Positions 1 through 64,000 of a DNA stretch of 64,000 nucleotides are shown piece by piece (the stretch's first letter is position 1; every line of letters begins with the position of its first letter). The notes beneath the pieces are model-generated. The model was not told where the DNA came from. It did not search any database and worked only from the letters and a program-made list of their open reading frames with translations. The position numbers were made by a program, and so were the translations under genes. Source of the stretch: Hyphomonadaceae bacterium. GTDB lineage: Bacteria; Pseudomonadota; Alphaproteobacteria; Caulobacterales; Hyphomonadaceae. Location of the stretch: the NCBI GenBank assembly GCA_028285145.1, contig JANQQC010000010.1, positions 1 to 64,000 on the forward strand, read 5' to 3'.

Positions 1-175
1 ACGGCTTGCGCCGAATATCGCATTCATTCTTTCAGCGAGGCGCAGCGTCGTCTCCGCACGGGCTCTTCATACTAACCGGACGCGGAAACGCGGGCCGGGT
101 AAGCGCACATGCTCAATTGCAAAGGAGAAAACACCCTGAGCCACGAGCGGCAGAAGGTAGATACCGAAGCAGAGT

Positions 176-649
176 CTAAGCCGCGCGAACCTTCACGGTC
201 GTGCTATCAGTCCCATCAACGATCACGGCATCGCCAGCGTTGAAGTTCGCGCCATCAACGCCTTCCGCGCTCCATTCGGTATCGCCGATACGCACCCGCC
301 CCATGCCGGCCGAGAAGTCTGCCGCGACTTCACCACGACGACCGATCAGGCTGTCCATGCGCTTGTTCAACGTTGGGTGCTCGTTTGCCACGTGCCGTAG
401 GCCCGCAAAAACCGTTCGTCCCAGCGCGACAAGCGCGACTGACACGGCAAAGAACAGAACGAGCTGGATCTGCCAGTCTTCGGAAAGCCCCGGAACGAAG
501 GCAGAGAAAGCCGCCGTGACGAAGGCCGCAACTGAGACCCAGAGCAGGTCAAACGTGCCGACTGCCATCTCGAAGCCAAGAAGGATGAGAGCAATCGCAA
601 GCCAGTGCCACGCTGAAAGCGGGGTCAGCAGATCAACAAGCACACCCAT
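176..649 (-). CDS. NfeD family membrane protein
   Basis: This 157-residue protein has about three hydrophobic segments (near residues 14-53 and 62-83) followed by a soluble, beta-rich tail of about 60 residues. That is the layout of short NfeD proteins, whose tail forms an OB fold. NfeD proteins work with SPFH/stomatin proteins in membrane microdomains. The SPFH gene lies 9 bases upstream on the same strand, which supports the call. An AGGAG ribosome binding site sits before the ATG. The molecular function of the family is not settled. Confidence 0.88.
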   Translation of the reverse strand: MGVLVDLLTPLSAWHWLAIALILLGFEMAVGTFDLLWVSVAAFVTAAFSAFVPGLSEDWQIQLVLFFAVSVALVALGRTVFAGLRHVANEHPTLNKRMDSLIGRRGEVAADFSAGMGRVRIGDTEWSAEGVDGANFNAGDAVIVDGTDSTTVKVRAA

Positions 650-658
650 GACGGTCTC

Positions 659-1576
659 CTATTCGCGGCTCTTCTTGGCGGCATCTGTAAGGCCCTTCAC
701 GCCTTCAATGGTGCCGATGATAGAAGAGAATTCCGCCGGGATGATGACGGTTTTCTGCTGGTCAGACATGGCCAGCTTTTCAAAGGCCGTCACATATTGC
801 TGACCAAGGAAGTAGTTGATCGCGTTGACATCCCCACGGGCAATCGCTTCGGAGACCATCGCGGTGGCTTTCGCTTCTGCTTCCGCCTCACGTTCCCGCG
901 CCTCAGCATCGCGGAAAGCGGCCTCGCGGCGGCCCTCAGCTTCAAGAATCTGGGACTGCTTCAAGCCTTCCGCCTTGAGGATGGCGGACTGCTTGTCACC
1001 TTCTGCCGTCAGGATTTCGGCCCGTTTCAGGCGCTCCGCCTTCATTTGCCGGGCCATCGCCTCGGTGATGTCGGCCGGCGGAGACAGGTCGGCGATCTCG
1101 ATCCGGGTGACCTTCACGCCCCACGGATTGGTGGCCGCATCAATCACGGCGAGCAGCCGGGCGTTGATGTCGTCACGATTGGACAGGACCTCGTCGAGAT
1201 CCATGGAGCCGACCACGGTCCGGATATTGGTCAGGGAAAGATTCTGAATGGCGTGATGAAGATTGTTTACCTCATAGGCGGCGGCCACAGGGTCGATCAC
1301 CTGAATGAACACCACCGCGTCACACGACACCATGGCGTTGTCTTTTGTGATGACTTCCTGCTGGGGAACGTCGAGGACGGTCTCCATCATGTTCATTTTC
1401 CGCCCGATGCGGTCGAAAACAGGAATGATGACGCTCATGCCAGGGTTTAGCGTGCGCGTGTAACGCCCAAAGCGCTCGACCGTCCAGGAAAAGCCCTGCG
1501 GCACGAACTTGAACGACGAAAACAGGAAGACAAGCGCGACGACAAAGATGACAATCGCAACAAAAGCTGCATCCAA
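659..1576 (-). CDS. SPFH/band 7 (stomatin-like, QmcA-type) membrane protein
   Basis: The 305-residue protein begins with one membrane anchor (about residues 3-22). A band 7/SPFH domain runs to about residue 200, followed by an Ala/Glu-rich coiled coil with repeated A-E-G and E-A units. The length and layout match bacterial QmcA/stomatin homologues, which form oligomers at the inner membrane and are linked to membrane protein quality control. A GAGGAGG site precedes the start. It is cotranscribed with the NfeD gene downstream, the usual pairing. I infer a structural role rather than an enzyme activity. Confidence 0.93.
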
Positions 1577-1635
1577 AACGGGTTCCTCCTCAAACTGATA
1601 TACAGTTCACGTGGGAAGCGATTTGCCGTTTTTCA

Positions 1636-1670
1636 ATAAAAAACGACGCGCCGAAACCCGACGCGTCGTT
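1636..1670 (-). terminator. Rho-independent terminator of the peroxiredoxin gene
   Basis: Two 9-base arms, AACGACGCG at 1642-1650 and CGCGTCGTT at 1662-1670, enclose an 11-base loop. On the minus strand the hairpin is followed by six T residues (A-run at 1638-1643). It lies about 50 bases after the peroxiredoxin stop and before the SPFH gene, so it should insulate the two. Confidence 0.85.
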
Positions 1671-1720
1671 GTTTACCGTAATCATCCTTACGGGTGGTGA
1701 AGATAAAAGGAGAGAGGTGC

Positions 1721-2203
1721 TTAAAGCTGATTAAGCATATAATCGGCGCTGGACACCTCGAAATTTCCGCCCTCTTCGACGTTCAATTCCTTAACCACCT
1801 TGTCCTCGACAATCATGGAGTAACGCTGGGACCGCTTGCCCATTCCGAAGCCACTGGCATCCATTTCAAGTCCAATCGCAGCAGCGAAGGTGCCATTGCC
1901 ATCGGCCAGCATGCGGACTTTGTCACCAGCGCCGCTCGAGCCGCCCCAGGCGTCCATGACAAAGACATCGTTGACGGAGGTGCAAACGATATCCTCGACG
2001 CCCTTGGCCTGCAGCTCATCCTTCTTATCGACAAAGCCAGGCAGGTGCTTCGCAGAACATGTCGGCGTGTAGGCACCAGGAACTGCAAAAAGCGCAACCT
2101 TCTTCCCGGCGAAAACATCATCGGTCGAGCGCGGGGCCGGCCCATCGCCCGTCATTTCCATGAAAGTCGCCTCTGGAAGCGTGTCACCCACTTTGATTGT
2201 CAT
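1721..2203 (-). CDS. Peroxiredoxin, Prx5/AhpE-like (glutaredoxin-type)
   Basis: This 160-residue thiol peroxidase reduces hydrogen peroxide and organic hydroperoxides. The peroxidatic motif P-G-A-Y-T-P-T-C places the active cysteine at about residue 49, and a second cysteine lies near residue 75. The Prx5 family usually draws electrons from glutaredoxin or thioredoxin. The frame is open well upstream, but the ATG at 2203 follows an AGGAG site and gives the usual family length. The gene is monocistronic, with a terminator downstream and the divergent AlgH gene upstream. It probably acts in the cytoplasm. Confidence 0.95.
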   Translation of the reverse strand: MTIKVGDTLPEATFMEMTGDGPAPRSTDDVFAGKKVALFAVPGAYTPTCSAKHLPGFVDKKDELQAKGVEDIVCTSVNDVFVMDAWGGSSGAGDKVRMLADGNGTFAAAIGLEMDASGFGMGKRSQRYSMIVEDKVVKELNVEEGGNFEVSSADYMLNQL

Positions 2204-2321
2204 TGTCAGTCTCCTATTGCTGATGCGCACATAGGACACGGTTTCGGCACGATCAACTTCCATGACAAGGCTTGCGCCCGGCGCGCGCTTGGCCAAGTCT
2301 CTTTTTGAAGGAACCAGACCG

Positions 2322-2885
2322 ATGACAACCGACCTCACAGGAAAGCTGCTAATCGCGATGCCGAGCATCGGTGACACGCGCTTTTGCCGTTCGGTGATCC
2401 TCGTCTGCGCGCATGCCGAAGAGTATGCGATGGGGCTCGTGCTGAATAAGCCGATCGAAGATCTCTCCCTCGCCCGCCTGATGAGCCAGCTCGATGTGCC
2501 GATGGAGCAGAACCGGGCCGACGACATGTTTGTCCTAGATGGCGGTCCTGTCGGCGAGGATCGCGGTTTCGTCCTGCACAGCGACGATTTCCTGTGCGAT
2601 GGGGCCACAATGGATGTCACAGATGGCGTCTGCATGACCGCAACCCGCGATGCCCTGCATGCCGTGGCCTCAGATACCCCGCCCAATCAGGCAGTCATGG
2701 CGCTCGGCTATTCCGGCTGGGGCCCGGGCCAGCTTGAACTCGAGCTTGCGGAGAATGCCTGGATTGTCGGCGCGCCGGATCATTCCATCCTGTTCGGCGA
2801 CGGGCATGAAGAAAAGTGGGGCCGCGCGCTCCAGATTATCGGCGTCGATTCCGGTCGGCTTCAGGCGATGTCGGGCCGGGCCTGA
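2322..2885 (+). CDS. YqgE/AlgH family protein (DUF179)
   Basis: The 187-residue product starts with the L-x-G-K-L-L-I-A-M-P segment and carries the G-L-V-L-N-K-P motif near residue 45, both typical of YqgE/AlgH. Its biochemical role is unknown; the Pseudomonas name reflects an alginate phenotype. I chose the ATG at 2322 because GAAGGA precedes it and the protein then begins as family members do. The 3' end overlaps the convergent EAL gene by 25 bases, so transcription of one strand may affect the other. Confidence 0.93.
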   Translation: MTTDLTGKLLIAMPSIGDTRFCRSVILVCAHAEEYAMGLVLNKPIEDLSLARLMSQLDVPMEQNRADDMFVLDGGPVGEDRGFVLHSDDFLCDGATMDVTDGVCMTATRDALHAVASDTPPNQAVMALGYSGWGPGQLELELAENAWIVGAPDHSILFGDGHEEKWGRALQIIGVDSGRLQAMSGRA

Positions 2886-3898
2886 CCTTTGAGAAAAGTA
2901 GACGCCGCATCACGCTTCATCGGGCGGGCAAACGCGAAGCCTTGCGCATAGTCGAAGCCCAGCGCCCGCAGCTTTGCAGCGTCGGCCCGTGACTCAACCC
3001 CTTCCGCCGTTGACGTCATGCCGAGCCGGCGCGCAAGCAGCGTGATCGCCTCAAGGATCGTGTCGGTTCTCGTCTCGCCGAGCCGGCGGGTCAGATCGGG
3101 ATCGATTTTCAGGCCATCAGCGGGAATATCCGCGAGCCAGGCAAAAGAGGAGTGCCCAGAGCCAAAGTCGTCCAGAATAACGCCAGCGCCAGCCGCCTTG
3201 ATCTGCAGCGCAACCTCTCGGGCGGCACTTGCATCGCGAAGCGCAGCTTGTTCGGTCAGCTCGATCTTCAGCACGCCATGCGGCAGCCTGTGTCCCTGAA
3301 CAAGGGCCTCCACCAGATCAGGCACGCCCCCTTGCGCAAGATCGCGCCCGGTCAGGTTCACCTGCACGAACAAACGCGAATGGGCAGGATCGCGATGCCA
3401 GTCCGATAGCGTCTCTGCCGCCTGGATCAGCATGTTCGAGGCAAGCGCGGCATCTTCCAGCCTGTCGCCATGCGCGACACCCTCTCCCGACCACCGGGCA
3501 AGCGCTTCGAACCCGACCACCCGGCCGTCGGACAGATCAATGATCGGCTGGTAGACGGGCTCCAGATCCGGGCCCGGCTCATTCCGGTCCGCCTCGTCGG
3601 CTTCATCCTGTACGAGGAAACCTGCCGCCTGTCCGGGTTCGGTGAACGTACCGACCAGTTTCACCCGGCGGCCATTGGATAAGGTCAGCTGGCAGTTCAC
3701 GCGGCCCGCATCGGCTTCGAGCGCGCGGGACAGGCGCCCGCGGCTGATGCCTTCCAGAAGCACGGAGACGCCGCTGAGCGACCAGTCGCCCGCCAGATCA
3801 CGATAGGCCGCGTCTTTCGTATTGATGCGCAAACGACCTCCCTGGGCGTCCCAACGCCAGGTCGCATCAAGGGAGTCTGTGGAGGAACGACTAGTCAT
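2861..3898 (-). CDS. EAL-domain cyclic-di-GMP phosphodiesterase
   Basis: The 345-residue protein has an N-terminal domain of about 110 residues, possibly PAS-like, then an EAL domain (about 112-335). The residues needed for c-di-GMP hydrolysis are present: E131 in the EAL motif, N181, E213, D243-D244 in DDFG, K264, E299 and Q319. It should therefore degrade c-di-GMP rather than only bind it. There is no GGDEF domain and no membrane segment. The gene starts 9 bases after the acetyltransferase stop, so it may be the last gene of the oxidase/thrC transcript. Confidence 0.93.
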   Translation of the reverse strand: MTSRSSTDSLDATWRWDAQGGRLRINTKDAAYRDLAGDWSLSGVSVLLEGISRGRLSRALEADAGRVNCQLTLSNGRRVKLVGTFTEPGQAAGFLVQDEADEADRNEPGPDLEPVYQPIIDLSDGRVVGFEALARWSGEGVAHGDRLEDAALASNMLIQAAETLSDWHRDPAHSRLFVQVNLTGRDLAQGGVPDLVEALVQGHRLPHGVLKIELTEQAALRDASAAREVALQIKAAGAGVILDDFGSGHSSFAWLADIPADGLKIDPDLTRRLGETRTDTILEAITLLARRLGMTSTAEGVESRADAAKLRALGFDYAQGFAFARPMKRDAASTFLKGQARPDIA

Positions 3899-3907
3899 CT
3901 CAGTGAC

Positions 3908-4480
3908 CTAGCTTGGCAAATCGGCCCTGACGAGCCCCAAGATCACATGATCGCGTCGCCGGCCTCCAATCTCAAGAAAAGACCGGGCAAAGCCTTCCTG
4001 CTGAAAGCCGACCCGCTGAAGTACCGCGAGCGACTTGTCATTTTCCGGCAAAACACCCGCTTCGAGTCGCTGAAGGTTCAGGTCCTCAAACGCCCATTGG
4101 CAGAGCTTTCCCAGCGCTTCGGTCATCAGGCCCTGACCAATATGCGACGCGCCCAACCAGTATCCGACACTGGCGGACCGGACCGATCCGTAGCGGACGC
4201 CGTTCAGCGCAACACCGCCGACAAGCTGCCCGCCGCGACGGGCCCAGGCGAGAAAGACATGGGCCGTCCCAGCGCGCTGGGTTTCCCTCCACGCCTTCAG
4301 GCGTCGTCGCCAGTCCTCGCGGCTGAGCGCATCAACCGGCCAGGCCGGCTCAAACGGCTCGAGATGGTCACGGCTATCCTGTCGCAAACGGGACCAGGCG
4401 GCGTAGTCTCGCGACCGGGGATATCGCAAGATCAACCGGTCCGTCTCCAGGGTCATGTCGAAGAACGGCGCTCCAATCAC
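3908..4480 (-). CDS. GNAT acetyltransferase, RimJ/RimL type
   Basis: The 190-residue protein opens with the L-E-T-D-R-L-I-L-R segment typical of RimJ/RimL N-acetyltransferases. Further on it has the G-Y-W-L-G...G-Q-G-L-M-T-E-A acetyl-CoA binding loop (about residues 103-120). Members acetylate ribosomal protein N termini or small amines; the substrate here cannot be read from sequence. The ATG overlaps the threonine synthase stop as ATGA, so the two genes are probably translationally coupled. A second possible start is the Met at residue 9. Confidence 0.9.
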   Translation of the reverse strand: MIGAPFFDMTLETDRLILRYPRSRDYAAWSRLRQDSRDHLEPFEPAWPVDALSREDWRRRLKAWRETQRAGTAHVFLAWARRGGQLVGGVALNGVRYGSVRSASVGYWLGASHIGQGLMTEALGKLCQWAFEDLNLQRLEAGVLPENDKSLAVLQRVGFQQEGFARSFLEIGGRRRDHVILGLVRADLPS

Positions 4481-5868
4481 CGGGCGGACGCGGCAAGCGT
4501 CGCAATCGCCTCACGAACAGCCAGCGGTTCTGCCGGGATTGTGTGGAAGACTTCCGCGTTGCCATCAATGTCAGCGACCCGGCGCGGCAGATCCGGCGCG
4601 AAGCCGACCGCCTGCTCGATGATTTCGGGGAACTTGGCAGCGTGGGCGGTGGCCAGCACAACTGTCGCAGCGTCAGTCTCCGGGGCCTCGCGCGCAGCAA
4701 AAGTCCCAACAGCCGTATGCGGACAGATCAGCCAGCCTGTCTCGTCCTGGAAGCGGGCGATCTCTGCCAGAATGTCATCGCTCGTTACTGAAGCCGCGGA
4801 GAAGCCCATACAGCCGAGCGGCCCACGCGCGGTCTCTGGCAGGGTCGTCTCCCCGGCCTGCGCAAAGGCGGCGTAAACGTCTCGGACCACGCTATCGTTT
4901 CGGCCCGCGGCCTCGAACAGCAGCCGCTCAAAGTTACTCGGGACCGTGATGTCCATGGCCGGGCTCGGCGTTGCGACGGCTGGTGTGCGCCGCATGACGC
5001 CGTCAGCCAGCAGCTCCGCGAGTGCCTTGTTCTGGTTCACTGCGCACAGGACTTCAAATCCGCCGCCCAACAGGCCGCAGCGCGCCGCGACATAGCCGGC
5101 AAACGCGTCGCCCATATTACCACTCGGCACGACAAAGCGGATCGGCGTCGACGGGCCCAGCGCGGCCTGCGCCGTAGCGTAGTAGACAGATTGCGCAGCA
5201 ATCCGCATCCAGTTGATCGAGTTGACGCCCGACAGGCCGACTTCAGCGGTGAAGCCCTTGTCGGCGAACATGTCCTTCACGATGGCCTGACAGTCATCGA
5301 AATCGCCATGCAAAGCGAGATTCTGAACGTTACTGGCCCCTGTCGTGGTCATGAAGAGACGCTGCACCGGCGCGATGCGCTCATGCGGGTGCAGGATTGT
5401 CATTGAGACACTGGACAACCCTGCAAACGCCGCTGCTGCTGCTCCGCCGGTATCGCCACTCGTTGCACAGACCACGCTGAGATGCGCATTTTTGGCCGTC
5501 AGCGCATGATCGTAGAGCTGGCCGATCAACTGCATCGCCACGTCCTTGAAGGCCAGCGTGGGGCCGTGATGCAGCTCCATCAGCCATGCATTCGTGCCCG
5601 TCTGCACAAGCGGCGCGACAGCCGGATGCGAAAAGCTGGCATAGGCGCGCTCGCACATGGCGCGGACATCGTCCGCCCCAATCGAGGCGCCCGCCATGGC
5701 GGAGATGACGCGAGTGGCGACATCGACATAGGGCTCGTTCGGCACAGCCGGCGCAATCTGAGGCCACTCCTCTGGCACATAGAGGCCGCCATCCGGCGCG
5801 AGGCCGTTCAGGCATGCGGTTACGAAATCGACCGGGTCCGCCTGACCCCGTGTTGAGACGTATTTCAC
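4477..5868 (-). CDS. thrC: Threonine synthase
   Basis: Threonine synthase converts O-phosphohomoserine to threonine with PLP. The 463-residue product begins K-Y-V-S-T-R-G, the family N terminus. It carries the PLP lysine in L-A-F-K-D (about residue 108) and the S-G-D-T-G-G phosphate-binding turn. The frame is open further upstream, but the GTG at 5868 gives the conserved N terminus, follows a GGGAG site and overlaps the SURF1 stop as GTGA. The link of SURF1 to thrC is a known alphaproteobacterial gene order. A 4-base overlap joins it to the acetyltransferase. Confidence 0.96.
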   Translation of the reverse strand: MKYVSTRGQADPVDFVTACLNGLAPDGGLYVPEEWPQIAPAVPNEPYVDVATRVISAMAGASIGADDVRAMCERAYASFSHPAVAPLVQTGTNAWLMELHHGPTLAFKDVAMQLIGQLYDHALTAKNAHLSVVCATSGDTGGAAAAAFAGLSSVSMTILHPHERIAPVQRLFMTTTGASNVQNLALHGDFDDCQAIVKDMFADKGFTAEVGLSGVNSINWMRIAAQSVYYATAQAALGPSTPIRFVVPSGNMGDAFAGYVAARCGLLGGGFEVLCAVNQNKALAELLADGVMRRTPAVATPSPAMDITVPSNFERLLFEAAGRNDSVVRDVYAAFAQAGETTLPETARGPLGCMGFSAASVTSDDILAEIARFQDETGWLICPHTAVGTFAAREAPETDAATVVLATAHAAKFPEIIEQAVGFAPDLPRRVADIDGNAEVFHTIPAEPLAVREAIATLAASAR

Positions 5869-6560
5869 GCGCGTCTCCCGAAACTGAGCCGTCCACGCGA
5901 GGCGTGGAAAACGAGATAGACCCCGAGCAGTGCCACCGCGAGGCCCCACCAGGTCAGCGCATAACCAAAGTGGCGCTGAGGGGGCAGCGGATCGATGGGC
6001 TTTGGAGACGCGTAAGGATTGGTTGCCTGACGCGTCTGGCTGACATCCTCACCGTTCGTCACCGTCAGCGTTACCGGCTCCACAACACGGACACGCTCCA
6101 CCTGATACCCGAAAGCCGCCAGAAGCGCGGGCCCGTCCCAAGCATACCAAATGCCGTCTTCGGGCCGGTTTTTCTGTCCGAAGCGCGGCGCATGGGATGG
6201 CCGCTCGAAGACAGCGCTTTCACGCTCTACCGTCCCAAGGCCCGCGATGGGCAGATCGATGGGTTGCGGGCCACCGACGGCGTCCCAGAGCAGGAGAACA
6301 GGCTCCCCCTGCCCGTTGATGCGGCCCGGCACATATCGCCGCCAAAGGCCTTCACCATCCATCAGGCCGTAAACATTCTGCGCGGTGGACGGCTTTGCGG
6401 CCTCAACTGAAACGCTGACCAACTGCGTCTCGATCAGCGGCACACCTTCCTGCCCCAGCTTCTCAGAATACCGATCGTACTGCCAGTTGCCGAGCCATAT
6501 CAGGATCACGAGCGACGCCAGCGTGAAGACCGACATCACCGGATAAGGACGAAAGCTCAT
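5865..6560 (-). CDS. SURF1 family cytochrome oxidase assembly protein
   Basis: This 231-residue inner-membrane protein has one membrane segment near each end (about 11-26 and 200-220) and a large periplasmic region between them, the SURF1 layout. Conserved stretches include the N-W-Q segment after the first helix and the G-Y-A-x-T-W-W-G motif at the second. Bacterial SURF1 helps place heme a into oxidase subunit I. It follows the subunit III gene on the same strand. The DUF983 gene often found at this point in related genomes is absent. Confidence 0.93.
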   Translation of the reverse strand: MSFRPYPVMSVFTLASLVILIWLGNWQYDRYSEKLGQEGVPLIETQLVSVSVEAAKPSTAQNVYGLMDGEGLWRRYVPGRINGQGEPVLLLWDAVGGPQPIDLPIAGLGTVERESAVFERPSHAPRFGQKNRPEDGIWYAWDGPALLAAFGYQVERVRVVEPVTLTVTNGEDVSQTRQATNPYASPKPIDPLPPQRHFGYALTWWGLAVALLGVYLVFHASRGRLSFGRRA

Positions 6561-6585
6561 GACATGGCCGGTGCCGTTGGAGGCG

Positions 6586-7458
6586 TCAGTGACCCAGGAT
6601 CAGGTGCGGCGCCACATAAACGAAGGCGAACAGGAACAACCAGACGACATCCACGAAGTGCCAATACCAGGCCGCGAATTCAAAGCCGAGATGCTTCTCC
6701 GCCGACATGCCGCCCGCCATCAGACGGATCAGGCAAACGATGAGGAAGATTGTCCCGATGACCACGTGCGCACCATGGAAGCCAGTCGCCATGAAGAAGG
6801 CCGAGCCATAAAGCGTGCCGTCATACGAGAAACCGGCAATCGTGTATTCGTAGGCCTGAACCATGCTGAAGAGCAGGCCAAGGACGATGGTACAGGCAAG
6901 CATGAAGGTCGCTTCGCCGCGCTTGTTATGCTGGAGCGCGTGGTGCGCTGCGGTCACGGTCGTCCCGGATAGAAGCAGGATCAGCGTGTTTACCAGCGGC
7001 AGATGGAAGGGATCGAATGTCTCAACGCCCGTCGGCGGCCAGTCCTGGAAACGCGCGAGGCTATCTGCGAAAATTGGGTTTGCTGCATCCCACGTGCCGC
7101 CAACGCGCGCATCGGAGAAGATGGCGAATTCAAAGAAGCCCCAGAACCACGCCACGAAGAACATGACTTCCGAGACAATAAACAGGATCATCCCGTAGCG
7201 CAGACCAATCGAGACGACAGGTGTGTGATCACCGATCTTGCCTTCGCGGATGACTTCACGCCACCAGCCGACCATCGTCCAGATGACCATTCCGAAGCCA
7301 ACGGCCATCAACCACCAGGTTCCTTCGGGCATTCCGAAGAGGCCCTTCATGTAGGTGACGCCGCCAATTGCCAGCGTGGTGATCGCCAGGGAACCGATCA
7401 ACGGCCACGGCGATGGGTTCACCAGATGATAGTCGTGTCTCACTTCGCCGTGCGCCAT
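6586..7458 (-). CDS. ctaE: Cytochrome c oxidase subunit III
   Basis: The 290-residue protein has about seven membrane helices. It shows typical subunit III stretches: H-D-Y-H-L-V-x-P-S-P-W-P at the N terminus, W-W-R-E-V-I-R-E near residue 66, and the L-L-S-G-T-T-V-T-A-A-H-H segment. It is a core subunit of the aa3-type oxidase, without metal centres, that stabilises subunit I. It lies between ctaG and SURF1 in the oxidase operon. Confidence 0.98.
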   Translation of the reverse strand: MAHGEVRHDYHLVNPSPWPLIGSLAITTLAIGGVTYMKGLFGMPEGTWWLMAVGFGMVIWTMVGWWREVIREGKIGDHTPVVSIGLRYGMILFIVSEVMFFVAWFWGFFEFAIFSDARVGGTWDAANPIFADSLARFQDWPPTGVETFDPFHLPLVNTLILLLSGTTVTAAHHALQHNKRGEATFMLACTIVLGLLFSMVQAYEYTIAGFSYDGTLYGSAFFMATGFHGAHVVIGTIFLIVCLIRLMAGGMSAEKHLGFEFAAWYWHFVDVVWLFLFAFVYVAPHLILGH

Positions 7459-7506
7459 GGCGGGAATCCCTCGTGAAAAATCTTTGCCGCTGTTTAGCGT
7501 GCGGCG

Positions 7507-8073
7507 TTACTGAACTGCAACCACTGGATTAAGCGCAGCTGAATTCGCCGCACCTTTCCAATCCGCGCTTTGGAAGAACGTGTAGGAGAGCGTGATGGTC
7601 GAAAGGCTATTCAGACCACGCTTTTCGTCGAGGTCCGGAGACACGAAGAACACTACTGGGAGCTTCTTGGTTTCACCTGCGCCGATGATGCGCTCTTCAA
7701 AGCAAAAGCACTCCAACTTGTTAAAGTAGATCCCGGCTTCATGCGGGGTCACATTGTAGCTGGCGATCACGTTGACCGGCTCGTCGGACGTGTTCGTCAC
7801 CTCGTAGAATGCCAGGCCATGCTCTCCGAGCCGGATCGGATGTTGCGGCTGAAGCGGGCGGAAAAGAAGCGGCGCTTCCGCCACGTTAGCGTCAAAGCGA
7901 ATGTCCACTTCACGCTCCAGAACATGGCTTGGGGCTTCCGTCGCCACGCGGGTCGTCCCGCCAAAGCCAGTCACACGGCAGAACGTGTCGTAGATCGGGT
8001 CGGCCGCAAAGGCGAGCCCGAGCATGCTCATCGTGAAGGCCACAAGAACGGCGGCTAATTGTCGGCGTGCCAA
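7507..8073 (-). CDS. ctaG: Cytochrome c oxidase assembly protein CtaG (Cox11)
   Basis: This 188-residue copper chaperone delivers Cu(B) to oxidase subunit I. It has one N-terminal membrane helix (about 5-22) and a periplasmic domain with the E-C-F-C-F motif whose cysteines bind copper. The reading frame is open far upstream, but the family N terminus fits a TTG start at 8073, preceded by GGAG at good spacing. That start lies 19 bases inside the end of the small coxF gene, so the two are likely translationally coupled. Confidence 0.93.
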   Translation of the reverse strand: MARRQLAAVLVAFTMSMLGLAFAADPIYDTFCRVTGFGGTTRVATEAPSHVLEREVDIRFDANVAEAPLLFRPLQPQHPIRLGEHGLAFYEVTNTSDEPVNVIASYNVTPHEAGIYFNKLECFCFEERIIGAGETKKLPVVFFVSPDLDEKRGLNSLSTITLSYTFFQSADWKGAANSAALNPVVAVQ

Positions 8074-8240
8074 TAGAACTCCTGCCCCGGACCCATTCCG
8101 GTCTGACTTAAACGAACAACGGTTGTCGCACCCACCAGGAACACGAAGCCGAAAAGCGCGAGCGCGAGCCAGAGGTTGCGGCGTTTGCGGGCCGCCAGCT
8201 CTTCGGGCGTCATCTGCTGACCTGGAGTAGGCTTGCTCAT
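8055..8240 (-). CDS. Small CoxF-like membrane protein of the oxidase operon
   Basis: The product is only 61 residues, with a charged N-terminal third containing M-T-P-E-E-L-A-A-R-K-R-R-N, then one membrane helix (about 23-42), then a short tail with an F-Y-W-H motif. Small proteins of this type sit between ctaB and ctaG in many alphaproteobacterial oxidase operons and are called CoxF or hypothetical protein. The start overlaps the ctaB stop as ATGA, and the end overlaps ctaG. Coupling on both sides supports a real gene with a role in oxidase biogenesis. Confidence 0.82.
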   Translation of the reverse strand: MSKPTPGQQMTPEELAARKRRNLWLALALFGFVFLVGATTVVRLSQTGMGPGQEFYWHADN

Positions 8241-9190
8241 ATGACCAGTGCCTCGATTGGAACATGCAGCCCGAAACCATGCTCAACAATCAGCGCGGCG
8301 AACAGCACGAAAAGGTACAGAATCGAGAATACGAACAGGCCCTTGGGGCGCTTCATATCCGGCCCCGATGCATCGGCATCGCCTGCCCGCGTGCGGCTGA
8401 GCGCATAAGCCAGCCACAGGAAGGTCGCGCTCAATGCAGCGGCGACAATCCCATAGATCCAGCCACCAAGGCCGGTTGCAACTGGCGCGAGACCTATTGG
8501 GGTCAGCAGGACGGTGTAAGCAAGAATATGCCGACGCGTGGATTTGGCACCATTCGTCACCGGCAGCATCGGAACACCAGCCTTGGCATACTCGCCATGG
8601 GCCAGCAGAGAGAGCGCCCAAAAGTGCGGCGGCGTCCAGAAGAAGATGATCGCGAAAAGGATCCAGGCGTCGAGCGGAGTCGCACCTGTGACAGCCGCCC
8701 AGCCGATCACGGGCGGAAAGGCCCCTGCTCCGCCGCCGATCACAATGTTCTGGGGCGTCGAACGCTTCAACCACATCGTGTAAATCACGCCGTAATAGAA
8801 GATTGAGAAAGCCAGCAAGGCGGCCGCGATCCAGTTACTGGCGAGCCACATCAGCAGAACGGACACGCCTGACATGATGAGGCCCATCGCAATGGCCTCG
8901 TCCTTTGGAACAGCGCCTGATGGAATTGGGCGGGTCGATGTCCGGCTCATGATCGAGTCGATGTCGGCATCGTACCACATATTGATCGCGCCAGCGGCTC
9001 CCGACCCCAGCGCGACAGCAAGCAGGACGATGACAGCCATCACCGGATGAATGCTGGCCGGTGCCGCGACAAGCCCAGCTGCAGCCGTGAACACGACCAG
9101 CATCATGATGCGCGGCTTCATCAGCTGCACATAGTCGCCAGCGGTGGCGTGGCGGACTTGGTTGGCGGTCTCTGCGGTCTGCGCCGTCAT
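8237..9190 (-). CDS. ctaB: Protoheme IX farnesyltransferase (heme O synthase)
   Basis: CtaB adds a farnesyl group to heme B, giving heme O, the precursor of heme A. The 317-residue integral membrane protein has multiple helices. It carries the prenyltransferase aspartate motif N-M-W-Y-D-A-D-I-D (about 88-96) and the F-W-T-P-P-H-F-W-A-L segment. It belongs to the oxidase operon and overlaps coxF by four bases. Heme A synthase (ctaA) is not in the window. Confidence 0.97.
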   Translation of the reverse strand: MTAQTAETANQVRHATAGDYVQLMKPRIMMLVVFTAAAGLVAAPASIHPVMAVIVLLAVALGSGAAGAINMWYDADIDSIMSRTSTRPIPSGAVPKDEAIAMGLIMSGVSVLLMWLASNWIAAALLAFSIFYYGVIYTMWLKRSTPQNIVIGGGAGAFPPVIGWAAVTGATPLDAWILFAIIFFWTPPHFWALSLLAHGEYAKAGVPMLPVTNGAKSTRRHILAYTVLLTPIGLAPVATGLGGWIYGIVAAALSATFLWLAYALSRTRAGDADASGPDMKRPKGLFVFSILYLFVLFAALIVEHGFGLHVPIEALVI

Positions 9191-9273
9191 GTCAGGTCTC
9201 AGTCTCCGATAACCGAACGGCCCGGCGCATTACTTGCACAGGGCCGCCCGGCATGTCTGCTTCGCCGGGCTGC

Positions 9274-11939
<2,666 letters not shown>

Positions 11940-12091
11940 CGCCCGACTCCCGTGATTTGTCGCGTACGCCTTACCTATACCGCCGCCCCTCGTCCACCCA
12001 GCGGTTTTCGCGCTCAAAATTGTCGCAGTCATTCGCCAGCGAAGCGAAATCGGGCTATGTTGCCGGTAACACACCAAAAGGAGGATGAATC

Positions 12092-12634
12092 ATGCCTCGT
12101 ACAATCGTTTCTGCCATCATCACTGCACTACTCGGCCCTGCTGCCTTCGCGCAGGTCTTCGTCGTCGGCGGGGGTATGGCTGCTGACTGCTACGACGCAG
12201 CAAAAACCGGCTCAACACGGCTGAGTGCTGAGACTATCTGCACCCAGGCGCTTCGCTCAGAAGTCCTGTCCCGCAGCAATCGCGCCGCCACCTACACAAA
12301 TCGCGGTGTCATTCGCATGCGTGACGGCGACTATGATGGGGCCCTTGATGACTATGCGAAGGCCGAAGAAATCGATGGCGATCAGGGTGCGATCTATCTC
12401 AATCGCGGTGCTGCGCTCATTTACATGAAACAGTTCGGCGAAGCGCTCGCTCCGCTTAATCGGGCAATCGAGCTTGAAACCCAGGATCTCTACGCCGCCC
12501 ATTACAACAGGGCGATCGCCAAGGAGAACACCGGGGACATTGCGGGCGCTTATGAAGACTTCAGGACCGCGCTGGAGCTGAAGCCGGAATGGGAAATCGC
12601 TGAGCGTCAGCTATCCCGGTTCTCGGTGAACTAG
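12092..12634 (+). CDS. Exported tetratricopeptide-repeat protein
   Basis: The 180-residue protein has a short signal peptide (cleavage likely after A-F-A at about residue 19). Tandem TPR units follow (about residues 65-165), with repeats such as N-R-G-V-I-R-M-R-D-G-D-Y and Y-N-R-A-I-A-K-E-N-T-G-D. TPR domains bind partner proteins; the partner is not known. AAAAGGAGGATG gives a near-perfect ribosome binding site. A strong terminator follows, so it is monocistronic and divergent from the oxidase operon. Confidence 0.85.
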   Translation: MPRTIVSAIITALLGPAAFAQVFVVGGGMAADCYDAAKTGSTRLSAETICTQALRSEVLSRSNRAATYTNRGVIRMRDGDYDGALDDYAKAEEIDGDQGAIYLNRGAALIYMKQFGEALAPLNRAIELETQDLYAAHYNRAIAKENTGDIAGAYEDFRTALELKPEWEIAERQLSRFSVN

Positions 12635-12659
12635 GCGACAAAGCCTAGAAAGATTTTAT

Positions 12660-12688
12660 AAGGGCGGCAGGATAGCCGCCCTTTTCTA
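12660..12688 (+). terminator. Rho-independent terminator after the TPR gene
   Basis: GGGCGGC (12662-12668) and GCCGCCC (12675-12681) form a 7-base G+C stem around a 6-base loop. The stem is extended by A-T pairs and followed by TTTT. It lies 26 bases after the TPR stop codon and just before tldD. Confidence 0.88.
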
Positions 12689-12723
12689 TTGCAGTGCACG
12701 GGCACGACGATCATGTAAGGAGC

Positions 12724-14127
12724 ATGACCGATACACCTCTTCCCTTCGACGCCCGCCGCGCAGCGGATATTCTCTCAGACGCTGCCGCTGGCGCAGATGA
12801 TGCCGACATCTTTGTCGAGCGTTCGCGCTCCGAAAGCTTCGTCTTTGATGATGGCCGTCTGAAATCGGCCGCCTACGACACCGAACAGGGTTTCGGACTG
12901 CGGGTGGTGGCAGGCGAAGCGACCGGAATGGCCCATGCTGCCGAGCTCTCCGAGGCCGCCCTTTCGCGCGCCGCAGAAACAGCGGCGCAGGCCAAGCGGG
13001 GCTATTCCGGCACACTCGATACCGGCCCGACCCCAACCAATCGCCGACTTTACGCGCAGATCGATCCGACTGAGACACCGGATTTCGGTACAAAGACCAA
13101 CTTGCTCGCGAAAATCGATGCCTGGGCCCGGGCAAAAGACCCGCGCGTCGTTCAGGTCTCGGTCTCACTTGCGGGCTCCCACCGCGAGATCGACATTATC
13201 CGTCCGGGTGGAGAACGTTTTCATGAGATCCGCCCCCTCGTCCGCCTGAACGTGTCGGTCACGCTCGAAAAGGACGGACGGCGGGAATCAGCCAGCGCCG
13301 GGGCTGGCGGACGGGCAGCTTACGATGAGTGGCTCGAGCCGTCCCGCTGGCAGGGTCTTGTCGAACGCGCGCTCAAAAAGGCCTCGACCAACCTTGAAAG
13401 CATCCCCGCCCCTGTGGGCGAAATGGAAGTCGTGCTTGGACCGGGCTGGCCAGCGGTGCTGTTGCACGAAGCTGTCGGCCACGGCCTTGAAGGCGACTTC
13501 AACCGCAAGGGCACGAGTGTCTATTCCGGCCGAATCGGTGAGCAGGTCGCCGCCAAGGGCGTTACCGTCATTGATGATGGCACCATCTCGGATCGGCGCG
13601 GCTCGCTATCTTTCGATGATGAAGGCACTCCCACCAACCGCACCGTGCTGATCGAGGACGGTATCCTCAAGGGCTACATGCAGGACCGGCACAATGCCCG
13701 TCTGATGGGCGTCGCCCCGACCGGCAATGGCCGCCGCGAAAGCTATGACGCCCCCACCATGCCGCGCATGACGAACACCGTGATGCTCGGCGGCGACAAG
13801 GACCCGGAAGAGATCGTGAAAACGATCAAGAAAGGCGTCTGGGCGGTCGATTTCGGCGGCGGACAGGTGGACATCACGTCCGGCAACTTCGTGTTCCAGT
13901 GCACAGAGGCCTATCTCGTTGAGAACGGCGAAATCGTCGCGCCCGTGAAAAACGCCACACTGATCGGCCACGGGCCGACCGCCCTCGAACAGATCTCCAT
14001 GATCGGAAACGATTTCGCCATGGATGACGGCGTCGGCACATGCGGCAAGGCTGGCCAGTCCGTTCCCGTTGGCGTTGGCCAGCCCACTGTTAAGGTCGAT
14101 GCGCTCACGGTTGGCGGCGCAGGTTAA
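12724..14127 (+). CDS. tldD: Metalloprotease TldD
   Basis: TldD acts with PmbA/TldE as a zinc metalloprotease that degrades unfolded peptides and matures some modified peptides. The 467-residue product has the zinc motif H-E-A-V-G-H near residue 247, followed by G-L-E-G-D, and the C-terminal glycine-rich segments of the family. I chose ATG at 12724 with AAGGAG just upstream; a GTG at 12694 would add ten residues that do not look family-like. PmbA is not in this window. Confidence 0.94.
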   Translation: MTDTPLPFDARRAADILSDAAAGADDADIFVERSRSESFVFDDGRLKSAAYDTEQGFGLRVVAGEATGMAHAAELSEAALSRAAETAAQAKRGYSGTLDTGPTPTNRRLYAQIDPTETPDFGTKTNLLAKIDAWARAKDPRVVQVSVSLAGSHREIDIIRPGGERFHEIRPLVRLNVSVTLEKDGRRESASAGAGGRAAYDEWLEPSRWQGLVERALKKASTNLESIPAPVGEMEVVLGPGWPAVLLHEAVGHGLEGDFNRKGTSVYSGRIGEQVAAKGVTVIDDGTISDRRGSLSFDDEGTPTNRTVLIEDGILKGYMQDRHNARLMGVAPTGNGRRESYDAPTMPRMTNTVMLGGDKDPEEIVKTIKKGVWAVDFGGGQVDITSGNFVFQCTEAYLVENGEIVAPVKNATLIGHGPTALEQISMIGNDFAMDDGVGTCGKAGQSVPVGVGQPTVKVDALTVGGAG

Positions 14128-14154
14128 GCGACGCAGGCAAGTCCGCCTGAGAAC

Positions 14155-15681
14155 TCAGTCTGCTTCGCGCCGCAGTAACGCGTCCATGAAGCGTACGCCC
14201 CACCCCGCATGACCGATCGGCGCAGTCGGCGTGGGCTCGTCGCGCCAGTCAACGCCGGCAATGTCCAGATGCACCCAAGGGAGTTCCTCGGCGACAAAGG
14301 TCCCGATCACGGCGGCACCAATAGATGCGCCGGGCGTACCGCCAATGTTCTTGATGTCAGCCACCAGACTCTCAATCTGCACGTAATGGTTTGGATGCAA
14401 CGGCAGCGGCCACACATCTTCGCCAGACGTCTGGCCGATCTCCATCATTTGCATGCTGAGGTCCATGTCGCGGGTGATAACAGCGGCATACTCGTCGCCA
14501 GTGGCGCGGGCGGCTGAGCCCGTAAGCGTCGCGATGTTCACCAGCATGCGCGGCTCATACTCCACCTGGGCATAATGTACCGCATCGAGCAGTAACAGGC
14601 GTCCTTCAGCATCGGTGTTCAAGACTTCAACCGTCTTGCCGGACATGGAGGTCAGCACATCGCCGGGGCGGATCGCATCCTGTGAGGGCATATTCTCGGC
14701 CAGGGGCATGACGCCCACGACGTTGATGTCTTCACCACGCTTGGCAGCTGCAAGTACCGTCCCCGCGACGGCAGCGGCTCCGGACATGTCGGATTTCATG
14801 TACCACATGTTCTCGCTTGGCTTGATCGAGATACCACCGGTATCGAACGTGACGCCTTTACCGACGAGCGCCACCGGCGCTTCGTTTCGACCACCGCCCC
14901 TATACTCAACCACCAGAAGGCGCGGATCATGGATAGACCCCTCGCCCACGCCCATAAGAGCGCCCATGCCGCGCGCGCGGATGGCGTCCGCATCAAGAAC
15001 CGTGAAGGTCACATTGTTCACGCCTTCGAAAGCCGTCTGCACGTGATCGACGAATTTCTGCGGCCACAGCGTGTTACCAGGCTCGGTGCCCAGATTGCGT
15101 GCGAGCGTCACCCCCTCAGCCAGGTGCGTCAGGTCTCTTTCAAAGGCGCGGCGATCTGAACGGTTAGAACCGATCAACGCCACCTCGCCGTCGGCAGGGA
15201 TCTCTTCGACTGTCTTATAGGCCGTGAAATGATAATCGCCGAGCGCATAGCCAAGCGCCAGATGGGCTGCCGCGTCATCAACATCGCCAAGGTCATCGGC
15301 GAGCAGCGCTAACCCCTCATCATCGTCTATGGAAAAGGCCGCAAAGCCCCCAAGATCATGAACGCGGCGCGCCGTGAGCGGCTGGTCGCCTTTGCTGATA
15401 ACCAACACTTGCTTGTAAGGCGCGAGCCCCGGCAGGGAGAGCGTCTCGCCAAACTCACCTTCGAAATTCATCGCCGCTATTGCACCGGAGACACGCCCGC
15501 CGGTGGCTTCATCGAGGTTCCGGCCCAGACGCCCGAGTTCGCCGTCTGGCCCGACATATACAACGACCCTGCCATCATCCGGGAGTTGACTGCTACCGAA
15601 GCTGAAGTCCGGCATCGCAGCGGCTGAGTGCGCCAATGCGCCGAACACGAGCCCTGCGTTAAGGAAACGAAAAAGAGACAT
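14155..15681 (-). CDS. M17 leucyl aminopeptidase with an N-terminal export signal
   Basis: This 508-residue M17 enzyme removes N-terminal residues from peptides. The metal and active-site segments are intact: G-K-G-V-T-F-D-T-G-G, M-K-S-D-M-S-G-A-A-A-V and N-T-D-A-E-G-R-L. Unlike usual cytoplasmic PepA, it begins with a hydrophobic segment ending A-H-S-A-A-A-M at about residue 22, which reads as a signal peptide. The ATG at 15681 has a GGAG site; the next Met (residue 23) has none. It ends 27 bases from the convergent tldD. A periplasmic location is my inference. Confidence 0.9.
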   Translation of the reverse strand: MSLFRFLNAGLVFGALAHSAAAMPDFSFGSSQLPDDGRVVVYVGPDGELGRLGRNLDEATGGRVSGAIAAMNFEGEFGETLSLPGLAPYKQVLVISKGDQPLTARRVHDLGGFAAFSIDDDEGLALLADDLGDVDDAAAHLALGYALGDYHFTAYKTVEEIPADGEVALIGSNRSDRRAFERDLTHLAEGVTLARNLGTEPGNTLWPQKFVDHVQTAFEGVNNVTFTVLDADAIRARGMGALMGVGEGSIHDPRLLVVEYRGGGRNEAPVALVGKGVTFDTGGISIKPSENMWYMKSDMSGAAAVAGTVLAAAKRGEDINVVGVMPLAENMPSQDAIRPGDVLTSMSGKTVEVLNTDAEGRLLLLDAVHYAQVEYEPRMLVNIATLTGSAARATGDEYAAVITRDMDLSMQMMEIGQTSGEDVWPLPLHPNHYVQIESLVADIKNIGGTPGASIGAAVIGTFVAEELPWVHLDIAGVDWRDEPTPTAPIGHAGWGVRFMDALLRREAD

Positions 15682-15778
15682 GGGTAGTGCTCCGTGAATG
15701 TGTGCGCCTAAAGCGCATTTAGATAGTGCGCGCTCGCATATCCACTGCGAGGGCGAATTTCCGGATTGAAAGCGAGGT

Positions 15779-17965
15779 TTAACTCTCGGAGTCTGCGACT
15801 GTCAGGCCCCGGTTCTTGAGGAGAGGCCCCGTGCTCGGTTCGCGGCCGCGGAAGCCGACATAGGCGTCCATTGCAGGGCGGCTGTTGCCCGAGGAGAACA
15901 CGTAGTCGTAGAGCTTCTTCGCCAGCTCGGGGTCGAATGGATCACCGGCTTCCTCGAACGCCGCATAGCCATCATTATCGAGCACGCCGGCCCACATGTA
16001 GGTGTAGTACCCACCGGCATAGAGTTCGCCCGCAAAGGAATGCAGGAAGTGGGGCGAACGGTGGCGCATCTCGATTTCATGCGGCATGCCGACTTGCGCA
16101 AGGACGCCATCCTCAAAGGAATTGATATCCAGATTCGCAATCAGCTCCGGATCGCTGAGCCGGTGAAAGGCGAGATCTACAAAGCCAGAGGCGATGAACT
16201 CGACATTGTCAAAACCCGACTTGGCATTGCCTGCGGAACGCACACTTTCCAGAAGCGCCGTCGGCATGGGCTCGCCCGTTTCATAGTGAAGCGCAAACTC
16301 CTGAATCACCGCCGGCTCGCGCATCCAGTGCTCATAAATCTGGGCTGGGAACTCGACAAAGTCGAAGTCCACAGCCGTGCCCGAAATGGAGGGGTGGGTC
16401 ACATTGGACAACAGCCCGTGCAGGGCGTGGCCAAATTCGTGGAAGACAACTTCAGCCTCACGCATGCTGATCAGCGCAGGTTCGCCGGGAGCGGGCTTGT
16501 TATAGTTGCAGTTGTTGAGAATGAGCGGCGTGACGGCACCATCCAGCTGGTGCTGGACTCTCAGCGCGCCCATCCAAGCCCCTGACCGCTTTCCGGGCCG
16601 GGCGAAGTAGTCGCCATAGAACAAGCCAAGAGGCTCACCTTCAGCGGAACTCATCTCCCAGACGCGCACGTCGGGATGGTAGACCGGAACGTCGGAGCGC
16701 TCCTCGAATGTAACGCCGAAAAGGCGTTCAGCGACGGCGAACTGGGCATTCAGCACATTATCGAGGGACAAGTGCGCTTTCACAGTGTCTTCATCGAGAT
16801 CGTAAAACTGCACACGTGCCTTTTCGGAATAGTACCACCAGTCCCAGGGCTCGAGTGCGTGATCGGTGCCCATATCAGCCATGACTTCACGGATCTGGGC
16901 TTCTTCAATCTCAGCCTTGGCGCGGGCACCTTCCCAGACTTCGCTCAACAGATCGTGAGCGGCTTCCGGCGTTCCGGCCATAGTGTTGGCTGTACGGAAG
17001 GCGGCGAAGTTCTCAAAACCAAGCAGGTTGGCGCGTTCCAAGCGCAACTGGAGAATTTCTCGGATATTGTCGGCGTTGGCGTACTCATTGTCGTTGTCGC
17101 CGCGATTGGTCCAAGCCTGGAACAATTGCTCGCGCAGATCCCGACGGGTTGAAAAGGTCATGAATGGTTCAAAGGAGGAGCGCGCCAGAGTGACAACGTG
17201 CTGGCCCTCCATGTCACGATCGGAAGCGGCCTGCGCTGCAGCGCTAATCGCAAAATCGGGAAGCCCGGCCATGTCCTCTTCAGAGGCCAGAACGAGCGCA
17301 AAGGACTCTGCATCTCGCTGAACGTTCTGGCTGAAAGCCGTGTAGAGAGACGCCAGCTGTTCCGTAATCTCGGCAAGCCGAACCCGGTCATCACCTTCCA
17401 ACTTGGCACCTGCACGGACAAACCCGGTATGGATCCGTTCCAGTACACGTGCCTGCTCAGCGTCCAGGTTCAACACACCGGCCGATCGCTGAAGGGCATC
17501 GATGCGGGGGAACAGGTCGTCGTTCAGGGAAATGGCGCTGTAGTGAGCCGCAAGGCGCGGTGACATCTCGCTTTGGATTGCGCGGATATCGTCATTAGTG
17601 GCAGACGAGGCAAGCACCGAGAAGGTGCGCTGAATCCTCTCCAGATCATTACCAGCGTTTTCCAGCGCGATGATTGTATTCTCGAATGTCGGGGCTTCCT
17701 GGCTACTGGCGATGGCATCGATTTCTGCGTTGTGCCGAGCCATCGCTTCTTCCATGGCCGGGATGAAATGGTCAGCCTCAATCAGGTGGAACGGCGGAGC
17801 GCCGTAGGGTGCGGTCCAATCCTGAAAGAACGGGTTTTCGGTCACGGCCGCCTCGGCTGCCTCACCGGGTTGAGTTTGAGCCAGCACGGCCGGCGATGCC
17901 AACAGGAAGGCAGCTGAGGCCGACAGTAAATGGGCGCGCAGCGTCTTGCGAAAAGGTGTGGTCAT
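15779..17965 (-). CDS. M3 family peptidase, Dcp-like, exported
   Basis: The 728-residue protein has a signal peptide (about residues 1-29, ending V-L-A-Q) and the M3 zinc motif H-E-F-G-H near residue 510. The sequence after it (A-L-H-G-L-L-S) and the V-D-F-V-E-F-P-type segment (here D-F-D-F-V-E-F-P) are shared with dipeptidyl carboxypeptidase and oligopeptidase A. It probably trims peptides in the periplasm. It precedes the exported M17 aminopeptidase on the same strand, with about 97 bases between them. Confidence 0.93.
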   Translation of the reverse strand: MTTPFRKTLRAHLLSASAAFLLASPAVLAQTQPGEAAEAAVTENPFFQDWTAPYGAPPFHLIEADHFIPAMEEAMARHNAEIDAIASSQEAPTFENTIIALENAGNDLERIQRTFSVLASSATNDDIRAIQSEMSPRLAAHYSAISLNDDLFPRIDALQRSAGVLNLDAEQARVLERIHTGFVRAGAKLEGDDRVRLAEITEQLASLYTAFSQNVQRDAESFALVLASEEDMAGLPDFAISAAAQAASDRDMEGQHVVTLARSSFEPFMTFSTRRDLREQLFQAWTNRGDNDNEYANADNIREILQLRLERANLLGFENFAAFRTANTMAGTPEAAHDLLSEVWEGARAKAEIEEAQIREVMADMGTDHALEPWDWWYYSEKARVQFYDLDEDTVKAHLSLDNVLNAQFAVAERLFGVTFEERSDVPVYHPDVRVWEMSSAEGEPLGLFYGDYFARPGKRSGAWMGALRVQHQLDGAVTPLILNNCNYNKPAPGEPALISMREAEVVFHEFGHALHGLLSNVTHPSISGTAVDFDFVEFPAQIYEHWMREPAVIQEFALHYETGEPMPTALLESVRSAGNAKSGFDNVEFIASGFVDLAFHRLSDPELIANLDINSFEDGVLAQVGMPHEIEMRHRSPHFLHSFAGELYAGGYYTYMWAGVLDNDGYAAFEEAGDPFDPELAKKLYDYVFSSGNSRPAMDAYVGFRGREPSTGPLLKNRGLTVADSES

Positions 17966-18174
17966 TCCTCGTCTCCGTTGAATTCAAACCCGTTCTGGGT
18001 CCAGGTTTCCTCGATTAGAACATGTGTGCTCTGCGGCAGGGTTCAATTACTAATCGGAAACCGTTCGCCACGAGGGGTCGCGACAACCCTCCGTCTGACC
18101 CCGCACAGCCTCTGCAAACGTGCGAACGCCAGCTTTTATCCAGCGCCCTGCCCATTTCCGTTCAGGTGATGTGG

Positions 18175-18774
18175 TCAGTCGTCGCTGCGAAGACTGAACA
18201 GGCAAAGCGCCAGGAGTAGAGTGGCTAGAACTCCAGAACCTCCAGCGACCGGCGAAGGCAGGAAGCCCTCTAGGCCGAACATCATCACCAGAGTGTTGGC
18301 GACAAAGGCGACCGCGCCGACCAACACTGTCGCGCCGCCAAGGACCCTCCCTCCATCGTTCATATTGGCCATGCCGAAAACGACGGCTGCCAGACCCAGT
18401 AGAATTTTGGCCGCGTTGTAGCCGAAGAAAGAAAATGCAACGACTGAGAAGGCGACACCACTAAGGTCAGCATTTGCTTCGGCGGCCGCGCGAAATGGCC
18501 CGAACTGGGTTAGTCCGACGCCCACTTGCACCACATTGAGTGCCGCGCTGAAGGCAACCGCCGAGAAGCCCAGAGTGTAGCGCTTGGCCATGACCAGAGC
18601 GGAGCCCGCAAAGGCCGCCAACAGCACAAATATGAGGGCCTCCAGCCCCCAGAGGAACTGGCGGTCGATTTCCGGTGCACCAAGATAGAGAGCCGTATAG
18701 ATCGGTTGCGAAATAGCCGTAAGCAGCAGCAATACGGCAACGGTCTTCACCGTGCGACTTTGCGTAAGTTCCAT
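18175..18774 (-). CDS. Unknown integral membrane protein (DUF4386-like layout)
   Basis: I do not recognise this 199-residue protein with certainty. It has six hydrophobic segments, with short polar loops and a basic N terminus (T-Q-S-R-T-V-K). Paired helices at about residues 12-30, 44-60, 66-84, 107-131, 141-160 and 172-193 suggest a small polytopic protein. The layout resembles DUF4386 proteins, but this is a guess. I selected the ATG at 18774; an upstream GTG or ATG would add a non-hydrophobic, Arg-rich leader. Genes on both sides are unrelated. Confidence 0.65.
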   Translation of the reverse strand: MELTQSRTVKTVAVLLLLTAISQPIYTALYLGAPEIDRQFLWGLEALIFVLLAAFAGSALVMAKRYTLGFSAVAFSAALNVVQVGVGLTQFGPFRAAAEANADLSGVAFSVVAFSFFGYNAAKILLGLAAVVFGMANMNDGGRVLGGATVLVGAVAFVANTLVMMFGLEGFLPSPVAGGSGVLATLLLALCLFSLRSDD

Positions 18775-18920
18775 AGTGGTTTCCCGTGATGAAGGTGAGC
18801 CCCTTGCGCACACTCTCTGGCGCAAACGTCGAGGCTAAAGCCGGATGCGCGACAGCTCAACGAAAACCACGCAAGCTTATTTCCGCCAAGAGATCCTGAA
18901 ACCACAAATGCTGAGCGGCG

Positions 18921-19712
18921 CTAAATCAGCCCAGCCAGTGGAGATGACGGATCGGCATAGCGCTTCTTGCCCATACGCCCGGCGAGATATGCTTCGCGGC
19001 CGGCGATCACGGCATGCTTCATGGCCCGCGCCATGCGGATTGGGTCCCTCGCCTCGGCGATGGCCGTATTCATCAGGACACCGTCGCAGCCAAGCTCCAT
19101 GGCCATCGCCGCATCCGACGCCGTGCCGACACCCGCATCCACGATCACCGGAACGCGCGACTGTTCAACAATCAGGCGGATATTCACCGGGTTCTGGATA
19201 CCGAGACCAGAGCCGATCAGGCTGCCCAGAGGCATGATTGCGCAACACCCGGCATCTTCCAGTTTGCGTGCGTAGACGGGGTCATCAGAGCAGTAGACCA
19301 TGACCTCGAACCCATCCGCGATCAGATCCTTAGCTGCCTGCAGCGTCTGCTCCATCTCCGGGTACAGCGTCTTCTGGTCGGCCAGAACTTCCAGTTTCAC
19401 CAGATCCCAGCCGCCCGCCTCCCGCGCCAGACGCAGTGTCCGCACGGCATCCTCCGCGGTGAAACAGCCAGCCGTGTTCGGCAAATAGGTATAGGTGTCC
19501 GGTGAGACGTGATCAGTCAGCCGGTCTTCGTCAGGATTGGACAGGTTCACCCGCCGCAGCGCCACCGTCACGATATCAACGCCCGCAGCCTCGGCCGCTT
19601 GCGCGTTCTGAGCGTACGTCTCGTACTTGCCCGTGCCAATAATCAGGCGGGACTGAAAGGTCCGCCCCGCAATCTCGAGCGTGTCGGCCACGGGGCCCAA
19701 ATCATCGGCCAT
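18921..19712 (-). CDS. thiG: Thiazole synthase ThiG
   Basis: ThiG builds the thiazole phosphate of thiamine from 1-deoxyxylulose 5-phosphate, dehydroglycine and ThiS thiocarboxylate. The 263-residue product shows the G-T-G-K-Y start of the barrel, the lysine in L-V-K-L-E-V (Schiff base), and [12 protein letters not shown] and L-M-N-T-A-I-A near the C terminus. The start overlaps the thiS stop by one base (TGATG). No thiO, thiE or thiC is in the window, and no TPP riboswitch was found upstream. Confidence 0.97.
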
Positions 19713-19912
19713 CAGCCGCCTCCAACAAACTGCACAACTTCAAGGCGGTCGCCGTCCTGCAGCAAGGTCGAGCCGTGCTCGCCCTTCGGCACGATTTCGA
19801 GATTGCGCTCAATCGCGATTCCGCGCGGATCATCCGCTAGTCGCTCGACGAGTTCTTTGAGGGTCAACCCGTCCTCAACTGACATTTCCTCGCCGTTCAA
19901 AACGATTTTCAT
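19712..19912 (-). CDS. thiS: Sulfur carrier protein ThiS
   Basis: The 66-residue ubiquitin-fold protein carries sulfur as a thiocarboxylate on its C-terminal glycine. It begins M-K-I-V-L-N-G-E and ends V-V-Q-F-V-G-G-G; the usual family ending is Gly-Gly. The start at 19912 follows AGGAG at seven bases. The frame extends upstream but without family similarity. It is coupled to thiG by a one-base overlap and divergent from aroQ across a 76-base gap. Confidence 0.95.
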
Positions 19913-19988
19913 TCCTGCGCTCCTGACCGCGAATGGTCTGTTTCCGGGCTTGCCTTGCCTGACATTACAGCGCAAGACGCTCCCCGTC

Positions 19989-20432
19989 ATGGCGAAACCC
20001 ATCTACGTTCTCAGCGGGCCGAACCTCAACCTGCTCGGTCAACGCGAACCAGACATATACGGCTCGTCCACTCTGGACGACATCCACAAGCGCATGGCTG
20101 GCAGGCATGAAGGCGTAACGCTCAAAACGCGGCAAACCAATCATGAGGGCGAACTCGTCGACTGGATACAAGAATCCAACCGCGAGGGCGCTGCACTCAT
20201 CCTCAATGCTGGCGCATATACGCATACCTCCGTTGCTGTTCACGACGCGCTGCGGGCATGCGATGTTCCGATTATCGAAGTGCACCTTTCAAACCCGGCG
20301 GCTCGGGAAGAATTCCGCCAGGTGAACTTCGTATCGCCTGCTGCGAACGCAACGATTGCGGGAATCGGCGGCTATGGATACGAACTGGCGCTGGACGCTG
20401 CGTTACATTTGATCGCCTCGGGAGAGCGGTAA
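19989..20432 (+). CDS. aroQ: Type II 3-dehydroquinate dehydratase
   Basis: AroQ dehydrates 3-dehydroquinate in the shikimate pathway. The 147-residue product has the family features [11 protein letters not shown] (active-site loop with the catalytic Arg; a Tyr follows in D-I-Y-G), N-A-G-A-Y-T-H-T-S and E-V-H-L-S-N. The frame is open about 480 bases upstream, but the ATG at 19989 gives the proper N terminus. It leads a four-gene run with accB, accC and aat, a common arrangement in bacteria. Confidence 0.97.
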
Positions 20433-20435
20433 AAC

Positions 20436-20921
20436 ATGAGCAACTCGAAATCCACGCTGGACACCGGCCTTGTCCGCGAACTTTCGGAGATCCTGCGGGA
20501 CGCCGATCTCGGCGAAATCGAGGTGGAGCATGACGGTCTGAGAATTCGGGTCAGCAAACCAACGCTCTCCGCCCAGCATGCGGTCGCCGTTGCGCCGCCT
20601 CAGATTGCTGCGCCGGCAGCCGCACCTGCACCGGCGGCGATGACGACAGAAACCGCCCCGCCAGCGGCCGCTCCATCAGAAGCACCTGCCAATGCGGTCA
20701 AGTCTCCAATGGTTGGAACCGTCTATCTGTCTCCGGAGCCGGGCGCAGACGTCTTCGTCACCGTTGGATCGAAGGTGAATGCCGGTGACACCGTTATGCT
20801 CGTCGAAGCCATGAAAACCTTCAACCCGGTCGAAGCGCCGACCAGCGGCACCGTCAAAGCGATCCTTGTTTCGGACGCCCAGCCCGTTGAATTTGGTGAA
20901 CCCCTGATCGTGATCGAGTAG
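20436..20921 (+). CDS. accB: Biotin carboxyl carrier protein of acetyl-CoA carboxylase
   Basis: This 161-residue carrier holds the biotin that shuttles carboxyl groups in fatty acid synthesis. It has an N-terminal region, a flexible Ala/Pro-rich linker (about residues 52-85), and a biotinyl domain with the E-A-M-K-T-F-N motif. The Lys in that motif is the biotinylation site. It starts 3 bases after aroQ and is followed 11 bases later by accC. Confidence 0.97.
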
Positions 20922-20932
20922 GCAAGCTGTCG

Positions 20933-22276
20933 ATGTCGATAGAAAAAGTCCTGATTGCGAACCGCGGCGAAATTGCGCTGCGTATCCATCGCGCCTGCAA
21001 GGAAATGGGTTTGGCCACTGTCGCCGTGCATTCCGAAGCAGATGCGGATGCCATGGCGGTGCGGCTTGCCGATGAAAGCGTCTGCATCGGCCCACCGCCC
21101 TCTTCCGAAAGCTACTTGAAGAAGTCCCGGATTATCGCCGCAGCGGAAATCACCGGCGCAGATGCAATCCACCCGGGCTACGGTTTTCTGTCAGAGAACG
21201 CGCAGTTTGCCGAAATGGTCGAAGCTCACGACTTGATCTTCATCGGTCCGAAGTCCGAGCACATCAAGACGATGGGCGACAAAATCGCTGCCAAGCAGGC
21301 GATGATCGATGCGGGTGTTCCGGTTGTGCCTGGCTCGGATGGCGAGGTCGCCTCCATAGGCGAGGCAAAGAAAGCCGCGAAGAAGATCGGTTATCCTGTT
21401 CTGGTCAAAGCCTCTGCAGGCGGCGGCGGACGGGGCATGAAGCTCGCCATGACGGAGAAGGATCTGGAAACCGCGGTCCGGACCGCGAAAACGGAGTCCA
21501 AGGCCGCCTTCGGCGATGACGCTGTCTATCTGGAGAAATACCTCCAGAAACCGCGCCACATTGAAATCCAGGTGATTGCCGACAGCCATGGCAATGTCTG
21601 CCATCTCTGGGAACGTGACTGCTCCATCCAGCGTCGCCACCAGAAGGTTTTCGAGGAAGCCCCCTCCCCGGCGCTCAATCAGGCGCAGCGCGATGATATT
21701 GGCGCGATTGTCGCCCGTGCGGTCGCCAAGTTTGGCTATCTCGGCGTTGGAACGATGGAATTCCTCTATGAGGACGGCGAGTTCTACTTCATCGAGATGA
21801 ATACCCGCCTTCAGGTCGAACACCCGGTGACCGAGATGGTCACACGCGTCGATCTCGTGCGCGAGCAGATCCGCATTGCAGGTGGTGCAAAGCTGTCCTT
21901 CTCGCAGGAAGAACTGACACTGGTCGGCCATGCCATCGAATGCCGCATCAATGCCGAACACCCAGAAACCTTCATGCCAAGCCCCGGCGTGATCGAGGAA
22001 TTTCACGCCCCCGGCGGGCCGGGCGTGCGCCTCGATAGCGCCGCTTATGCCGGATATCGTATTCCGCCGCATTATGACTCGATGATCGGCAAGCTGATCG
22101 TGCATGGGCGGACGCGCAATGAGTGTGTCATGCGCCTACGCCGGGCCCTTGATGAGACGATCATAGGGCCGATCCACACCTCGCTCGACCTTCACCGACG
22201 GCTCGTTCAGGAGCAGGATATCATCAACGGCGAGTATGATATCCACTGGCTCGAACGCTACCTCGACAAGAGCTGA
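20933..22276 (+). CDS. accC: Biotin carboxylase subunit of acetyl-CoA carboxylase
   Basis: AccC carboxylates biotin on AccB using ATP and bicarbonate. The 447-residue protein begins with the I-A-N-R-G-E-I-A segment and has the ATP-grasp loop [11 protein letters not shown] near residue 160. The [14 protein letters not shown] active-site stretch lies near residue 290. Length and order are standard. The carboxyltransferase genes accA and accD are elsewhere. Confidence 0.98.
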
Positions 22277-22286
22277 CGGTCAGCCA

Positions 22287-22943
22287 ATGTCCTCTCGCTT
22301 CGGAACCAAGGACCTCCTCGCCTGCTACCGGCGCGGCGTCTTTCCGATGGCCGATAGCCGCGATGATCCGAACCTCTTCCTGATCGATCCCGATGAGCGG
22401 GGCATCCTGCTGCTGGACGCGTTTCACATTCCTCGCCGCCTAAAGCGGACAGTCCGCTCAGATCCTTTCGATATCCGCATTAACACCGCTTTCTCGCGCG
22501 TGATGGATGGCTGCGCTCAACCCTCCGAAGGGCGCGAATCCACCTGGATCAACCCGGCTATCCTGAATCTTTATTCCGCGCTTAACCGCGAGGGACACGC
22601 GCATTCAGTGGAAGCGTGGCAGGACGACACGCTGGTGGGTGGCCTTTATGGCGTGTCGGTTGGCGGCGCATTCTTCGGCGAAAGTATGTTTTCGCTGGCC
22701 AGCGATGCCTCGAAGGTCACCCTCGTTCATCTTGTCGCTCGCCTGATCAAAGGCGGCTACAGTCTCCTCGACGCGCAGTTCCACAATCCGCATCTGGAAC
22801 AGTTTGGTCTGCTGGAAGTCTCGCGGGACGCTTTCAAGCAGCGGCTAGCCATCGCACTGGATAATTCTGCGGATTTCTTCGCGGCAGGCGACATGTCCGG
22901 TACGGAAGCTGTCAAGATAATTGAGGCCGCGCGGCAGGCCTAG
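22287..22943 (+). CDS. aat: Leucyl/phenylalanyl-tRNA-protein transferase
   Basis: Aat transfers Leu or Phe from tRNA to proteins with N-terminal Arg or Lys, marking them for ClpAP. The 218-residue product has the Y-R-R-G-V-F-P-M segment near the N terminus, W-I-N-P, and the G-G-A-F-F-G-E-S-M-F-S core, followed by L-L-D-A-Q-F-x-N-x-H. I placed the start at the ATG at 22287, which gives the family N terminus. The stop overlaps that of the convergent DUF2155 gene by four bases. Confidence 0.95.
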   Translation: MSSRFGTKDLLACYRRGVFPMADSRDDPNLFLIDPDERGILLLDAFHIPRRLKRTVRSDPFDIRINTAFSRVMDGCAQPSEGRESTWINPAILNLYSALNREGHAHSVEAWQDDTLVGGLYGVSVGGAFFGESMFSLASDASKVTLVHLVARLIKGGYSLLDAQFHNPHLEQFGLLEVSRDAFKQRLAIALDNSADFFAAGDMSGTEAVKIIEAARQA

Positions 22944-23437
22944 CGGATATCGAGGTCGCCCTCGTCTTCCTCGGCCGCCTGCCCTGCTCGAATGTCGGCT
23001 TCAGTCGCCACCACTGTATCAGCGCATTGAATCACCCAGATATCGTAGACCGGGTGTTCCAGTGCGTTCAGGCCGGGAGATGACGCGAACATCCATCCCG
23101 AAAAGAGTTCAGGATTATCGTCGGAAACCGTCTCCACATCCGTTGCTGAGACCGCGTCGTTCATCGACTCAACAGCGACTGGCTGGGTGGATTTCACGAT
23201 CAGATAGGCCGCGCTTTCGGGGCGCTCTTCAGGCGGCGTCTGGTAACAGACCTTCAACTCGACATTCAGCGATCCGAACACGACCGGGTCACCGACTTCG
23301 ATCTCGATATCTGTCGAACGGCCCGTGATCTTGTCGAGTGCGCGAAGTGTTGCCGTCTCCTGCTGGACATAAGTCGTCGCTTGCGCCGTCAGGGCCGACG
23401 CCGCAATGACGGTCAGAAGGAGAAACGGACGAATCAC
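22940..23437 (-). CDS. DUF2155 family exported protein
   Basis: The 165-residue protein has a signal peptide (about residues 1-20, ending T-A-Q-A) and the DUF2155 core. That core starts with L-R-A-L-D-K-I-T-G-R and includes a V-C-Y-Q-T-P-P-E-E segment and an F-S-G-W-M-F-A-S-S-P motif near residue 115. The function is unknown. The gene overlaps MlaD as ATGA and belongs to the NDUFA12-MlaD-DUF2155 transcript. Confidence 0.9.
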   Translation of the reverse strand: MIRPFLLLTVIAASALTAQATTYVQQETATLRALDKITGRSTDIEIEVGDPVVFGSLNVELKVCYQTPPEERPESAAYLIVKSTQPVAVESMNDAVSATDVETVSDDNPELFSGWMFASSPGLNALEHPVYDIWVIQCADTVVATEADIRAGQAAEEDEGDLDIR

Positions 23438-23904
23438 TCTTCGTCTCCGTCTCCGCCAGCTCCGGATGCGAAGGACGCAAACAGGGTCAGGATATCAACA
23501 CTGCCGCGCGTATAGGCGATCTCGCCGCTGCCATCGCGTGGGATCACATCAAATCCGCCGCCCTGCTCAAGCGAGACGTAGGCACCGCCCAAAAGGCCAT
23601 CGGTGGAAATCCGCGCGCTCGTATCGTCAGCGAGTTCCAGCGCTTCGTCGACCGTCAGCGTCAGCACAGCTTCCGCGCGCTCATAGTCAGCCTCGATGGC
23701 CTGCACGACGCCAACCTTCACACCTGCAAGGCGAACGTCACTGCCCCGGGCAACGCCCGACACATTATTGAACCGGGCCGTAACAGCATAGTTGTCGCTA
23801 CTGCCATTGCCGTCGCCGCCCTCAGCAAGCGCAAACCAGAGAAAAACACCGGCAACGCTGACAACAACGAGGCCGATCAGGGTTTCGAAAATCGATTCAC
23901 GCAT
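23434..23904 (-). CDS. mlaD: MlaD-type MCE lipid-transport protein
   Basis: The 156-residue protein has one N-terminal membrane anchor (about residues 6-27) and an MCE domain with V-T-A-R-F-N-N-V-S-G-V-A-R-G-S-D-V-R-L-A-G-V-K-V-G. MlaD is the substrate-binding part of the Mla phospholipid transporter. No mlaE or mlaF is next to it. I placed the start at the ATG at 23904, which overlaps the end of the NDUFA12 gene by 8 bases. An orphan MlaD next to NDUFA12 occurs in other alphaproteobacteria as far as I recall. Confidence 0.88.
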   Translation of the reverse strand: MRESIFETLIGLVVVSVAGVFLWFALAEGGDGNGSSDNYAVTARFNNVSGVARGSDVRLAGVKVGVVQAIEADYERAEAVLTLTVDEALELADDTSARISTDGLLGGAYVSLEQGGGFDVIPRDGSGEIAYTRGSVDILTLFASFASGAGGDGDEE

Positions 23905-24289
23905 CTGGGGTCCAGGCCTCGTAATCCGCATCTGATTTCTGGCGATCGCTACCCTCGGAAAGGCTGCCCTTCGGCTTCGTCGCAAAGACGGTGCCTGTCA
24001 TGTTGGGTTTGTGATCTGCTTCCCAGGACTGACGGGGAAGCGGCGCAGCCGTCGGCGGCTCTGTGAGCGTATGGTGCAGCCAGCCATGCCACTCGGCGGG
24101 CACCTTTGAAGGCTCAGCGAGACCCCTATAGATAACGTAGCGGCGATGAAGCGCGCCACGCGAGGCTCTACGGTCTTCGAAGTATCGATTGCCGTAATCG
24201 TCTTCACCAACAAAGTTGGAGCGGCGCTTGATGTCGAAAAGCGCTCCGATCGTGGTTCCGTTCCACCAGGTGAATATCTTTGCAAGCAC
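23897..24289 (-). CDS. NADH:ubiquinone oxidoreductase subunit NDUFA12 family
   Basis: This 130-residue protein is the bacterial form of a supernumerary complex I subunit shared by alphaproteobacteria and mitochondria. Family features are W-W-N-G-T-T-I-G near the N terminus, [13 protein letters not shown], and V-I-Y-R-G followed by [10 protein letters not shown]. It is expected on the matrix-equivalent (cytoplasmic) arm. Its presence supports the alphaproteobacterial assignment. It is the first gene of a three-gene operon divergent from the NrdJ-like gene. Confidence 0.95.
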
Positions 24290-24444
24290 GAGCGTGTCCT
24301 GACCTTTTCGTGTGGCTGCAATATGGCGATCGCAGCGTCTCGAATCCAGCTGCTGTCTTTCACAATATCCTGTGTGTTTCCAGTCGGCATTGACGCATTG
24401 CTGTTGAAGACTGGTCTCACCTCCGGCACGGTTTCCACAGTTTC

Positions 24445-24457
24445 AGGAGGTGATTCG
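24445..24457 (+). promoter_or_regulatory. Strong ribosome binding site that fixes a GTG start
   Basis: AGGAGGTG at 24445-24452 is an almost full anti-Shine-Dalgarno match five bases before a GTG at 24458. The reading frame is open another 312 bases upstream, back across the divergent NDUFA12 gene. This site decides the start of the NrdJ-like gene. Confidence 0.85.
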
Positions 24458-26686
24458 GTGACCAACGAGACGAATTTGGCCCCCGCCATCCAGACCGGCA
24501 TTGATGCGCGAATCATTACACCGCCCGCGGCCTTGCGCGAGCTAACGAGCCTACCATTGCGCCGGACGCCCCAAGCGACTCAGGCTGAGATCGAAACAGC
24601 GATAAAGCGCACAGCGGCCCGGCGCGCCTCGCTGGCCGGTCGTGTGGCGCTGGCAGATATGGTCGAAAGCCTCGGTGATGCACCGCTAAACGAAGATCTT
24701 GCTAACGCGCTGGACGCCGGCGTCCCTGAAAGCCTGCTTGAGGAAGGTCTCGCCTTTCCCGGCGGCTTCCGTAGCCTTGCCCGCTCATTGAGAGCCACGG
24801 CGGCCGCGCCTGCGCCAACCTGCGTCTTCGACCGCGAATCATCCCAGAGCATCGGTGAAGACCTTGAACGGCTGTTGTCGGAAGGTGCTGGGCTCGCCCT
24901 GTTGAACCCCGACGTCGCAAACCCCGATTCGCCAGCCGTGGCGCTGGATATCTCCCGACTTGTCGGCCCGGATGGATTCGAGACCGATCTCGCCGCGCTG
25001 ACGCTCGAAGCGCTCGGCGAATCGCTTGAGGCGGGCTTTGTGATCATTACCGGACTGGCAGCGGCCGTCGCGGCGTTGGGGCGGGACTATGCCAGCGACG
25101 ATGGACGGGAGGCCGCTGCAGCGCTTTGCGCTGCGGTTCGGTCTTACGCGTCCGGTGTGGCTTTGACTGCCGCTCACGCCAAGTGCCTAGGTATCGAGTC
25201 GCGGAAGGCCGGAACGCGCCGTACCGTATCGCTCTTGTGCCTCCCTCTATCCGATGATGCGCGCGATTGGCTGGAAGCTGACAGCGATGGGGCGACCCCC
25301 GTCCGCTCCTTCCTCACGCAGGAAGAAGAGGCGACCGGCCTGTCGCGGACGATGCGCCTTGCCGTCGCCGCTCGCGCACCGGAACGTCTCGCAGCGCTTC
25401 TCACCGCCATGGAGGTTGCGGTCGATCTCGATGATACACCCGGTCTCAATGCCGCCACCCTTCGCGCACGCGGATTCACCATCGACGCCATCGACCGGGT
25501 CAAGAGCGCGCTTGGCGATGGCTTGCCGCTAAGCGCGGCGTTTTCGCGATGGGTGCTCGGCGACGAAGTGATCTCCAACGACCTCGCCCTGCCACCAGAG
25601 AATTTCGATACGGACGGTAAGGCCCTGCTCTCAGCGATTGGCTTCTCGAGGCGGGACATCGAAGCGGCTGAAAGCGCAATAGACGGATCGCCCGAAGCGA
25701 TCGCGCGGGAAGCGATGACCTCGATGGGATACACGGCCCGACCATCCCTTGAGGATGAAATCGCGTTCGTCGACGCATGCTCGAAATTCCTGACAGGCCC
25801 GGTCCTGACGCTGGACACATCCGCAGGCTGGCAGCAGATCAGCGCGGTATTGCAGGCAGAATTTGGCATCTACCTACCAGCGCGAACACCCGATCGCGGA
25901 CAGGCGGCGCGGGAGCGGCTTGCGCATGCCCGCGCCCTTCTGGAAGAACGGGCGGCCCCTGTTGCGAGGCGCGTCGAACACGCAGATCAAAGGTCTGACG
26001 CTGACCGCTCGCGTCTGCCTGACCGCCGCAAAGGCTATATCCAGAAAGCCACGGTCGGCGGCCACAAAGTTTATCTCCACACCGGTGAATTCGACGATGG
26101 CTCGCTCGGTGAGATCTTCCTCGACATGCACAAGGAAGGGGCGGCGTTCCGCTCCCTGATGAACAATTTCGCGATCGCGATCTCTATCGGCCTGCAGTAT
26201 GGTGTACCGCTCGACGAATATGTCGACGCCTTCGTCTTCACGCGCTTCGAGCCGGCCGGCGAGGTCACCGGTAATGACCGGATCACCAAGGCGACCTCAA
26301 TCCTCGACTACATCTTTCGCGAGCTCGCCGTTTCCTATCTCGGGCGGGAGGATCTTGCCGAGATCGACGATCATGTCAGCCATGACGGCCTCGGACGCGG
26401 CCTTGCCGATGGCACGCGCGATCCGGCCCCCTTCACCGAGGAGGCTGCGCAGATCATCTCGCGGGGCTTTTCTCGTGGCCAGCTGCCCGACAACATCGTC
26501 ATCCTCGACAAACGCCGTCAGGAAAAGGAAACCGAGGCCGTAGCAGAAACTGTCGAAGAGGACAGCCCTCCGGACTATCTCGGAGAACCGTGCCCGGACT
26601 GCGGAAGCTTCACACTTTACGCCACGAGCGAAGACCAGGCAGAATGCGACACTTGCGGTGCGGAAACCCATCTCAGCGCGGGCTGA
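24458..26686 (+). CDS. NrdJ-derived TSCPD-domain protein, catalytic core lost
   Basis: The 742-residue protein has a C-terminal third (from about residue 520) that closely matches the end of class II B12-dependent ribonucleotide reductase. It has [19 protein letters not shown] and a [11 protein letters not shown] stretch, then a four-Cys tail CPDC...CDTC (about 711-733). Weak NrdJ likeness continues further N-terminal (A-F-x-R-W-V-L-G-D-E near 360, [12 protein letters not shown] near 393). The F-D-C-A-N-P-C-G active-site region of true NrdJ is absent. I infer a non-catalytic paralogue. Function unknown. Confidence 0.85.
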
Positions 26687-26773
26687 TCGTCCCTACTTTT
26701 CTGGCACCCCATTGCCCTGCTCTCCAGCTTGTCGGACAGTTACATGACAACCTGCCGGGGAGGCTGGGAAAAC

Positions 26774-27544
26774 ATGCACGTATTCATTCATGGCGTTCCG
26801 GATACGCCGCACATGTGGACACCGCTGATCGAGGCGCTTGAACTCCAAGACCATGAATATGAAACGCCGGCCTTGCCGGGATTTGTTGGTCCGCCGCCGG
26901 TCGGATTTGGTTGCACAAAGGAAGAGTACTCAGACTGGTTGATCAACCGCGTGGAACGCATCGTCGAGCAAACAGGCGCGCAGGTGCATCTGGTCGGCCA
27001 TGACTGGGGTGCGATCCTCGCTCTGCGAATCGCCTCACGCCGCCCGGAGCTCTTCAAGACATGGGCGGTCGCCAATGCCCTGATCGACACCCAGTATCGC
27101 GGGCACCGGATGGCGAAGCTCTGGGCAACCCCTGTCATTGGGGAACTCGTCATGCTGCTCGCCCGAAACCAGACCCGGCTCGCACAGAGCCTCGCGGCCG
27201 CCGGCCTTCCCGAAGACATGGCAAGGCACGAAGCGACGCATTGGAACGGCCACATGCGCAGCGCGATTCTCAAGCTCTACCGGTCCGCACGTGGACTACG
27301 AATCACACCGTCCTGGGAAGACGATCTGGCTGATCTTCCCGAGCGGGGGCTCGTCTTGTGGGGCGAGACCGACCCTTACGTAACACTTGATGTCGCGGAG
27401 CGGTTTGAAAAGCGATGGGGCTATCCCCTCCATATTGAGCGCAGCGCGGGTCACTGGGCGATTGTCGAACGTGCGCCGTCCATTGCCGAGCGGTTGAAGA
27501 AACACTGGGCCAACCCAACGCAGGAAGAGACACCGAACCTATGA
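26774..27544 (+). CDS. Alpha/beta hydrolase with an Asp nucleophile (dehalogenase/epoxide hydrolase-like)
   Basis: The 256-residue protein has the oxyanion H-G-V-P motif (residues 5-8), the nucleophile elbow G-H-D-W-G near residue 76, an acid in W-G-E-T-D-P, and the catalytic His in G-H-W-A-I. Asp followed by Trp at the elbow is typical of haloalkane dehalogenases and epoxide hydrolases, so it may hydrolyse halides or epoxides. Substrate is unknown. I chose ATG 26774 because the hydrolase fold begins right there; ATG 26744 is possible. ATGA overlap joins it to the isomerase. Confidence 0.87.
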   Translation: MHVFIHGVPDTPHMWTPLIEALELQDHEYETPALPGFVGPPPVGFGCTKEEYSDWLINRVERIVEQTGAQVHLVGHDWGAILALRIASRRPELFKTWAVANALIDTQYRGHRMAKLWATPVIGELVMLLARNQTRLAQSLAAAGLPEDMARHEATHWNGHMRSAILKLYRSARGLRITPSWEDDLADLPERGLVLWGETDPYVTLDVAERFEKRWGYPLHIERSAGHWAIVERAPSIAERLKKHWANPTQEETPNL

Positions 27545-28161
27545 GCCAGCCCGTGATTGAGTTCTACTTCGACTGTTCCAGTCCCTGGACGTATCTCGCC
27601 TTTCACAACGTTCAGCCGCTCGCAAAGGAGCTCGGGGTCGAGGTGGACTGGAAGCCGATCTTTGTCGGCGGGATCTTCAACACGGTGAACCCGAGCGTCT
27701 ATGAAACCCGCAAGGCCCCCGTCATGGCGAAGGCGCGCTACCACGCCAAGGACCTGAAGGACTGGACCCGGCACGCTGGCCTGAAGATCAAGATGCCGCC
27801 ATCTGTCTTCCCAGTGAACAGCGTGAAAGTGATGCGGGCCTGTATCGTGCTGAAACCGCAGGGAAAGCTCGTCGACTTCGCGCGCAACGCCTTTGAAGTC
27901 TATTGGAGCGAAGACCGAGACATCAGCCAGAACGACGTTATCGCGGAAATCTGTCAACGCTCCGGCGTGGAAGCGGCTCCGCTGTTTGAAGCCATTCAAG
28001 ATCAGACCATCAAGGATGCGTTGAAAGCCAATACCCAAGCCGTGATGGATCGCGGCGGCTTTGGCTCACCCACCATGTTCGTTGGCGACGACATGTATTT
28101 CGGGAATGACCGGCTGGTGCTGGTGAAGGACGCCGTGGAACGGGCGCGCGCGGCAATCTAA
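27541..28161 (+). CDS. 2-hydroxychromene-2-carboxylate isomerase family (DsbA/GST kappa fold)
   Basis: The 206-residue protein opens with the F-Y-F-D-C-S-S-P-W-T-Y-L-A segment of the HCCA isomerase family, with the Ser-Ser-Pro active site instead of a CxxC. It ends with G-G-F-G-S-P-T-M-F-V-G-D-D-M-Y-F-G-N-D-R-L. Family members isomerise hydroxychromene carboxylates in naphthalene breakdown or act as glutathione-dependent oxidoreductases. No aromatic ring-cleavage genes are nearby, so the true substrate is uncertain. It ends in a 4-base overlap with convergent cysH. Confidence 0.92.
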   Translation: MSQPVIEFYFDCSSPWTYLAFHNVQPLAKELGVEVDWKPIFVGGIFNTVNPSVYETRKAPVMAKARYHAKDLKDWTRHAGLKIKMPPSVFPVNSVKVMRACIVLKPQGKLVDFARNAFEVYWSEDRDISQNDVIAEICQRSGVEAAPLFEAIQDQTIKDALKANTQAVMDRGGFGSPTMFVGDDMYFGNDRLVLVKDAVERARAAI

Positions 28162-28901
28162 AAGACGCGAGGACGCTCGGTCTTTTCAACGTGCAGACCA
28201 CACTCAGACTTCTCCTGACCCGCCCAGCGGCCGGAACGGATGTCAGACGGGTCTTCTGCCGGCTTGGTGCACGGCCAGCAGCCAATCGACGGATAGCCCT
28301 GTTCCACTAGAGGGTGACGCGGCAAATTCCGGTGCTCGAACAGCAGGTCGATATCGTTCTGTGTCCAGTTCGCCAGCGGGTTCACCTTGAACCGGCCATC
28401 GACGAATTCGAACACTGGCAGCGACAGGCGCGCCCCGCCATGGAAGCGTTTACGTCCTGTGACCCAGGCTTTGTAACCCTTCAACGCCGGTCCAAGCGGG
28501 CGAACCTTGCGCAGGGCGCAGCAAGCGTCGGGGTCTTTGCGCCAGAGATCCGCCTTCGGATCGAAGATGCGCTCTTCGGTCTTATTTGGCGGGATGTCCT
28601 GAACATTGGTCAGGCCAAGGCGCTCAATCAGGTCAGCCTTGTAATCGAGCGTCTGCGGGAAATGCATACCTGTTTCAAGAAACACGACTGGCAAATCCGG
28701 ATCGACATCGGCGATCAGGGCGAGCATGGCGGCGCTCTCCGCGCCAAAGCTCGACACGTAAGTTATCTCTTCAGGCCATTCGCGGATCAGCGATGCGCGT
28801 AGAATGGTCTGGGCCGATGCATCGCGAAGCTCGTTATTGAGGCGCTCAACGCGCAGCTCAGTGTCCTCGGCGGCGCGAACAAGCGTATCGGCAAGAATCA
28901 T
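28158..28901 (-). CDS. cysH: Adenylylsulfate (APS/PAPS) reductase
   Basis: The enzyme reduces activated sulfate to sulfite using thioredoxin. The 247-residue protein has the four cysteines of the iron-sulfur type: D-A-C-C-A-L-R-K near 125 and G-C-W-P-C-T near 210. The catalytic Cys is in E-C-G-L-H at the C terminus. Those cysteines mean it carries a [4Fe-4S] cluster and probably uses APS rather than PAPS. It is the last gene of the sulfite operon; ATP sulfurylase genes are not present. Confidence 0.95.
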   Translation of the reverse strand: MILADTLVRAAEDTELRVERLNNELRDASAQTILRASLIREWPEEITYVSSFGAESAAMLALIADVDPDLPVVFLETGMHFPQTLDYKADLIERLGLTNVQDIPPNKTEERIFDPKADLWRKDPDACCALRKVRPLGPALKGYKAWVTGRKRFHGGARLSLPVFEFVDGRFKVNPLANWTQNDIDLLFEHRNLPRHPLVEQGYPSIGCWPCTKPAEDPSDIRSGRWAGQEKSECGLHVEKTERPRVF

Positions 28902-28904
28902 TGA

Positions 28905-29393
28905 TCAGCTCTTGTGTCGCAGTGCGTGGACCGGTTTCCGGTCGTCCGCCCCAGGTTGATAGACTGCCGAGTACTCACTCAGCGCTTCCAACACTGAACC
29001 TAAGTCTGCGTGGGCCGTCTCGTAAGCATCGAACCCTGAACGGTTCATATAGAATATCTGATCGCGGAGAACGTGCCCCACCGCGCGCAGCTCTCCCTCA
29101 TACCCATAGCGGCGGCGTAATAGCTGCGCCTGTGAGTAGCCGCGCCCATCCGTGTATTTCGGGAAATCGATTTCTATGAGAGCTAGACCGTCGAGGTACG
29201 GCTCCAGCGCCGCTGGATCATCATCCGGCTTCAGGCGCACGCCGATGGTGTGATTCCCTTCCCGGAAACTGCTGGCCTCCATCACGTAGCGTTCAAGGCT
29301 GACAGTGTAACTGCCAACGCCATGAAGCGGCTCGTCGTCTGGCGTATATTTCCAGACATCCTCCGCCTCGGCACCATTCTTAATCAGCGGCAT
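28905..29393 (-). CDS. DUF934 family protein of sulfite reduction
   Basis: The 162-residue protein belongs to DUF934, annotated elsewhere as an oxidoreductase probably involved in sulfite reduction. Visible family features are F-R-E-G-N-H-T-I-G, an I-E-F-P-K-Y/E-I-D-F-P-K-Y-T-D-G-R-G-Y-S-Q-A-type stretch with L-L-R-R-R-Y-G-Y near residue 85, and E-L-R-A-V-G-H-V-L-R-D-Q. It lies between cysI (14-base overlap) and cysH, the normal place. Start set at ATG 29393; the upstream frame lacks similarity. Biochemical role is not established. Confidence 0.92.
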   Translation of the reverse strand: MPLIKNGAEAEDVWKYTPDDEPLHGVGSYTVSLERYVMEASSFREGNHTIGVRLKPDDDPAALEPYLDGLALIEIDFPKYTDGRGYSQAQLLRRRYGYEGELRAVGHVLRDQIFYMNRSGFDAYETAHADLGSVLEALSEYSAVYQPGADDRKPVHALRHKS

Positions 29394-31038
29394 AGATCGC
29401 CTCCTTGAACGGCTCGTGGCCAATGCGTTCCAGAGCATCAATGAAGCGCTCCTCGCGCGATGTCCTGAGATCGCGATATGTGTCCACAATGCGCTTCACC
29501 GCGCCGGGCACATCGTCCGCTTTCAGCCCGGGTCCGGCGATATCGCCAACCACAGCCTTCTCATCGGCCCGTCCACCAAGGGTGATCTGGTAGAATTCCT
29601 CACCCTTCTTATCGACGCCCAGAACGCCGATATGGCCGACATGATGATGTCCGCAAGCATTGATGCAGCCTGAGATGTTGATGTGCAGCTTGCCAATGTC
29701 GGCCTCATAGTCCGGATCCTTGAAGACCTCCTGAATGGCCTGACCAACAGGAATAGAGCGCGCATTCGCCAGGTTGCAGTAGTCCAGCCCCGGGCAAACG
29801 ATCATGTCGGTGATGCGGCTCTCATTCGGCGTTGAAAGCCCTGCCGCGTCCAGCTCCCGATAAACGTCGTAGAGATCGTCGAGCGCAACATGCGCAAGGA
29901 CGAGGTTTTGGGCATGCGTCACGCGGATATCGTCGAATGCATATGTCTCGGCGAGATGCGCGGCCACCATCATTTGCGCGTCTGTCGCATCGCCCGCGAC
30001 ACCACCCACTGGCTTTAGCGAGATGGTTACGGAGGCATAGCCGGGCACTTTGTGCGGATGAAGGTTCGCATCTGCCCATCGCGCAAACGCTGGATCTGCC
30101 GCCTTGGCGCGTTCGAACCCTTCGGAAACCGCCGGCTTATCCGCGAATTCAGGCGGGGCGAAATAGGCATGCACCCGTTCAATTTCGCCGCCCGGCAGGT
30201 CGATTTTCTCGTGGCTACGCTGCGCGGCATACTCTTCATTGACCTGACGGGTGAACTCTTCATGGCCGAGTTCGGCCACCAGTATCTTGATGCGCGCCTT
30301 GTACTTGTTGTCCCGGCGGCCATGGCGGTTGTAAACGCGCATAATGGCTTCGAGATAGTCGAGAATCTCGGTCTCAGGTACGAACTCATTGACGAGCGCA
30401 GCGATGTGCGGCGTGCGTCCCTGCCCGCCACCGACCAGCACTTCAAACCCCGTCACGCCATCCTTTTCCCGGATGTGCAGACCAATATCGTGCACTCGGA
30501 TCGCCGCACGGTCATGCTCGGCGGCCGTCACGGCGATCTTGAACTTGCGTGGCAGGAAGGCGAATTCAGGATGGAAGGTCGACCATTGCCGGATGATCTC
30601 ACACCACGGACGCGGGTCCATCAGTTCGTCCGCCGCCGCGCCCGCAAAGTGGTCAGAGGTGACGTTCCGAATGCAATTGCCGGAGGTCTGGATGGCATGC
30701 ATTTCAACTTCCGCGAGGCTTTCCAGAATGTCGGGAATGTCCTTCAGGCCAACCCAATTGAACTGGATGTTCTGCCGGGTGGTGAAGTGGCCATAGCCCC
30801 GATCATAGTCCCGCGCGATCACGGCCAGCCGTCGCAGCTGGCGCGATGACAACTGCCCATAAGGGATCGCCACGCGAAGCATGTAGGCATGCAGCTGAAG
30901 GTAGACACCGTTCTGAAGCCGTAGCGGCTTGAACTCATCTTCCAAAATCTCGCCAGACAGGCGTCGGTCCACCTGTCCACGAAACTGGTCCACGCGCTCT
31001 TTTACAATGCGCGCGTCAAATTCATCGTATCGATACAT
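29380..31038 (-). CDS. cysI: Sulfite reductase hemoprotein (nitrite/sulfite reductase family)
   Basis: The 552-residue enzyme reduces sulfite to sulfide with six electrons at a siroheme-[4Fe-4S] centre. The cluster cysteines are in C-P-G-L-D-Y-C and S-G-C-I-N-A-C-G-H-H-H near residues 410-455. Two repeated NIR/SIR halves are apparent. No CysJ flavoprotein is in the window, so electrons probably come from ferredoxin; the ferredoxin-NADP reductase gene at about 35.7-36.5 kb would fit. Overlaps DUF934 by 14 bases and GST by one. Confidence 0.94.
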   Translation of the reverse strand: MYRYDEFDARIVKERVDQFRGQVDRRLSGEILEDEFKPLRLQNGVYLQLHAYMLRVAIPYGQLSSRQLRRLAVIARDYDRGYGHFTTRQNIQFNWVGLKDIPDILESLAEVEMHAIQTSGNCIRNVTSDHFAGAAADELMDPRPWCEIIRQWSTFHPEFAFLPRKFKIAVTAAEHDRAAIRVHDIGLHIREKDGVTGFEVLVGGGQGRTPHIAALVNEFVPETEILDYLEAIMRVYNRHGRRDNKYKARIKILVAELGHEEFTRQVNEEYAAQRSHEKIDLPGGEIERVHAYFAPPEFADKPAVSEGFERAKAADPAFARWADANLHPHKVPGYASVTISLKPVGGVAGDATDAQMMVAAHLAETYAFDDIRVTHAQNLVLAHVALDDLYDVYRELDAAGLSTPNESRITDMIVCPGLDYCNLANARSIPVGQAIQEVFKDPDYEADIGKLHINISGCINACGHHHVGHIGVLGVDKKGEEFYQITLGGRADEKAVVGDIAGPGLKADDVPGAVKRIVDTYRDLRTSREERFIDALERIGHEPFKEAIYAAD

Positions 31039-31667
31039 CAGGCAGCCTCTCGGGCATGGGGAATTCCAATGGCGGCTTCCGTCCGACTCACCCAGCGCTC
31101 GACGGCAGGAAACTCGGACAGGTCGAAGCCGCCCTCATGGGCCAGGCGCGTATAGGCGACCAGCGCAATATCGGCGAGCGTAAGGGTATCACCGACCAGC
31201 CACTCGGTGTAGGTGAGCTGAAGCTCCATCACGCCGAGGGCGCGGCGACCCTTGGCAAGCAAAGCCGGGTCGATCTCTTCGTCTGGCTTCTTCAGATAAT
31301 GCTTCTGAAAGCGGCGCACGGCGATGGCGGTCTCGTGGCTGTATTGCTCCCAGAACAACCAGCTCATCATCTGCGCGCGACGGAATGTGTCGGACGGCAC
31401 AAGATCGCTTCCTGCTTCTTCAGCGAGGTAGAGCATAATCGCATTCGACTGCGGCAACACCCGCCCATCCGGCCAACGCGCCAGCGGCACCTGGCCAACG
31501 GGGTTCAGGGACAGGAAGTCTTCTGACTGGGTGCCGCCATTCAGAATGTCGACCTCAACCCAGTCATAGTCGATGCCGAGCAGATCAGCGGTCCACTTCG
31601 GCTTCATGCAATTGCCCGAAATCGAGTCGCCATAGAGTGTGAGTTTCGAGATCTCCCGACGCGGCAT
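31038..31667 (-). CDS. Glutathione S-transferase inside the sulfite operon
   Basis: The 209-residue protein has a thioredoxin-like N-terminal domain (L-T-L-Y-G-D-S-I-S-G-N-C, then N-P-V-G-Q-V-P and Q-S-N-A-I-M-L-Y-L). A helical C-terminal GST domain includes L-T-L-A-D-I-A-L-V-A-Y near residue 165. The glutathione contact Ser/Asn is in the S-I-S-G-N-C turn. It overlaps both neighbours by one base. GST is not a standard member of this operon, so a link to sulfite or persulfide handling is inference only. Confidence 0.93.
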   Translation of the reverse strand: MPRREISKLTLYGDSISGNCMKPKWTADLLGIDYDWVEVDILNGGTQSEDFLSLNPVGQVPLARWPDGRVLPQSNAIMLYLAEEAGSDLVPSDTFRRAQMMSWLFWEQYSHETAIAVRRFQKHYLKKPDEEIDPALLAKGRRALGVMELQLTYTEWLVGDTLTLADIALVAYTRLAHEGGFDLSEFPAVERWVSRTEAAIGIPHAREAA

Positions 31668-31981
31668 CAGCTGACGCCCCGGTGGAATTCGGGATGTGTT
31701 GTCGGGCCAACTGCACGGATCGTCTCTCTAAGCGTTTCGCGTCCGGCGATCTCTGCATTTGCGGTAACTTCCATGAAGTAAGGATCGGTCACCGCGCCTT
31801 CTTCGGCCTGTGCGGAAGCAAGGCGAGCTTCCGCTTCGTCGCCGGAGAACACGCCAAGATCGGAAGGGTCATCGGTCCATCCGCCCTCGGCCGTCATCCA
31901 GATAACCTTCCCAGTCGCAGTCTCCCACGCGGTCACGGCCTTTGGCACTTCAGGTTTCAATTTCGGTCGAACAGATGTCAT
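31667..31981 (-). CDS. DUF2849 family protein
   Basis: The 104-residue protein matches DUF2849, a small family found between cysG and cysI in alphaproteobacteria. Visible marks are the V-T-A-W-E-T-A-T-G-K-V-I-W segment near residue 18, a W-T-D-D-P-S motif and D-P-Y-F-M-E-V. It has no signal peptide or membrane helix. It overlaps cysG as ATGA and GST by one base. A role as an accessory to siroheme or sulfite reductase is suggested by position only. Confidence 0.9.
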   Translation of the reverse strand: MTSVRPKLKPEVPKAVTAWETATGKVIWMTAEGGWTDDPSDLGVFSGDEAEARLASAQAEEGAVTDPYFMEVTANAEIAGRETLRETIRAVGPTTHPEFHRGVS

Positions 31982-33345
31982 GCGACAGCCTCTATTGCGA
32001 GATCAGCGAGAGCTTCTGCTGGGAGGCCGGCGACTTCACCGATCACTAGAAGCGCGGGTCCTTTGATGCCGGCGCGCTCGATTAGCGCGGGCAGCTCAGC
32101 GAGCGATCCGAAGACGCGGATTTCATTCGACCGGGTTCCGTTCTCGATCACCGCGACAGGCGTCGACGGCGCGCGACCGGCCCCGATCAGCTTCTCGGCA
32201 ATCGACGCCGATGTGCCCACACCCATGAAAACAACAACTGTCTGGGCCGGCTTTGCCAGCGAAGCCCAGTCAAGATCCGGTACGCCGCCCGCCCTGGCAT
32301 GACCGGTCACGAAGGTCAGCGCCTGGGCATGATCGCGATGTGTCAGCGGCAGCCCGGCGGATGCGGCGCAACCAAGCGCCGAGGAAATGCCGGGCACGAC
32401 CCGCGCCTTGATACCTGCTGCCTGCAGCGCTTCCAGCTCTTCGCCGCCACGTCCGAAGACGAACGGGTCGCCGCCCTTCAACCGGACAACGCTTTTGCCT
32501 TCACTCGCTGCGGCGATCATCAATTCGTGGATCTGTGGCTGTGGCACCGAATGGTCGCCCTTGGACTTGCCGACCGAAACGCGATCGGCATCGCGCCGAA
32601 CCAGGTCCATTATCTCGTCACTCACAAGGCGATCATGGAAGACCACGTCCGCTTCCTGAATGAGGCGGAAAGCTTTCAGTGTCAGAAGCTCCGGATCGCC
32701 CGGTCCGGCACCGACAATATGGACAACTCCCTCAGCAGCTGCGCCAGAAACGAAAGCCTCAAGCGCGTCCTTCAATTCGGCACGAATGCCCGCTGGGTCG
32801 GCACCGATCGCCGCTTCGGCTGTCGGGCCCGTCAGCGCCTGCTCCCAAAACTTTCTACGGTCGGTGGCGTTTTTCAGCCGCGATTTAACAGCTGGCCTAA
32901 ACGATCTGGCGGCCGCCGCCAGCTCTCCAAGGCCCGCTGGCAGAAGCGCTTCCAACTTGGTTCGCACCGACTTGGCAAGAACAGGGGCCGACCCGCCGGA
33001 ACCAATCGCGGCGACAAGATCCCCGCGATCGAGAATTGAGGGGACGGTGAAATCGCAGTCTTCCGGCCGATCGACGGCATTCAGCGGAACACCTGCCTCG
33101 CGAACTATGGCAATAGTAGCATCTGCGAGATCATCGTCGGCAACGGCGACAATACAAAACGCTGCACCTTTCAGAGCATCGTGCGCGCCACTCTCGGACG
33201 CATCGGCGAATTGGCGAATCTCAACTGGCGTCTTCTCAAGCAGGCGAATCTTGCGAACGGCTTCCTCGCCATCGCCGAAAACGACGACATGAGCGCCGTC
33301 CATGTTGAAAAAGGCTGGAAACTGCCGAATTGGACCACTCCTCAT
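31978..33345 (-). CDS. cysG: Siroheme synthase (multifunctional CysG)
   Basis: The 455-residue protein makes siroheme from uroporphyrinogen III. The N-terminal part (about 1-200) is the precorrin-2 dehydrogenase/ferrochelatase with the G-D-G-E-E-A-V nucleotide turn. The C-terminal part is the SAM methyltransferase with V-G-A-G-P-G-D-P-E-L-L-T-L-K-A, V-V-R-L-K-G-G-D-P-F-V-F-G-R-G-G-E-E and V-V-F-M-G. It is the first gene of the operon, opposite the LysR gene across 78 bases. Confidence 0.95.
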   Translation of the reverse strand: MRSGPIRQFPAFFNMDGAHVVVFGDGEEAVRKIRLLEKTPVEIRQFADASESGAHDALKGAAFCIVAVADDDLADATIAIVREAGVPLNAVDRPEDCDFTVPSILDRGDLVAAIGSGGSAPVLAKSVRTKLEALLPAGLGELAAAARSFRPAVKSRLKNATDRRKFWEQALTGPTAEAAIGADPAGIRAELKDALEAFVSGAAAEGVVHIVGAGPGDPELLTLKAFRLIQEADVVFHDRLVSDEIMDLVRRDADRVSVGKSKGDHSVPQPQIHELMIAAASEGKSVVRLKGGDPFVFGRGGEELEALQAAGIKARVVPGISSALGCAASAGLPLTHRDHAQALTFVTGHARAGGVPDLDWASLAKPAQTVVVFMGVGTSASIAEKLIGAGRAPSTPVAVIENGTRSNEIRVFGSLAELPALIERAGIKGPALLVIGEVAGLPAEALADLAIEAVA

Positions 33346-33423
33346 ACTTCTTGCATAGGTGGCGCTTGACCCGGGCGCAGCAACCGGAGATGGCTAAGCG
33401 CTTCGTTTAGAGACGCTAATACA

Positions 33424-34356
33424 ATGACCGACCCAGCCGATCGTATTCCCCCACTGAACGCGCTGCGCGCCTTCGAAGCCGCCGCCCGCCGCCTTTCTTT
33501 CACCAAAGCGGCGGAGGAACTCAATGTCACGCCGGGCGCGATTTCCCAACAGATTCGGCAATTGGAAGATTATGCTGGTACGCCTCTGTTCAAACGCACA
33601 GGACGGTCTGTCCTGCTGACAGACGCTGCGCAGGCCACACTCCCCCTCGTTCGCGAAGCCTTTGAGCGTATCGCCGAGGCTGGACGCGTAATGCAGGCCC
33701 CGGCGCGCAAGGGTCGGGTGATGGTGTCGTCTGCGCCATCCTTCGCCGCCAAGTGGCTCGCACCAAAACTGGATGTTTTCCATCAGAGCCATGACGGGAT
33801 CGAGGCGTGGATCTCCGCGGACATGGGCCTGACCGATTTCACGACGGCCGATGCCGACTTCGCCATCCGTTACGGACGCGGCAACTATGACGGCCTCAAA
33901 TCGGAGAAACTGCTCGACGAGACGGTTTTACCGGTCTGCTCTCCTCAGCTTCTGGAAGGCAGCGACCCTTTGCGACGCCCACAGGACCTCGCTCGTCACA
34001 CGCTGCTTCACGATGAAAGCGGCGAGAATGATCCATCCTGCCCAGACTGGGCGAGCTGGCTGCGTGCGCGCAGTGTCGAAGGTGTAGATGCCAGCCGCGG
34101 CCCACGCTTCAATCAGGGCGTTCTGGTGATTGAGGCCGCCGCATCGGGACGAGGAATCGCGCTGGCCAAGCGGGCGATCGCAGGTGCCGATCTCGCTTCG
34201 GGCCGACTTGTCGCCCCTTTTGCAGATGGAACCACCAGCATCGATTTCGGCTACTGGCTGGTCTGGCCGAAGGGACGGCACCTGTCGCCCGACGTGCGCG
34301 CCTTCATCAAATGGCTCAAGGCGGAGGCCATGCGGGAAGAAGTCGTCGGCGTCTGA
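33424..34356 (+). CDS. LysR family transcriptional regulator, GcvA-like
   Basis: The 310-residue protein starts with the P-P-L-N-A-L-R-A-F-E-A-A-A-R segment and a helix-turn-helix (F-T-K-A-A-E-E-L-N-V-T-P-G-A-I-S-Q-Q-I). The GcvA-type ligand domain (about 95-300) includes the F-A-I-R-Y-G-R-G segment. In this subfamily the target is often adjacent and divergent, here cysG. It ends one base before the thymidine kinase start. The ligand and targets cannot be read from sequence. Confidence 0.92.
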   Translation: MTDPADRIPPLNALRAFEAAARRLSFTKAAEELNVTPGAISQQIRQLEDYAGTPLFKRTGRSVLLTDAAQATLPLVREAFERIAEAGRVMQAPARKGRVMVSSAPSFAAKWLAPKLDVFHQSHDGIEAWISADMGLTDFTTADADFAIRYGRGNYDGLKSEKLLDETVLPVCSPQLLEGSDPLRRPQDLARHTLLHDESGENDPSCPDWASWLRARSVEGVDASRGPRFNQGVLVIEAAASGRGIALAKRAIAGADLASGRLVAPFADGTTSIDFGYWLVWPKGRHLSPDVRAFIKWLKAEAMREEVVGV

Positions 34357-34357
34357 G

Positions 34358-34957
34358 ATGGCAAAGCTCTACTTCACCTACGCGGCCATGAACGCCGGCA
34401 AGACAACAATCTTGCTCCAGGCTGCCTACAATTATCGCGAACGCGGCATGCGAACGGTGCTCTACACCTCGTCGCTCTATGCGGGCGACAAAGATGCGGA
34501 AATCTCATCCCGGATCGGTATCTCCTCTGAGGCGCTCCTGTTTGATGAGGGCACTGACCTCTACGCTGACATCGAGCGCAATCATCTGGACGAGAAGATT
34601 GATAGCCTGTTCGTGGATGAAGCGCAGTTCCTGACGCGCGGTCAGGTCTGGCAGCTCGCCCGTGTTGCCGACCGGCTCGGCGTTCCAGTCCTTTGTTACG
34701 GCTTGCGCACGGACTTTCAGGGACACCTCTTCGAAGGCGCATCGGAACTCCTCGCCATAGCCGACTCTCTGCGCGAGGCCCGAACGATCTGTCACTGCGG
34801 TCGTAAGGCTTCCATGGTCGCCCGTCTTGATGAAGCCGGGAACGCCCTTACGGAAGGCGATCAGGTCTCGATTGGCAAGGACCGTTATGTCTCGCTCTGT
34901 CGGCGTCATTGGGAAGACTGCATGGGCCGTTGGCCGACCGATACCGGATCCGCCTGA
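34358..34957 (+). CDS. tdk: Thymidine kinase
   Basis: This 199-residue type II thymidine kinase phosphorylates thymidine in the salvage pathway. It has the Walker A turn N-A-G-K-T (about residues 12-16), the D-E-A-Q-F motif near residue 88, the Y-G-L-R-T-D-F loop, and zinc-binding Cys in C-H-C-G-R-K-A and C-R-R-H. The start was set at ATG 34358, one base after the LysR stop; the frame runs upstream within lysR. Confidence 0.95.
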   Translation: MAKLYFTYAAMNAGKTTILLQAAYNYRERGMRTVLYTSSLYAGDKDAEISSRIGISSEALLFDEGTDLYADIERNHLDEKIDSLFVDEAQFLTRGQVWQLARVADRLGVPVLCYGLRTDFQGHLFEGASELLAIADSLREARTICHCGRKASMVARLDEAGNALTEGDQVSIGKDRYVSLCRRHWEDCMGRWPTDTGSA

Positions 34958-35044
34958 TCCGCCCTGAATCAATAAAGCTGCGTGCCAATTCCTGCCGTAT
35001 TTTCAGTGTTTAGTGCCTATTCGGAATAAACCGGAGACGCGGAT

Positions 35045-35593
35045 ATGAGCGCGAAACGGAACGGAATACTCGCATTGCTTGCGGCGGCAACTTTCATCGT
35101 TACCGGCGTCCTTGCGACGGCATCGGCGCAGGAAAATGAGCCGGAAACAGCGGCAGCCATCGACTATGACGGGTTTCTGATGCTGACCGAGGAAGTCGCC
35201 GAGATACGGGCAAAGCGCCTGATCGATCTCGACAAGTTCAACCGAATGGCCTCCAAGCCGAACACGATCGTTCTCGACAGCCGCAGCGCGGACGCCTTCG
35301 CGGCAGGGCATATTGATGGGGCAATCAACATCCCCTTTTCAGACTTTACCGATGAGCGGCTGGCCGCAGCGATCCCCGATCCGGATGTCCGCATTCTCAT
35401 CTACTGCAACAACAACTTCACGGATGATGTGCCGCCAGTGCCAGTGAAACGCTCGCCCCTAGCCCTGAACGTCCCAACCTTCATCAACCTTTACGGCTAC
35501 GGCTATAAGAACGTCTACGAACTCGGCGATCTCGTCGCGACCGACCATCCCGATGTCCACTGGGTGACCAGCGAAACCACCTCGGACGATTGA
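35045..35593 (+). CDS. Exported rhodanese-domain protein
   Basis: The 182-residue protein has a signal peptide (about residues 1-29, ending A-S-A-Q) and one rhodanese domain. The domain shows D-S-R-S-A-D-A-F-A-A-G-H-I-D-G-A-I-N and an active loop Y-C-N-N-N-F-T-D-D, with the catalytic Cys near residue 121. The Asn-rich loop differs from the usual C-x-x-G-x-R type, so the substrate is uncertain. It is probably periplasmic. The ATG is preceded by GGAG at eight bases. About 70 bases separate its stop from the Fpr start. Confidence 0.86.
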   Translation: MSAKRNGILALLAAATFIVTGVLATASAQENEPETAAAIDYDGFLMLTEEVAEIRAKRLIDLDKFNRMASKPNTIVLDSRSADAFAAGHIDGAINIPFSDFTDERLAAAIPDPDVRILIYCNNNFTDDVPPVPVKRSPLALNVPTFINLYGYGYKNVYELGDLVATDHPDVHWVTSETTSDD

Positions 35594-35662
35594 TCAGAAA
35601 TCCTAAAAGGCGCTTATGTCGCCTTGTCTGAACCGCCATCTAACGGCATGTGCGGCGCTGAG

Positions 35663-36487
35663 ATGACGACGGATATTGCCATGAGCGCCCCACAAGCCGC
35701 CACCAAACCCAATCCGAACGCGCCCACTTCGGAGCGTGTCTTGTCGGTCCATCACTATACCGACCGCCTGTTCAAGTTCCGGATTACACGGCCCCAGAGC
35801 TTCCGCTTTCGGTCTGGCGAATTCGTTATGATCGGCCTGCCGAAGGAAGACGGCAAACCGCTCCTGCGTGCCTACTCGGTCGCGTCGCCCTCATGGGATG
35901 AAGAACTCGAATTCTTTTCAATCAAGGTGCCCGATGGTCCGCTAACCTCTCGTCTGCAGAAGATTCAGCCGGGCGATCATGTCCTCCTCGGCAAAAAGCC
36001 GACCGGCACGCTGGTGCTCGACGCGCTGACGCCAGGCAAGCGCCTCTACATGTTTTCCACGGGCACAGGGTTTGCCCCCTTCGCCAGCCTGATCCGCGAT
36101 CCCGAAACCTATGACCGTTATGACGAAGTCATCGTGACCCATACGTGCCGCGAGGTCGCAGAGCTGAAGTACTCTCAGGAACTCGTCGAAACGACGCTGG
36201 AGGACCCACTGTGCGGTGAGTTCGCCAAGGGCAAATTGGCTCACTTCACAAGCTGCACGCGGGAAGATCATCCCAATCAGGGCCGTATCACGACGCTGAT
36301 CGAAAGCGGCAAACTGTTCGAAACACTGGGCGTTCCTCCGCTCAACCCGGAAACAGACCGGGCGATGATCTGCGGCTCTCAGGACATGATCCAGGATACC
36401 AAACAGCTGATGATCGACGCTGGCCTCACCGAGGGCTCCAACGCTGCGCCAGCCGAATTCGTGATCGAGAAAGCCTTCGCCGGCTAG
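35663..36487 (+). CDS. fpr: Ferredoxin-NADP reductase
   Basis: Fpr moves electrons between NADPH and ferredoxin or flavodoxin. The 274-residue product shows the FAD motif R-A-Y-S-V-A-S and the pyridine nucleotide motif G-T-G-F-A-P-F, plus H-T-C-R-E-V-A-E-L and C-G-S-Q-D-M-I near the C terminus. Family members begin a few residues before the S-E-R-V-L-S-V-H-H segment. The start could be ATG 35663 or ATG 35681; the ribosome binding sites are weak for both. It could supply electrons to the nearby sulfite reductase. Confidence 0.93.
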   Translation: MTTDIAMSAPQAATKPNPNAPTSERVLSVHHYTDRLFKFRITRPQSFRFRSGEFVMIGLPKEDGKPLLRAYSVASPSWDEELEFFSIKVPDGPLTSRLQKIQPGDHVLLGKKPTGTLVLDALTPGKRLYMFSTGTGFAPFASLIRDPETYDRYDEVIVTHTCREVAELKYSQELVETTLEDPLCGEFAKGKLAHFTSCTREDHPNQGRITTLIESGKLFETLGVPPLNPETDRAMICGSQDMIQDTKQLMIDAGLTEGSNAAPAEFVIEKAFAG

Positions 36488-37965
36488 CTCTTTGCGCGGG
36501 TAAGTGCATCGCGCCATCCGGCGATGAGCCCATCCCGCAGGGAGGCGTCCATTGCAGGCTCGAAACGCCGTCCTTTGATGTCGCGTGAGCCCCATGCCTT
36601 CGGCGTCGTCCAGCCGAGTTGCATCGCAGCCAGAGCCGCCGCCCCCAATGCTGTCATCTCCGAGTAATCAGGGCGTTCTACGGCGCAGTCGCAAATGTCA
36701 GCGATAAACTGCATAAGCCAGTCATTGGCCGCCATGCCGCCATCGACCTTGAGCGTTTCGACAGCTGCACCATCTGCAGCGAATGCATCCAGCAAATCAC
36801 GCGTCTGATATGCGGCGGCTTCCAGCCCCGCCCGAACGATGTGCTCCGCCCGCGCGCCGCGTGTCAGGCCTGAAATCACACCCCGCGCTTCAGCATCCCA
36901 GTGCGGCGCACCGAGCCCGGTAAAGGCCGGCACCATGTAGACCCCGCCATTGTCGGTGAGTCCAGCGGCCTTCGCCTCACTCTCCGCAGCGTCAGAGATC
37001 AGACCCAGTTCGTCACGAAGCCATTTCACAACCGTTCCAGCATTGAAGATCGAGCCTTCAAGCGCATAGGCCGTTGCGCTGCCATCGATCTCGTAACCAA
37101 TCGTTCCCAACAGGCGATTATCTGACACCGGGCGCGCGCTCCCCGTGTTCGCGACGAGAAAGGCTCCGGTCCCATAAGTGATCTTTGCCTGACCAGCAGC
37201 CAGAGCCCCCTGTCCGACCAGCGCTGCCTGCTGATCTCCGATCGCAGACAGGATGGGCAATGGCTTACCAAGGATTTCGGGGATACTGTGCCCATAGATT
37301 GCGGAACTCGGCAAAACGCTGGGCAGCAAAGAGGACGGCACATCGAGCAAATCGATCATGGCATCGCTCCAGTGCCGGGTGCCCGCTTCCAGGGGGTAAA
37401 GCAAGGTGCGGGACGCATTGGTCACATCGCTGGCGTGGACGGTGCCCCCTGTCAGGTTCCAGATCAGCCAGCTGTCGATCGTGCCGAAAGCGAGCTCCCC
37501 GGCCTCGGCTCTCGCGCGTGCGCCATCGACATTGTCCAGCAGCCAACCGATCTTGGTGCCGGAGAAGTAGGGATCCAGCAGGAGTCCTGTCTCCGCTTGT
37601 ACCGCTTTCTCATGCTTGGCGGCCTTGAGCGTTTCGCAAATCGGAGCTGTCCGACGATCCTGCCAGACGATCGCAGGCGCAATGGGGGTGCCTGTCTCCC
37701 TATCCCAAACAAGCGTCGTTTCCCGCTGATTTGTGATGCCTATTGCAGCGACACGCTCGACACCGCCAACCTCTTCCGCGGCGGCTCTCGCAACCGATAC
37801 GGTACGATCCCAAATCTCCTGACCGTCCTGTTCCACCCAGCCATCGGCTGGGAAGGTCAGCGCGACTTCTTCCTGTGCCACTGCGACCTGCTGTAGCTCC
37901 CGATCAAAGACGATTGCCCGCGTGGACGTCGTGCCTTCATCGATAACGAGAATATGGTCGCTCAT
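36484..37965 (-). CDS. glpK: Glycerol kinase
   Basis: GlpK phosphorylates glycerol to sn-glycerol 3-phosphate. The 493-residue protein has the ATP-site D-E-G-T-T-S-T-R-A near the N terminus and the FGGY-kinase stretches W-Q-D-R-R-T near residue 92, G-D-Q-Q-A-A-L near 256 and Y-G-T-G-A-F near 279. Start at ATG 37965 gives the family N terminus. No glpF, glpD or glpR is next to it, so it stands alone. It overlaps the convergent fpr gene by four bases. Confidence 0.96.
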   Translation of the reverse strand: MSDHILVIDEGTTSTRAIVFDRELQQVAVAQEEVALTFPADGWVEQDGQEIWDRTVSVARAAAEEVGGVERVAAIGITNQRETTLVWDRETGTPIAPAIVWQDRRTAPICETLKAAKHEKAVQAETGLLLDPYFSGTKIGWLLDNVDGARARAEAGELAFGTIDSWLIWNLTGGTVHASDVTNASRTLLYPLEAGTRHWSDAMIDLLDVPSSLLPSVLPSSAIYGHSIPEILGKPLPILSAIGDQQAALVGQGALAAGQAKITYGTGAFLVANTGSARPVSDNRLLGTIGYEIDGSATAYALEGSIFNAGTVVKWLRDELGLISDAAESEAKAAGLTDNGGVYMVPAFTGLGAPHWDAEARGVISGLTRGARAEHIVRAGLEAAAYQTRDLLDAFAADGAAVETLKVDGGMAANDWLMQFIADICDCAVERPDYSEMTALGAAALAAMQLGWTTPKAWGSRDIKGRRFEPAMDASLRDGLIAGWRDALTRAKS

Positions 37966-38043
37966 TGAATAGCCCCATCTTGATCCGTGCGCGCACAATG
38001 GCGGGGCAAGCGCGTGGGTTCAACATCCATTTCAGGAGGCGAC

Positions 38044-39219
38044 TTAAGCGGCCGATGTCGGTGCGCCAGCGGCTTCATCCGTCGAACCGGCCCGGTGATT
38101 GGCCAGAGCCTTCTCGATCAGCGCTGCCATCTCGCCCTTGGTTTCGACAAAGACGGAGATTGGCAACGCCAGAAGCCGCGCCTCTTTCTCGTCGATCAGC
38201 CGCCGATCAGCCAGTAGGCGCTCCACGAGCGCCGGCAGCGTATTCTCAAGCGCTTCACCGGGCGTGAAACCGCATTTGCGATCCTTCACCCAGCTGGCAG
38301 TCTCTGTTCCGTCCGGTGCGATCGGCGGCGTTCCGTAGTAGCCGCCCTCGTAAAGACGGTTCGGCAACAGCCAGTCCGAATTCCCGTCTGCTTCCATGAA
38401 GTCACCCGCCCAGACGATATCCATGCCGGCATAGATATCCGGCAGATCATCGGGCGACGTGTACGGTCCGTGGAACGTGAAATTGCGGCGTTTGTCGATT
38501 TCGGAATGAAATTCGGGAATTTCGTTCAAGGCCGGAATGCCATGGGCGTGGATCTCTACGTCGCTTGGAAACCGGTCTGCTAGCGCGGCCAAAAGCCTGT
38601 GACTGCGCTTGCACCGTAGTTTGCCGACCCATCCGACCTTCAGGGATTTCGTCGCATCCCGAACACGCGGTTCTGGCCGGGGTCCGAGCCCCATTGCTCC
38701 AGACATGCGGTTCTCAACAAGTACGGCATCATAGAGGTCGGCATGATGGACCGCATAATGGTGCGTCAGGAATCCGGGAGAGCTGACCATCAGCGCGCTG
38801 CAGCGCCTCAGGAGAGAACGTTCAAGTCTGCGCATCGCAACGCCCGCTGCATCTGGGCGCGACAGCAGGCGGTGAATGTCGCGGCACTCATAGATCACAG
38901 GCGTGTCGAGCCCAGCCCGGCGTTTTGCTTCGAAGGCACAGATCAGCATGTCGAAATTGCGCGCCATGATGACATCGCAGGAGCGAAAGGCTTCAGAATC
39001 GGCCGCAGTCCGCGCGCCACTGAAAACCGCGGCCAGACGCTGCATGAATGCGCCGTCGCGGGTTTCGCCAAGATCGGTGTTCGCCCAGTCGGTTTCGATC
39101 GCCGGCCCCCGGCGCATCGTAAAGCCCTCAACGTGGAAACCGTCTTCCTGTAGTGAAACGACGCGCCGCGGAACGGCAGCGTCGTGCACATCTGGGCCAA
39201 AGTAAGCGACACGGATCAT
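38044..39219 (-). CDS. GT-B type glycosyltransferase
   Basis: The 391-residue protein has two Rossmann-like halves. The N-terminal half holds V-I-M-A-R-N-F-D-M-L and I-Y-E-C-R-D-I-H, and the C-terminal half holds V-G-W-V-G-K-L-R and L-P-N-R-L-Y-E-G-G-Y-Y-G-T-P-P-I-A, which resembles the acceptor/donor-sugar segment of GT4-type enzymes. It probably adds a sugar to a polysaccharide or lipid carrier. No capsule or LPS cluster is adjacent. It is divergent from the MATE gene. Confidence 0.85.
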   Translation of the reverse strand: MIRVAYFGPDVHDAAVPRRVVSLQEDGFHVEGFTMRRGPAIETDWANTDLGETRDGAFMQRLAAVFSGARTAADSEAFRSCDVIMARNFDMLICAFEAKRRAGLDTPVIYECRDIHRLLSRPDAAGVAMRRLERSLLRRCSALMVSSPGFLTHHYAVHHADLYDAVLVENRMSGAMGLGPRPEPRVRDATKSLKVGWVGKLRCKRSHRLLAALADRFPSDVEIHAHGIPALNEIPEFHSEIDKRRNFTFHGPYTSPDDLPDIYAGMDIVWAGDFMEADGNSDWLLPNRLYEGGYYGTPPIAPDGTETASWVKDRKCGFTPGEALENTLPALVERLLADRRLIDEKEARLLALPISVFVETKGEMAALIEKALANHRAGSTDEAAGAPTSAA

Positions 39220-39323
39220 GAGTAATTACCGCTCCTGCGGTTGTCGTCTGGACGTTAGCAAACACATAAAACAAGAACCATGCCGCAAGCATCTCGCGAG
39301 TCGCGGCTCGAAGGACCCCCACT

Positions 39324-40733
39324 ATGGCGCAACGTCCCGCGAAGTTTCTCGAAGGCGACCTCATGCGCCACGTTGTGGTGATGTCGCTGTCCGCCAGCAT
39401 AGGCCTGGTCTCAGTGTTCCTCGTTGACTTCGTCGATTTGTTCTTCATCGCTATGCTTGGGCAGCAGGAACTTGCAGCGGCCGTTGGTTTCGCCGGAACG
39501 CTGCTATTCTTCACTTTCTCGGTCACCATCGGCATGATGATCGCGATCAGCGCGATCAGCGCGCAACTCATTGGACAGGGCGAGGACGAAGAAGCGCGCC
39601 GTATGGCTACGAGCGCCGTGATCTTCGGACTGGCGATGAGTTCGGTCGTTGCCCTGCTTGTGTGGGTGTTCGCGCCGGACCTTATCGCCTGGCTTGGGGC
39701 CACAGGCGACACCAGGGACTTCGCGGTCAGCTATCTGCGGATCGTCATCCCATCCATGCCCGTCGCAACGTTCGGGATGATGTGTTCCGGCCTGCTGCGC
39801 GCCCATGGTGACGCACGCCGTGCCATGACCGTGACGCTCGCCGCCGGCGCGGTAAACGCCATCTTGGACCCGATCTTCATTTTCGGTCTCGGCCTGGGCC
39901 TTGAAGGCGCGGCGCTCGCCTCGGTCTGCGCCCGGTTCGCAACCGCAATTGTCGCTGTCATCCCGATCATTCGTCACTATGGCGGCTTTGCGCGGTTCGA
40001 TGTCGCGCATTTTCCGGCGCATCTGAAGGTCATTCTTGCGCTAGCCACACCAGCCGTCCTGACCAATATCGCAACGCCTGTCGGCAATGGCATCGTCACA
40101 AAAGTCATCGCGCCCTTCGGAGACTCCGCCGTGGCTGGCTACGCGGTCGTCGGCCGCCTGACTCCACTGGCCTTCTGCGTAATCTTCGCCCTGTCCGGTG
40201 CCGTCGGTCCAATCATCGGACAGAATTTCGGGGCGCGAAACTATGATCGCGTGAAGGGAACGCTTTCCAGAGCGGTGACGTTTGCCGCAGGTTACACGCT
40301 CGTGGCGTGGCTGCTGTTAATGGCCCTGAATGGGTTTGTCTCAGACCAGTTCCGGCTGACGGGCGAAGCCCGCGACATCGTGTTCTGGTTCGCCGTCGCT
40401 GTGGCTCCACTCTTCGTGTTCAACGGAACATTGTTCATCTCGAATGCTGCGTTCAACAATCTCAAACGCCCTATTTGGTCGACCCTGCTCAACTGGGGGA
40501 AGAACACGATTGGTGTCGCGCCATTCGTGATCTTCGGCGCGCAGATTGGGGGCGCGCCCGGCGTCCTCATCGGCCAGGCGATTGGCGGCGTGCTTTTCGG
40601 CGTACTTGGCCTCTGGCTCGCCTTCAAACTCGTCGATGCCTATGACAGCGGCGACGCGGATCCCGACGGCCCATGGCGACCGCCGCTAATGAGAAGCCGA
40701 CCGGACGCGCCGTTCTCATCCCCTCGCGCGTGA
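39324..40733 (+). CDS. MATE family efflux transporter
   Basis: The 469-residue protein has about twelve membrane helices in two similar halves, as in MATE exporters that use Na+ or H+ gradients to expel cationic drugs. Family marks include the S-A-Q-L-I-G-Q-G region near residue 73, M-C-S-G-L-L-R-A-H-G-D-A near residue 155 and I-G-Q-N-F-G-A-R near 298. AAGGA precedes the ATG at 39324. Substrates cannot be predicted. Confidence 0.93.
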   Translation: MAQRPAKFLEGDLMRHVVVMSLSASIGLVSVFLVDFVDLFFIAMLGQQELAAAVGFAGTLLFFTFSVTIGMMIAISAISAQLIGQGEDEEARRMATSAVIFGLAMSSVVALLVWVFAPDLIAWLGATGDTRDFAVSYLRIVIPSMPVATFGMMCSGLLRAHGDARRAMTVTLAAGAVNAILDPIFIFGLGLGLEGAALASVCARFATAIVAVIPIIRHYGGFARFDVAHFPAHLKVILALATPAVLTNIATPVGNGIVTKVIAPFGDSAVAGYAVVGRLTPLAFCVIFALSGAVGPIIGQNFGARNYDRVKGTLSRAVTFAAGYTLVAWLLLMALNGFVSDQFRLTGEARDIVFWFAVAVAPLFVFNGTLFISNAAFNNLKRPIWSTLLNWGKNTIGVAPFVIFGAQIGGAPGVLIGQAIGGVLFGVLGLWLAFKLVDAYDSGDADPDGPWRPPLMRSRPDAPFSSPRA

Positions 40734-40742
40734 AGTCGCTGA

Positions 40743-41213
40743 TCAGATGTTCCGGCCGCGCTTAGGTCCGCGATCTCCAAACCACCACAGTGTTGCCGCC
40801 GTCGCCGCAAAGGTCGCGGTCTCGATGATTGCGGCGCGTCCGGCAGAGTCTGCGCCAAGGTAGATTGCCCCTGCAATCGCCCAAAGCAGGACGGTCAAAA
40901 CTGGACGCGTCAGCCCCCGCACAGCGTTCACCCAGTCATAGCTCGCCGCGATTGCAGCATCGGCAGCGATAGACGCCTCCAGTCCCGACCAGCCACCCTG
41001 CACGTCCGCCAATACGATCTCGGCTTCGGTTTCTTCCTGCTGCGCGCGCATCTGCAGCTCAAGTAACCGGCCCTCATGATCCCATCGCGCACGTTCATGA
41101 TCGTGAATCTGGCGACGCTCCACAAAACCAGCCACACGGCCGAGCGCCGTTCCCAGCAAACCAAAAAGGCCTCCGCCCGCAGCGCTTGCCGTCAATCCAA
41201 TCAGGTCCGCCAT
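40743..41213 (-). CDS. Three-helix holin, gene-transfer-agent type
   Basis: The 156-residue protein has one hydrophobic N-terminal segment (about 4-26) and a charged middle helix rich in Glu/Arg/Gln. Two C-terminal membrane helices follow, the last ending A-T-L-W-W-F-G-D-R-G. This is the layout and ending I associate with the 3-TM holins named for gene-transfer-agent release. GGGAG stands nine bases before the ATG. It follows the endolysin gene with a 13-base overlap. Holins open the inner membrane for an endolysin. The family call rests on layout, not a search. Confidence 0.75.
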   Translation of the reverse strand: MADLIGLTASAAGGGLFGLLGTALGRVAGFVERRQIHDHERARWDHEGRLLELQMRAQQEETEAEIVLADVQGGWSGLEASIAADAAIAASYDWVNAVRGLTRPVLTVLLWAIAGAIYLGADSAGRAAIIETATFAATAATLWWFGDRGPKRGRNI

Positions 41214-41626
41214 AATGCTTCGCTCCCTTTGTAGTACCAATGCGCCGCTCGCGATCGGCGATCCATGTGAAGAAAGGTTCGGGCGAGTCCCAAACCCGTG
41301 AAACCGGCCCCACGCGCGGCATCGCGCAGCTCGATCCAGTCGTGACCTGCGAGTGCAATGTCGACCGCGATCTGCTTGTGCCTGGAGAGCGGTGCACCAC
41401 CGATCGCCGCGTTCCAGAGATCGCACCGGTGTCCTGAATTGATAATGAGGGGACGACCGATGCGTGCTCGCACGATCTCGAGGCCATCCAGAAACGATGG
41501 ATCGTGCCAGTACTCACCACCGCAGAAGCGCCCACCGCATCGGCAGGCCAGTTCTGCCGGCTGAAAGTGCGGCCAACGCCAATCGGTGTTCAGGCTGCCT
41601 GTGTCGGTCAACGTCTTGAAGAGCAT
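41201..41626 (-). CDS. M15-type peptidoglycan peptidase (endolysin)
   Basis: The 141-residue protein has the zinc peptidase pattern S-R-H-K-Q-I-A-V-D-I-A (His and Asp ligands near residues 83 and 89) and a later F-L-H-M-D with the third ligand near 119. I-I-N-S-G-H-R-C-D is also typical of M15A enzymes. It would cut cell wall crosslinks. There is no signal peptide, so it would need a holin, which the next gene provides. Three Cys residues cluster near position 29-35. Confidence 0.86.
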   Translation of the reverse strand: MLFKTLTDTGSLNTDWRWPHFQPAELACRCGGRFCGGEYWHDPSFLDGLEIVRARIGRPLIINSGHRCDLWNAAIGGAPLSRHKQIAVDIALAGHDWIELRDAARGAGFTGLGLARTFLHMDRRSRAAHWYYKGSEALWRT

Positions 41627-41690
41627 CCCCGGAGTTTACGTCAGCCGCGAACCCCGTCGGATTGATTCCTAGAAAGCGCTGCTTCCGATA

Positions 41691-41730
41691 AGAAAAACCC
41701 GGGGATAGCGTATCGGCTATCCCCGGGTTT
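41691..41730 (-). terminator. Strong terminator after nitronate monooxygenase
   Basis: A perfect 15-base inverted repeat (41695-41709 and 41716-41730) with a 6-base loop. On the minus strand the stem is followed by a T-run (A-run at 41693-41697), which fits termination of the nitronate monooxygenase transcript that ends 25 bases earlier. The stem is long enough to act in both directions. Confidence 0.93.
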
Positions 41731-41754
41731 GGATCTCATTGAGAGCGGACGCGC

Positions 41755-42747
41755 CTATTCGGCAGCAACCGGCATGGAAAACGCTCGGCGCGCATTGAGT
41801 GCATTGATTGCCGCCAGGTATTCACGCTCCAGCTTGTCTACGAAGTCAGCCGTCGGCAGGCGCTTCTTCACCGCGCCAATGCCCTGACCACAGCCCCAAA
41901 TGTCTTTCCAAGCCTTGGCTTCTTGATTGCCGCCTGACCCGAAATTCATCTTGGACGGGTCGCTTTCGGGCAGGTCGTTCGGATCAAGCCCGGCCTTCGC
42001 GATCGACGGTGCCAGATAATTGCCGTGCACGCCCGTGAACAGGTTTGAGTAGACGATATCGCCGGCTTTTGAGTCGACAATCATGTCCTTGTAGCGCTCA
42101 TCTGCATTGGCCTCATCGCACGCGATGAAGGCTGAACCGATATAACCAAGGTCAGCGCCCATGGCCTGCGCCGCCGCAACAGCCCCGCCATTCGCGATTG
42201 ATCCGGATAGCGCCACCGGTCCGTCGAAGAACTCGCGAATCTCCTGAATAAGCGCAAACGGAGAAAGTGTGCCCGCGTGGCCGCCCGCACCGGTGCAAAC
42301 AGGAATCAAGCCATCCGCCCCCTTTTCCAGCGCCTTATGAGCAAAGACGATGTTGATGATATCGTGCAGGACGATGCCGCCATAGGAGTGAATGGCCTGA
42401 TTCACTTCCTCACGCGCACCAAGCGAAGTGATGACAACAGGCACCTTGTACTTCACACACATCTCAACGTCGTGATCGAGGCGATTGTTCGTCTTGTGGA
42501 CAATCTGGTTGACCGCAAAAGGTGCTGACGGACGGTCAGGATTTTTCGCGTCATGCTCCGCAAGCTCTGTCGTGATACGGTCGAGCCACTCGTCGAGTTG
42601 GCTTTCCGGACGCGCATTGAGAGATGGGAAAGACCCCACAATACCGGCCTTGCACTGGGCGATTACAAGATCAGGATTGGAAATAATGAAGAGCGGCGAT
42701 CCGATTACAGGAACACGCAGATTTTGAAGCACGGGTGGCAGTGCCAT
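41755..42747 (-). CDS. Nitronate monooxygenase / NAD(P)H-dependent flavin oxidoreductase
   Basis: The 330-residue FMN barrel protein has family segments L-R-V-P-V-I-G-S-P-L-F, C-T-G-A-G-G-H-A-G (FMN phosphate loop with the conserved His) and G-A-D-L-G-Y-I-G-S-A-F. It oxidises nitronates in characterised members. The start was moved to ATG 42747 after a GAGGA site, because the open frame upstream has no similarity. It faces mutA across 169 bases. Confidence 0.92.
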   Translation of the reverse strand: MALPPVLQNLRVPVIGSPLFIISNPDLVIAQCKAGIVGSFPSLNARPESQLDEWLDRITTELAEHDAKNPDRPSAPFAVNQIVHKTNNRLDHDVEMCVKYKVPVVITSLGAREEVNQAIHSYGGIVLHDIINIVFAHKALEKGADGLIPVCTGAGGHAGTLSPFALIQEIREFFDGPVALSGSIANGGAVAAAQAMGADLGYIGSAFIACDEANADERYKDMIVDSKAGDIVYSNLFTGVHGNYLAPSIAKAGLDPNDLPESDPSKMNFGSGGNQEAKAWKDIWGCGQGIGAVKKRLPTADFVDKLEREYLAAINALNARRAFSMPVAAE

Positions 42748-42916
42748 GGATTGAATCCTCAGATCAGCTTGACGTTGACGTGAAAGGTAACCGAGACGGC
42801 CACGCGGACAAGGCTTACGCAGGGATAGCACCTGCGAATTGGGTCTGCGGCTGCAGCCACCCTTGACGGAACCCCTGCACATCAGCCTTTTACAGGCCGA
42901 ACAGACAGGGACCGAT

Positions 42917-44827
42917 ATGGCCGACGATCTTCTTTCCTTTAGCGCCGACTTCGACGGCAATGACGAGGCGTCCTGGCTCGCCGCTGTGGACAAGGCGCTG
43001 AAGGGGCGCGGACCGGAAACACTTGTTCGCAAGACGCCCGGCGGGCTTGAGGTGCATCCGCTCTATCGGGAAAGCGATTTTGCATCATCCGCGGTCACCG
43101 GAGCCCTGCCCCTATCGCCGCGAGACGAACACCTGCCTTGGGATATCCGCCAGGCATTCACACACCCGGACCCGGCGCAAACGAATGCCGAAATTCTTCG
43201 CGATCTGGAGCGAGGGGTCAGCTCTGTGGAAATCAAGCTCGACTGTTCAGGACAGGCAGGATGCTCGATCACAGACGGAGTCAACCTTGCAACGGCCCTG
43301 AACAATGTCCGTGCCGACATCGCGACCGTCGCGCTGGACCATGGCGGTGGCACTGGCACATCTGCTGCCGCCATCCTCGCGCTTTGGGCGGAGAAACAAG
43401 ACAATCCCAAGACACTAAAGCTTGCCTTCAACATAGACCCGCTCGGTGCGCTCCAGCGAACTGGTGTGATTGCGGGTGGGCTAGACGCCGCCTTCAAGCG
43501 CTGCGCCGCATTGACTGAGACGCTGATGCTCCGCTTTCCGCTCGCCACAGCATTGCGTGTGGACGCCCGGCCAATTCATGAAGCCGGTGGGTCCGAAGCG
43601 CAGGAGCTTGGCGGCATGATCGCGCATGGCGTTGATACGCTGCGCCGCCTTTCAGCTATCGGGGTTTCGCCCGAGGTGGCTGCCAGCCAGATCGTGTTTA
43701 CGCTGTCGATCGGCCAGAACTACGGCCTTAACATCGCCAAGCTTCGTGCAGCACGGCGGTTGTGGAGCCGGTGCCTTGAAGCGCTTGTCATTGAGCAGCG
43801 CCCCATGATCCTTCAGGCCGTGACGTCAGCCCGGATGCTGACCCGTTACGATCCGTGGGTGAACATGCTCCGCAACTCGGGTGCGTGTTTCGCGGCGGCA
43901 GTGGCTGGAGCCGACATCGTCACCGTTCGACCGTTCACGGACGCGCTGGGCGTGGCGACCGAACTTGGAAGACGGATCGCCCGCAACACCCAGATCATCG
44001 CGATGGAAGAGTCCAATCTGGGCCGCGTTTCCGATCCTGCAGGTGGAGCCTGGTTTACCGAAACGTATGGATCAGACCTTGCCGAAGCCGCCTGGGCGGA
44101 CTTCCAATCCATCGAAAAGGAAGGCGGCTACGGAGCGAGCCTGATGGCAGATGCGTTTCAGGCACGCATCGGGACGGTACGCGCCGCTCGTATGAAAGAC
44201 ATTTCGAAGCGCAAAACACCGCTGACCGGCGTCAGCGAGTTTCCACTTCTTGAGGAGATCGAAGCTCCAGTGGCCGAGATCGAATGGAATGACCCCAAGG
44301 ATGGCGTTTCGAGCGAAGGCCTTAAGAAGCTGCTGCCGCAGCTGGCCGATGAGGTCGGTGAGGACGCGATGGCTGAACCCCTGTGGCCAATTCGTCTCGC
44401 CGAGCCTTTTGAGCGTTTGCGCGACCATGCCGCCACCCGTCTTGAAACGACCGGGAAGCGCCCATCGATCTTCCTCGCGACGCTTGGACCGCTCGCGGAG
44501 CACAATGCAAGGCTGGATTTTGCACGAAACTTTTTTGCGACCGGCGGCATCAATGGAATATCTCCACCCGTGCCTCCGACAAGCACAGCCGAACTCGCTG
44601 CCGCTTTCCAGGCCTCTGGTTGCCAACTCGCTGTCATCTGCGGTTCTGATGACCGGTACGAGCAGGAAGTCACATCCGCCGCAACGGCTTTGAAAGAGGC
44701 TGGCGCTCAGCGCGTTTATCTCGCAGGGAAACACGAGGCCGACGACGTCGATAGCAACATCCACATAGGTGTTGACGTCATTCACGCACTTGAACTTGCC
44801 CACGCCGAACTGGGGATCACCTCATGA
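42917..44827 (+). CDS. mutA: Methylmalonyl-CoA mutase small subunit
   Basis: The 636-residue subunit pairs with MutB to convert (R)-methylmalonyl-CoA to succinyl-CoA. It has a mutase barrel (about residues 40-450, with [18 protein letters not shown]) and a C-terminal flavodoxin-like part that lacks the D-x-H-x-x-G cobalamin motif, as expected for the non-catalytic subunit. The start was placed at ATG 42917 with GGGA upstream. It overlaps mutB as ATGA, typical coupling for a heterodimer. Confidence 0.95.
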
Positions 44828-46977
44828 CCAAGTTTCCAGACTTTACCAAGCTTGACCTTCGGTCAGATGCAGATGTGAGCTCAGCCGCTGCGAGTGGAAA
44901 ACCCTGGATCACGCCGGAAGGTATCCCGGTCGAGGCTTCATACTCGGCTGCCGACACGGCGGACCTCGACTGGCTGGATGATTTTCCGGGGCTGCCACCG
45001 TTCGGGCGTGGCCCATATCCGACGATGTACACCCAACGCCCGTGGACCATTCGTCAGTATGCGGGTTTCTCCACGGCTGAAGACTCCAACGCGTTCTATC
45101 GTCGTAATCTGGCAGCCGGGCAGAAAGGCCTCTCGGTCGCATTCGATCTCGCGACACACCGGGGCTATGACTCAGATCATCCCCGTGTCGTCGGCGATGT
45201 CGGCATGGCCGGCGTCGCGATCGACTCCATCTACGACATGCGCACGCTGTTCTCGGGTATTCCCCTCGATCAGATGTCCGTTTCGATGACGATGAACGGC
45301 GCGGTCCTGCCGGTCATGGCGCTCTATATCGTCGCCGCTGAAGAACAGGGCGTGTCGCCAGACAAACTCGCTGGCACGATCCAGAACGATATCCTCAAAG
45401 AGTTCATGGTGCGGAACACATACATCTATCCGCCCAAGCCCTCGATGCGGATCATCTCCGACATCTTTGCCTATACTTCGACAAACATGCCACGCTTCAA
45501 CTCCATTTCGATCAGCGGCTATCACATGCAGGAAGCTGGCGCGACGGCGGATCTGGAGCTCGCCTACACACTCGCCGACGGTGTCGAGTACATCCGCGCT
45601 GGCATGGCGGCCGGACTGGACGTCGACAAGTTCGCGCCCCGCCTGTCCTTTTTCTGGGCGATCGGCATGAACACCTTCATGGAAGTTGCCAAGATGCGGG
45701 CGGCGCGTCTGATCTGGGCAAAGCTGGTCCGGCAGTTTGATCCAAAGTCGGATAAATCGCTCAGCTTGCGAACGCACTCACAAACCTCCGGCTGGTCGCT
45801 GACCGCGCAGGATGTCTACAACAATGTCATCCGTACCTGCTTTGAGGCTATCGCCGCAGCTGGCGGTCAGACACAGTCCCTTCACACGAACAGCTTCGAT
45901 GAGGCGCTCGCGCTTCCAACGGACTTCTCGGCCCGGATCGCGCGGAACACGCAGCTCTTCCTCCAACAGGAAGGCGGCGCGTGTCAGACCATCGATCCTT
46001 GGGGCGGATCTTACTATGTCGAACGCCTCACGCACGACCTCGCTGCGAAAGCGCTCGTCCATATCGAGGAAGTCGAGAAGATGGGCGGCATGGCCAAAGC
46101 CATTGAAGAAGGGCTGCCCAAACTTCGAATTGAGGAAGCCGCCGCCAAGACGCAGGCGCGCATCGATAGCGGCGAACAAACCGTCGTTGGCGTGAACAAG
46201 TTCCACCTCGACGAAGACGAGGACGTGCCCGTGCTCAAGGTGGACAATGCCACGGTCCGCCGAATGCAGCTCGACAAACTCTCCCGCCTGAAAGCGGAAC
46301 GCGACGAGGCAGCCGTGGCCTCAGCTCTAGATGCGATCGCAAAAGCCGCTTCAGGTACGATTGGCAACCTTCTCGCGCTGGCAGTCGATGCCGCACGCGC
46401 CAAGGCAACGGTGGGTGAAATCTCCGAGGCCGTTGAGCGCAGCCAGGGACGGCACAAGGCGATCATTCGCTCGATCAAGGGCGTCTATGGGGCTGGCGTT
46501 GAAAAGACAGACAAAGCCAAAGAAGCCGAAGATCTCGCCAAGGCATTCGAGACACGTACTGGTCGAAAACCGAAAATCTACATCGCGAAAATGGGTCAGG
46601 ACGGCCACGATCGCGGCCAGAAAGTTGTCGCCTCGGGTCTTATGGATCTTGGCTGGGATGTTGAGATCGGGCCACTCTTCCAGACGCCGGAAGAGGCTGC
46701 AAAAGATGCCCGCCAGCGCGGCGTTGATATCGTGGCGGCGTCGTCGCTGGCGGCTGGTCACCTGACATTGGTGCCGGAGCTGAAACGCGCGCTTGGGAAT
46801 GAAGGGGCCGCGGCAACAAAGATCATGGTCGGTGGTGTGATTCCCCCGCAGGATTTTGACGCGCTCTATGCCGCCGGGGCCGCCGCGATCTTTCCTCCCG
46901 GCACGGTGATCTCTGATGCCGCAGCCGCCATGTTGCGAGCGCTTGAAGATGATCCGGCCGATCAGGCTGCAGAGTAA
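44824..46977 (+). CDS. mutB: Methylmalonyl-CoA mutase large, B12-binding subunit
   Basis: The 717-residue catalytic subunit has the substrate barrel (P-R-x-x-x-F-S-T-A-type opening, then [10 protein letters not shown] near residue 236) and a C-terminal cobalamin domain. That domain contains D-G-H-D-R-G near residue 598, whose His binds cobalt, and G-G-V-I-P-P-Q-D near 675. Together with mutA it feeds propionyl-CoA carbon into the TCA cycle. It depends on vitamin B12; no cobalamin genes are in the window. Confidence 0.97.
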
Positions 46978-47029
46978 GCCCTTTATCTTCTGAGCTTCAC
47001 GGTCCACCCTTCGGGCTGGAGGATGACTC

Positions 47030-48469
47030 ATGAAAAACTATGCCGAGTACGATGCGATGGGCCTCGCTGAGCTTGTCGCAAATAGGGATGTGACGCCGAG
47101 GGAGCTTCTGGACGCAGCCGTGACGCGCGCCGAAGCCGCGCAGAAGGAGATTAACTGCTTCAGCGCGATGTTCACAGACGCGGCAGAAGCGCAGATCAAT
47201 GATGGTCTGTCTCAGGGGCCATTTACTGGCGTCCCTTACCCAATCAAGGATTTGGGGGTTTCAATCGCCGGAAAGCAGCTGACCAACGGTTCCCTTTCCT
47301 ACAAGGACAATGTCGCCGACAGCGACAGTGTTCTGGCGAGCCGCTACAAAGCCGCCGGACTAACGCTTTTCGCGCAGACGACGAGTCCCGAGTTCGGCCT
47401 GACCACCTCCACAGAGAGCAAGTTATACGGCCAGACCCGCAATCCCTGGGATCTGACGCTGACGTCAGGCGGATCGTCGGGCGGCGCATCGGCCGCAGTA
47501 GCGGCGGGCGTCGTTCCAGCAGCTCATGCAAGCGATGGCGGAGGGTCGATCCGCATTCCAGCCGCCTGTACAGGCCTCTTCGGAATGAAACCATCCCGTG
47601 GCCGCACGCCGATGGGACCGTGGACAACAGAAGGATGGAACGGGCAGTCCTGCCATCATGCCGTGAGCCGCAGCGTTCGCGACAGCGCCGCCTTGCTTGA
47701 TGCAACGCATGGCCCGGAAGTCGGGTCGCGATACGAGGCACCGCAGCCGAAGGGGACCTATCTTGAGGCCGCAAGACGCGACCCTGGTCGCCTGAAGATC
47801 GCTGTCTGGACCAAAGCCCCCAACGGAACCGAAGGCGATGCGGAAGCAAAGGCCGGAATAGCCAGCACTGTGAAACTCTTGGAAGACCTTGGACACCATG
47901 TCGAAGAAGCTGCTCCTGATCTGGATGGGGAGGCCCTTGGAAAAGGCCTCATGATGACCGTCTCGGCGGCGATGGCCATGACCATGGAGGCGCGTGGCAA
48001 AGAGCGGGGCCAGCCGGTTCGGGAAGATGAGATGGAAGCTGTCACGGCGCGCTTCGTGGAGTTTGGCAATCAGATCCCAATGGCTGAACTGATGAAGGCC
48101 AATCAGGCATCGATCACGGCGGCGCTCGTCTTCGATCATTTCATGGTCGATGGTGGTTACGACATGATCCTTGCGCCGACACTCTCACGTCCACCTGAGA
48201 AACTCGGCGTGCTGTCGCTGAGCCCGGACGATGTAGATGCATACGGCGATGCTGTTTCGACCTTTGCGGCCTGGTGTCCCGTATTCAATCAGATGGGTGC
48301 GCCAGCAATGTCTGTTCCGCTGCACTGGACGAGCGGTAATGTCCCGCTCGGCATCATGTTTGGAGCGCGTTGCGGGCACGAAGAGGCGCTGTTCAGTTTG
48401 GCAGGACAGCTCGAACAGGCCGCACCATGGGCCCATCGACGGCCGCCAGTCTGGTTCGGGGACATTTAA
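47030..48469 (+). CDS. Amidase, signature family
   Basis: The 479-residue enzyme has the Ser-Ser-Lys triad of amidase-signature hydrolases: Lys in P-I-K-D-L, Ser in G-G-S-S-G-G-A-S-A, and the nucleophile Ser in [10 protein letters not shown]. It cuts an amide bond of an unknown substrate; 6-aminohexanoate, aryl and fatty amide hydrolases share this pattern. GGAGGATG precedes the ATG, 52 bases after mutB. Its stop overlaps the next gene by one base, suggesting coupled translation. Confidence 0.92.
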
Positions 48470-48867
48470 TGTCAGGCGATTTGGTTAAGCGTGCGGGCGG
48501 CTGTCATTGCGGTGCCGTTCGTTTCGAAGTGGACTTGCCGAACCAGATCGAGGTGGAGAACTGCAATTGCTCGATCTGCCGGATGAGTGGAAACATTCAC
48601 GTCATCGTTCCGGCCAACCGCTTCCATCTGTTGCAAGGCGAAGACGCTCTCGAAACCTACACATTCAATACCGGTGCCGCTAAGCATCGCTTCTGCCGGG
48701 TTTGCGGCGTGAAGAGTTTCTACATCCCTCGGTCAAATCCTGACGGCTACGCCGTGACGTGGCGATGTCTGGATGATTGGGACAAGCTGGATGTCCGTAT
48801 TGAGAACTTTGACGGCGTGAACTGGGAAGCGAACGCCGCTGCGCTCGCGCACAAGTCCAGGGCATGA
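48469..48867 (+). CDS. GFA family zinc protein (CENP-V/GFA domain)
   Basis: The 132-residue protein has the Cys pattern of this family: G-G-C-H-C-G near residue 11, N-C-N-C-S-I-C-R and C-R-V-C-G. These bind zinc. The founding member forms S-hydroxymethylglutathione; most others are uncharacterised. The start at ATG 48469 overlaps the amidase stop by one base. It ends 7 bases from the convergent sensor gene. Confidence 0.92.
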   Translation: MSGDLVKRAGGCHCGAVRFEVDLPNQIEVENCNCSICRMSGNIHVIVPANRFHLLQGEDALETYTFNTGAAKHRFCRVCGVKSFYIPRSNPDGYAVTWRCLDDWDKLDVRIENFDGVNWEANAAALAHKSRA

Positions 48868-48874
48868 AAACGGC

Positions 48875-49378
48875 TTAGTCTTCGGGAGGTGGACGGTTGC
48901 CGAAGGCACCCGGACCCCGATGTCCTGGCCCGCGGCGATCATGGCGTTGTATCGCCTCAGCAAGCACCCGTCTCTGTTCTGGTTCAAGCGCGCCCAACCG
49001 GTTGGCAAGCAGCGTCTGGATCTGGCTTTGCAAGGCAGCATCAGCGTCTCGCATCGCGGCGAACGCGGACTGCATCTCTTCGACGTTATAGTCTTCTGCA
49101 ACCATCGCCTCGTTCACGCGCCGGCGGGCTTCCTTTCGGTCTTTTCGCAACTGCCGCGTCTCTGCCCAGGTCGAACGAAAAGCACGGCGGATTTCCGCGC
49201 GCTCTGAATCGGGTGCTGCACGCACGATCGTTCGGGCAATTTCGCCCTCATTCAGACGGGGCGGATGATCGCCCTGGCCAGGCCTGCCTGCAAGCATATG
49301 GCCAACGAACAGGCCGGCGAGAAGCATATTCACCAACAGCGATACGATCAGCCAGACCGGCAAGCGTGACTTACTCAT
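48875..49378 (-). CDS. Periplasmic Spy/CnrX-like sensor or heavy-metal resistance protein
   Basis: The 167-residue protein has one N-terminal membrane anchor (about 7-31) and a periplasmic helical hairpin with long amphipathic helices. A variant L-E-P-E-Q-R-R-V-L motif lies near residue 130 and a Gly/His/Pro-rich tail (H-D-R-R-G-P-G-H-R-G-P) follows. This is the layout of CnrX/Spy/heavy-metal resistance proteins, which sense metal or misfolding for an ECF sigma factor. The start overlaps the anti-sigma stop as ATGA. The stimulus is unknown. Confidence 0.83.
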   Translation of the reverse strand: MSKSRLPVWLIVSLLVNMLLAGLFVGHMLAGRPGQGDHPPRLNEGEIARTIVRAAPDSERAEIRRAFRSTWAETRQLRKDRKEARRRVNEAMVAEDYNVEEMQSAFAAMRDADAALQSQIQTLLANRLGALEPEQRRVLAEAIQRHDRRGPGHRGPGAFGNRPPPED

Positions 49379-49698
49379 CCATCATACTCCAACTCGAACC
49401 GGTCTGCATCAAGGCCAAGCGCGGCGTAGACAATCGAATCTGCATCGACAGGAAGCGACGTATCCTGAGCAACCGCATACCCGGCCATCATACCAACGCT
49501 CAGGCTTGCAAGCGCGCCCGCAGCCGGCCAACGCCGGCCGCTTGGAAAAATGGCAGATCTCAAGCCTTCGATGAGCGTTTTTCTCGGTGGTCGAGGCGCA
49601 TCCGCGAGAATGCGCTCAGCCAATCCAACAGGCGGATCAGTTTCCGGCAGGCGTGCCAGCACCGCATCGAGTTCGATATCAAGCTTGTCTTCAGGCAT
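49375..49698 (-). CDS. Probable membrane anti-sigma factor (CnrY-like)
   Basis: The 107-residue protein has a cytoplasmic N-terminal part of about 55 residues, one membrane helix (about 58-77) and a short periplasmic tail. It lies 3 bases after an ECF sigma gene and overlaps a Spy/CnrX-like gene, the arrangement of CnrH-CnrY-CnrX systems. There is no zinc ZAS motif. No clear family match is visible; the call rests on size, topology and position. Confidence 0.72.
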   Translation of the reverse strand: MPEDKLDIELDAVLARLPETDPPVGLAERILADAPRPPRKTLIEGLRSAIFPSGRRWPAAGALASLSVGMMAGYAVAQDTSLPVDADSIVYAALGLDADRFELEYDG

Positions 49699-49701
49699 CG
49701 T

Positions 49702-50235
49702 TCAAACTCCTTCCGGTTTCAGCACATATTTCAGTTTGCGACGGGCCCGCGATAGCAGGCTTTCGAGCGCCTCGACACTCACCTCCATGACCTCGGCCGC
49801 CTCTTTGTTGCCAAGCCCCTGCAAACTGCAAAGTGTCAAAGCTGCTTTCTGGCGTTCAGGCAGGTCATCGATTGCGATTTCTATCGCCTGGACTTTCTGC
49901 GCCTGATCAAAGGCTTCATCAGGTCTCAAACCGGGATCAACACGTTCCGGGAGTTCATCAGCCCCGGTCTGCTCGCGCTTCCGGCGCAGCCGATCATAGC
50001 AGAGATTCAGCGTAACCCGGTGTAACCAGGTCGAGAACTTCGCGCGCGGCTCCCAGTCCGGCAAAGCCTTCCAGGCTCTTATGAAAGCCTCCTGTGTCAC
50101 ATCCTCGGCCTCAACTGCGTCCTTGAGCATACGTTTCGCTACAGCATAGACGCGCGGCATATGCGTGTTGACGAGCGCAGCTTGCGCCCGCTCGTCCCCC
50201 GCAGCCGCGCGAGCAATCTGATCGGCTTCATGCAT
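49702..50235 (-). CDS. ECF RNA polymerase sigma factor
   Basis: The 177-residue protein has the two sigma regions: sigma-2 with D-V-T-Q-E-A-F-I-R-A-W near residue 45, and sigma-4 with L-P-E-R-Q-K-A-A-L-T-L near residue 124 and an HTH around S-V-E-A-L-E-S-L-L-S-R-A-R-R. It has no sigma-3, as in ECF factors. Followed by a single-pass anti-sigma gene. I infer that it controls envelope-stress genes, perhaps with autoregulation; no promoter motif could be assigned with confidence. Confidence 0.94.
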   Translation of the reverse strand: MHEADQIARAAAGDERAQAALVNTHMPRVYAVAKRMLKDAVEAEDVTQEAFIRAWKALPDWEPRAKFSTWLHRVTLNLCYDRLRRKREQTGADELPERVDPGLRPDEAFDQAQKVQAIEIAIDDLPERQKAALTLCSLQGLGNKEAAEVMEVSVEALESLLSRARRKLKYVLKPEGV

Positions 50236-50271
50236 TCGAATGGTCTAACCCAATTCGGTGTCCCGAGCAGC

Positions 50272-50310
50272 CCGCCGGCTCCGGAGGAGGAGAGGGCGTT
50301 GAGCCGGCGG
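50272..50310. repeat. Inverted repeat between the EF-hand and sigma genes
   Basis: CCGCCGGCTC at 50272-50281 is repeated inverted as GAGCCGGCGG at 50301-50310 around a 19-base G/A-rich loop. It lies after the EF-hand stop (50351) and before the sigma start (50235), both on the minus strand. No T-run follows, so it is either a weak or Rho-assisted terminator, or a regulatory hairpin. Confidence 0.6.
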
Positions 50311-50350
50311 ACCCGGTGCGACCGGTTAATGGCACACACCGTCTCGGGGA

Positions 50351-50806
50351 CTAGTCGCGTTTACCGGGACGCCCGGGCCGCTTGGATGCTGCTGCCTCCA
50401 TCTCCTCCCGGGTGACAACGCCATCATCATTGGCATCGGCCCGGTCAAACATGGGCGTTTCACGCGCAGCATGCTCATCAGCGCTGATCAAGCCATCGCC
50501 ATTGGTATCCAACCGTTCGAACCGCTTCTCCTGCCGGCGCTCGCGGCGTTCTTCGCGTTTCGCTTCGTGAAACGCTGCCATCTCATCTTTGGAGAGAAAG
50601 CCGTCGCCATTGGCATCGGCCTCGGAAAATAGCTCAGCATCAGCAGCGCGAACCTCGTCAAGGCTGACGGCTCCATCGCCGTTCGTGTCAGCTTTCATGA
50701 AGTGCTCAGCCCGATTGCCGCCATGACCTTGAGCGACCGCTATAGGGGTGATGGCAATGGCAGCCAGACTGCCGGCAACGAGTAGTTTTTTCAGTGCATT
50801 ATTCAT
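50351..50806 (-). CDS. Exported four-EF-hand calcium-binding protein
   Basis: The 151-residue protein has a signal peptide (about 1-26, ending A-V-A-Q) and four EF-hand loops at about residues 40-51, 64-75, 100-111 and 124-135. The loops D-T-N-G-D-G, D-A-N-G-D-G, D-T-N-G-D-G and D-A-N-D-D-G have calcium ligands in place. A very Arg/Glu-rich linker joins the two pairs. The gene lies between glnE and an ECF sigma operon. The GGAG site abuts a hairpin. A periplasmic calcium-binding role is inferred. Confidence 0.9.
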   Translation of the reverse strand: MNNALKKLLVAGSLAAIAITPIAVAQGHGGNRAEHFMKADTNGDGAVSLDEVRAADAELFSEADANGDGFLSKDEMAAFHEAKREERRERRQEKRFERLDTNGDGLISADEHAARETPMFDRADANDDGVVTREEMEAAASKRPGRPGKRD

Positions 50807-50816
50807 TGAAGTACTC

Positions 50817-50838
50817 CAGTGTTTCGAACCTCACACTG
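50817..50838 (-). promoter_or_regulatory. Hairpin abutting the EF-hand ribosome binding site
   Basis: On the minus strand, CAGTGT (50838-50833) pairs with ACACTG (50822-50817) around a 10-base loop that contains TTCGAA. The stem ends directly at the GGAG of the EF-hand gene. It could act as an operator or affect translation. A stem of only six pairs may be chance. Confidence 0.35.
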
Positions 50839-50854
50839 CTTCAACGAATGCGTT

Positions 50855-53560
50855 TCAGAATTCCGTCGCGGCCATCTGCAATTTCCTGTTACGGACCGCT
50901 TCCACGCCAGACTTCAACGCTTTCAGCTTGGATTCGATGCCCTCGAATTCATCAGCCCCGACAGCGCGGCAGAGCCGGTCCTTCAGCGCTTCCGTTGCCA
51001 TTTCCGGGTCAAAACCACTTCCGTGAGCCAGGCGCAGCACTTGAAGAAGAGCGCTGAAGTACGCCCACGCCTCAACAAGTTGGCTATGGTCTTCGGTATC
51101 TAAGTACCCGGCCCGATGAAGGCCCTCCAGCGCAAGAACGGTATTGGGTGTTATCAGTTTTGCATCGCCGCTCAAAAGCAGCTCGTTTTGAACGACGAAC
51201 TCGATATCTACCAAACCTCCGGCATCTAGCTTCATGTCCCACAAGCCCGCTCCCGGCTTTTCGGCTAGCAGGCGCGCCCGCATGTCAGCAATATCCCTGG
51301 TGATTTCGGGCCGCGTCGCGGCTGACACGATGGCGTCCCGTGCTGAGTGAAGTATCTCGGCTCCAAGTTCCTTATCGCCAGCAATGGGTCGGGCGCGCGT
51401 CAGTGCCATTCTTTCCCAAGTCCAGGCACTATCCCTGTGATAGACCTCGAATGCAGACAAGCGCACAGCAACGGGACCGGACCCACCGGAGGGACGCAGC
51501 CGCATGTCGACTTCGTAGAGTAAACCTTCGCCCGTTGGCGCTGAGAGTGCCGTGATGAGACGCTTGGTAAAGCGGGTGAACCAGCTCTGAGGGTCCTCAG
51601 CTACTTCGAAAGGATCGTAGAGGATCATGATGTCGAGATCCGATCCGGCAGTCATGTCTTGCCCGCCAAGCCGACCCATCGCGATCACCGACCATCGTCC
51701 GGGGACATCGCCAAATCGTCTTGCCGTCTCCCGCTCGGCAGCCCTAGCCATATCCTGGACTGCTTTCTCCGCGAGCGCAGTCCAGGCCCTCGCCCCCTCT
51801 GAAGCTTTGAGGCGACCGTGAAGCAGGCGATGACCAATCAGGAACTCCTCGTCCCGATGAAACTGGCGGGCACGATCCATCGCTGTCTCGAAATCGTCGG
51901 CTATGTTGGCGCTCTCTCTCGAAACGTCAGCATTTATGAGGCTCTCGAGAAGCTCGGGCCGCCTACCCAGTGTCTCAGCGAGGCGGGGCGCAATGGCCAG
52001 TGTGGAAACGAGTTCCATCATCAGGGCCTCTTCCGCAATGAGCATGGATAGGGTCTGCACACCCGATGTCAGGGCTTCAAAGAAAGTCCGAAACCGAAGA
52101 AAACACGTATCTGCATCGCCTGTGCGTCCCATCGCCCTGAGGAGATCCGGCAGAAGCGCTGTTAACAACTCCCGGCCGCGCACCGTTCTGGTCGCTGCTG
52201 TGCCACCCCGATGCCATTGGCGGACGGTCTCAATCAAAGCAGACGGATTGCCAAAACCCATCTCGCGCAGTGTCTCGACCGTACCAGGATCATCATCAAC
52301 CCCGGTAAAGACCAGATTTCCACCATTCGATGACATCCGTTCTTCTTCTGCAAAGAGTTCGAGATAGCGCTTGTGCACCCGCTCGCGGATGTTCCGAACT
52401 CCGTCATCGAAATCCGCGAGGCTGTCTATGCCCGCAAGCTCCGCGACATGCCGGCGAGTCTCTTCGTCCGAAGGAAGCGCATGACTTTGTTCGTCCGTAC
52501 GCATCTGAATGCGATGCTCGATATGGCGAAGCCGGTCATAAGCCTCAACGAGTTCGACGGAGACATGCTCATCAACCGCGTCTATTTCGGCCAATGCAGC
52601 TAGCGTCGCACAGGTTCCACGCGCGCGCAGATTCTCGTTCCGACCACCGAGTATGATCTGTTGGGTTTGGGCAAAAAACTCGATTTCCCTGATGCCGCCG
52701 GGAGCGAGCTTGAGGTCTGCATCGGGAGCGGACAACGCAGCGGAGCCCTTGGAAACATTGATCATTCGCTTGATCGCGTGAACATCGGCGATGGCCCAGT
52801 AGTCGAGATGGCGGCGCCAGACAAAGGGCACCATTGCTTCCATGAACCGGGCCGAGGCCTCAAAATCGCCAGCGCAGGGGCGCGCCTTGATCCAGACCAT
52901 GCGTTCCCAGTTCTGACCAAGGCTCTCATAGTAGAGGTCTGCCATCTGGGTGGAGACCGCCAGTGGCGTGGAGCTTGGGTCCGGTCTCAGCCGAAGATCC
53001 GTTCGAAACACATAACCGTCAGCCGTGCGTTCATCGAGAAAGCGCACCATATCCTTTACGACCCGGGAGGCCGCGTCCCCGGGTGACCGTTCGCCGCCAT
53101 CGAAGACGTCGGGATCGTAGAAAACCACGACATCTATATCGCTGGAATAGTTGAGCTCCCCGGCTCCCATCTTTCCCAGGGCGATTATGAAGATACCGCG
53201 TGCATCGAGCCCCCGCTTACGCAGCGCCGCAGCCAGAGCGGTCCCTGCAGCGACATCCGCGAGACGGGTCATCGCGCCAGTCACCTCAGCAAGAGGCCAG
53301 AGCCGGGACAGATCAGCACCCGCTATGGCGAGATGAACCACCTGCTTGGCTTTACGAAGTGCAACAGAAAGCGTTCCGTAATCGGAGTGAGATTCAATCT
53401 CCGCCAGTTTGGTATCAATGAAAGCTTGAGCGCCGAGGCTTTCGATCTCCGCGAACTCAGCGGAGTTCATTGCGATCAAGCGCTTCAGGTAAGGCGCATG
53501 TTCGGCAGACAGCCGCAGCGCTTCAGCCTCCGTCTCCGCAAGGGCGTGAATCTCTAACAT
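50855..53560 (-). CDS. glnE: Glutamine synthetase adenylyltransferase/deadenylase
   Basis: GlnE adds or removes AMP on glutamine synthetase in response to nitrogen state. The 901-residue protein has the two nucleotidyltransferase cores: K-M-G-A-G-E-L-N-Y-S-S-D-I-D-V in the N-terminal half (near residue 131) and R-L-G-G-Q-D-M-T-A-G-S-D-L-D-I-M in the C-terminal half (near residue 630). Metal-binding Asp pairs are intact. It starts 9 bases after the kinase gene; degP, two-component genes and glnE form a line common in alphaproteobacteria. Confidence 0.96.
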   Translation of the reverse strand: MLEIHALAETEAEALRLSAEHAPYLKRLIAMNSAEFAEIESLGAQAFIDTKLAEIESHSDYGTLSVALRKAKQVVHLAIAGADLSRLWPLAEVTGAMTRLADVAAGTALAAALRKRGLDARGIFIIALGKMGAGELNYSSDIDVVVFYDPDVFDGGERSPGDAASRVVKDMVRFLDERTADGYVFRTDLRLRPDPSSTPLAVSTQMADLYYESLGQNWERMVWIKARPCAGDFEASARFMEAMVPFVWRRHLDYWAIADVHAIKRMINVSKGSAALSAPDADLKLAPGGIREIEFFAQTQQIILGGRNENLRARGTCATLAALAEIDAVDEHVSVELVEAYDRLRHIEHRIQMRTDEQSHALPSDEETRRHVAELAGIDSLADFDDGVRNIRERVHKRYLELFAEEERMSSNGGNLVFTGVDDDPGTVETLREMGFGNPSALIETVRQWHRGGTAATRTVRGRELLTALLPDLLRAMGRTGDADTCFLRFRTFFEALTSGVQTLSMLIAEEALMMELVSTLAIAPRLAETLGRRPELLESLINADVSRESANIADDFETAMDRARQFHRDEEFLIGHRLLHGRLKASEGARAWTALAEKAVQDMARAAERETARRFGDVPGRWSVIAMGRLGGQDMTAGSDLDIMILYDPFEVAEDPQSWFTRFTKRLITALSAPTGEGLLYEVDMRLRPSGGSGPVAVRLSAFEVYHRDSAWTWERMALTRARPIAGDKELGAEILHSARDAIVSAATRPEITRDIADMRARLLAEKPGAGLWDMKLDAGGLVDIEFVVQNELLLSGDAKLITPNTVLALEGLHRAGYLDTEDHSQLVEAWAYFSALLQVLRLAHGSGFDPEMATEALKDRLCRAVGADEFEGIESKLKALKSGVEAVRNRKLQMAATEF

Positions 53561-53569
53561 CGAAGTGTT

Positions 53570-54967
53570 TTAGTTCGCCCTTGGCAGACGCAAAACGACT
53601 TTCAGTCCGGGGGCCGATTTCGGTCCGTCGCCATTAAGCAGTTGTAGTTCACCGGAATGCAGATCCGCGATGGCATCGACGAGCGACAAGCCAAGCCCTG
53701 AACCGGCCTGTGTTCGGGCACTATCGAGCCTCTCAAAGCGGCGCACGATCTTTTCTCGATCTGCGACCGGCACACCCGGGCCGGTGTCGGTAATGGAACA
53801 GACGACTCCGCCATCGCGCCCCCGTCGAGCTTCCATCCGGATCGCACCGCCACCCGGTGTATACTTGATGGCGTTGTCGATGAGATTGGCCAGCGCCTGT
53901 GCGAGGAGATCTCGGTCTCCCAAAACCCAAAGACCATTGTCTATCCGGCTCTTGAAGCGGAGCTCTGCTGCTTCGCAGGCTGGCTCGAAGAGTTCGGCGA
54001 TCTGGCGAGCAACTTCGGCAACATCCATCCGCACAAGACGGCCTTCCGCACCAGCGTCCAGCCTCGACAGGCGAAGGATAGCGTTGAACGTTCCCAGCAC
54101 TTGGTCGATGTCTTCCAGCGTTTCCCCAAAGGCCGCTTCGGCATGATCACGCGTCAGCGGCCCCGCCAGCGCCGACTCGACCCTATTGCGAAGACGTGAC
54201 AGCGGAGAGCGAAGATCGTGCGCTATGGCATCGCTGGAATGACGCACCGAATGCATCAACCGCTCGATACGATCGAGCATGGCATTCAGTCTTTCGGCAA
54301 GTCGGTCGAACTCGTCCCCCGATCCCCGAACCGGTGCCCTGATGGACAGGTCGCCCGCCATGACGTCCTCAGCCGTCTTAGCCAGCGCCTCAGCCCGGCG
54401 CGAGGCACCGCGCGAAATTGCTGCGCCGCCAACAAGCGCGAGGATAAGTCCGAGAATGCCAGCTGTGTAAACGGCAAGCGTAATGCGGTTCACGATCTGG
54501 TCGCGCTGACCAATATCGAAAGCGACGAAAACGACAGCGTCTTCTCCAAGCCGTGCAAGTCGGCCTTCGGCACGCCGTGTGTCGACTTCTCCACTGAACT
54601 GGCGAACGTCGTATTCAAATAGAATAGGCATATCCGGTTCGTCGGAGACCACCGGAGGAAGCGCCGACAGATCGCCTGAAATCTTCTGACCGTCTGGATC
54701 CTGCAGCAGATAGAAAAATTGCCCGCCGGGGGCTGATGCCCGCTCAATGATCGACTGATTAAGCCGCTCCAATCCGCCCGCCGTATGAGCGGCTGTCAAG
54801 GCCGCCATCTCCGCTTCGATACGCTCATCGGCCTGCGAGCGGAGAAAGAGGACGGTGGACACATACAGGTAAAGCAAAAGCCCGGCTGCAAACGCCGCAA
54901 AAAGACCGGCGTATAGCAGCGCGAGCTTGAACGTGGTCGTCCGCAGAAACGCGAAACGGCCGAGCAT
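53570..54967 (-). CDS. Sensor histidine kinase
   Basis: The 465-residue protein has two membrane segments (about 12-35 and 166-190) flanking a periplasmic sensor, then HAMP and HisKA with the phospho-His in A-H-D-L-R-S-P-L near residue 252. The ATPase domain has N-L-I-D-N-A-I-K-Y-T-P near 365, D-T-G-P-G-V-P and G-S-G-L-G-L-S-L. It directly follows the response regulator gene, with no gap. The signal is unknown, though proximity to degP suggests envelope stress. Confidence 0.93.
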   Translation of the reverse strand: MLGRFAFLRTTTFKLALLYAGLFAAFAAGLLLYLYVSTVLFLRSQADERIEAEMAALTAAHTAGGLERLNQSIIERASAPGGQFFYLLQDPDGQKISGDLSALPPVVSDEPDMPILFEYDVRQFSGEVDTRRAEGRLARLGEDAVVFVAFDIGQRDQIVNRITLAVYTAGILGLILALVGGAAISRGASRRAEALAKTAEDVMAGDLSIRAPVRGSGDEFDRLAERLNAMLDRIERLMHSVRHSSDAIAHDLRSPLSRLRNRVESALAGPLTRDHAEAAFGETLEDIDQVLGTFNAILRLSRLDAGAEGRLVRMDVAEVARQIAELFEPACEAAELRFKSRIDNGLWVLGDRDLLAQALANLIDNAIKYTPGGGAIRMEARRGRDGGVVCSITDTGPGVPVADREKIVRRFERLDSARTQAGSGLGLSLVDAIADLHSGELQLLNGDGPKSAPGLKVVLRLPRAN

Positions 54968-55639
54968 TTATGCCTGGAGGCGATACCCTGCGCCGCGAAC
55001 CGTATGCAGCAGAGGTTCGTCGAAATCCTTGTCGATCTTCGCTCTCAGGCGCGAGATATGGACATCGATCACATTGGTCTGGGGATCAAAGTGATAGTCC
55101 CAGACTTTCTCCAGCAACATGGTGCGCGTCACCACCTGACCAGCATTGCGCATCAGGTATTCAAGCAACCTGAACTCACGCGGCTGCAGATCTATCTTCT
55201 GACCACCGCGGTGAACCTTGCGAGACAGGAGATCCATCTCCAACTCGCCAGCTTTCAGAACCGTGACCGGTGCATCGCCGCCCTGACGCCGGCCTAGCGC
55301 TTCCACGCGAGCCGCCAGTTCAACGGGCTCGAACGGCTTGGCAAGATAATCATCACCACCGGCTTTGAGGCCTTCGACTTTGTGGTCTGTCTCTGTCAGC
55401 GCAGACAGGAAGAGCGCGGGCGAAGCGCCGCCGCCATCGCGATATTCGCGAACGAGCGTGAGTCCGTCTTTCTCTGGCAGCATCCGGTCAACGACCATAG
55501 CGTCAAAGTTCCCGGATCGAGCCATTGCCAGGCCCCGGTCTCCGTCGTGAACAACGTCCACCTTATGGCCGGCATCGGTCAGTACCTGCTCGATGAACTC
55601 GGCATTCTGAAGATCGTCTTCGATCACCAGCACATTCAT
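54968..55639 (-). CDS. OmpR-type response regulator
   Basis: The 223-residue protein has a receiver domain (E-D-D near the N terminus, phospho-Asp in V-V-D-R-M-L-P near residue 50, L-A-K-P-F with the conserved Lys near 102) and a winged-helix output domain. The end is G-A-G-Y-R-L-Q. I chose ATG 55639 with AGGTGG six bases upstream, over the GTG nine bases earlier. It lies between degP and its kinase gene. Confidence 0.93.
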   Translation of the reverse strand: MNVLVIEDDLQNAEFIEQVLTDAGHKVDVVHDGDRGLAMARSGNFDAMVVDRMLPEKDGLTLVREYRDGGGASPALFLSALTETDHKVEGLKAGGDDYLAKPFEPVELAARVEALGRRQGGDAPVTVLKAGELEMDLLSRKVHRGGQKIDLQPREFRLLEYLMRNAGQVVTRTMLLEKVWDYHFDPQTNVIDVHISRLRAKIDKDFDEPLLHTVRGAGYRLQA

Positions 55640-55656
55640 GTGTTCCACCTTTCGCT

Positions 55657-57183
55657 CTAGTCGTCCCCAGCCACATCTATTGTCCGAAACCCTGTCACGC
55701 CATTTGCCCGAATGGCGAGCAGGATCTTCTCCTTGCCATCGTTGCGGGCCGCATCCACAGCCGCAATGAACTCCGCCTCGGTTGATACCGAGCGGCCATT
55801 GACCTCAAGAATCGCCATACCCTCGCGCAGACCAGCGTCGCTCAGCGGGCTCGACGATGACAGGTCATCGATCAGAACGCCGTTTTCAGAGGGTTTGAGA
55901 CCAAGACTGTCGCGCGCTTCCTCATCAAGCGGTGCCAGTGAAACACCTAACTCATTATCCGCAGCGTTGGCAGAGGACTCCTCGACATCGTCCGACGTTG
56001 GGAGCGAGAGCGGGTCATCAGGACGCTCAGCAACCGTAACAGTAAAGGTTCTCCGCTCGCCTTCGCGCAGGACGACAAAAGTGTTGCGAGAACCGGCCAA
56101 AAGCGAACCGACGGCGCGCGTCAGGCTCGTGGAGTCACTCACCTCGTCGCCGTTCAGCTCAACGATTATGTCGCCACGTTTCAGGCCGGCTCCCAGAGCC
56201 GGGCTACCTTCAACGATCTCTGCAACGATGGCCCCATCCGAGTTCGGCAGGCCTTGTGCCTCGGCCATGTCGTCCGTCAGGTCCTGAATCGACACACCGA
56301 GCCAGCCGCGGCTGACACGGCCATTCTCGATCAGCTGATCTGTTATCTGGATGGCCAGATCCGACGGAATGGCAAACCCGATGCCAACCGATCCACCCGT
56401 TGGCGAGAATATGGCTGTGTTCACGCCGACAACGCGGCCATTCAGATCAAAGGTCGGTCCACCGGAGTTTCCACGGTTAATGGAGGCGTCGATCTGCAGG
56501 AAGTCGGTGTAGGGGCTGTCCGGCCCAAGTTCACGGCCAAATGCCGATACAATGCCGGCGGTTGCCGTACCGCCAAGACCGAATGGATTGCCAAGAGCAA
56601 CAACCCAATCGCCTTTGCGCAGGTTCATTTCCTCGGCAAAATCGACGTGTGGGTAGCTCCCAGATTCGGTTACCCTAAGCACAGCGAGATCGGTCTGGCG
56701 ATCAGTACCGACGAGTTCCGCCTCAAGCTCGCGACCATCCGCAAGTACTACCTCAATCTGGGTCGCATCGGCAACAACATGGTTGTTCGTAACGACGAGG
56801 CCGTCTGCAGAGATGAAGAAACCCGATCCTAGCGAACGAGCTTCCCGCGTGCGTGGCTCGGGGTTCTCGCCCTGCTCCTCTCGGCGACGCTCTAGGAACT
56901 CCTCAAAGCCTGGGGCTCCCCTAAACCGCTCCATGAACTCTTCAAAGTCCGACAAACCGCTGATTTCTCGTTCGGAAACTACGTTCACACTGACCACGGC
57001 AGGACTGACCTGCTCGATAAGATCGGCGAAGCTGATCGGTGCCCCGCGCGGGGCCTCGATGGAGATGGCCTGAGCATCGGAACGTTGGAACGCCTGAGGC
57101 CCGAAGGTCAGTGCGCCGACGGCGGCTGTCGCCATGAGAGCGCCTGCCAATACCCGCCCTGAAAGTCCGAAACTTTTGCTCAT
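55657..57183 (-). CDS. degP: DegP/Do family periplasmic serine protease
   Basis: The 508-residue protein has a signal peptide or anchor (about 10-28), a protease domain with N-N-H-V-V-A (His), T-D-L-A-V-L-R (Asp) and G-N-S-G-G-P (Ser), and two PDZ domains. It degrades or refolds misfolded periplasmic proteins. The response regulator and kinase genes lie immediately downstream, so it may be in the regulon that they control. A 115-base leader upstream probably holds its promoter. Confidence 0.95.
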   Translation of the reverse strand: MSKSFGLSGRVLAGALMATAAVGALTFGPQAFQRSDAQAISIEAPRGAPISFADLIEQVSPAVVSVNVVSEREISGLSDFEEFMERFRGAPGFEEFLERRREEQGENPEPRTREARSLGSGFFISADGLVVTNNHVVADATQIEVVLADGRELEAELVGTDRQTDLAVLRVTESGSYPHVDFAEEMNLRKGDWVVALGNPFGLGGTATAGIVSAFGRELGPDSPYTDFLQIDASINRGNSGGPTFDLNGRVVGVNTAIFSPTGGSVGIGFAIPSDLAIQITDQLIENGRVSRGWLGVSIQDLTDDMAEAQGLPNSDGAIVAEIVEGSPALGAGLKRGDIIVELNGDEVSDSTSLTRAVGSLLAGSRNTFVVLREGERRTFTVTVAERPDDPLSLPTSDDVEESSANAADNELGVSLAPLDEEARDSLGLKPSENGVLIDDLSSSSPLSDAGLREGMAILEVNGRSVSTEAEFIAAVDAARNDGKEKILLAIRANGVTGFRTIDVAGDD

Positions 57184-57298
57184 ACTGCTATCAAACTCCT
57201 GATTTTAAACTGGAAACGCGAAACTGGGACATTGCGGCTCATGCGCCAAGCCTTGATGTCATGAATTATCAGTTAGGCATTTGTGTGGAGCACTGCAA

Positions 57299-58516
57299 TC
57301 AAACCAGTTCGGTCCGCACAGCAACCGGTTCATGCAACGTCCTGTGTACGGGGCATTTGTCGGCAATTTCGAGCAATCTGGCCCTTTGTTCCTCGCTTAA
57401 GTCACCTGTGAGGGTGATTTGTCGATCAAAGATGTCAACTTTCCGGCCGTCTTCGCAATGCTCGCAATCGTCCGCATAGTCCTTTTCGTGCGTTACGCGA
57501 ACTGCGACCGAGTTCAGCGGCCAATTCTTGCGATTCGCATACATGCGGATTGTCATTGAGGTGCAGGCTCCAAGACCTGCTGTGACATACTCATACGGAT
57601 CGGGCCCGCGCCCGCCGCCGCCAACCTCAACAGGCTCATCTGCGATAAACTGATGATCGCCGATCACAACGCGATTCTCATACCGACCAGCGCCGGTTTC
57701 GGTAATGAGGACCTCACGACTGCCGCGTTCTTTCTGGATAGCATAATCGGCTCCAGCCTCGAAGATGTACCGCTCAGCCCATGTCGCGGTGACTTCTGCA
57801 ACATAGTTGGCGTCCTGTTCAGCGCTTAGCAGGTGATCAGCCGTATCGAGGCTCACGAAGCTCTTTGGGTGTTTGGCAGCTACGAAAAGACGGGTTGCAT
57901 TCTCAATGCCAACAATCTGATCGGTTGGTGCGTGGAATACGAGCAAGGGCTTGTTCAGCGCCGCCGCTGCGTCGCGCACCTTGGCCCCGCGGACATCCTC
58001 AATGAATTGCCGCTTGATCTTGAAAGGTCGGCCCGCCAACGAAACTTCAGCCTCGCCATTTTCCTCAATCTCATCCAGCCGGTCTTCGAACGCATTTAGA
58101 ACGTGATCAGCGTCACCCGGCGCTCCGATTGTGACGACCGCCTTAACAGTGTCAATTTGTGAGCCTGCCACGACAGCTGCCGCCCCGCCGAGGGAGTGAC
58201 CGATCAGCAGTTGCGGTCCGCCATGCGCCTCCTTCAACCATTCGGCCGCTGCCAGAAGATCCTGAATGTTTGTGGAGAAGTTTGTATTCGCAAAGTCACC
58301 TTCAGAGTGGCCAAGACCGGTAAAGTCAAAGCGCAACACGCCTATTCCGTGTTCAGCCAGTCGCCGCGCAATGCGTGTAGCGGCATGTATATCCTTGGAG
58401 CAGGAGAAGCAGTGGGCGAACAGCGCCCACGCTTTCGGCTCGGCGACTGGCGTATCAAGACGCGCGGCCAGCGCCTGACCATCTACGCCTTCAAATTCTA
58501 TTCTGTGCTGAGCCAT
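57299..58516 (-). CDS. Fused alpha/beta hydrolase-OsmC family protein
   Basis: The 405-residue protein has an alpha/beta hydrolase part (residues 1 to about 245, nucleophile in G-H-S-L-G-G near 104) joined to an OsmC part (about 270-400). The OsmC part holds two active cysteines in G-A-C-T-S-M-T and K-C-P-V-H-R-T-L. OsmC proteins remove organic hydroperoxides. The hydrolase part may act on fatty acyl esters or peroxides. The fusion is known elsewhere. Start set at ATG 58516, four bases after GGGGG. Confidence 0.92.
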   Translation of the reverse strand: MAQHRIEFEGVDGQALAARLDTPVAEPKAWALFAHCFSCSKDIHAATRIARRLAEHGIGVLRFDFTGLGHSEGDFANTNFSTNIQDLLAAAEWLKEAHGGPQLLIGHSLGGAAAVVAGSQIDTVKAVVTIGAPGDADHVLNAFEDRLDEIEENGEAEVSLAGRPFKIKRQFIEDVRGAKVRDAAAALNKPLLVFHAPTDQIVGIENATRLFVAAKHPKSFVSLDTADHLLSAEQDANYVAEVTATWAERYIFEAGADYAIQKERGSREVLITETGAGRYENRVVIGDHQFIADEPVEVGGGGRGPDPYEYVTAGLGACTSMTIRMYANRKNWPLNSVAVRVTHEKDYADDCEHCEDGRKVDIFDRQITLTGDLSEEQRARLLEIADKCPVHRTLHEPVAVRTELV

Positions 58517-58573
58517 GCTGACCCCCTGTTCGGCTATCGCCATCGAGATGGGCCCATCACGACGGAATCTAAA

Positions 58574-58990
58574 TCACGGTTGAGTGCCCGCATCGTGATC
58601 GGGTTCGACCGGCGTGATCTCGCGAGTGTTCCGACGCCCGCGCAATAGCATCGCGATAACGCCACCCAGGGCCAGAAACGCAAATGGCAGAAGCCAAAGC
58701 AGCGTTCCGCCGATGCCTCTCGCAGGCGGACGGAACAAGGCATGCGCGCCGTAGCGCGCCTCGAACCAATCACGGACCTCATTATTTGTCGCGCCATCGG
58801 CAACCATCTCGCGAATGCGCGCCCGCATGTCCTCTGCGATTGGGGCGGCAGACTGAGACACCGGCTCATTCTCGCAGGCAACACAGCGGATTTCACGCAT
58901 CAAACCTTGCGCCCGCGCTTCAGCGTCCGGGTCGCTGAGCGGCTCAGACGTCATAAGCGCCAAGACGATGGCCGAACCGACCAACGTCAT
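58574..58990 (-). CDS. ccmH: Cytochrome c maturation protein CcmH (CycL)
   Basis: CcmH keeps the apocytochrome heme-site cysteines reduced. The 138-residue protein has a signal peptide/anchor, the R-C-V-A-C thiol motif near residue 37, and a C-terminal membrane helix (about 101-119) ending in an Arg-rich tail. It overlaps ccmF as ATGA. The N-terminal half is the periplasmic domain. Confidence 0.95.
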   Translation of the reverse strand: MTLVGSAIVLALMTSEPLSDPDAEARAQGLMREIRCVACENEPVSQSAAPIAEDMRARIREMVADGATNNEVRDWFEARYGAHALFRPPARGIGGTLLWLLPFAFLALGGVIAMLLRGRRNTREITPVEPDHDAGTQP

Positions 58991-60873
58991 GCGCGCCTCC
59001 GTCTTGGGATCATGGTCATGGCCGCACCGAGCGAAATTAGGATCACGCCAATATAGATCAAATCGATCAGCGGATTGAAGTACACTCTGAAGGTCCAGAC
59101 CTGACCCGTCTCCGTTCGCCGGAAGTCACCAAGCGCAGCGTAGAGATCGCCGCTGGGTGTCTTGTGTATCGCCGTCTCGGTTGTAGGCATCCGGGCTGCT
59201 GGATAGAAGCGCTTCTGCGGCGAGAGCATGGCCTCTTCATCGCCTCGGGTCGCGACGAGCGCAGCTTCATCCGCGTACCAGTTCGGACCTTCAATGCTGC
59301 GGACACTGTTGAGTGTCACGGTCCAGCCAGCCACTTCGGCGCTTTCACCAGTGGACAGAGCCAGAGTGCGTTCGAACCGCTCGGTCGTTTCGATCACAGC
59401 GCCGAACATGAATATGCCGATGCCGGCATGTGCGAGGCTCATGCCCCAGACACGCAGCGGAAGCCGAAACAGCCGGCCGGGTGTCTTGGCGCGCCGCCAG
59501 AGTTCAATCCCGGCCCCTGCGATAAGCCATATGCCCACAGCAATTCCAATAACGGCACCTGTTCGCAGATCCCAGACACCAAAGCCGAAGACACCAACAA
59601 CGGCCATTATTCCGGCGAAAGCGGCGGCCCATTGAACCCAGCCACGCCCTTCGGCATGTCCCCAGGACCAGGCCTGAACGACTGGCAGCATGATCAGCGC
59701 AAGTGTCATGATCGGCGCAAAGGTGAGGTTGAAGTAGGGCTCACCCACCGACATCTGCCAGCCAGCGGCCTCGGCCATGAGTGGAAACAATGTCCCCAAA
59801 AGGACCGTGAGGGTGGCCACGATGACAACGATGTTGTTCGCCATCAGCGCACCTTCCCGGCTCTTGAGCGCCCATGCCGCTCCGCCGGTGATAGAAGGTG
59901 CCCGAAACGCGAACAGTACCAGTGCAGCACCACCATAGATGCACAAACCGGCGAGCAGAAACGATCCACGCATAGGATCGACGGCGAATGCGTGGACGGA
60001 TGTCAGAATACCCGAGCGTACTAGGAACGCGCCGAGAATGGAGAAGCAGAATGCGAGCACGGCGAGCAATGCTGTCCATGCCGCGAAGCTCCCGCGTTTC
60101 TCTGTTACGATGACCGAATGCAGCAGCGCCGCGCCGATGAGCCAGGGCATGAAGCTCGCATTCTCGACAGGATCCCAAAACCACCAGCCGCCCCAGCCGA
60201 GCTCGTAATAGGCCCAGTAGGAACCCAGCATGATACCTATGGTCAGCGGCACAAACGCCGCCATCGACCAGCCCCGCGCAACCTTCGCCCATGTCTGGTC
60301 GATGCGCCCCTCAATCAGCCCTGCTGCCGCTAGCGCGAACACGAATGAATATCCAACATAGCCGAGGTAGAGCAGCGGCGGGTGGATCGCGAGCGCAGGG
60401 TCCTGCAGGAGCGGATTGAGGCTCGCCCCTTGCAGCGGTGGAACATCCAGTCTCGTGAACGGGCTAGATGCAAAAAGAAGGTAGACCAGCGCCCCGACAC
60501 CAATCAGGCCCTGAACCCCCAGTGCACGCGCTTCAAAGAGTGGCCGGTCCGTCCGCATAAGCCAGGCTCCGGCGGCTCCGAAGGCCGTCGTAACAAGACA
60601 CCAGAGGGCCATGGACCCCTCATGATTGCCCCATGTTCCAGCAATCTTGTAGAGGAACGGTTTCAGCGTGTGGGAATGGTTGGCAACAAGCGCTACCGAG
60701 AAGTCGGATCGCGCGAAGGCGACGATGATGGTCGCAAAGCCGATCGCCATGGTGGCGCACGACACAAGCGCCATCTGGCCAGCGAGATCGCGTTGACCTC
60801 TCAGGCCGAACCATCCCTGTGCGAGTGCAGCACCCAGCGCAAGGAATGCCGCAAAGTGACCAAGCTCGATCAC
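58987..60873 (-). CDS. ccmF: Cytochrome c maturation protein CcmF (CycK)
   Basis: CcmF is the integral membrane part of the heme lyase that attaches heme to apocytochrome c. The 628-residue protein has many membrane helices and the tryptophan-rich W-G-G-W-W-F-W-D-P-V-E-N motif near residue 227 used by heme-handling proteins. The neighbouring ccmE (4-base overlap) and ccmH fit the operon. CcmG is not present between them. Confidence 0.97.
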   Translation of the reverse strand: MIELGHFAAFLALGAALAQGWFGLRGQRDLAGQMALVSCATMAIGFATIIVAFARSDFSVALVANHSHTLKPFLYKIAGTWGNHEGSMALWCLVTTAFGAAGAWLMRTDRPLFEARALGVQGLIGVGALVYLLFASSPFTRLDVPPLQGASLNPLLQDPALAIHPPLLYLGYVGYSFVFALAAAGLIEGRIDQTWAKVARGWSMAAFVPLTIGIMLGSYWAYYELGWGGWWFWDPVENASFMPWLIGAALLHSVIVTEKRGSFAAWTALLAVLAFCFSILGAFLVRSGILTSVHAFAVDPMRGSFLLAGLCIYGGAALVLFAFRAPSITGGAAWALKSREGALMANNIVVIVATLTVLLGTLFPLMAEAAGWQMSVGEPYFNLTFAPIMTLALIMLPVVQAWSWGHAEGRGWVQWAAAFAGIMAVVGVFGFGVWDLRTGAVIGIAVGIWLIAGAGIELWRRAKTPGRLFRLPLRVWGMSLAHAGIGIFMFGAVIETTERFERTLALSTGESAEVAGWTVTLNSVRSIEGPNWYADEAALVATRGDEEAMLSPQKRFYPAARMPTTETAIHKTPSGDLYAALGDFRRTETGQVWTFRVYFNPLIDLIYIGVILISLGAAMTMIPRRRRA

Positions 60874-61295
60874 GAGGCGGGACCCTCAATACCCTTCAGT
60901 TCACGCGGGACGTAGTTCTCGTCATGCTTGGCCAGCAGATTGGTGGCTTCAAAGACGCCTTCACCATCGAACGTGCCGGTCGCCACGACGCCAGAAGCTT
61001 CCCGAAACAGATCGGGCGTGACGCCTTCATACCGCACCACAATCACATGTGGACTATCGTCGATCACCCGGAAGGTCATTTCTGCACCCTCACCGAAGGT
61101 GATCGATCCCGGTTCGACGAACCCGCCGACCTTGCCGCTGAGGCCAAGTTCAGGCCCGCCGCGCTCAGCAAGTTTTTCAGGCGTGTAGAACAGATCTGCA
61201 TTCAGCCGCAGGGCGAAGATTGCCAGTAGAGCAGCTGCGACGATCAAAACCGCCGCGACGCCTACCGTCCAAAGTCGTCTGGTTCGCGCTCTCAT
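60870..61295 (-). CDS. ccmE: Heme chaperone CcmE (CycJ)
   Basis: CcmE carries heme in the periplasm to CcmF. The 141-residue protein has a membrane anchor (about 8-30) and a beta-barrel domain. The heme-binding His is in L-L-A-K-H-D-E-N-Y near residue 124. It overlaps ccmF by four bases. Confidence 0.97.
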   Translation of the reverse strand: MRARTRRLWTVGVAAVLIVAAALLAIFALRLNADLFYTPEKLAERGGPELGLSGKVGGFVEPGSITFGEGAEMTFRVIDDSPHVIVVRYEGVTPDLFREASGVVATGTFDGEGVFEATNLLAKHDENYVPRELKGIEGPAS

Positions 61296-61337
61296 ACCGG
61301 CGATATAGGCTGATTATCGGCCGTTGTGGAGTGCGGC

Positions 61338-61904
61338 CTATTCTTCACCTTTAGCCGCAGAGATCCACGCGGCCAACATTTCAGCGCGAGGCCCCTCGAC
61401 CCTCTCCGCCAGCGCAGCCCATCGATTATCGGCCAAGGCTTCATTTCCCGCTTGCCAGTCGGCCAATCCAACCATGAACCCTGCTCGGATTTGGGTTGAA
61501 TCGAACCCATAGGCTCGCTCATAGAGCGACTGCGCTGTCGGCGTAATCTGGCCATCCTCCAATCGGACCAGAGTGTCGGCGAGCGCCAGATAAGCTGGAA
61601 CATAAGCTTCATCCCGGCGGAGCGCAGACTGATAGGCTCTCACCGCCTCGTCCTCGCGTCCTTGAGACCTCAAGAGCTCTCCAATGAAGAAGTGCGGTTC
61701 CGCGGCGTCCGGCTGTTCCTGCGTCAGAGATTCGAGGCGGGCGAGCGCTTCTGGAAACGTCATCTCGTCCGGACGTTTGGAGGCAATCTCAGCCACACGT
61801 GCGGCATAGGGTTGGTCAGCCATCAACGGCCGCCCCATGAACAGGTAGCCACCAATGGCGGCGGCTGCGAAAACAATGATTGTCAGAACATCAGAGCGCG
61901 TCAT
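61338..61904 (-). CDS. ccmI: Short CcmI-like TPR protein (CycH)
   Basis: CcmI holds apocytochrome c for the heme lyase. This product has only 188 residues: one N-terminal membrane helix (about 7-26) and a TPR region with repeats such as P-H-F-F-I-G-E-L-L-R-S-Q-G and A-Y-L-A-L-A-D-T-L-V-R-L. Full CcmI is nearly twice as long. The place, just before ccmE, and the topology support CcmI. It overlaps the upstream kinase gene as ATGA. Confidence 0.82.
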   Translation of the reverse strand: MTRSDVLTIIVFAAAAIGGYLFMGRPLMADQPYAARVAEIASKRPDEMTFPEALARLESLTQEQPDAAEPHFFIGELLRSQGREDEAVRAYQSALRRDEAYVPAYLALADTLVRLEDGQITPTAQSLYERAYGFDSTQIRAGFMVGLADWQAGNEALADNRWAALAERVEGPRAEMLAAWISAAKGEE

Positions 61905-63295
61905 GCGCGCGGCAATAGCAGACGAGCACGCAATCCGCCAAGATCGCCATCCGACAGTTCCAAACGACCAGAGTGGAGCTCAGCAAGTTCGTTCGCGATA
62001 TCGAGCCCGAGCCCCGAGCCCGGCTCTGTCTCATCCAGGCGGACCCCTCGCTTGAGGGCCGCCTCTCGCTCCGCCGGGGTCAGGCCGGGTCCATCGTCTT
62101 CGACATCAATTCGGAACATGCCGGCCTCGCCGTTTGCCATCGTCACCACCACGTGGCTCGAGGCCCACTTGCAGGCATTGTCCATGAGATTTCCGAGCAT
62201 CTCTTCAAAGTCCTGCTTTTCGCCGCGAAAGACCGGCGAGAGCGTGTCGGATCGCGATACCTCTACGCCCTTCTCCGCGAACAGCCGGTTCAACAGGCGG
62301 ACAAGGCCATCGACGACGGGCCCCGTCTCTGTCCGCGCGCCGAGCGCCTCTGCTCTTGCTGCGGCCTGCGCTCGCTTCAGGTAGTGCTCAACATTTTCCC
62401 TCATGGATTCTGTCTGCCGACGTACGACGCCTGCCAGCGGTGTCTCATTGTCCGATGCCTCGTTTCGAAGAACGGCCAATGGCGTCTTCAGGGCATGCGC
62501 AAGGTTTCCAACATGGGTTTGCGCACGTTGAACCACGGATCGATTATGGTCGAGCAACTTATTGAGTTCGAGGCTCAAGGGCTGCACTTCGGACGGATAG
62601 TCCGCCGAAAGTTGCGTCGCCCGCCCCTCCCGGATCTCCGCGATATCGGCCTCCACCCGCGCCAATGGTCTCAAAGCCACGCGGACACCAAACCACATGG
62701 CTGCCAGCACTCCAGCCGCCAGAGCGCCCATCGCGCCGACCAGCAACAGTGTGAAACGGCCCGCACTCTGGTCAGCCGCGCGCCGATCAGACGCGGCAAC
62801 CAACAAGACAGGATCGTCAATCTGATCGAGGATGATCGACTGTGCGGCCATCCTCAAAGGTTCTGCGTTGGGGCCCTCACCTCCCATCCGGTAAATCGTG
62901 CCGGGGTCCGCTAAAGGGCGCGCTGCATCGATGGGAGTCCATGGCACCGCTCCATCCCAAAGGCTTTGCGGCCGGAAGTCAGCGATGTACTCGCCATCTT
63001 CATTGGTTTGGACAATCGCCCAGTACTTTCCGGACAGAGGCGTTTGGTAGAGGGGGTCGGACGGCAAGGCATTGGCGCGATAGTCCAGCTCGCCGTCCTC
63101 TGAAACATCGACAGCTCTCGTAAGGGTGCGAAGCGTCCCGTCCAGTTCTTCATCTAGAAGCTGCAGGGTCTGGGCCCGATAGACGGCTGACAGCAGGAAA
63201 GCTCCGCCGATCAGCACAACCAGACTCCAGAGCGCCGCCCCTATAAGGAGGCGGCGCGCCAGTGACATTCCGGATCGGGGGGTCGGCTCGCTCAC
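61901..63295 (-). CDS. Sensor histidine kinase (FeuQ/PhoQ-like)
   Basis: The 464-residue kinase has two membrane segments (about residues 13-33 and 185-205), a periplasmic part between them, a HAMP region and HisKA with phospho-His in L-A-H-A-L-K-T-P-L near residue 265. ATPase motifs N-L-M-D-N-A-C-K-W, D-D-G-P-G-L and G-S-G-L-G-L-D follow. It probably signals through the regulator 13 bases upstream. GTG 63295 chosen as start; ATG 63268 is possible. Coupling to ccmI by ATGA is unusual for a kinase. Confidence 0.92.
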   Translation of the reverse strand: MSEPTPRSGMSLARRLLIGAALWSLVVLIGGAFLLSAVYRAQTLQLLDEELDGTLRTLTRAVDVSEDGELDYRANALPSDPLYQTPLSGKYWAIVQTNEDGEYIADFRPQSLWDGAVPWTPIDAARPLADPGTIYRMGGEGPNAEPLRMAAQSIILDQIDDPVLLVAASDRRAADQSAGRFTLLLVGAMGALAAGVLAAMWFGVRVALRPLARVEADIAEIREGRATQLSADYPSEVQPLSLELNKLLDHNRSVVQRAQTHVGNLAHALKTPLAVLRNEASDNETPLAGVVRRQTESMRENVEHYLKRAQAAARAEALGARTETGPVVDGLVRLLNRLFAEKGVEVSRSDTLSPVFRGEKQDFEEMLGNLMDNACKWASSHVVVTMANGEAGMFRIDVEDDGPGLTPAEREAALKRGVRLDETEPGSGLGLDIANELAELHSGRLELSDGDLGGLRARLLLPRA

Positions 63296-63308
63296 AGCGA
63301 CCGCTTTA

Positions 63309-63992
63309 TCAGCCCACGGTCTGCGCGTCTTCAGCAGGAACGACCAGCCGGTATCCAAGACCGCGCTCTGTCTGGATCCGCTCAGACCCGATCTTCTTGC
63401 GGAGCCGTCCGATGAACACTTCGATCGTATTCGAATCGCGATCGAAATCCTGATCGTAAATGTGCTCGACAAGCTCGGTGCGCGGCACAACGCGCCCCTG
63501 ATGATGCATCAAGTATGACAGGACCCGGTATTCATGCGCCGTGAGCTTCACCGGCTCACCATTCACCGTCGCCCGCGCGGCTCGCGTATCCACACGGAGA
63601 GCACCAGCCTCCAACGCGGCTGCCGAATGGCCCGCGGCCCGTCGCAGCAGAGCGCGCAGTCGTGCAAGCAACTCCTCGGTGTAAAACGGCTTGGTGAGAT
63701 AGTCGTCGGCACCCGCATCGAAACCGGCCACTTTCTCGCTCCAGCGATCACGAGCAGTAAGGATCATGACTGGGAAATCCTTGCCATCCTCGCGCCAGCG
63801 CTCAAGCACTGAAACACCATCCATTTTTGGCAGACCAAGATCGAGCACGACAGCATCGTAAGGCTCCGTGTCGCCAAGGAAGTGACCGTCTTCGCCATCT
63901 GCCGCCAGGTCAACGGCGTAGCCTGCATTCGTCAGGGCCTCGGCCAGCTGACGGCGCAGATCAGGTTCGTCTTCGACGATAAGAATTCTCAT
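63309..63992 (-). CDS. OmpR-type response regulator (FeuP/PhoP-like)
   Basis: The 227-residue protein has the receiver domain (E-D-E near the N terminus, phospho-Asp in V-V-L-D-L-G-L-P near residue 51, L-T-K-P-F near 101) and an OmpR winged helix (R-V-L-S-Y-L-M and D-R-D-S-N-T-I-E-V-F-I-G-R-L-R-K-K-I). FeuP/PhoP proteins match this sequence type. It leads the two-component/ccm operon, and its promoter must lie at or beyond the window's end. Confidence 0.94.
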   Translation of the reverse strand: MRILIVEDEPDLRRQLAEALTNAGYAVDLAADGEDGHFLGDTEPYDAVVLDLGLPKMDGVSVLERWREDGKDFPVMILTARDRWSEKVAGFDAGADDYLTKPFYTEELLARLRALLRRAAGHSAAALEAGALRVDTRAARATVNGEPVKLTAHEYRVLSYLMHHQGRVVPRTELVEHIYDQDFDRDSNTIEVFIGRLRKKIGSERIQTERGLGYRLVVPAEDAQTVG

Positions 63993-64000
63993 TGATTTAG

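Follow-up and report, generated by a model that had tools for sequence, protein, structure and literature searches.

Introduction

GTA particles are known to leave the cell in two ways, in Rhodobacter by an endolysin together with a holin, and in Caulobacter by LypABC with no endolysin. A pair of overlapping genes in a Hyphomonadaceae bacterium raises the question of whether a phage-type lysis cassette lying by itself belongs to an agent of its host. The pair lies in the window analysed here, that is, the whole 64,000-nucleotide stretch C11:1-64000, which is the first 64 kb of the 244-kb contig C11. The preliminary description of this DNA had reported an M15 peptidase without a signal peptide, overlapping by 13 bases a protein that ends in W-W-F-G-D-R-G, and the coordinates, the strand, the overlap, the 156-aa length of the second protein and its ending proved correct. 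It had also proposed that this orphan pair could be the remote lysis module of an endogenous agent. We consider it quite probable from the sequence evidence that the pair is a variant form of GTA lysis cassette which became separated from an ancestral late operon, and that it serves the host's own RcGTA-type agent.

Results

A conserved pair of a peptidase gene and a membrane-protein gene

The two genes (141 and 156 codons) stand between the flanks that had been described as a MATE exporter and a terminator, and both flanks were confirmed: on the downstream side, only 9 bases separate the pair from the end of a convergent MatE gene, and upstream, a hairpin separates the pair from a nitronate-monooxygenase-like gene (Table 1). 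A scan for sigma-70 promoters found none.

Table 1. Positions on contig C11 of the predicted lysis pair, its promoter-like element and terminator-like hairpin, and the head-tail cluster.
Feature	Position	Strand	Remarks
156-aa three-helix membrane protein, phrog_6637; predicted to be a holin or a holin-like lysis protein	40743-41213	-	PHROG match, model
M15_3 (PF08291) peptidase, 141 aa; predicted endolysin, cytosolic	41201-41626	-	Pfam and PHROG profiles
Promoter-like element CAATCCGACGGGGTTCG	41648-41664	-	21 nt ahead of the peptidase ATG
Intrinsic-terminator-like hairpin	41695-41730	-	15-bp perfect stem, then T-rich tail
RcGTA-type head-tail cluster	about 65268-78131	-	Pfam-complete
GTA_TIM	66882-67730		1e-121
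Cluster-side copy of the element	78153-78169		CAATCCGACCGGGTTCG before the first cluster gene

The peptidase matches PF08291 well above the cut-off (1.9e-18; 67 bits against 23.2) and two PHROG peptidase/endolysin families (1.1e-23 and 2.5e-21). H83, D89 and H120, read off its sequence, fit SxH...D...HxD, which we take to be the metal-ligand motif of Peptidase_M15_3; with both the profile match and these residues, it can be placed among the Peptidase_M15_3 endolysins. No hydrophobic stretch was found at its N-terminus.

Homologues of the 156-aa protein occur in single copy in 29 of 61 relatives, and the peptidase adjoins the gene in 72 of 80 genome_contigs loci; therefore, the pair is not a chance arrangement. 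The peptidase is absent from five of these 80 loci, in which the membrane-protein gene directly follows a fibre gene, and missing from three more. A DUF2793 gene, whose products have tail-fibre matches in PHROGs, lies upstream in 13 of the 80, before the peptidase in eight and directly before the membrane-protein gene in five; DUF2793 is presumably the domain of the RcGTA tail protein rcc00171.

A complete GTA head-tail cluster on the same contig

The pair had been called an orphan with no capsid or tail genes nearby, which holds within the window but not for the contig, since a Pfam-complete RcGTA-type head-tail cluster lies just beyond the window edge. From about 77.7 kb down to about 65.3 kb, its genes encode the terminase, portal, S78 prohead protease, HK97 capsid, connector, tail completion, tail tube, GTA-gp10, tape-measure C-terminus, DUF2460, baseplate hub, NlpC/P60 and g15 proteins, where the g-numbers are assigned on the assumption that the RcGTA gene order applies. 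The cluster is upstream of the pair on the same contig and strand, with about 24 kb between its end and the peptidase start. The genome thus holds what is expected of a remote GTA lysis cassette of the RcGTA type, namely a GTA head-tail cluster and, outside it at about 24 kb, a predicted endolysin gene adjoining a membrane-protein gene.

Two proteins with no Pfam match were also noted here. One (239 aa; C11:78252-78968, L002:18253-18969) has a hydrophobic stretch and is encoded just upstream of the cluster; the other (78 aa; C11:74909-75142, L002:14910-15143) has one hydrophobic stretch, is encoded between portal and protease, and is possibly another membrane partner.

A promoter-like element shared by the cluster and the pair

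The same promoter-like element precedes the pair and the first gene of the cluster, and the pattern CAATCCGACNGGGTNCG is matched perfectly at exactly two sites of the 3.23-Mb genome, these two promoters, with 12 matches genome-wide when up to 2 mismatches are allowed. Because this pattern was written from both sites, one-sided tests were used, in which the draws are not independent because the loci are related. Of 72 sequences upstream of the peptidase, 15 contained a 13-mer derived from the GTA promoter with at most 3 mismatches; the rates in the three controls were 2.2% (3600 random windows), 1.1% (4320 permuted-pattern tests) and 1.8% (1153 upstreams of other ORFs). In the other direction, the pair-derived 13-mer was found with at most 2 mismatches in 5 of 17 GTA upstreams, one of them that of the host genome itself (G000), versus 2.0% of 2000 random windows. 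The element is at least 4 mismatches away in 10 of the 17 GTA upstreams, and local similarity of the pair upstream to the GTA upstream of the same genome is clear only in G000 and G016 among 10.

Two other one-mismatch sites in the genome were judged to be chance, one lying inside an ORF, presumably aminotransferase-like, and one beside a gene that we take to be a prolyl isomerase. By eye, no copy of the element was seen before the DUF2793 gene of the own genome. EM motif discovery, applied to the GTA upstreams, settled on coding sequence and was not used further. In G008 and G016 (L006, L009), a small hydrophobic protein has its reading frame ahead of the shared element and the peptidase.

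In the G000 cluster promoter, AATCCG is followed by CCGGG...CCCGG and then by CTATAA. In our reading, this arrangement would parallel the Caulobacter GTA promoter, described with a -35 of AATCAT and a GafZ palindrome ahead of the -10 (PMC11150451). The GafA protein of R. capsulatus is reported to bind the GTA promoter as well as that of the lysis cassette (PMC6363796). With a common element on the cluster and the cassette, one activator would switch on both.

Viral relatives suggest an origin of the pair at the end of a late operon

Relatives of the 156-aa protein were found in 14 viral contigs, with an M15 peptidase upstream in 11 by tblastn and g12-g15 homologues in four; the viral scan with the peptidase as query found no relatives. 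In L166, L173 and L174, the order is g12-g13-g14-g15, followed by the peptidase and the membrane protein, with a DUF2793 fibre gene between g15 and the pair in L173 and L174, while in L171 the two lysis genes are in reversed order. Additionally, contig C27 of G011 carries at 43.7-47.8 kb a second, prophage-like cluster, where a second GTA_TIM gene is followed by a partial DUF2793 gene and an M15_3 gene, in the order g15, DUF2793, M15. The viral order and this second cluster suggest that the pair was once the end of a GTA-type late operon and has been displaced.

The 156-aa protein as a candidate holin

The only above-noise match of the 156-aa protein is phrog_6637 (3.4e-10), a family of unknown function. 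The earlier description as a three-helix protein agrees with its AlphaFold model (helices 3-87, 93-120 and 123-146; mean pLDDT 79.6, pTM 0.32), in which strong hydrophobicity is confined to the middle membrane helix. An ATLWWFGD block is invariant in the alignment of 32 relatives. The closest named relatives of the protein are Hyphomonadaceae, e.g. Henriciella and Hyphomonas. The tblastn search in named phages gave four weak Vibrio matches and nothing else.

The likeness to the holins named for GTA release, which the preliminary description had seen, was not borne out. PF11351 (GTA_holin_3TM) has no match above its curated cut-off in the 156-aa protein or anywhere in the own genome, the Pfam search of the protein gave PF20596 alone, below cut-off, and homology to PF11351 is unsupported by hhalign (probability 6%). 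The two share a similar outline, with Arg-Pro ahead of the second membrane helix. PF11351 occurs in three of the 61 relatives, all three with GTA_TIM and without the 156-aa protein. In two GTA-positive genomes without this protein, G039 and G047 (L126, L127), the PF11351 holin directly follows an M15-type endolysin, as the 156-aa protein follows the peptidase, which is possibly an alternative cassette; the endolysin match in L126 is PF13539.

In L166, a recognised holin (PF16083, 2.8e-9) is encoded separately, beside and upstream of the peptidase, so that the holin may be a protein other than the 156-aa one. It is thus conceivable, if on balance doubtful, that the cassette is GTA-owned and this protein is an antiholin, a spanin-like protein or another membrane partner, with the holin encoded elsewhere; a weak holin match upstream of the peptidase in L173 (0.0041) points the same way, as do the missing PF11351 homology and the absence of any fold match by Foldseek at E <= 0.001. 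However, no further membrane-protein gene was seen in the host cassette between the terminator and the MatE gene, and the three helices and the position of the protein fit a holin.

Linked decay of the pair and the cluster

In genera g4 and g6, the genomes that have the 156-aa protein but lack GTA_TIM were inspected for erosion: clusters are partly deleted in eight (G027, G089, G094, G128, G137, G157, G172 and G177), and the terminase is broken in G035 and G029. In the Hyphomonas/Henriciella-type genomes G027, G089, G137, G172 and G177 (L180-L195), the clusters have internal deletions that spared the terminase on one side and the C-terminal part of g15 on the opposite side. Among the 22 GTA_TIM-positive genomes examined (genera g1, g4, g6 and g9), 21 have an intact pair, the lone exception being G019 with a fibre gene in place of the peptidase, versus 5-6 of the 10 eroded ones, where G172 is the uncertain case because an intact pair there needs another start codon; Fisher p is 0.006 to 0.024, uncorrected for kinship. 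The breaks vary, from stop codons (G029) and a deletion fusing both genes (G035) to loss of the peptidase (G089, G177).

This evidence cuts both ways, as decay is linked, yet the pair survives without particles. Being intact in at least 5 of the 10 eroded-cluster genomes, the pair can outlast the agent, which would suit a cassette of GTA origin that has come to act without the agent, in programmed lysis or in the turnover of the cell wall. Such a role would also suit the lack of preferential co-occurrence across the order, where in a 160-genome sample GTA_TIM is present in 30 of 43 genomes with the 156-aa protein versus 89 of 117 without it, so that many GTA-positive lineages must lyse another way. 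We nevertheless hold an agent-independent role to be improbable, given the promoter element common to the pair and the GTA cluster, and given that the pair is broken in four of the 10 eroded genomes, whereas the peptidase is lacking in one of the 22 GTA_TIM genomes.

Synteny and shared inheritance

GTA_TIM is present in 46 of the 61 relatives. In all 26 genomes that carry both genes on one contig, to which this count is confined, the 156-aa protein gene lies downstream of g15 on the same strand, at 26-69 kb in 22 genomes and at 425-544 kb in four. Additionally, distances of the 156-aa protein correlate with those of the GTA terminase (Mantel r 0.72, p 0.0002; 16 genomes), and this co-linear inheritance of the pair with the GTA argues against an active prophage. 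That the pair is a moron or the remnant of a prophage, with no relation to the GTA and nearby by chance, is very improbable: related pairs do exist in phage contigs, but the constant strand and g15 side, the correlated distances and the shared promoter element all stand against it.

Discussion

The complete cluster, the shared element, the synteny, the viral gene order and the linked decay support the earlier proposal of a remote lysis module of an endogenous agent. A genome devoid of GTA or prophage head and tail genes had been named as grounds for rejecting that proposal, and the complete cluster removes this objection. Based on these findings, we propose that the cassette would be the distal end of an ancestral phage late operon, comprising g15, the tail fibre, the endolysin and the membrane protein, whose lysis end would now lie 24 kb downstream of the head-tail cluster with the strand kept. 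A single activator, probably one of the GafA/GafYZ type, would turn on both operons in GTA-producing cells. The 156-aa protein could then open the inner membrane, upon which the leaderless M15 peptidase would reach and cut the cell wall, and the cell would burst and free the particles. Most likely, the cassette would thus act like that of RcGTA, with different proteins.

A broader proposal, which we put forward only as speculative and rather unlikely, is that the Hyphomonadales have a two-operon GTA regulon, wherein the late operon was cut after g15 and the fibre and lysis end came to lie downstream, in most cases by 26-69 kb, behind a copy of the cluster promoter, the phrog_6637 protein would be a new holin family, and the cassette would become a stand-alone programmed-lysis module where the particle genes were lost.

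In the open-licence PMC literature, we found no paper that describes a GTA lysis cassette from Hyphomonadaceae. A phage-type cassette that is conserved in this family and its relatives and has a promoter in common with the GTA would be a second endolysin-based solution to particle release. With it, the change from one release mode to another and the decay order of GTA modules can be tested directly, and phrog_6637 gains a candidate function.

Among known systems, the proposed cassette resembles rcc00555/rcc00556 of RcGTA in R. capsulatus, which has an endolysin beside a membrane protein, remote from the head-tail cluster, with its own promoter and a regulation apparently common with the cluster (PMC3423380, PMC6363796). 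However, the RcGTA pair is a putative lysozyme and a holin, whereas the Hyphomonadaceae pair is an M15_3 peptidase and a phrog_6637 protein, and the distance from cassette to cluster is here short and strand-conserved. CcGTA of Caulobacter crescentus has a homologous structural cluster, but its release is described as proceeding by LypABC and without holin-endolysin genes (PMC13236601), in contrast to the phage-type cassette of the Hyphomonadaceae genome. The lysis modules of the GTA-like phages L166, L173 and L174 share the M15_3 peptidase and the phrog_6637 protein placed after g12-g15; they differ in that they are still inside the late operon, and in that L166 adds the separate PF16083 holin.
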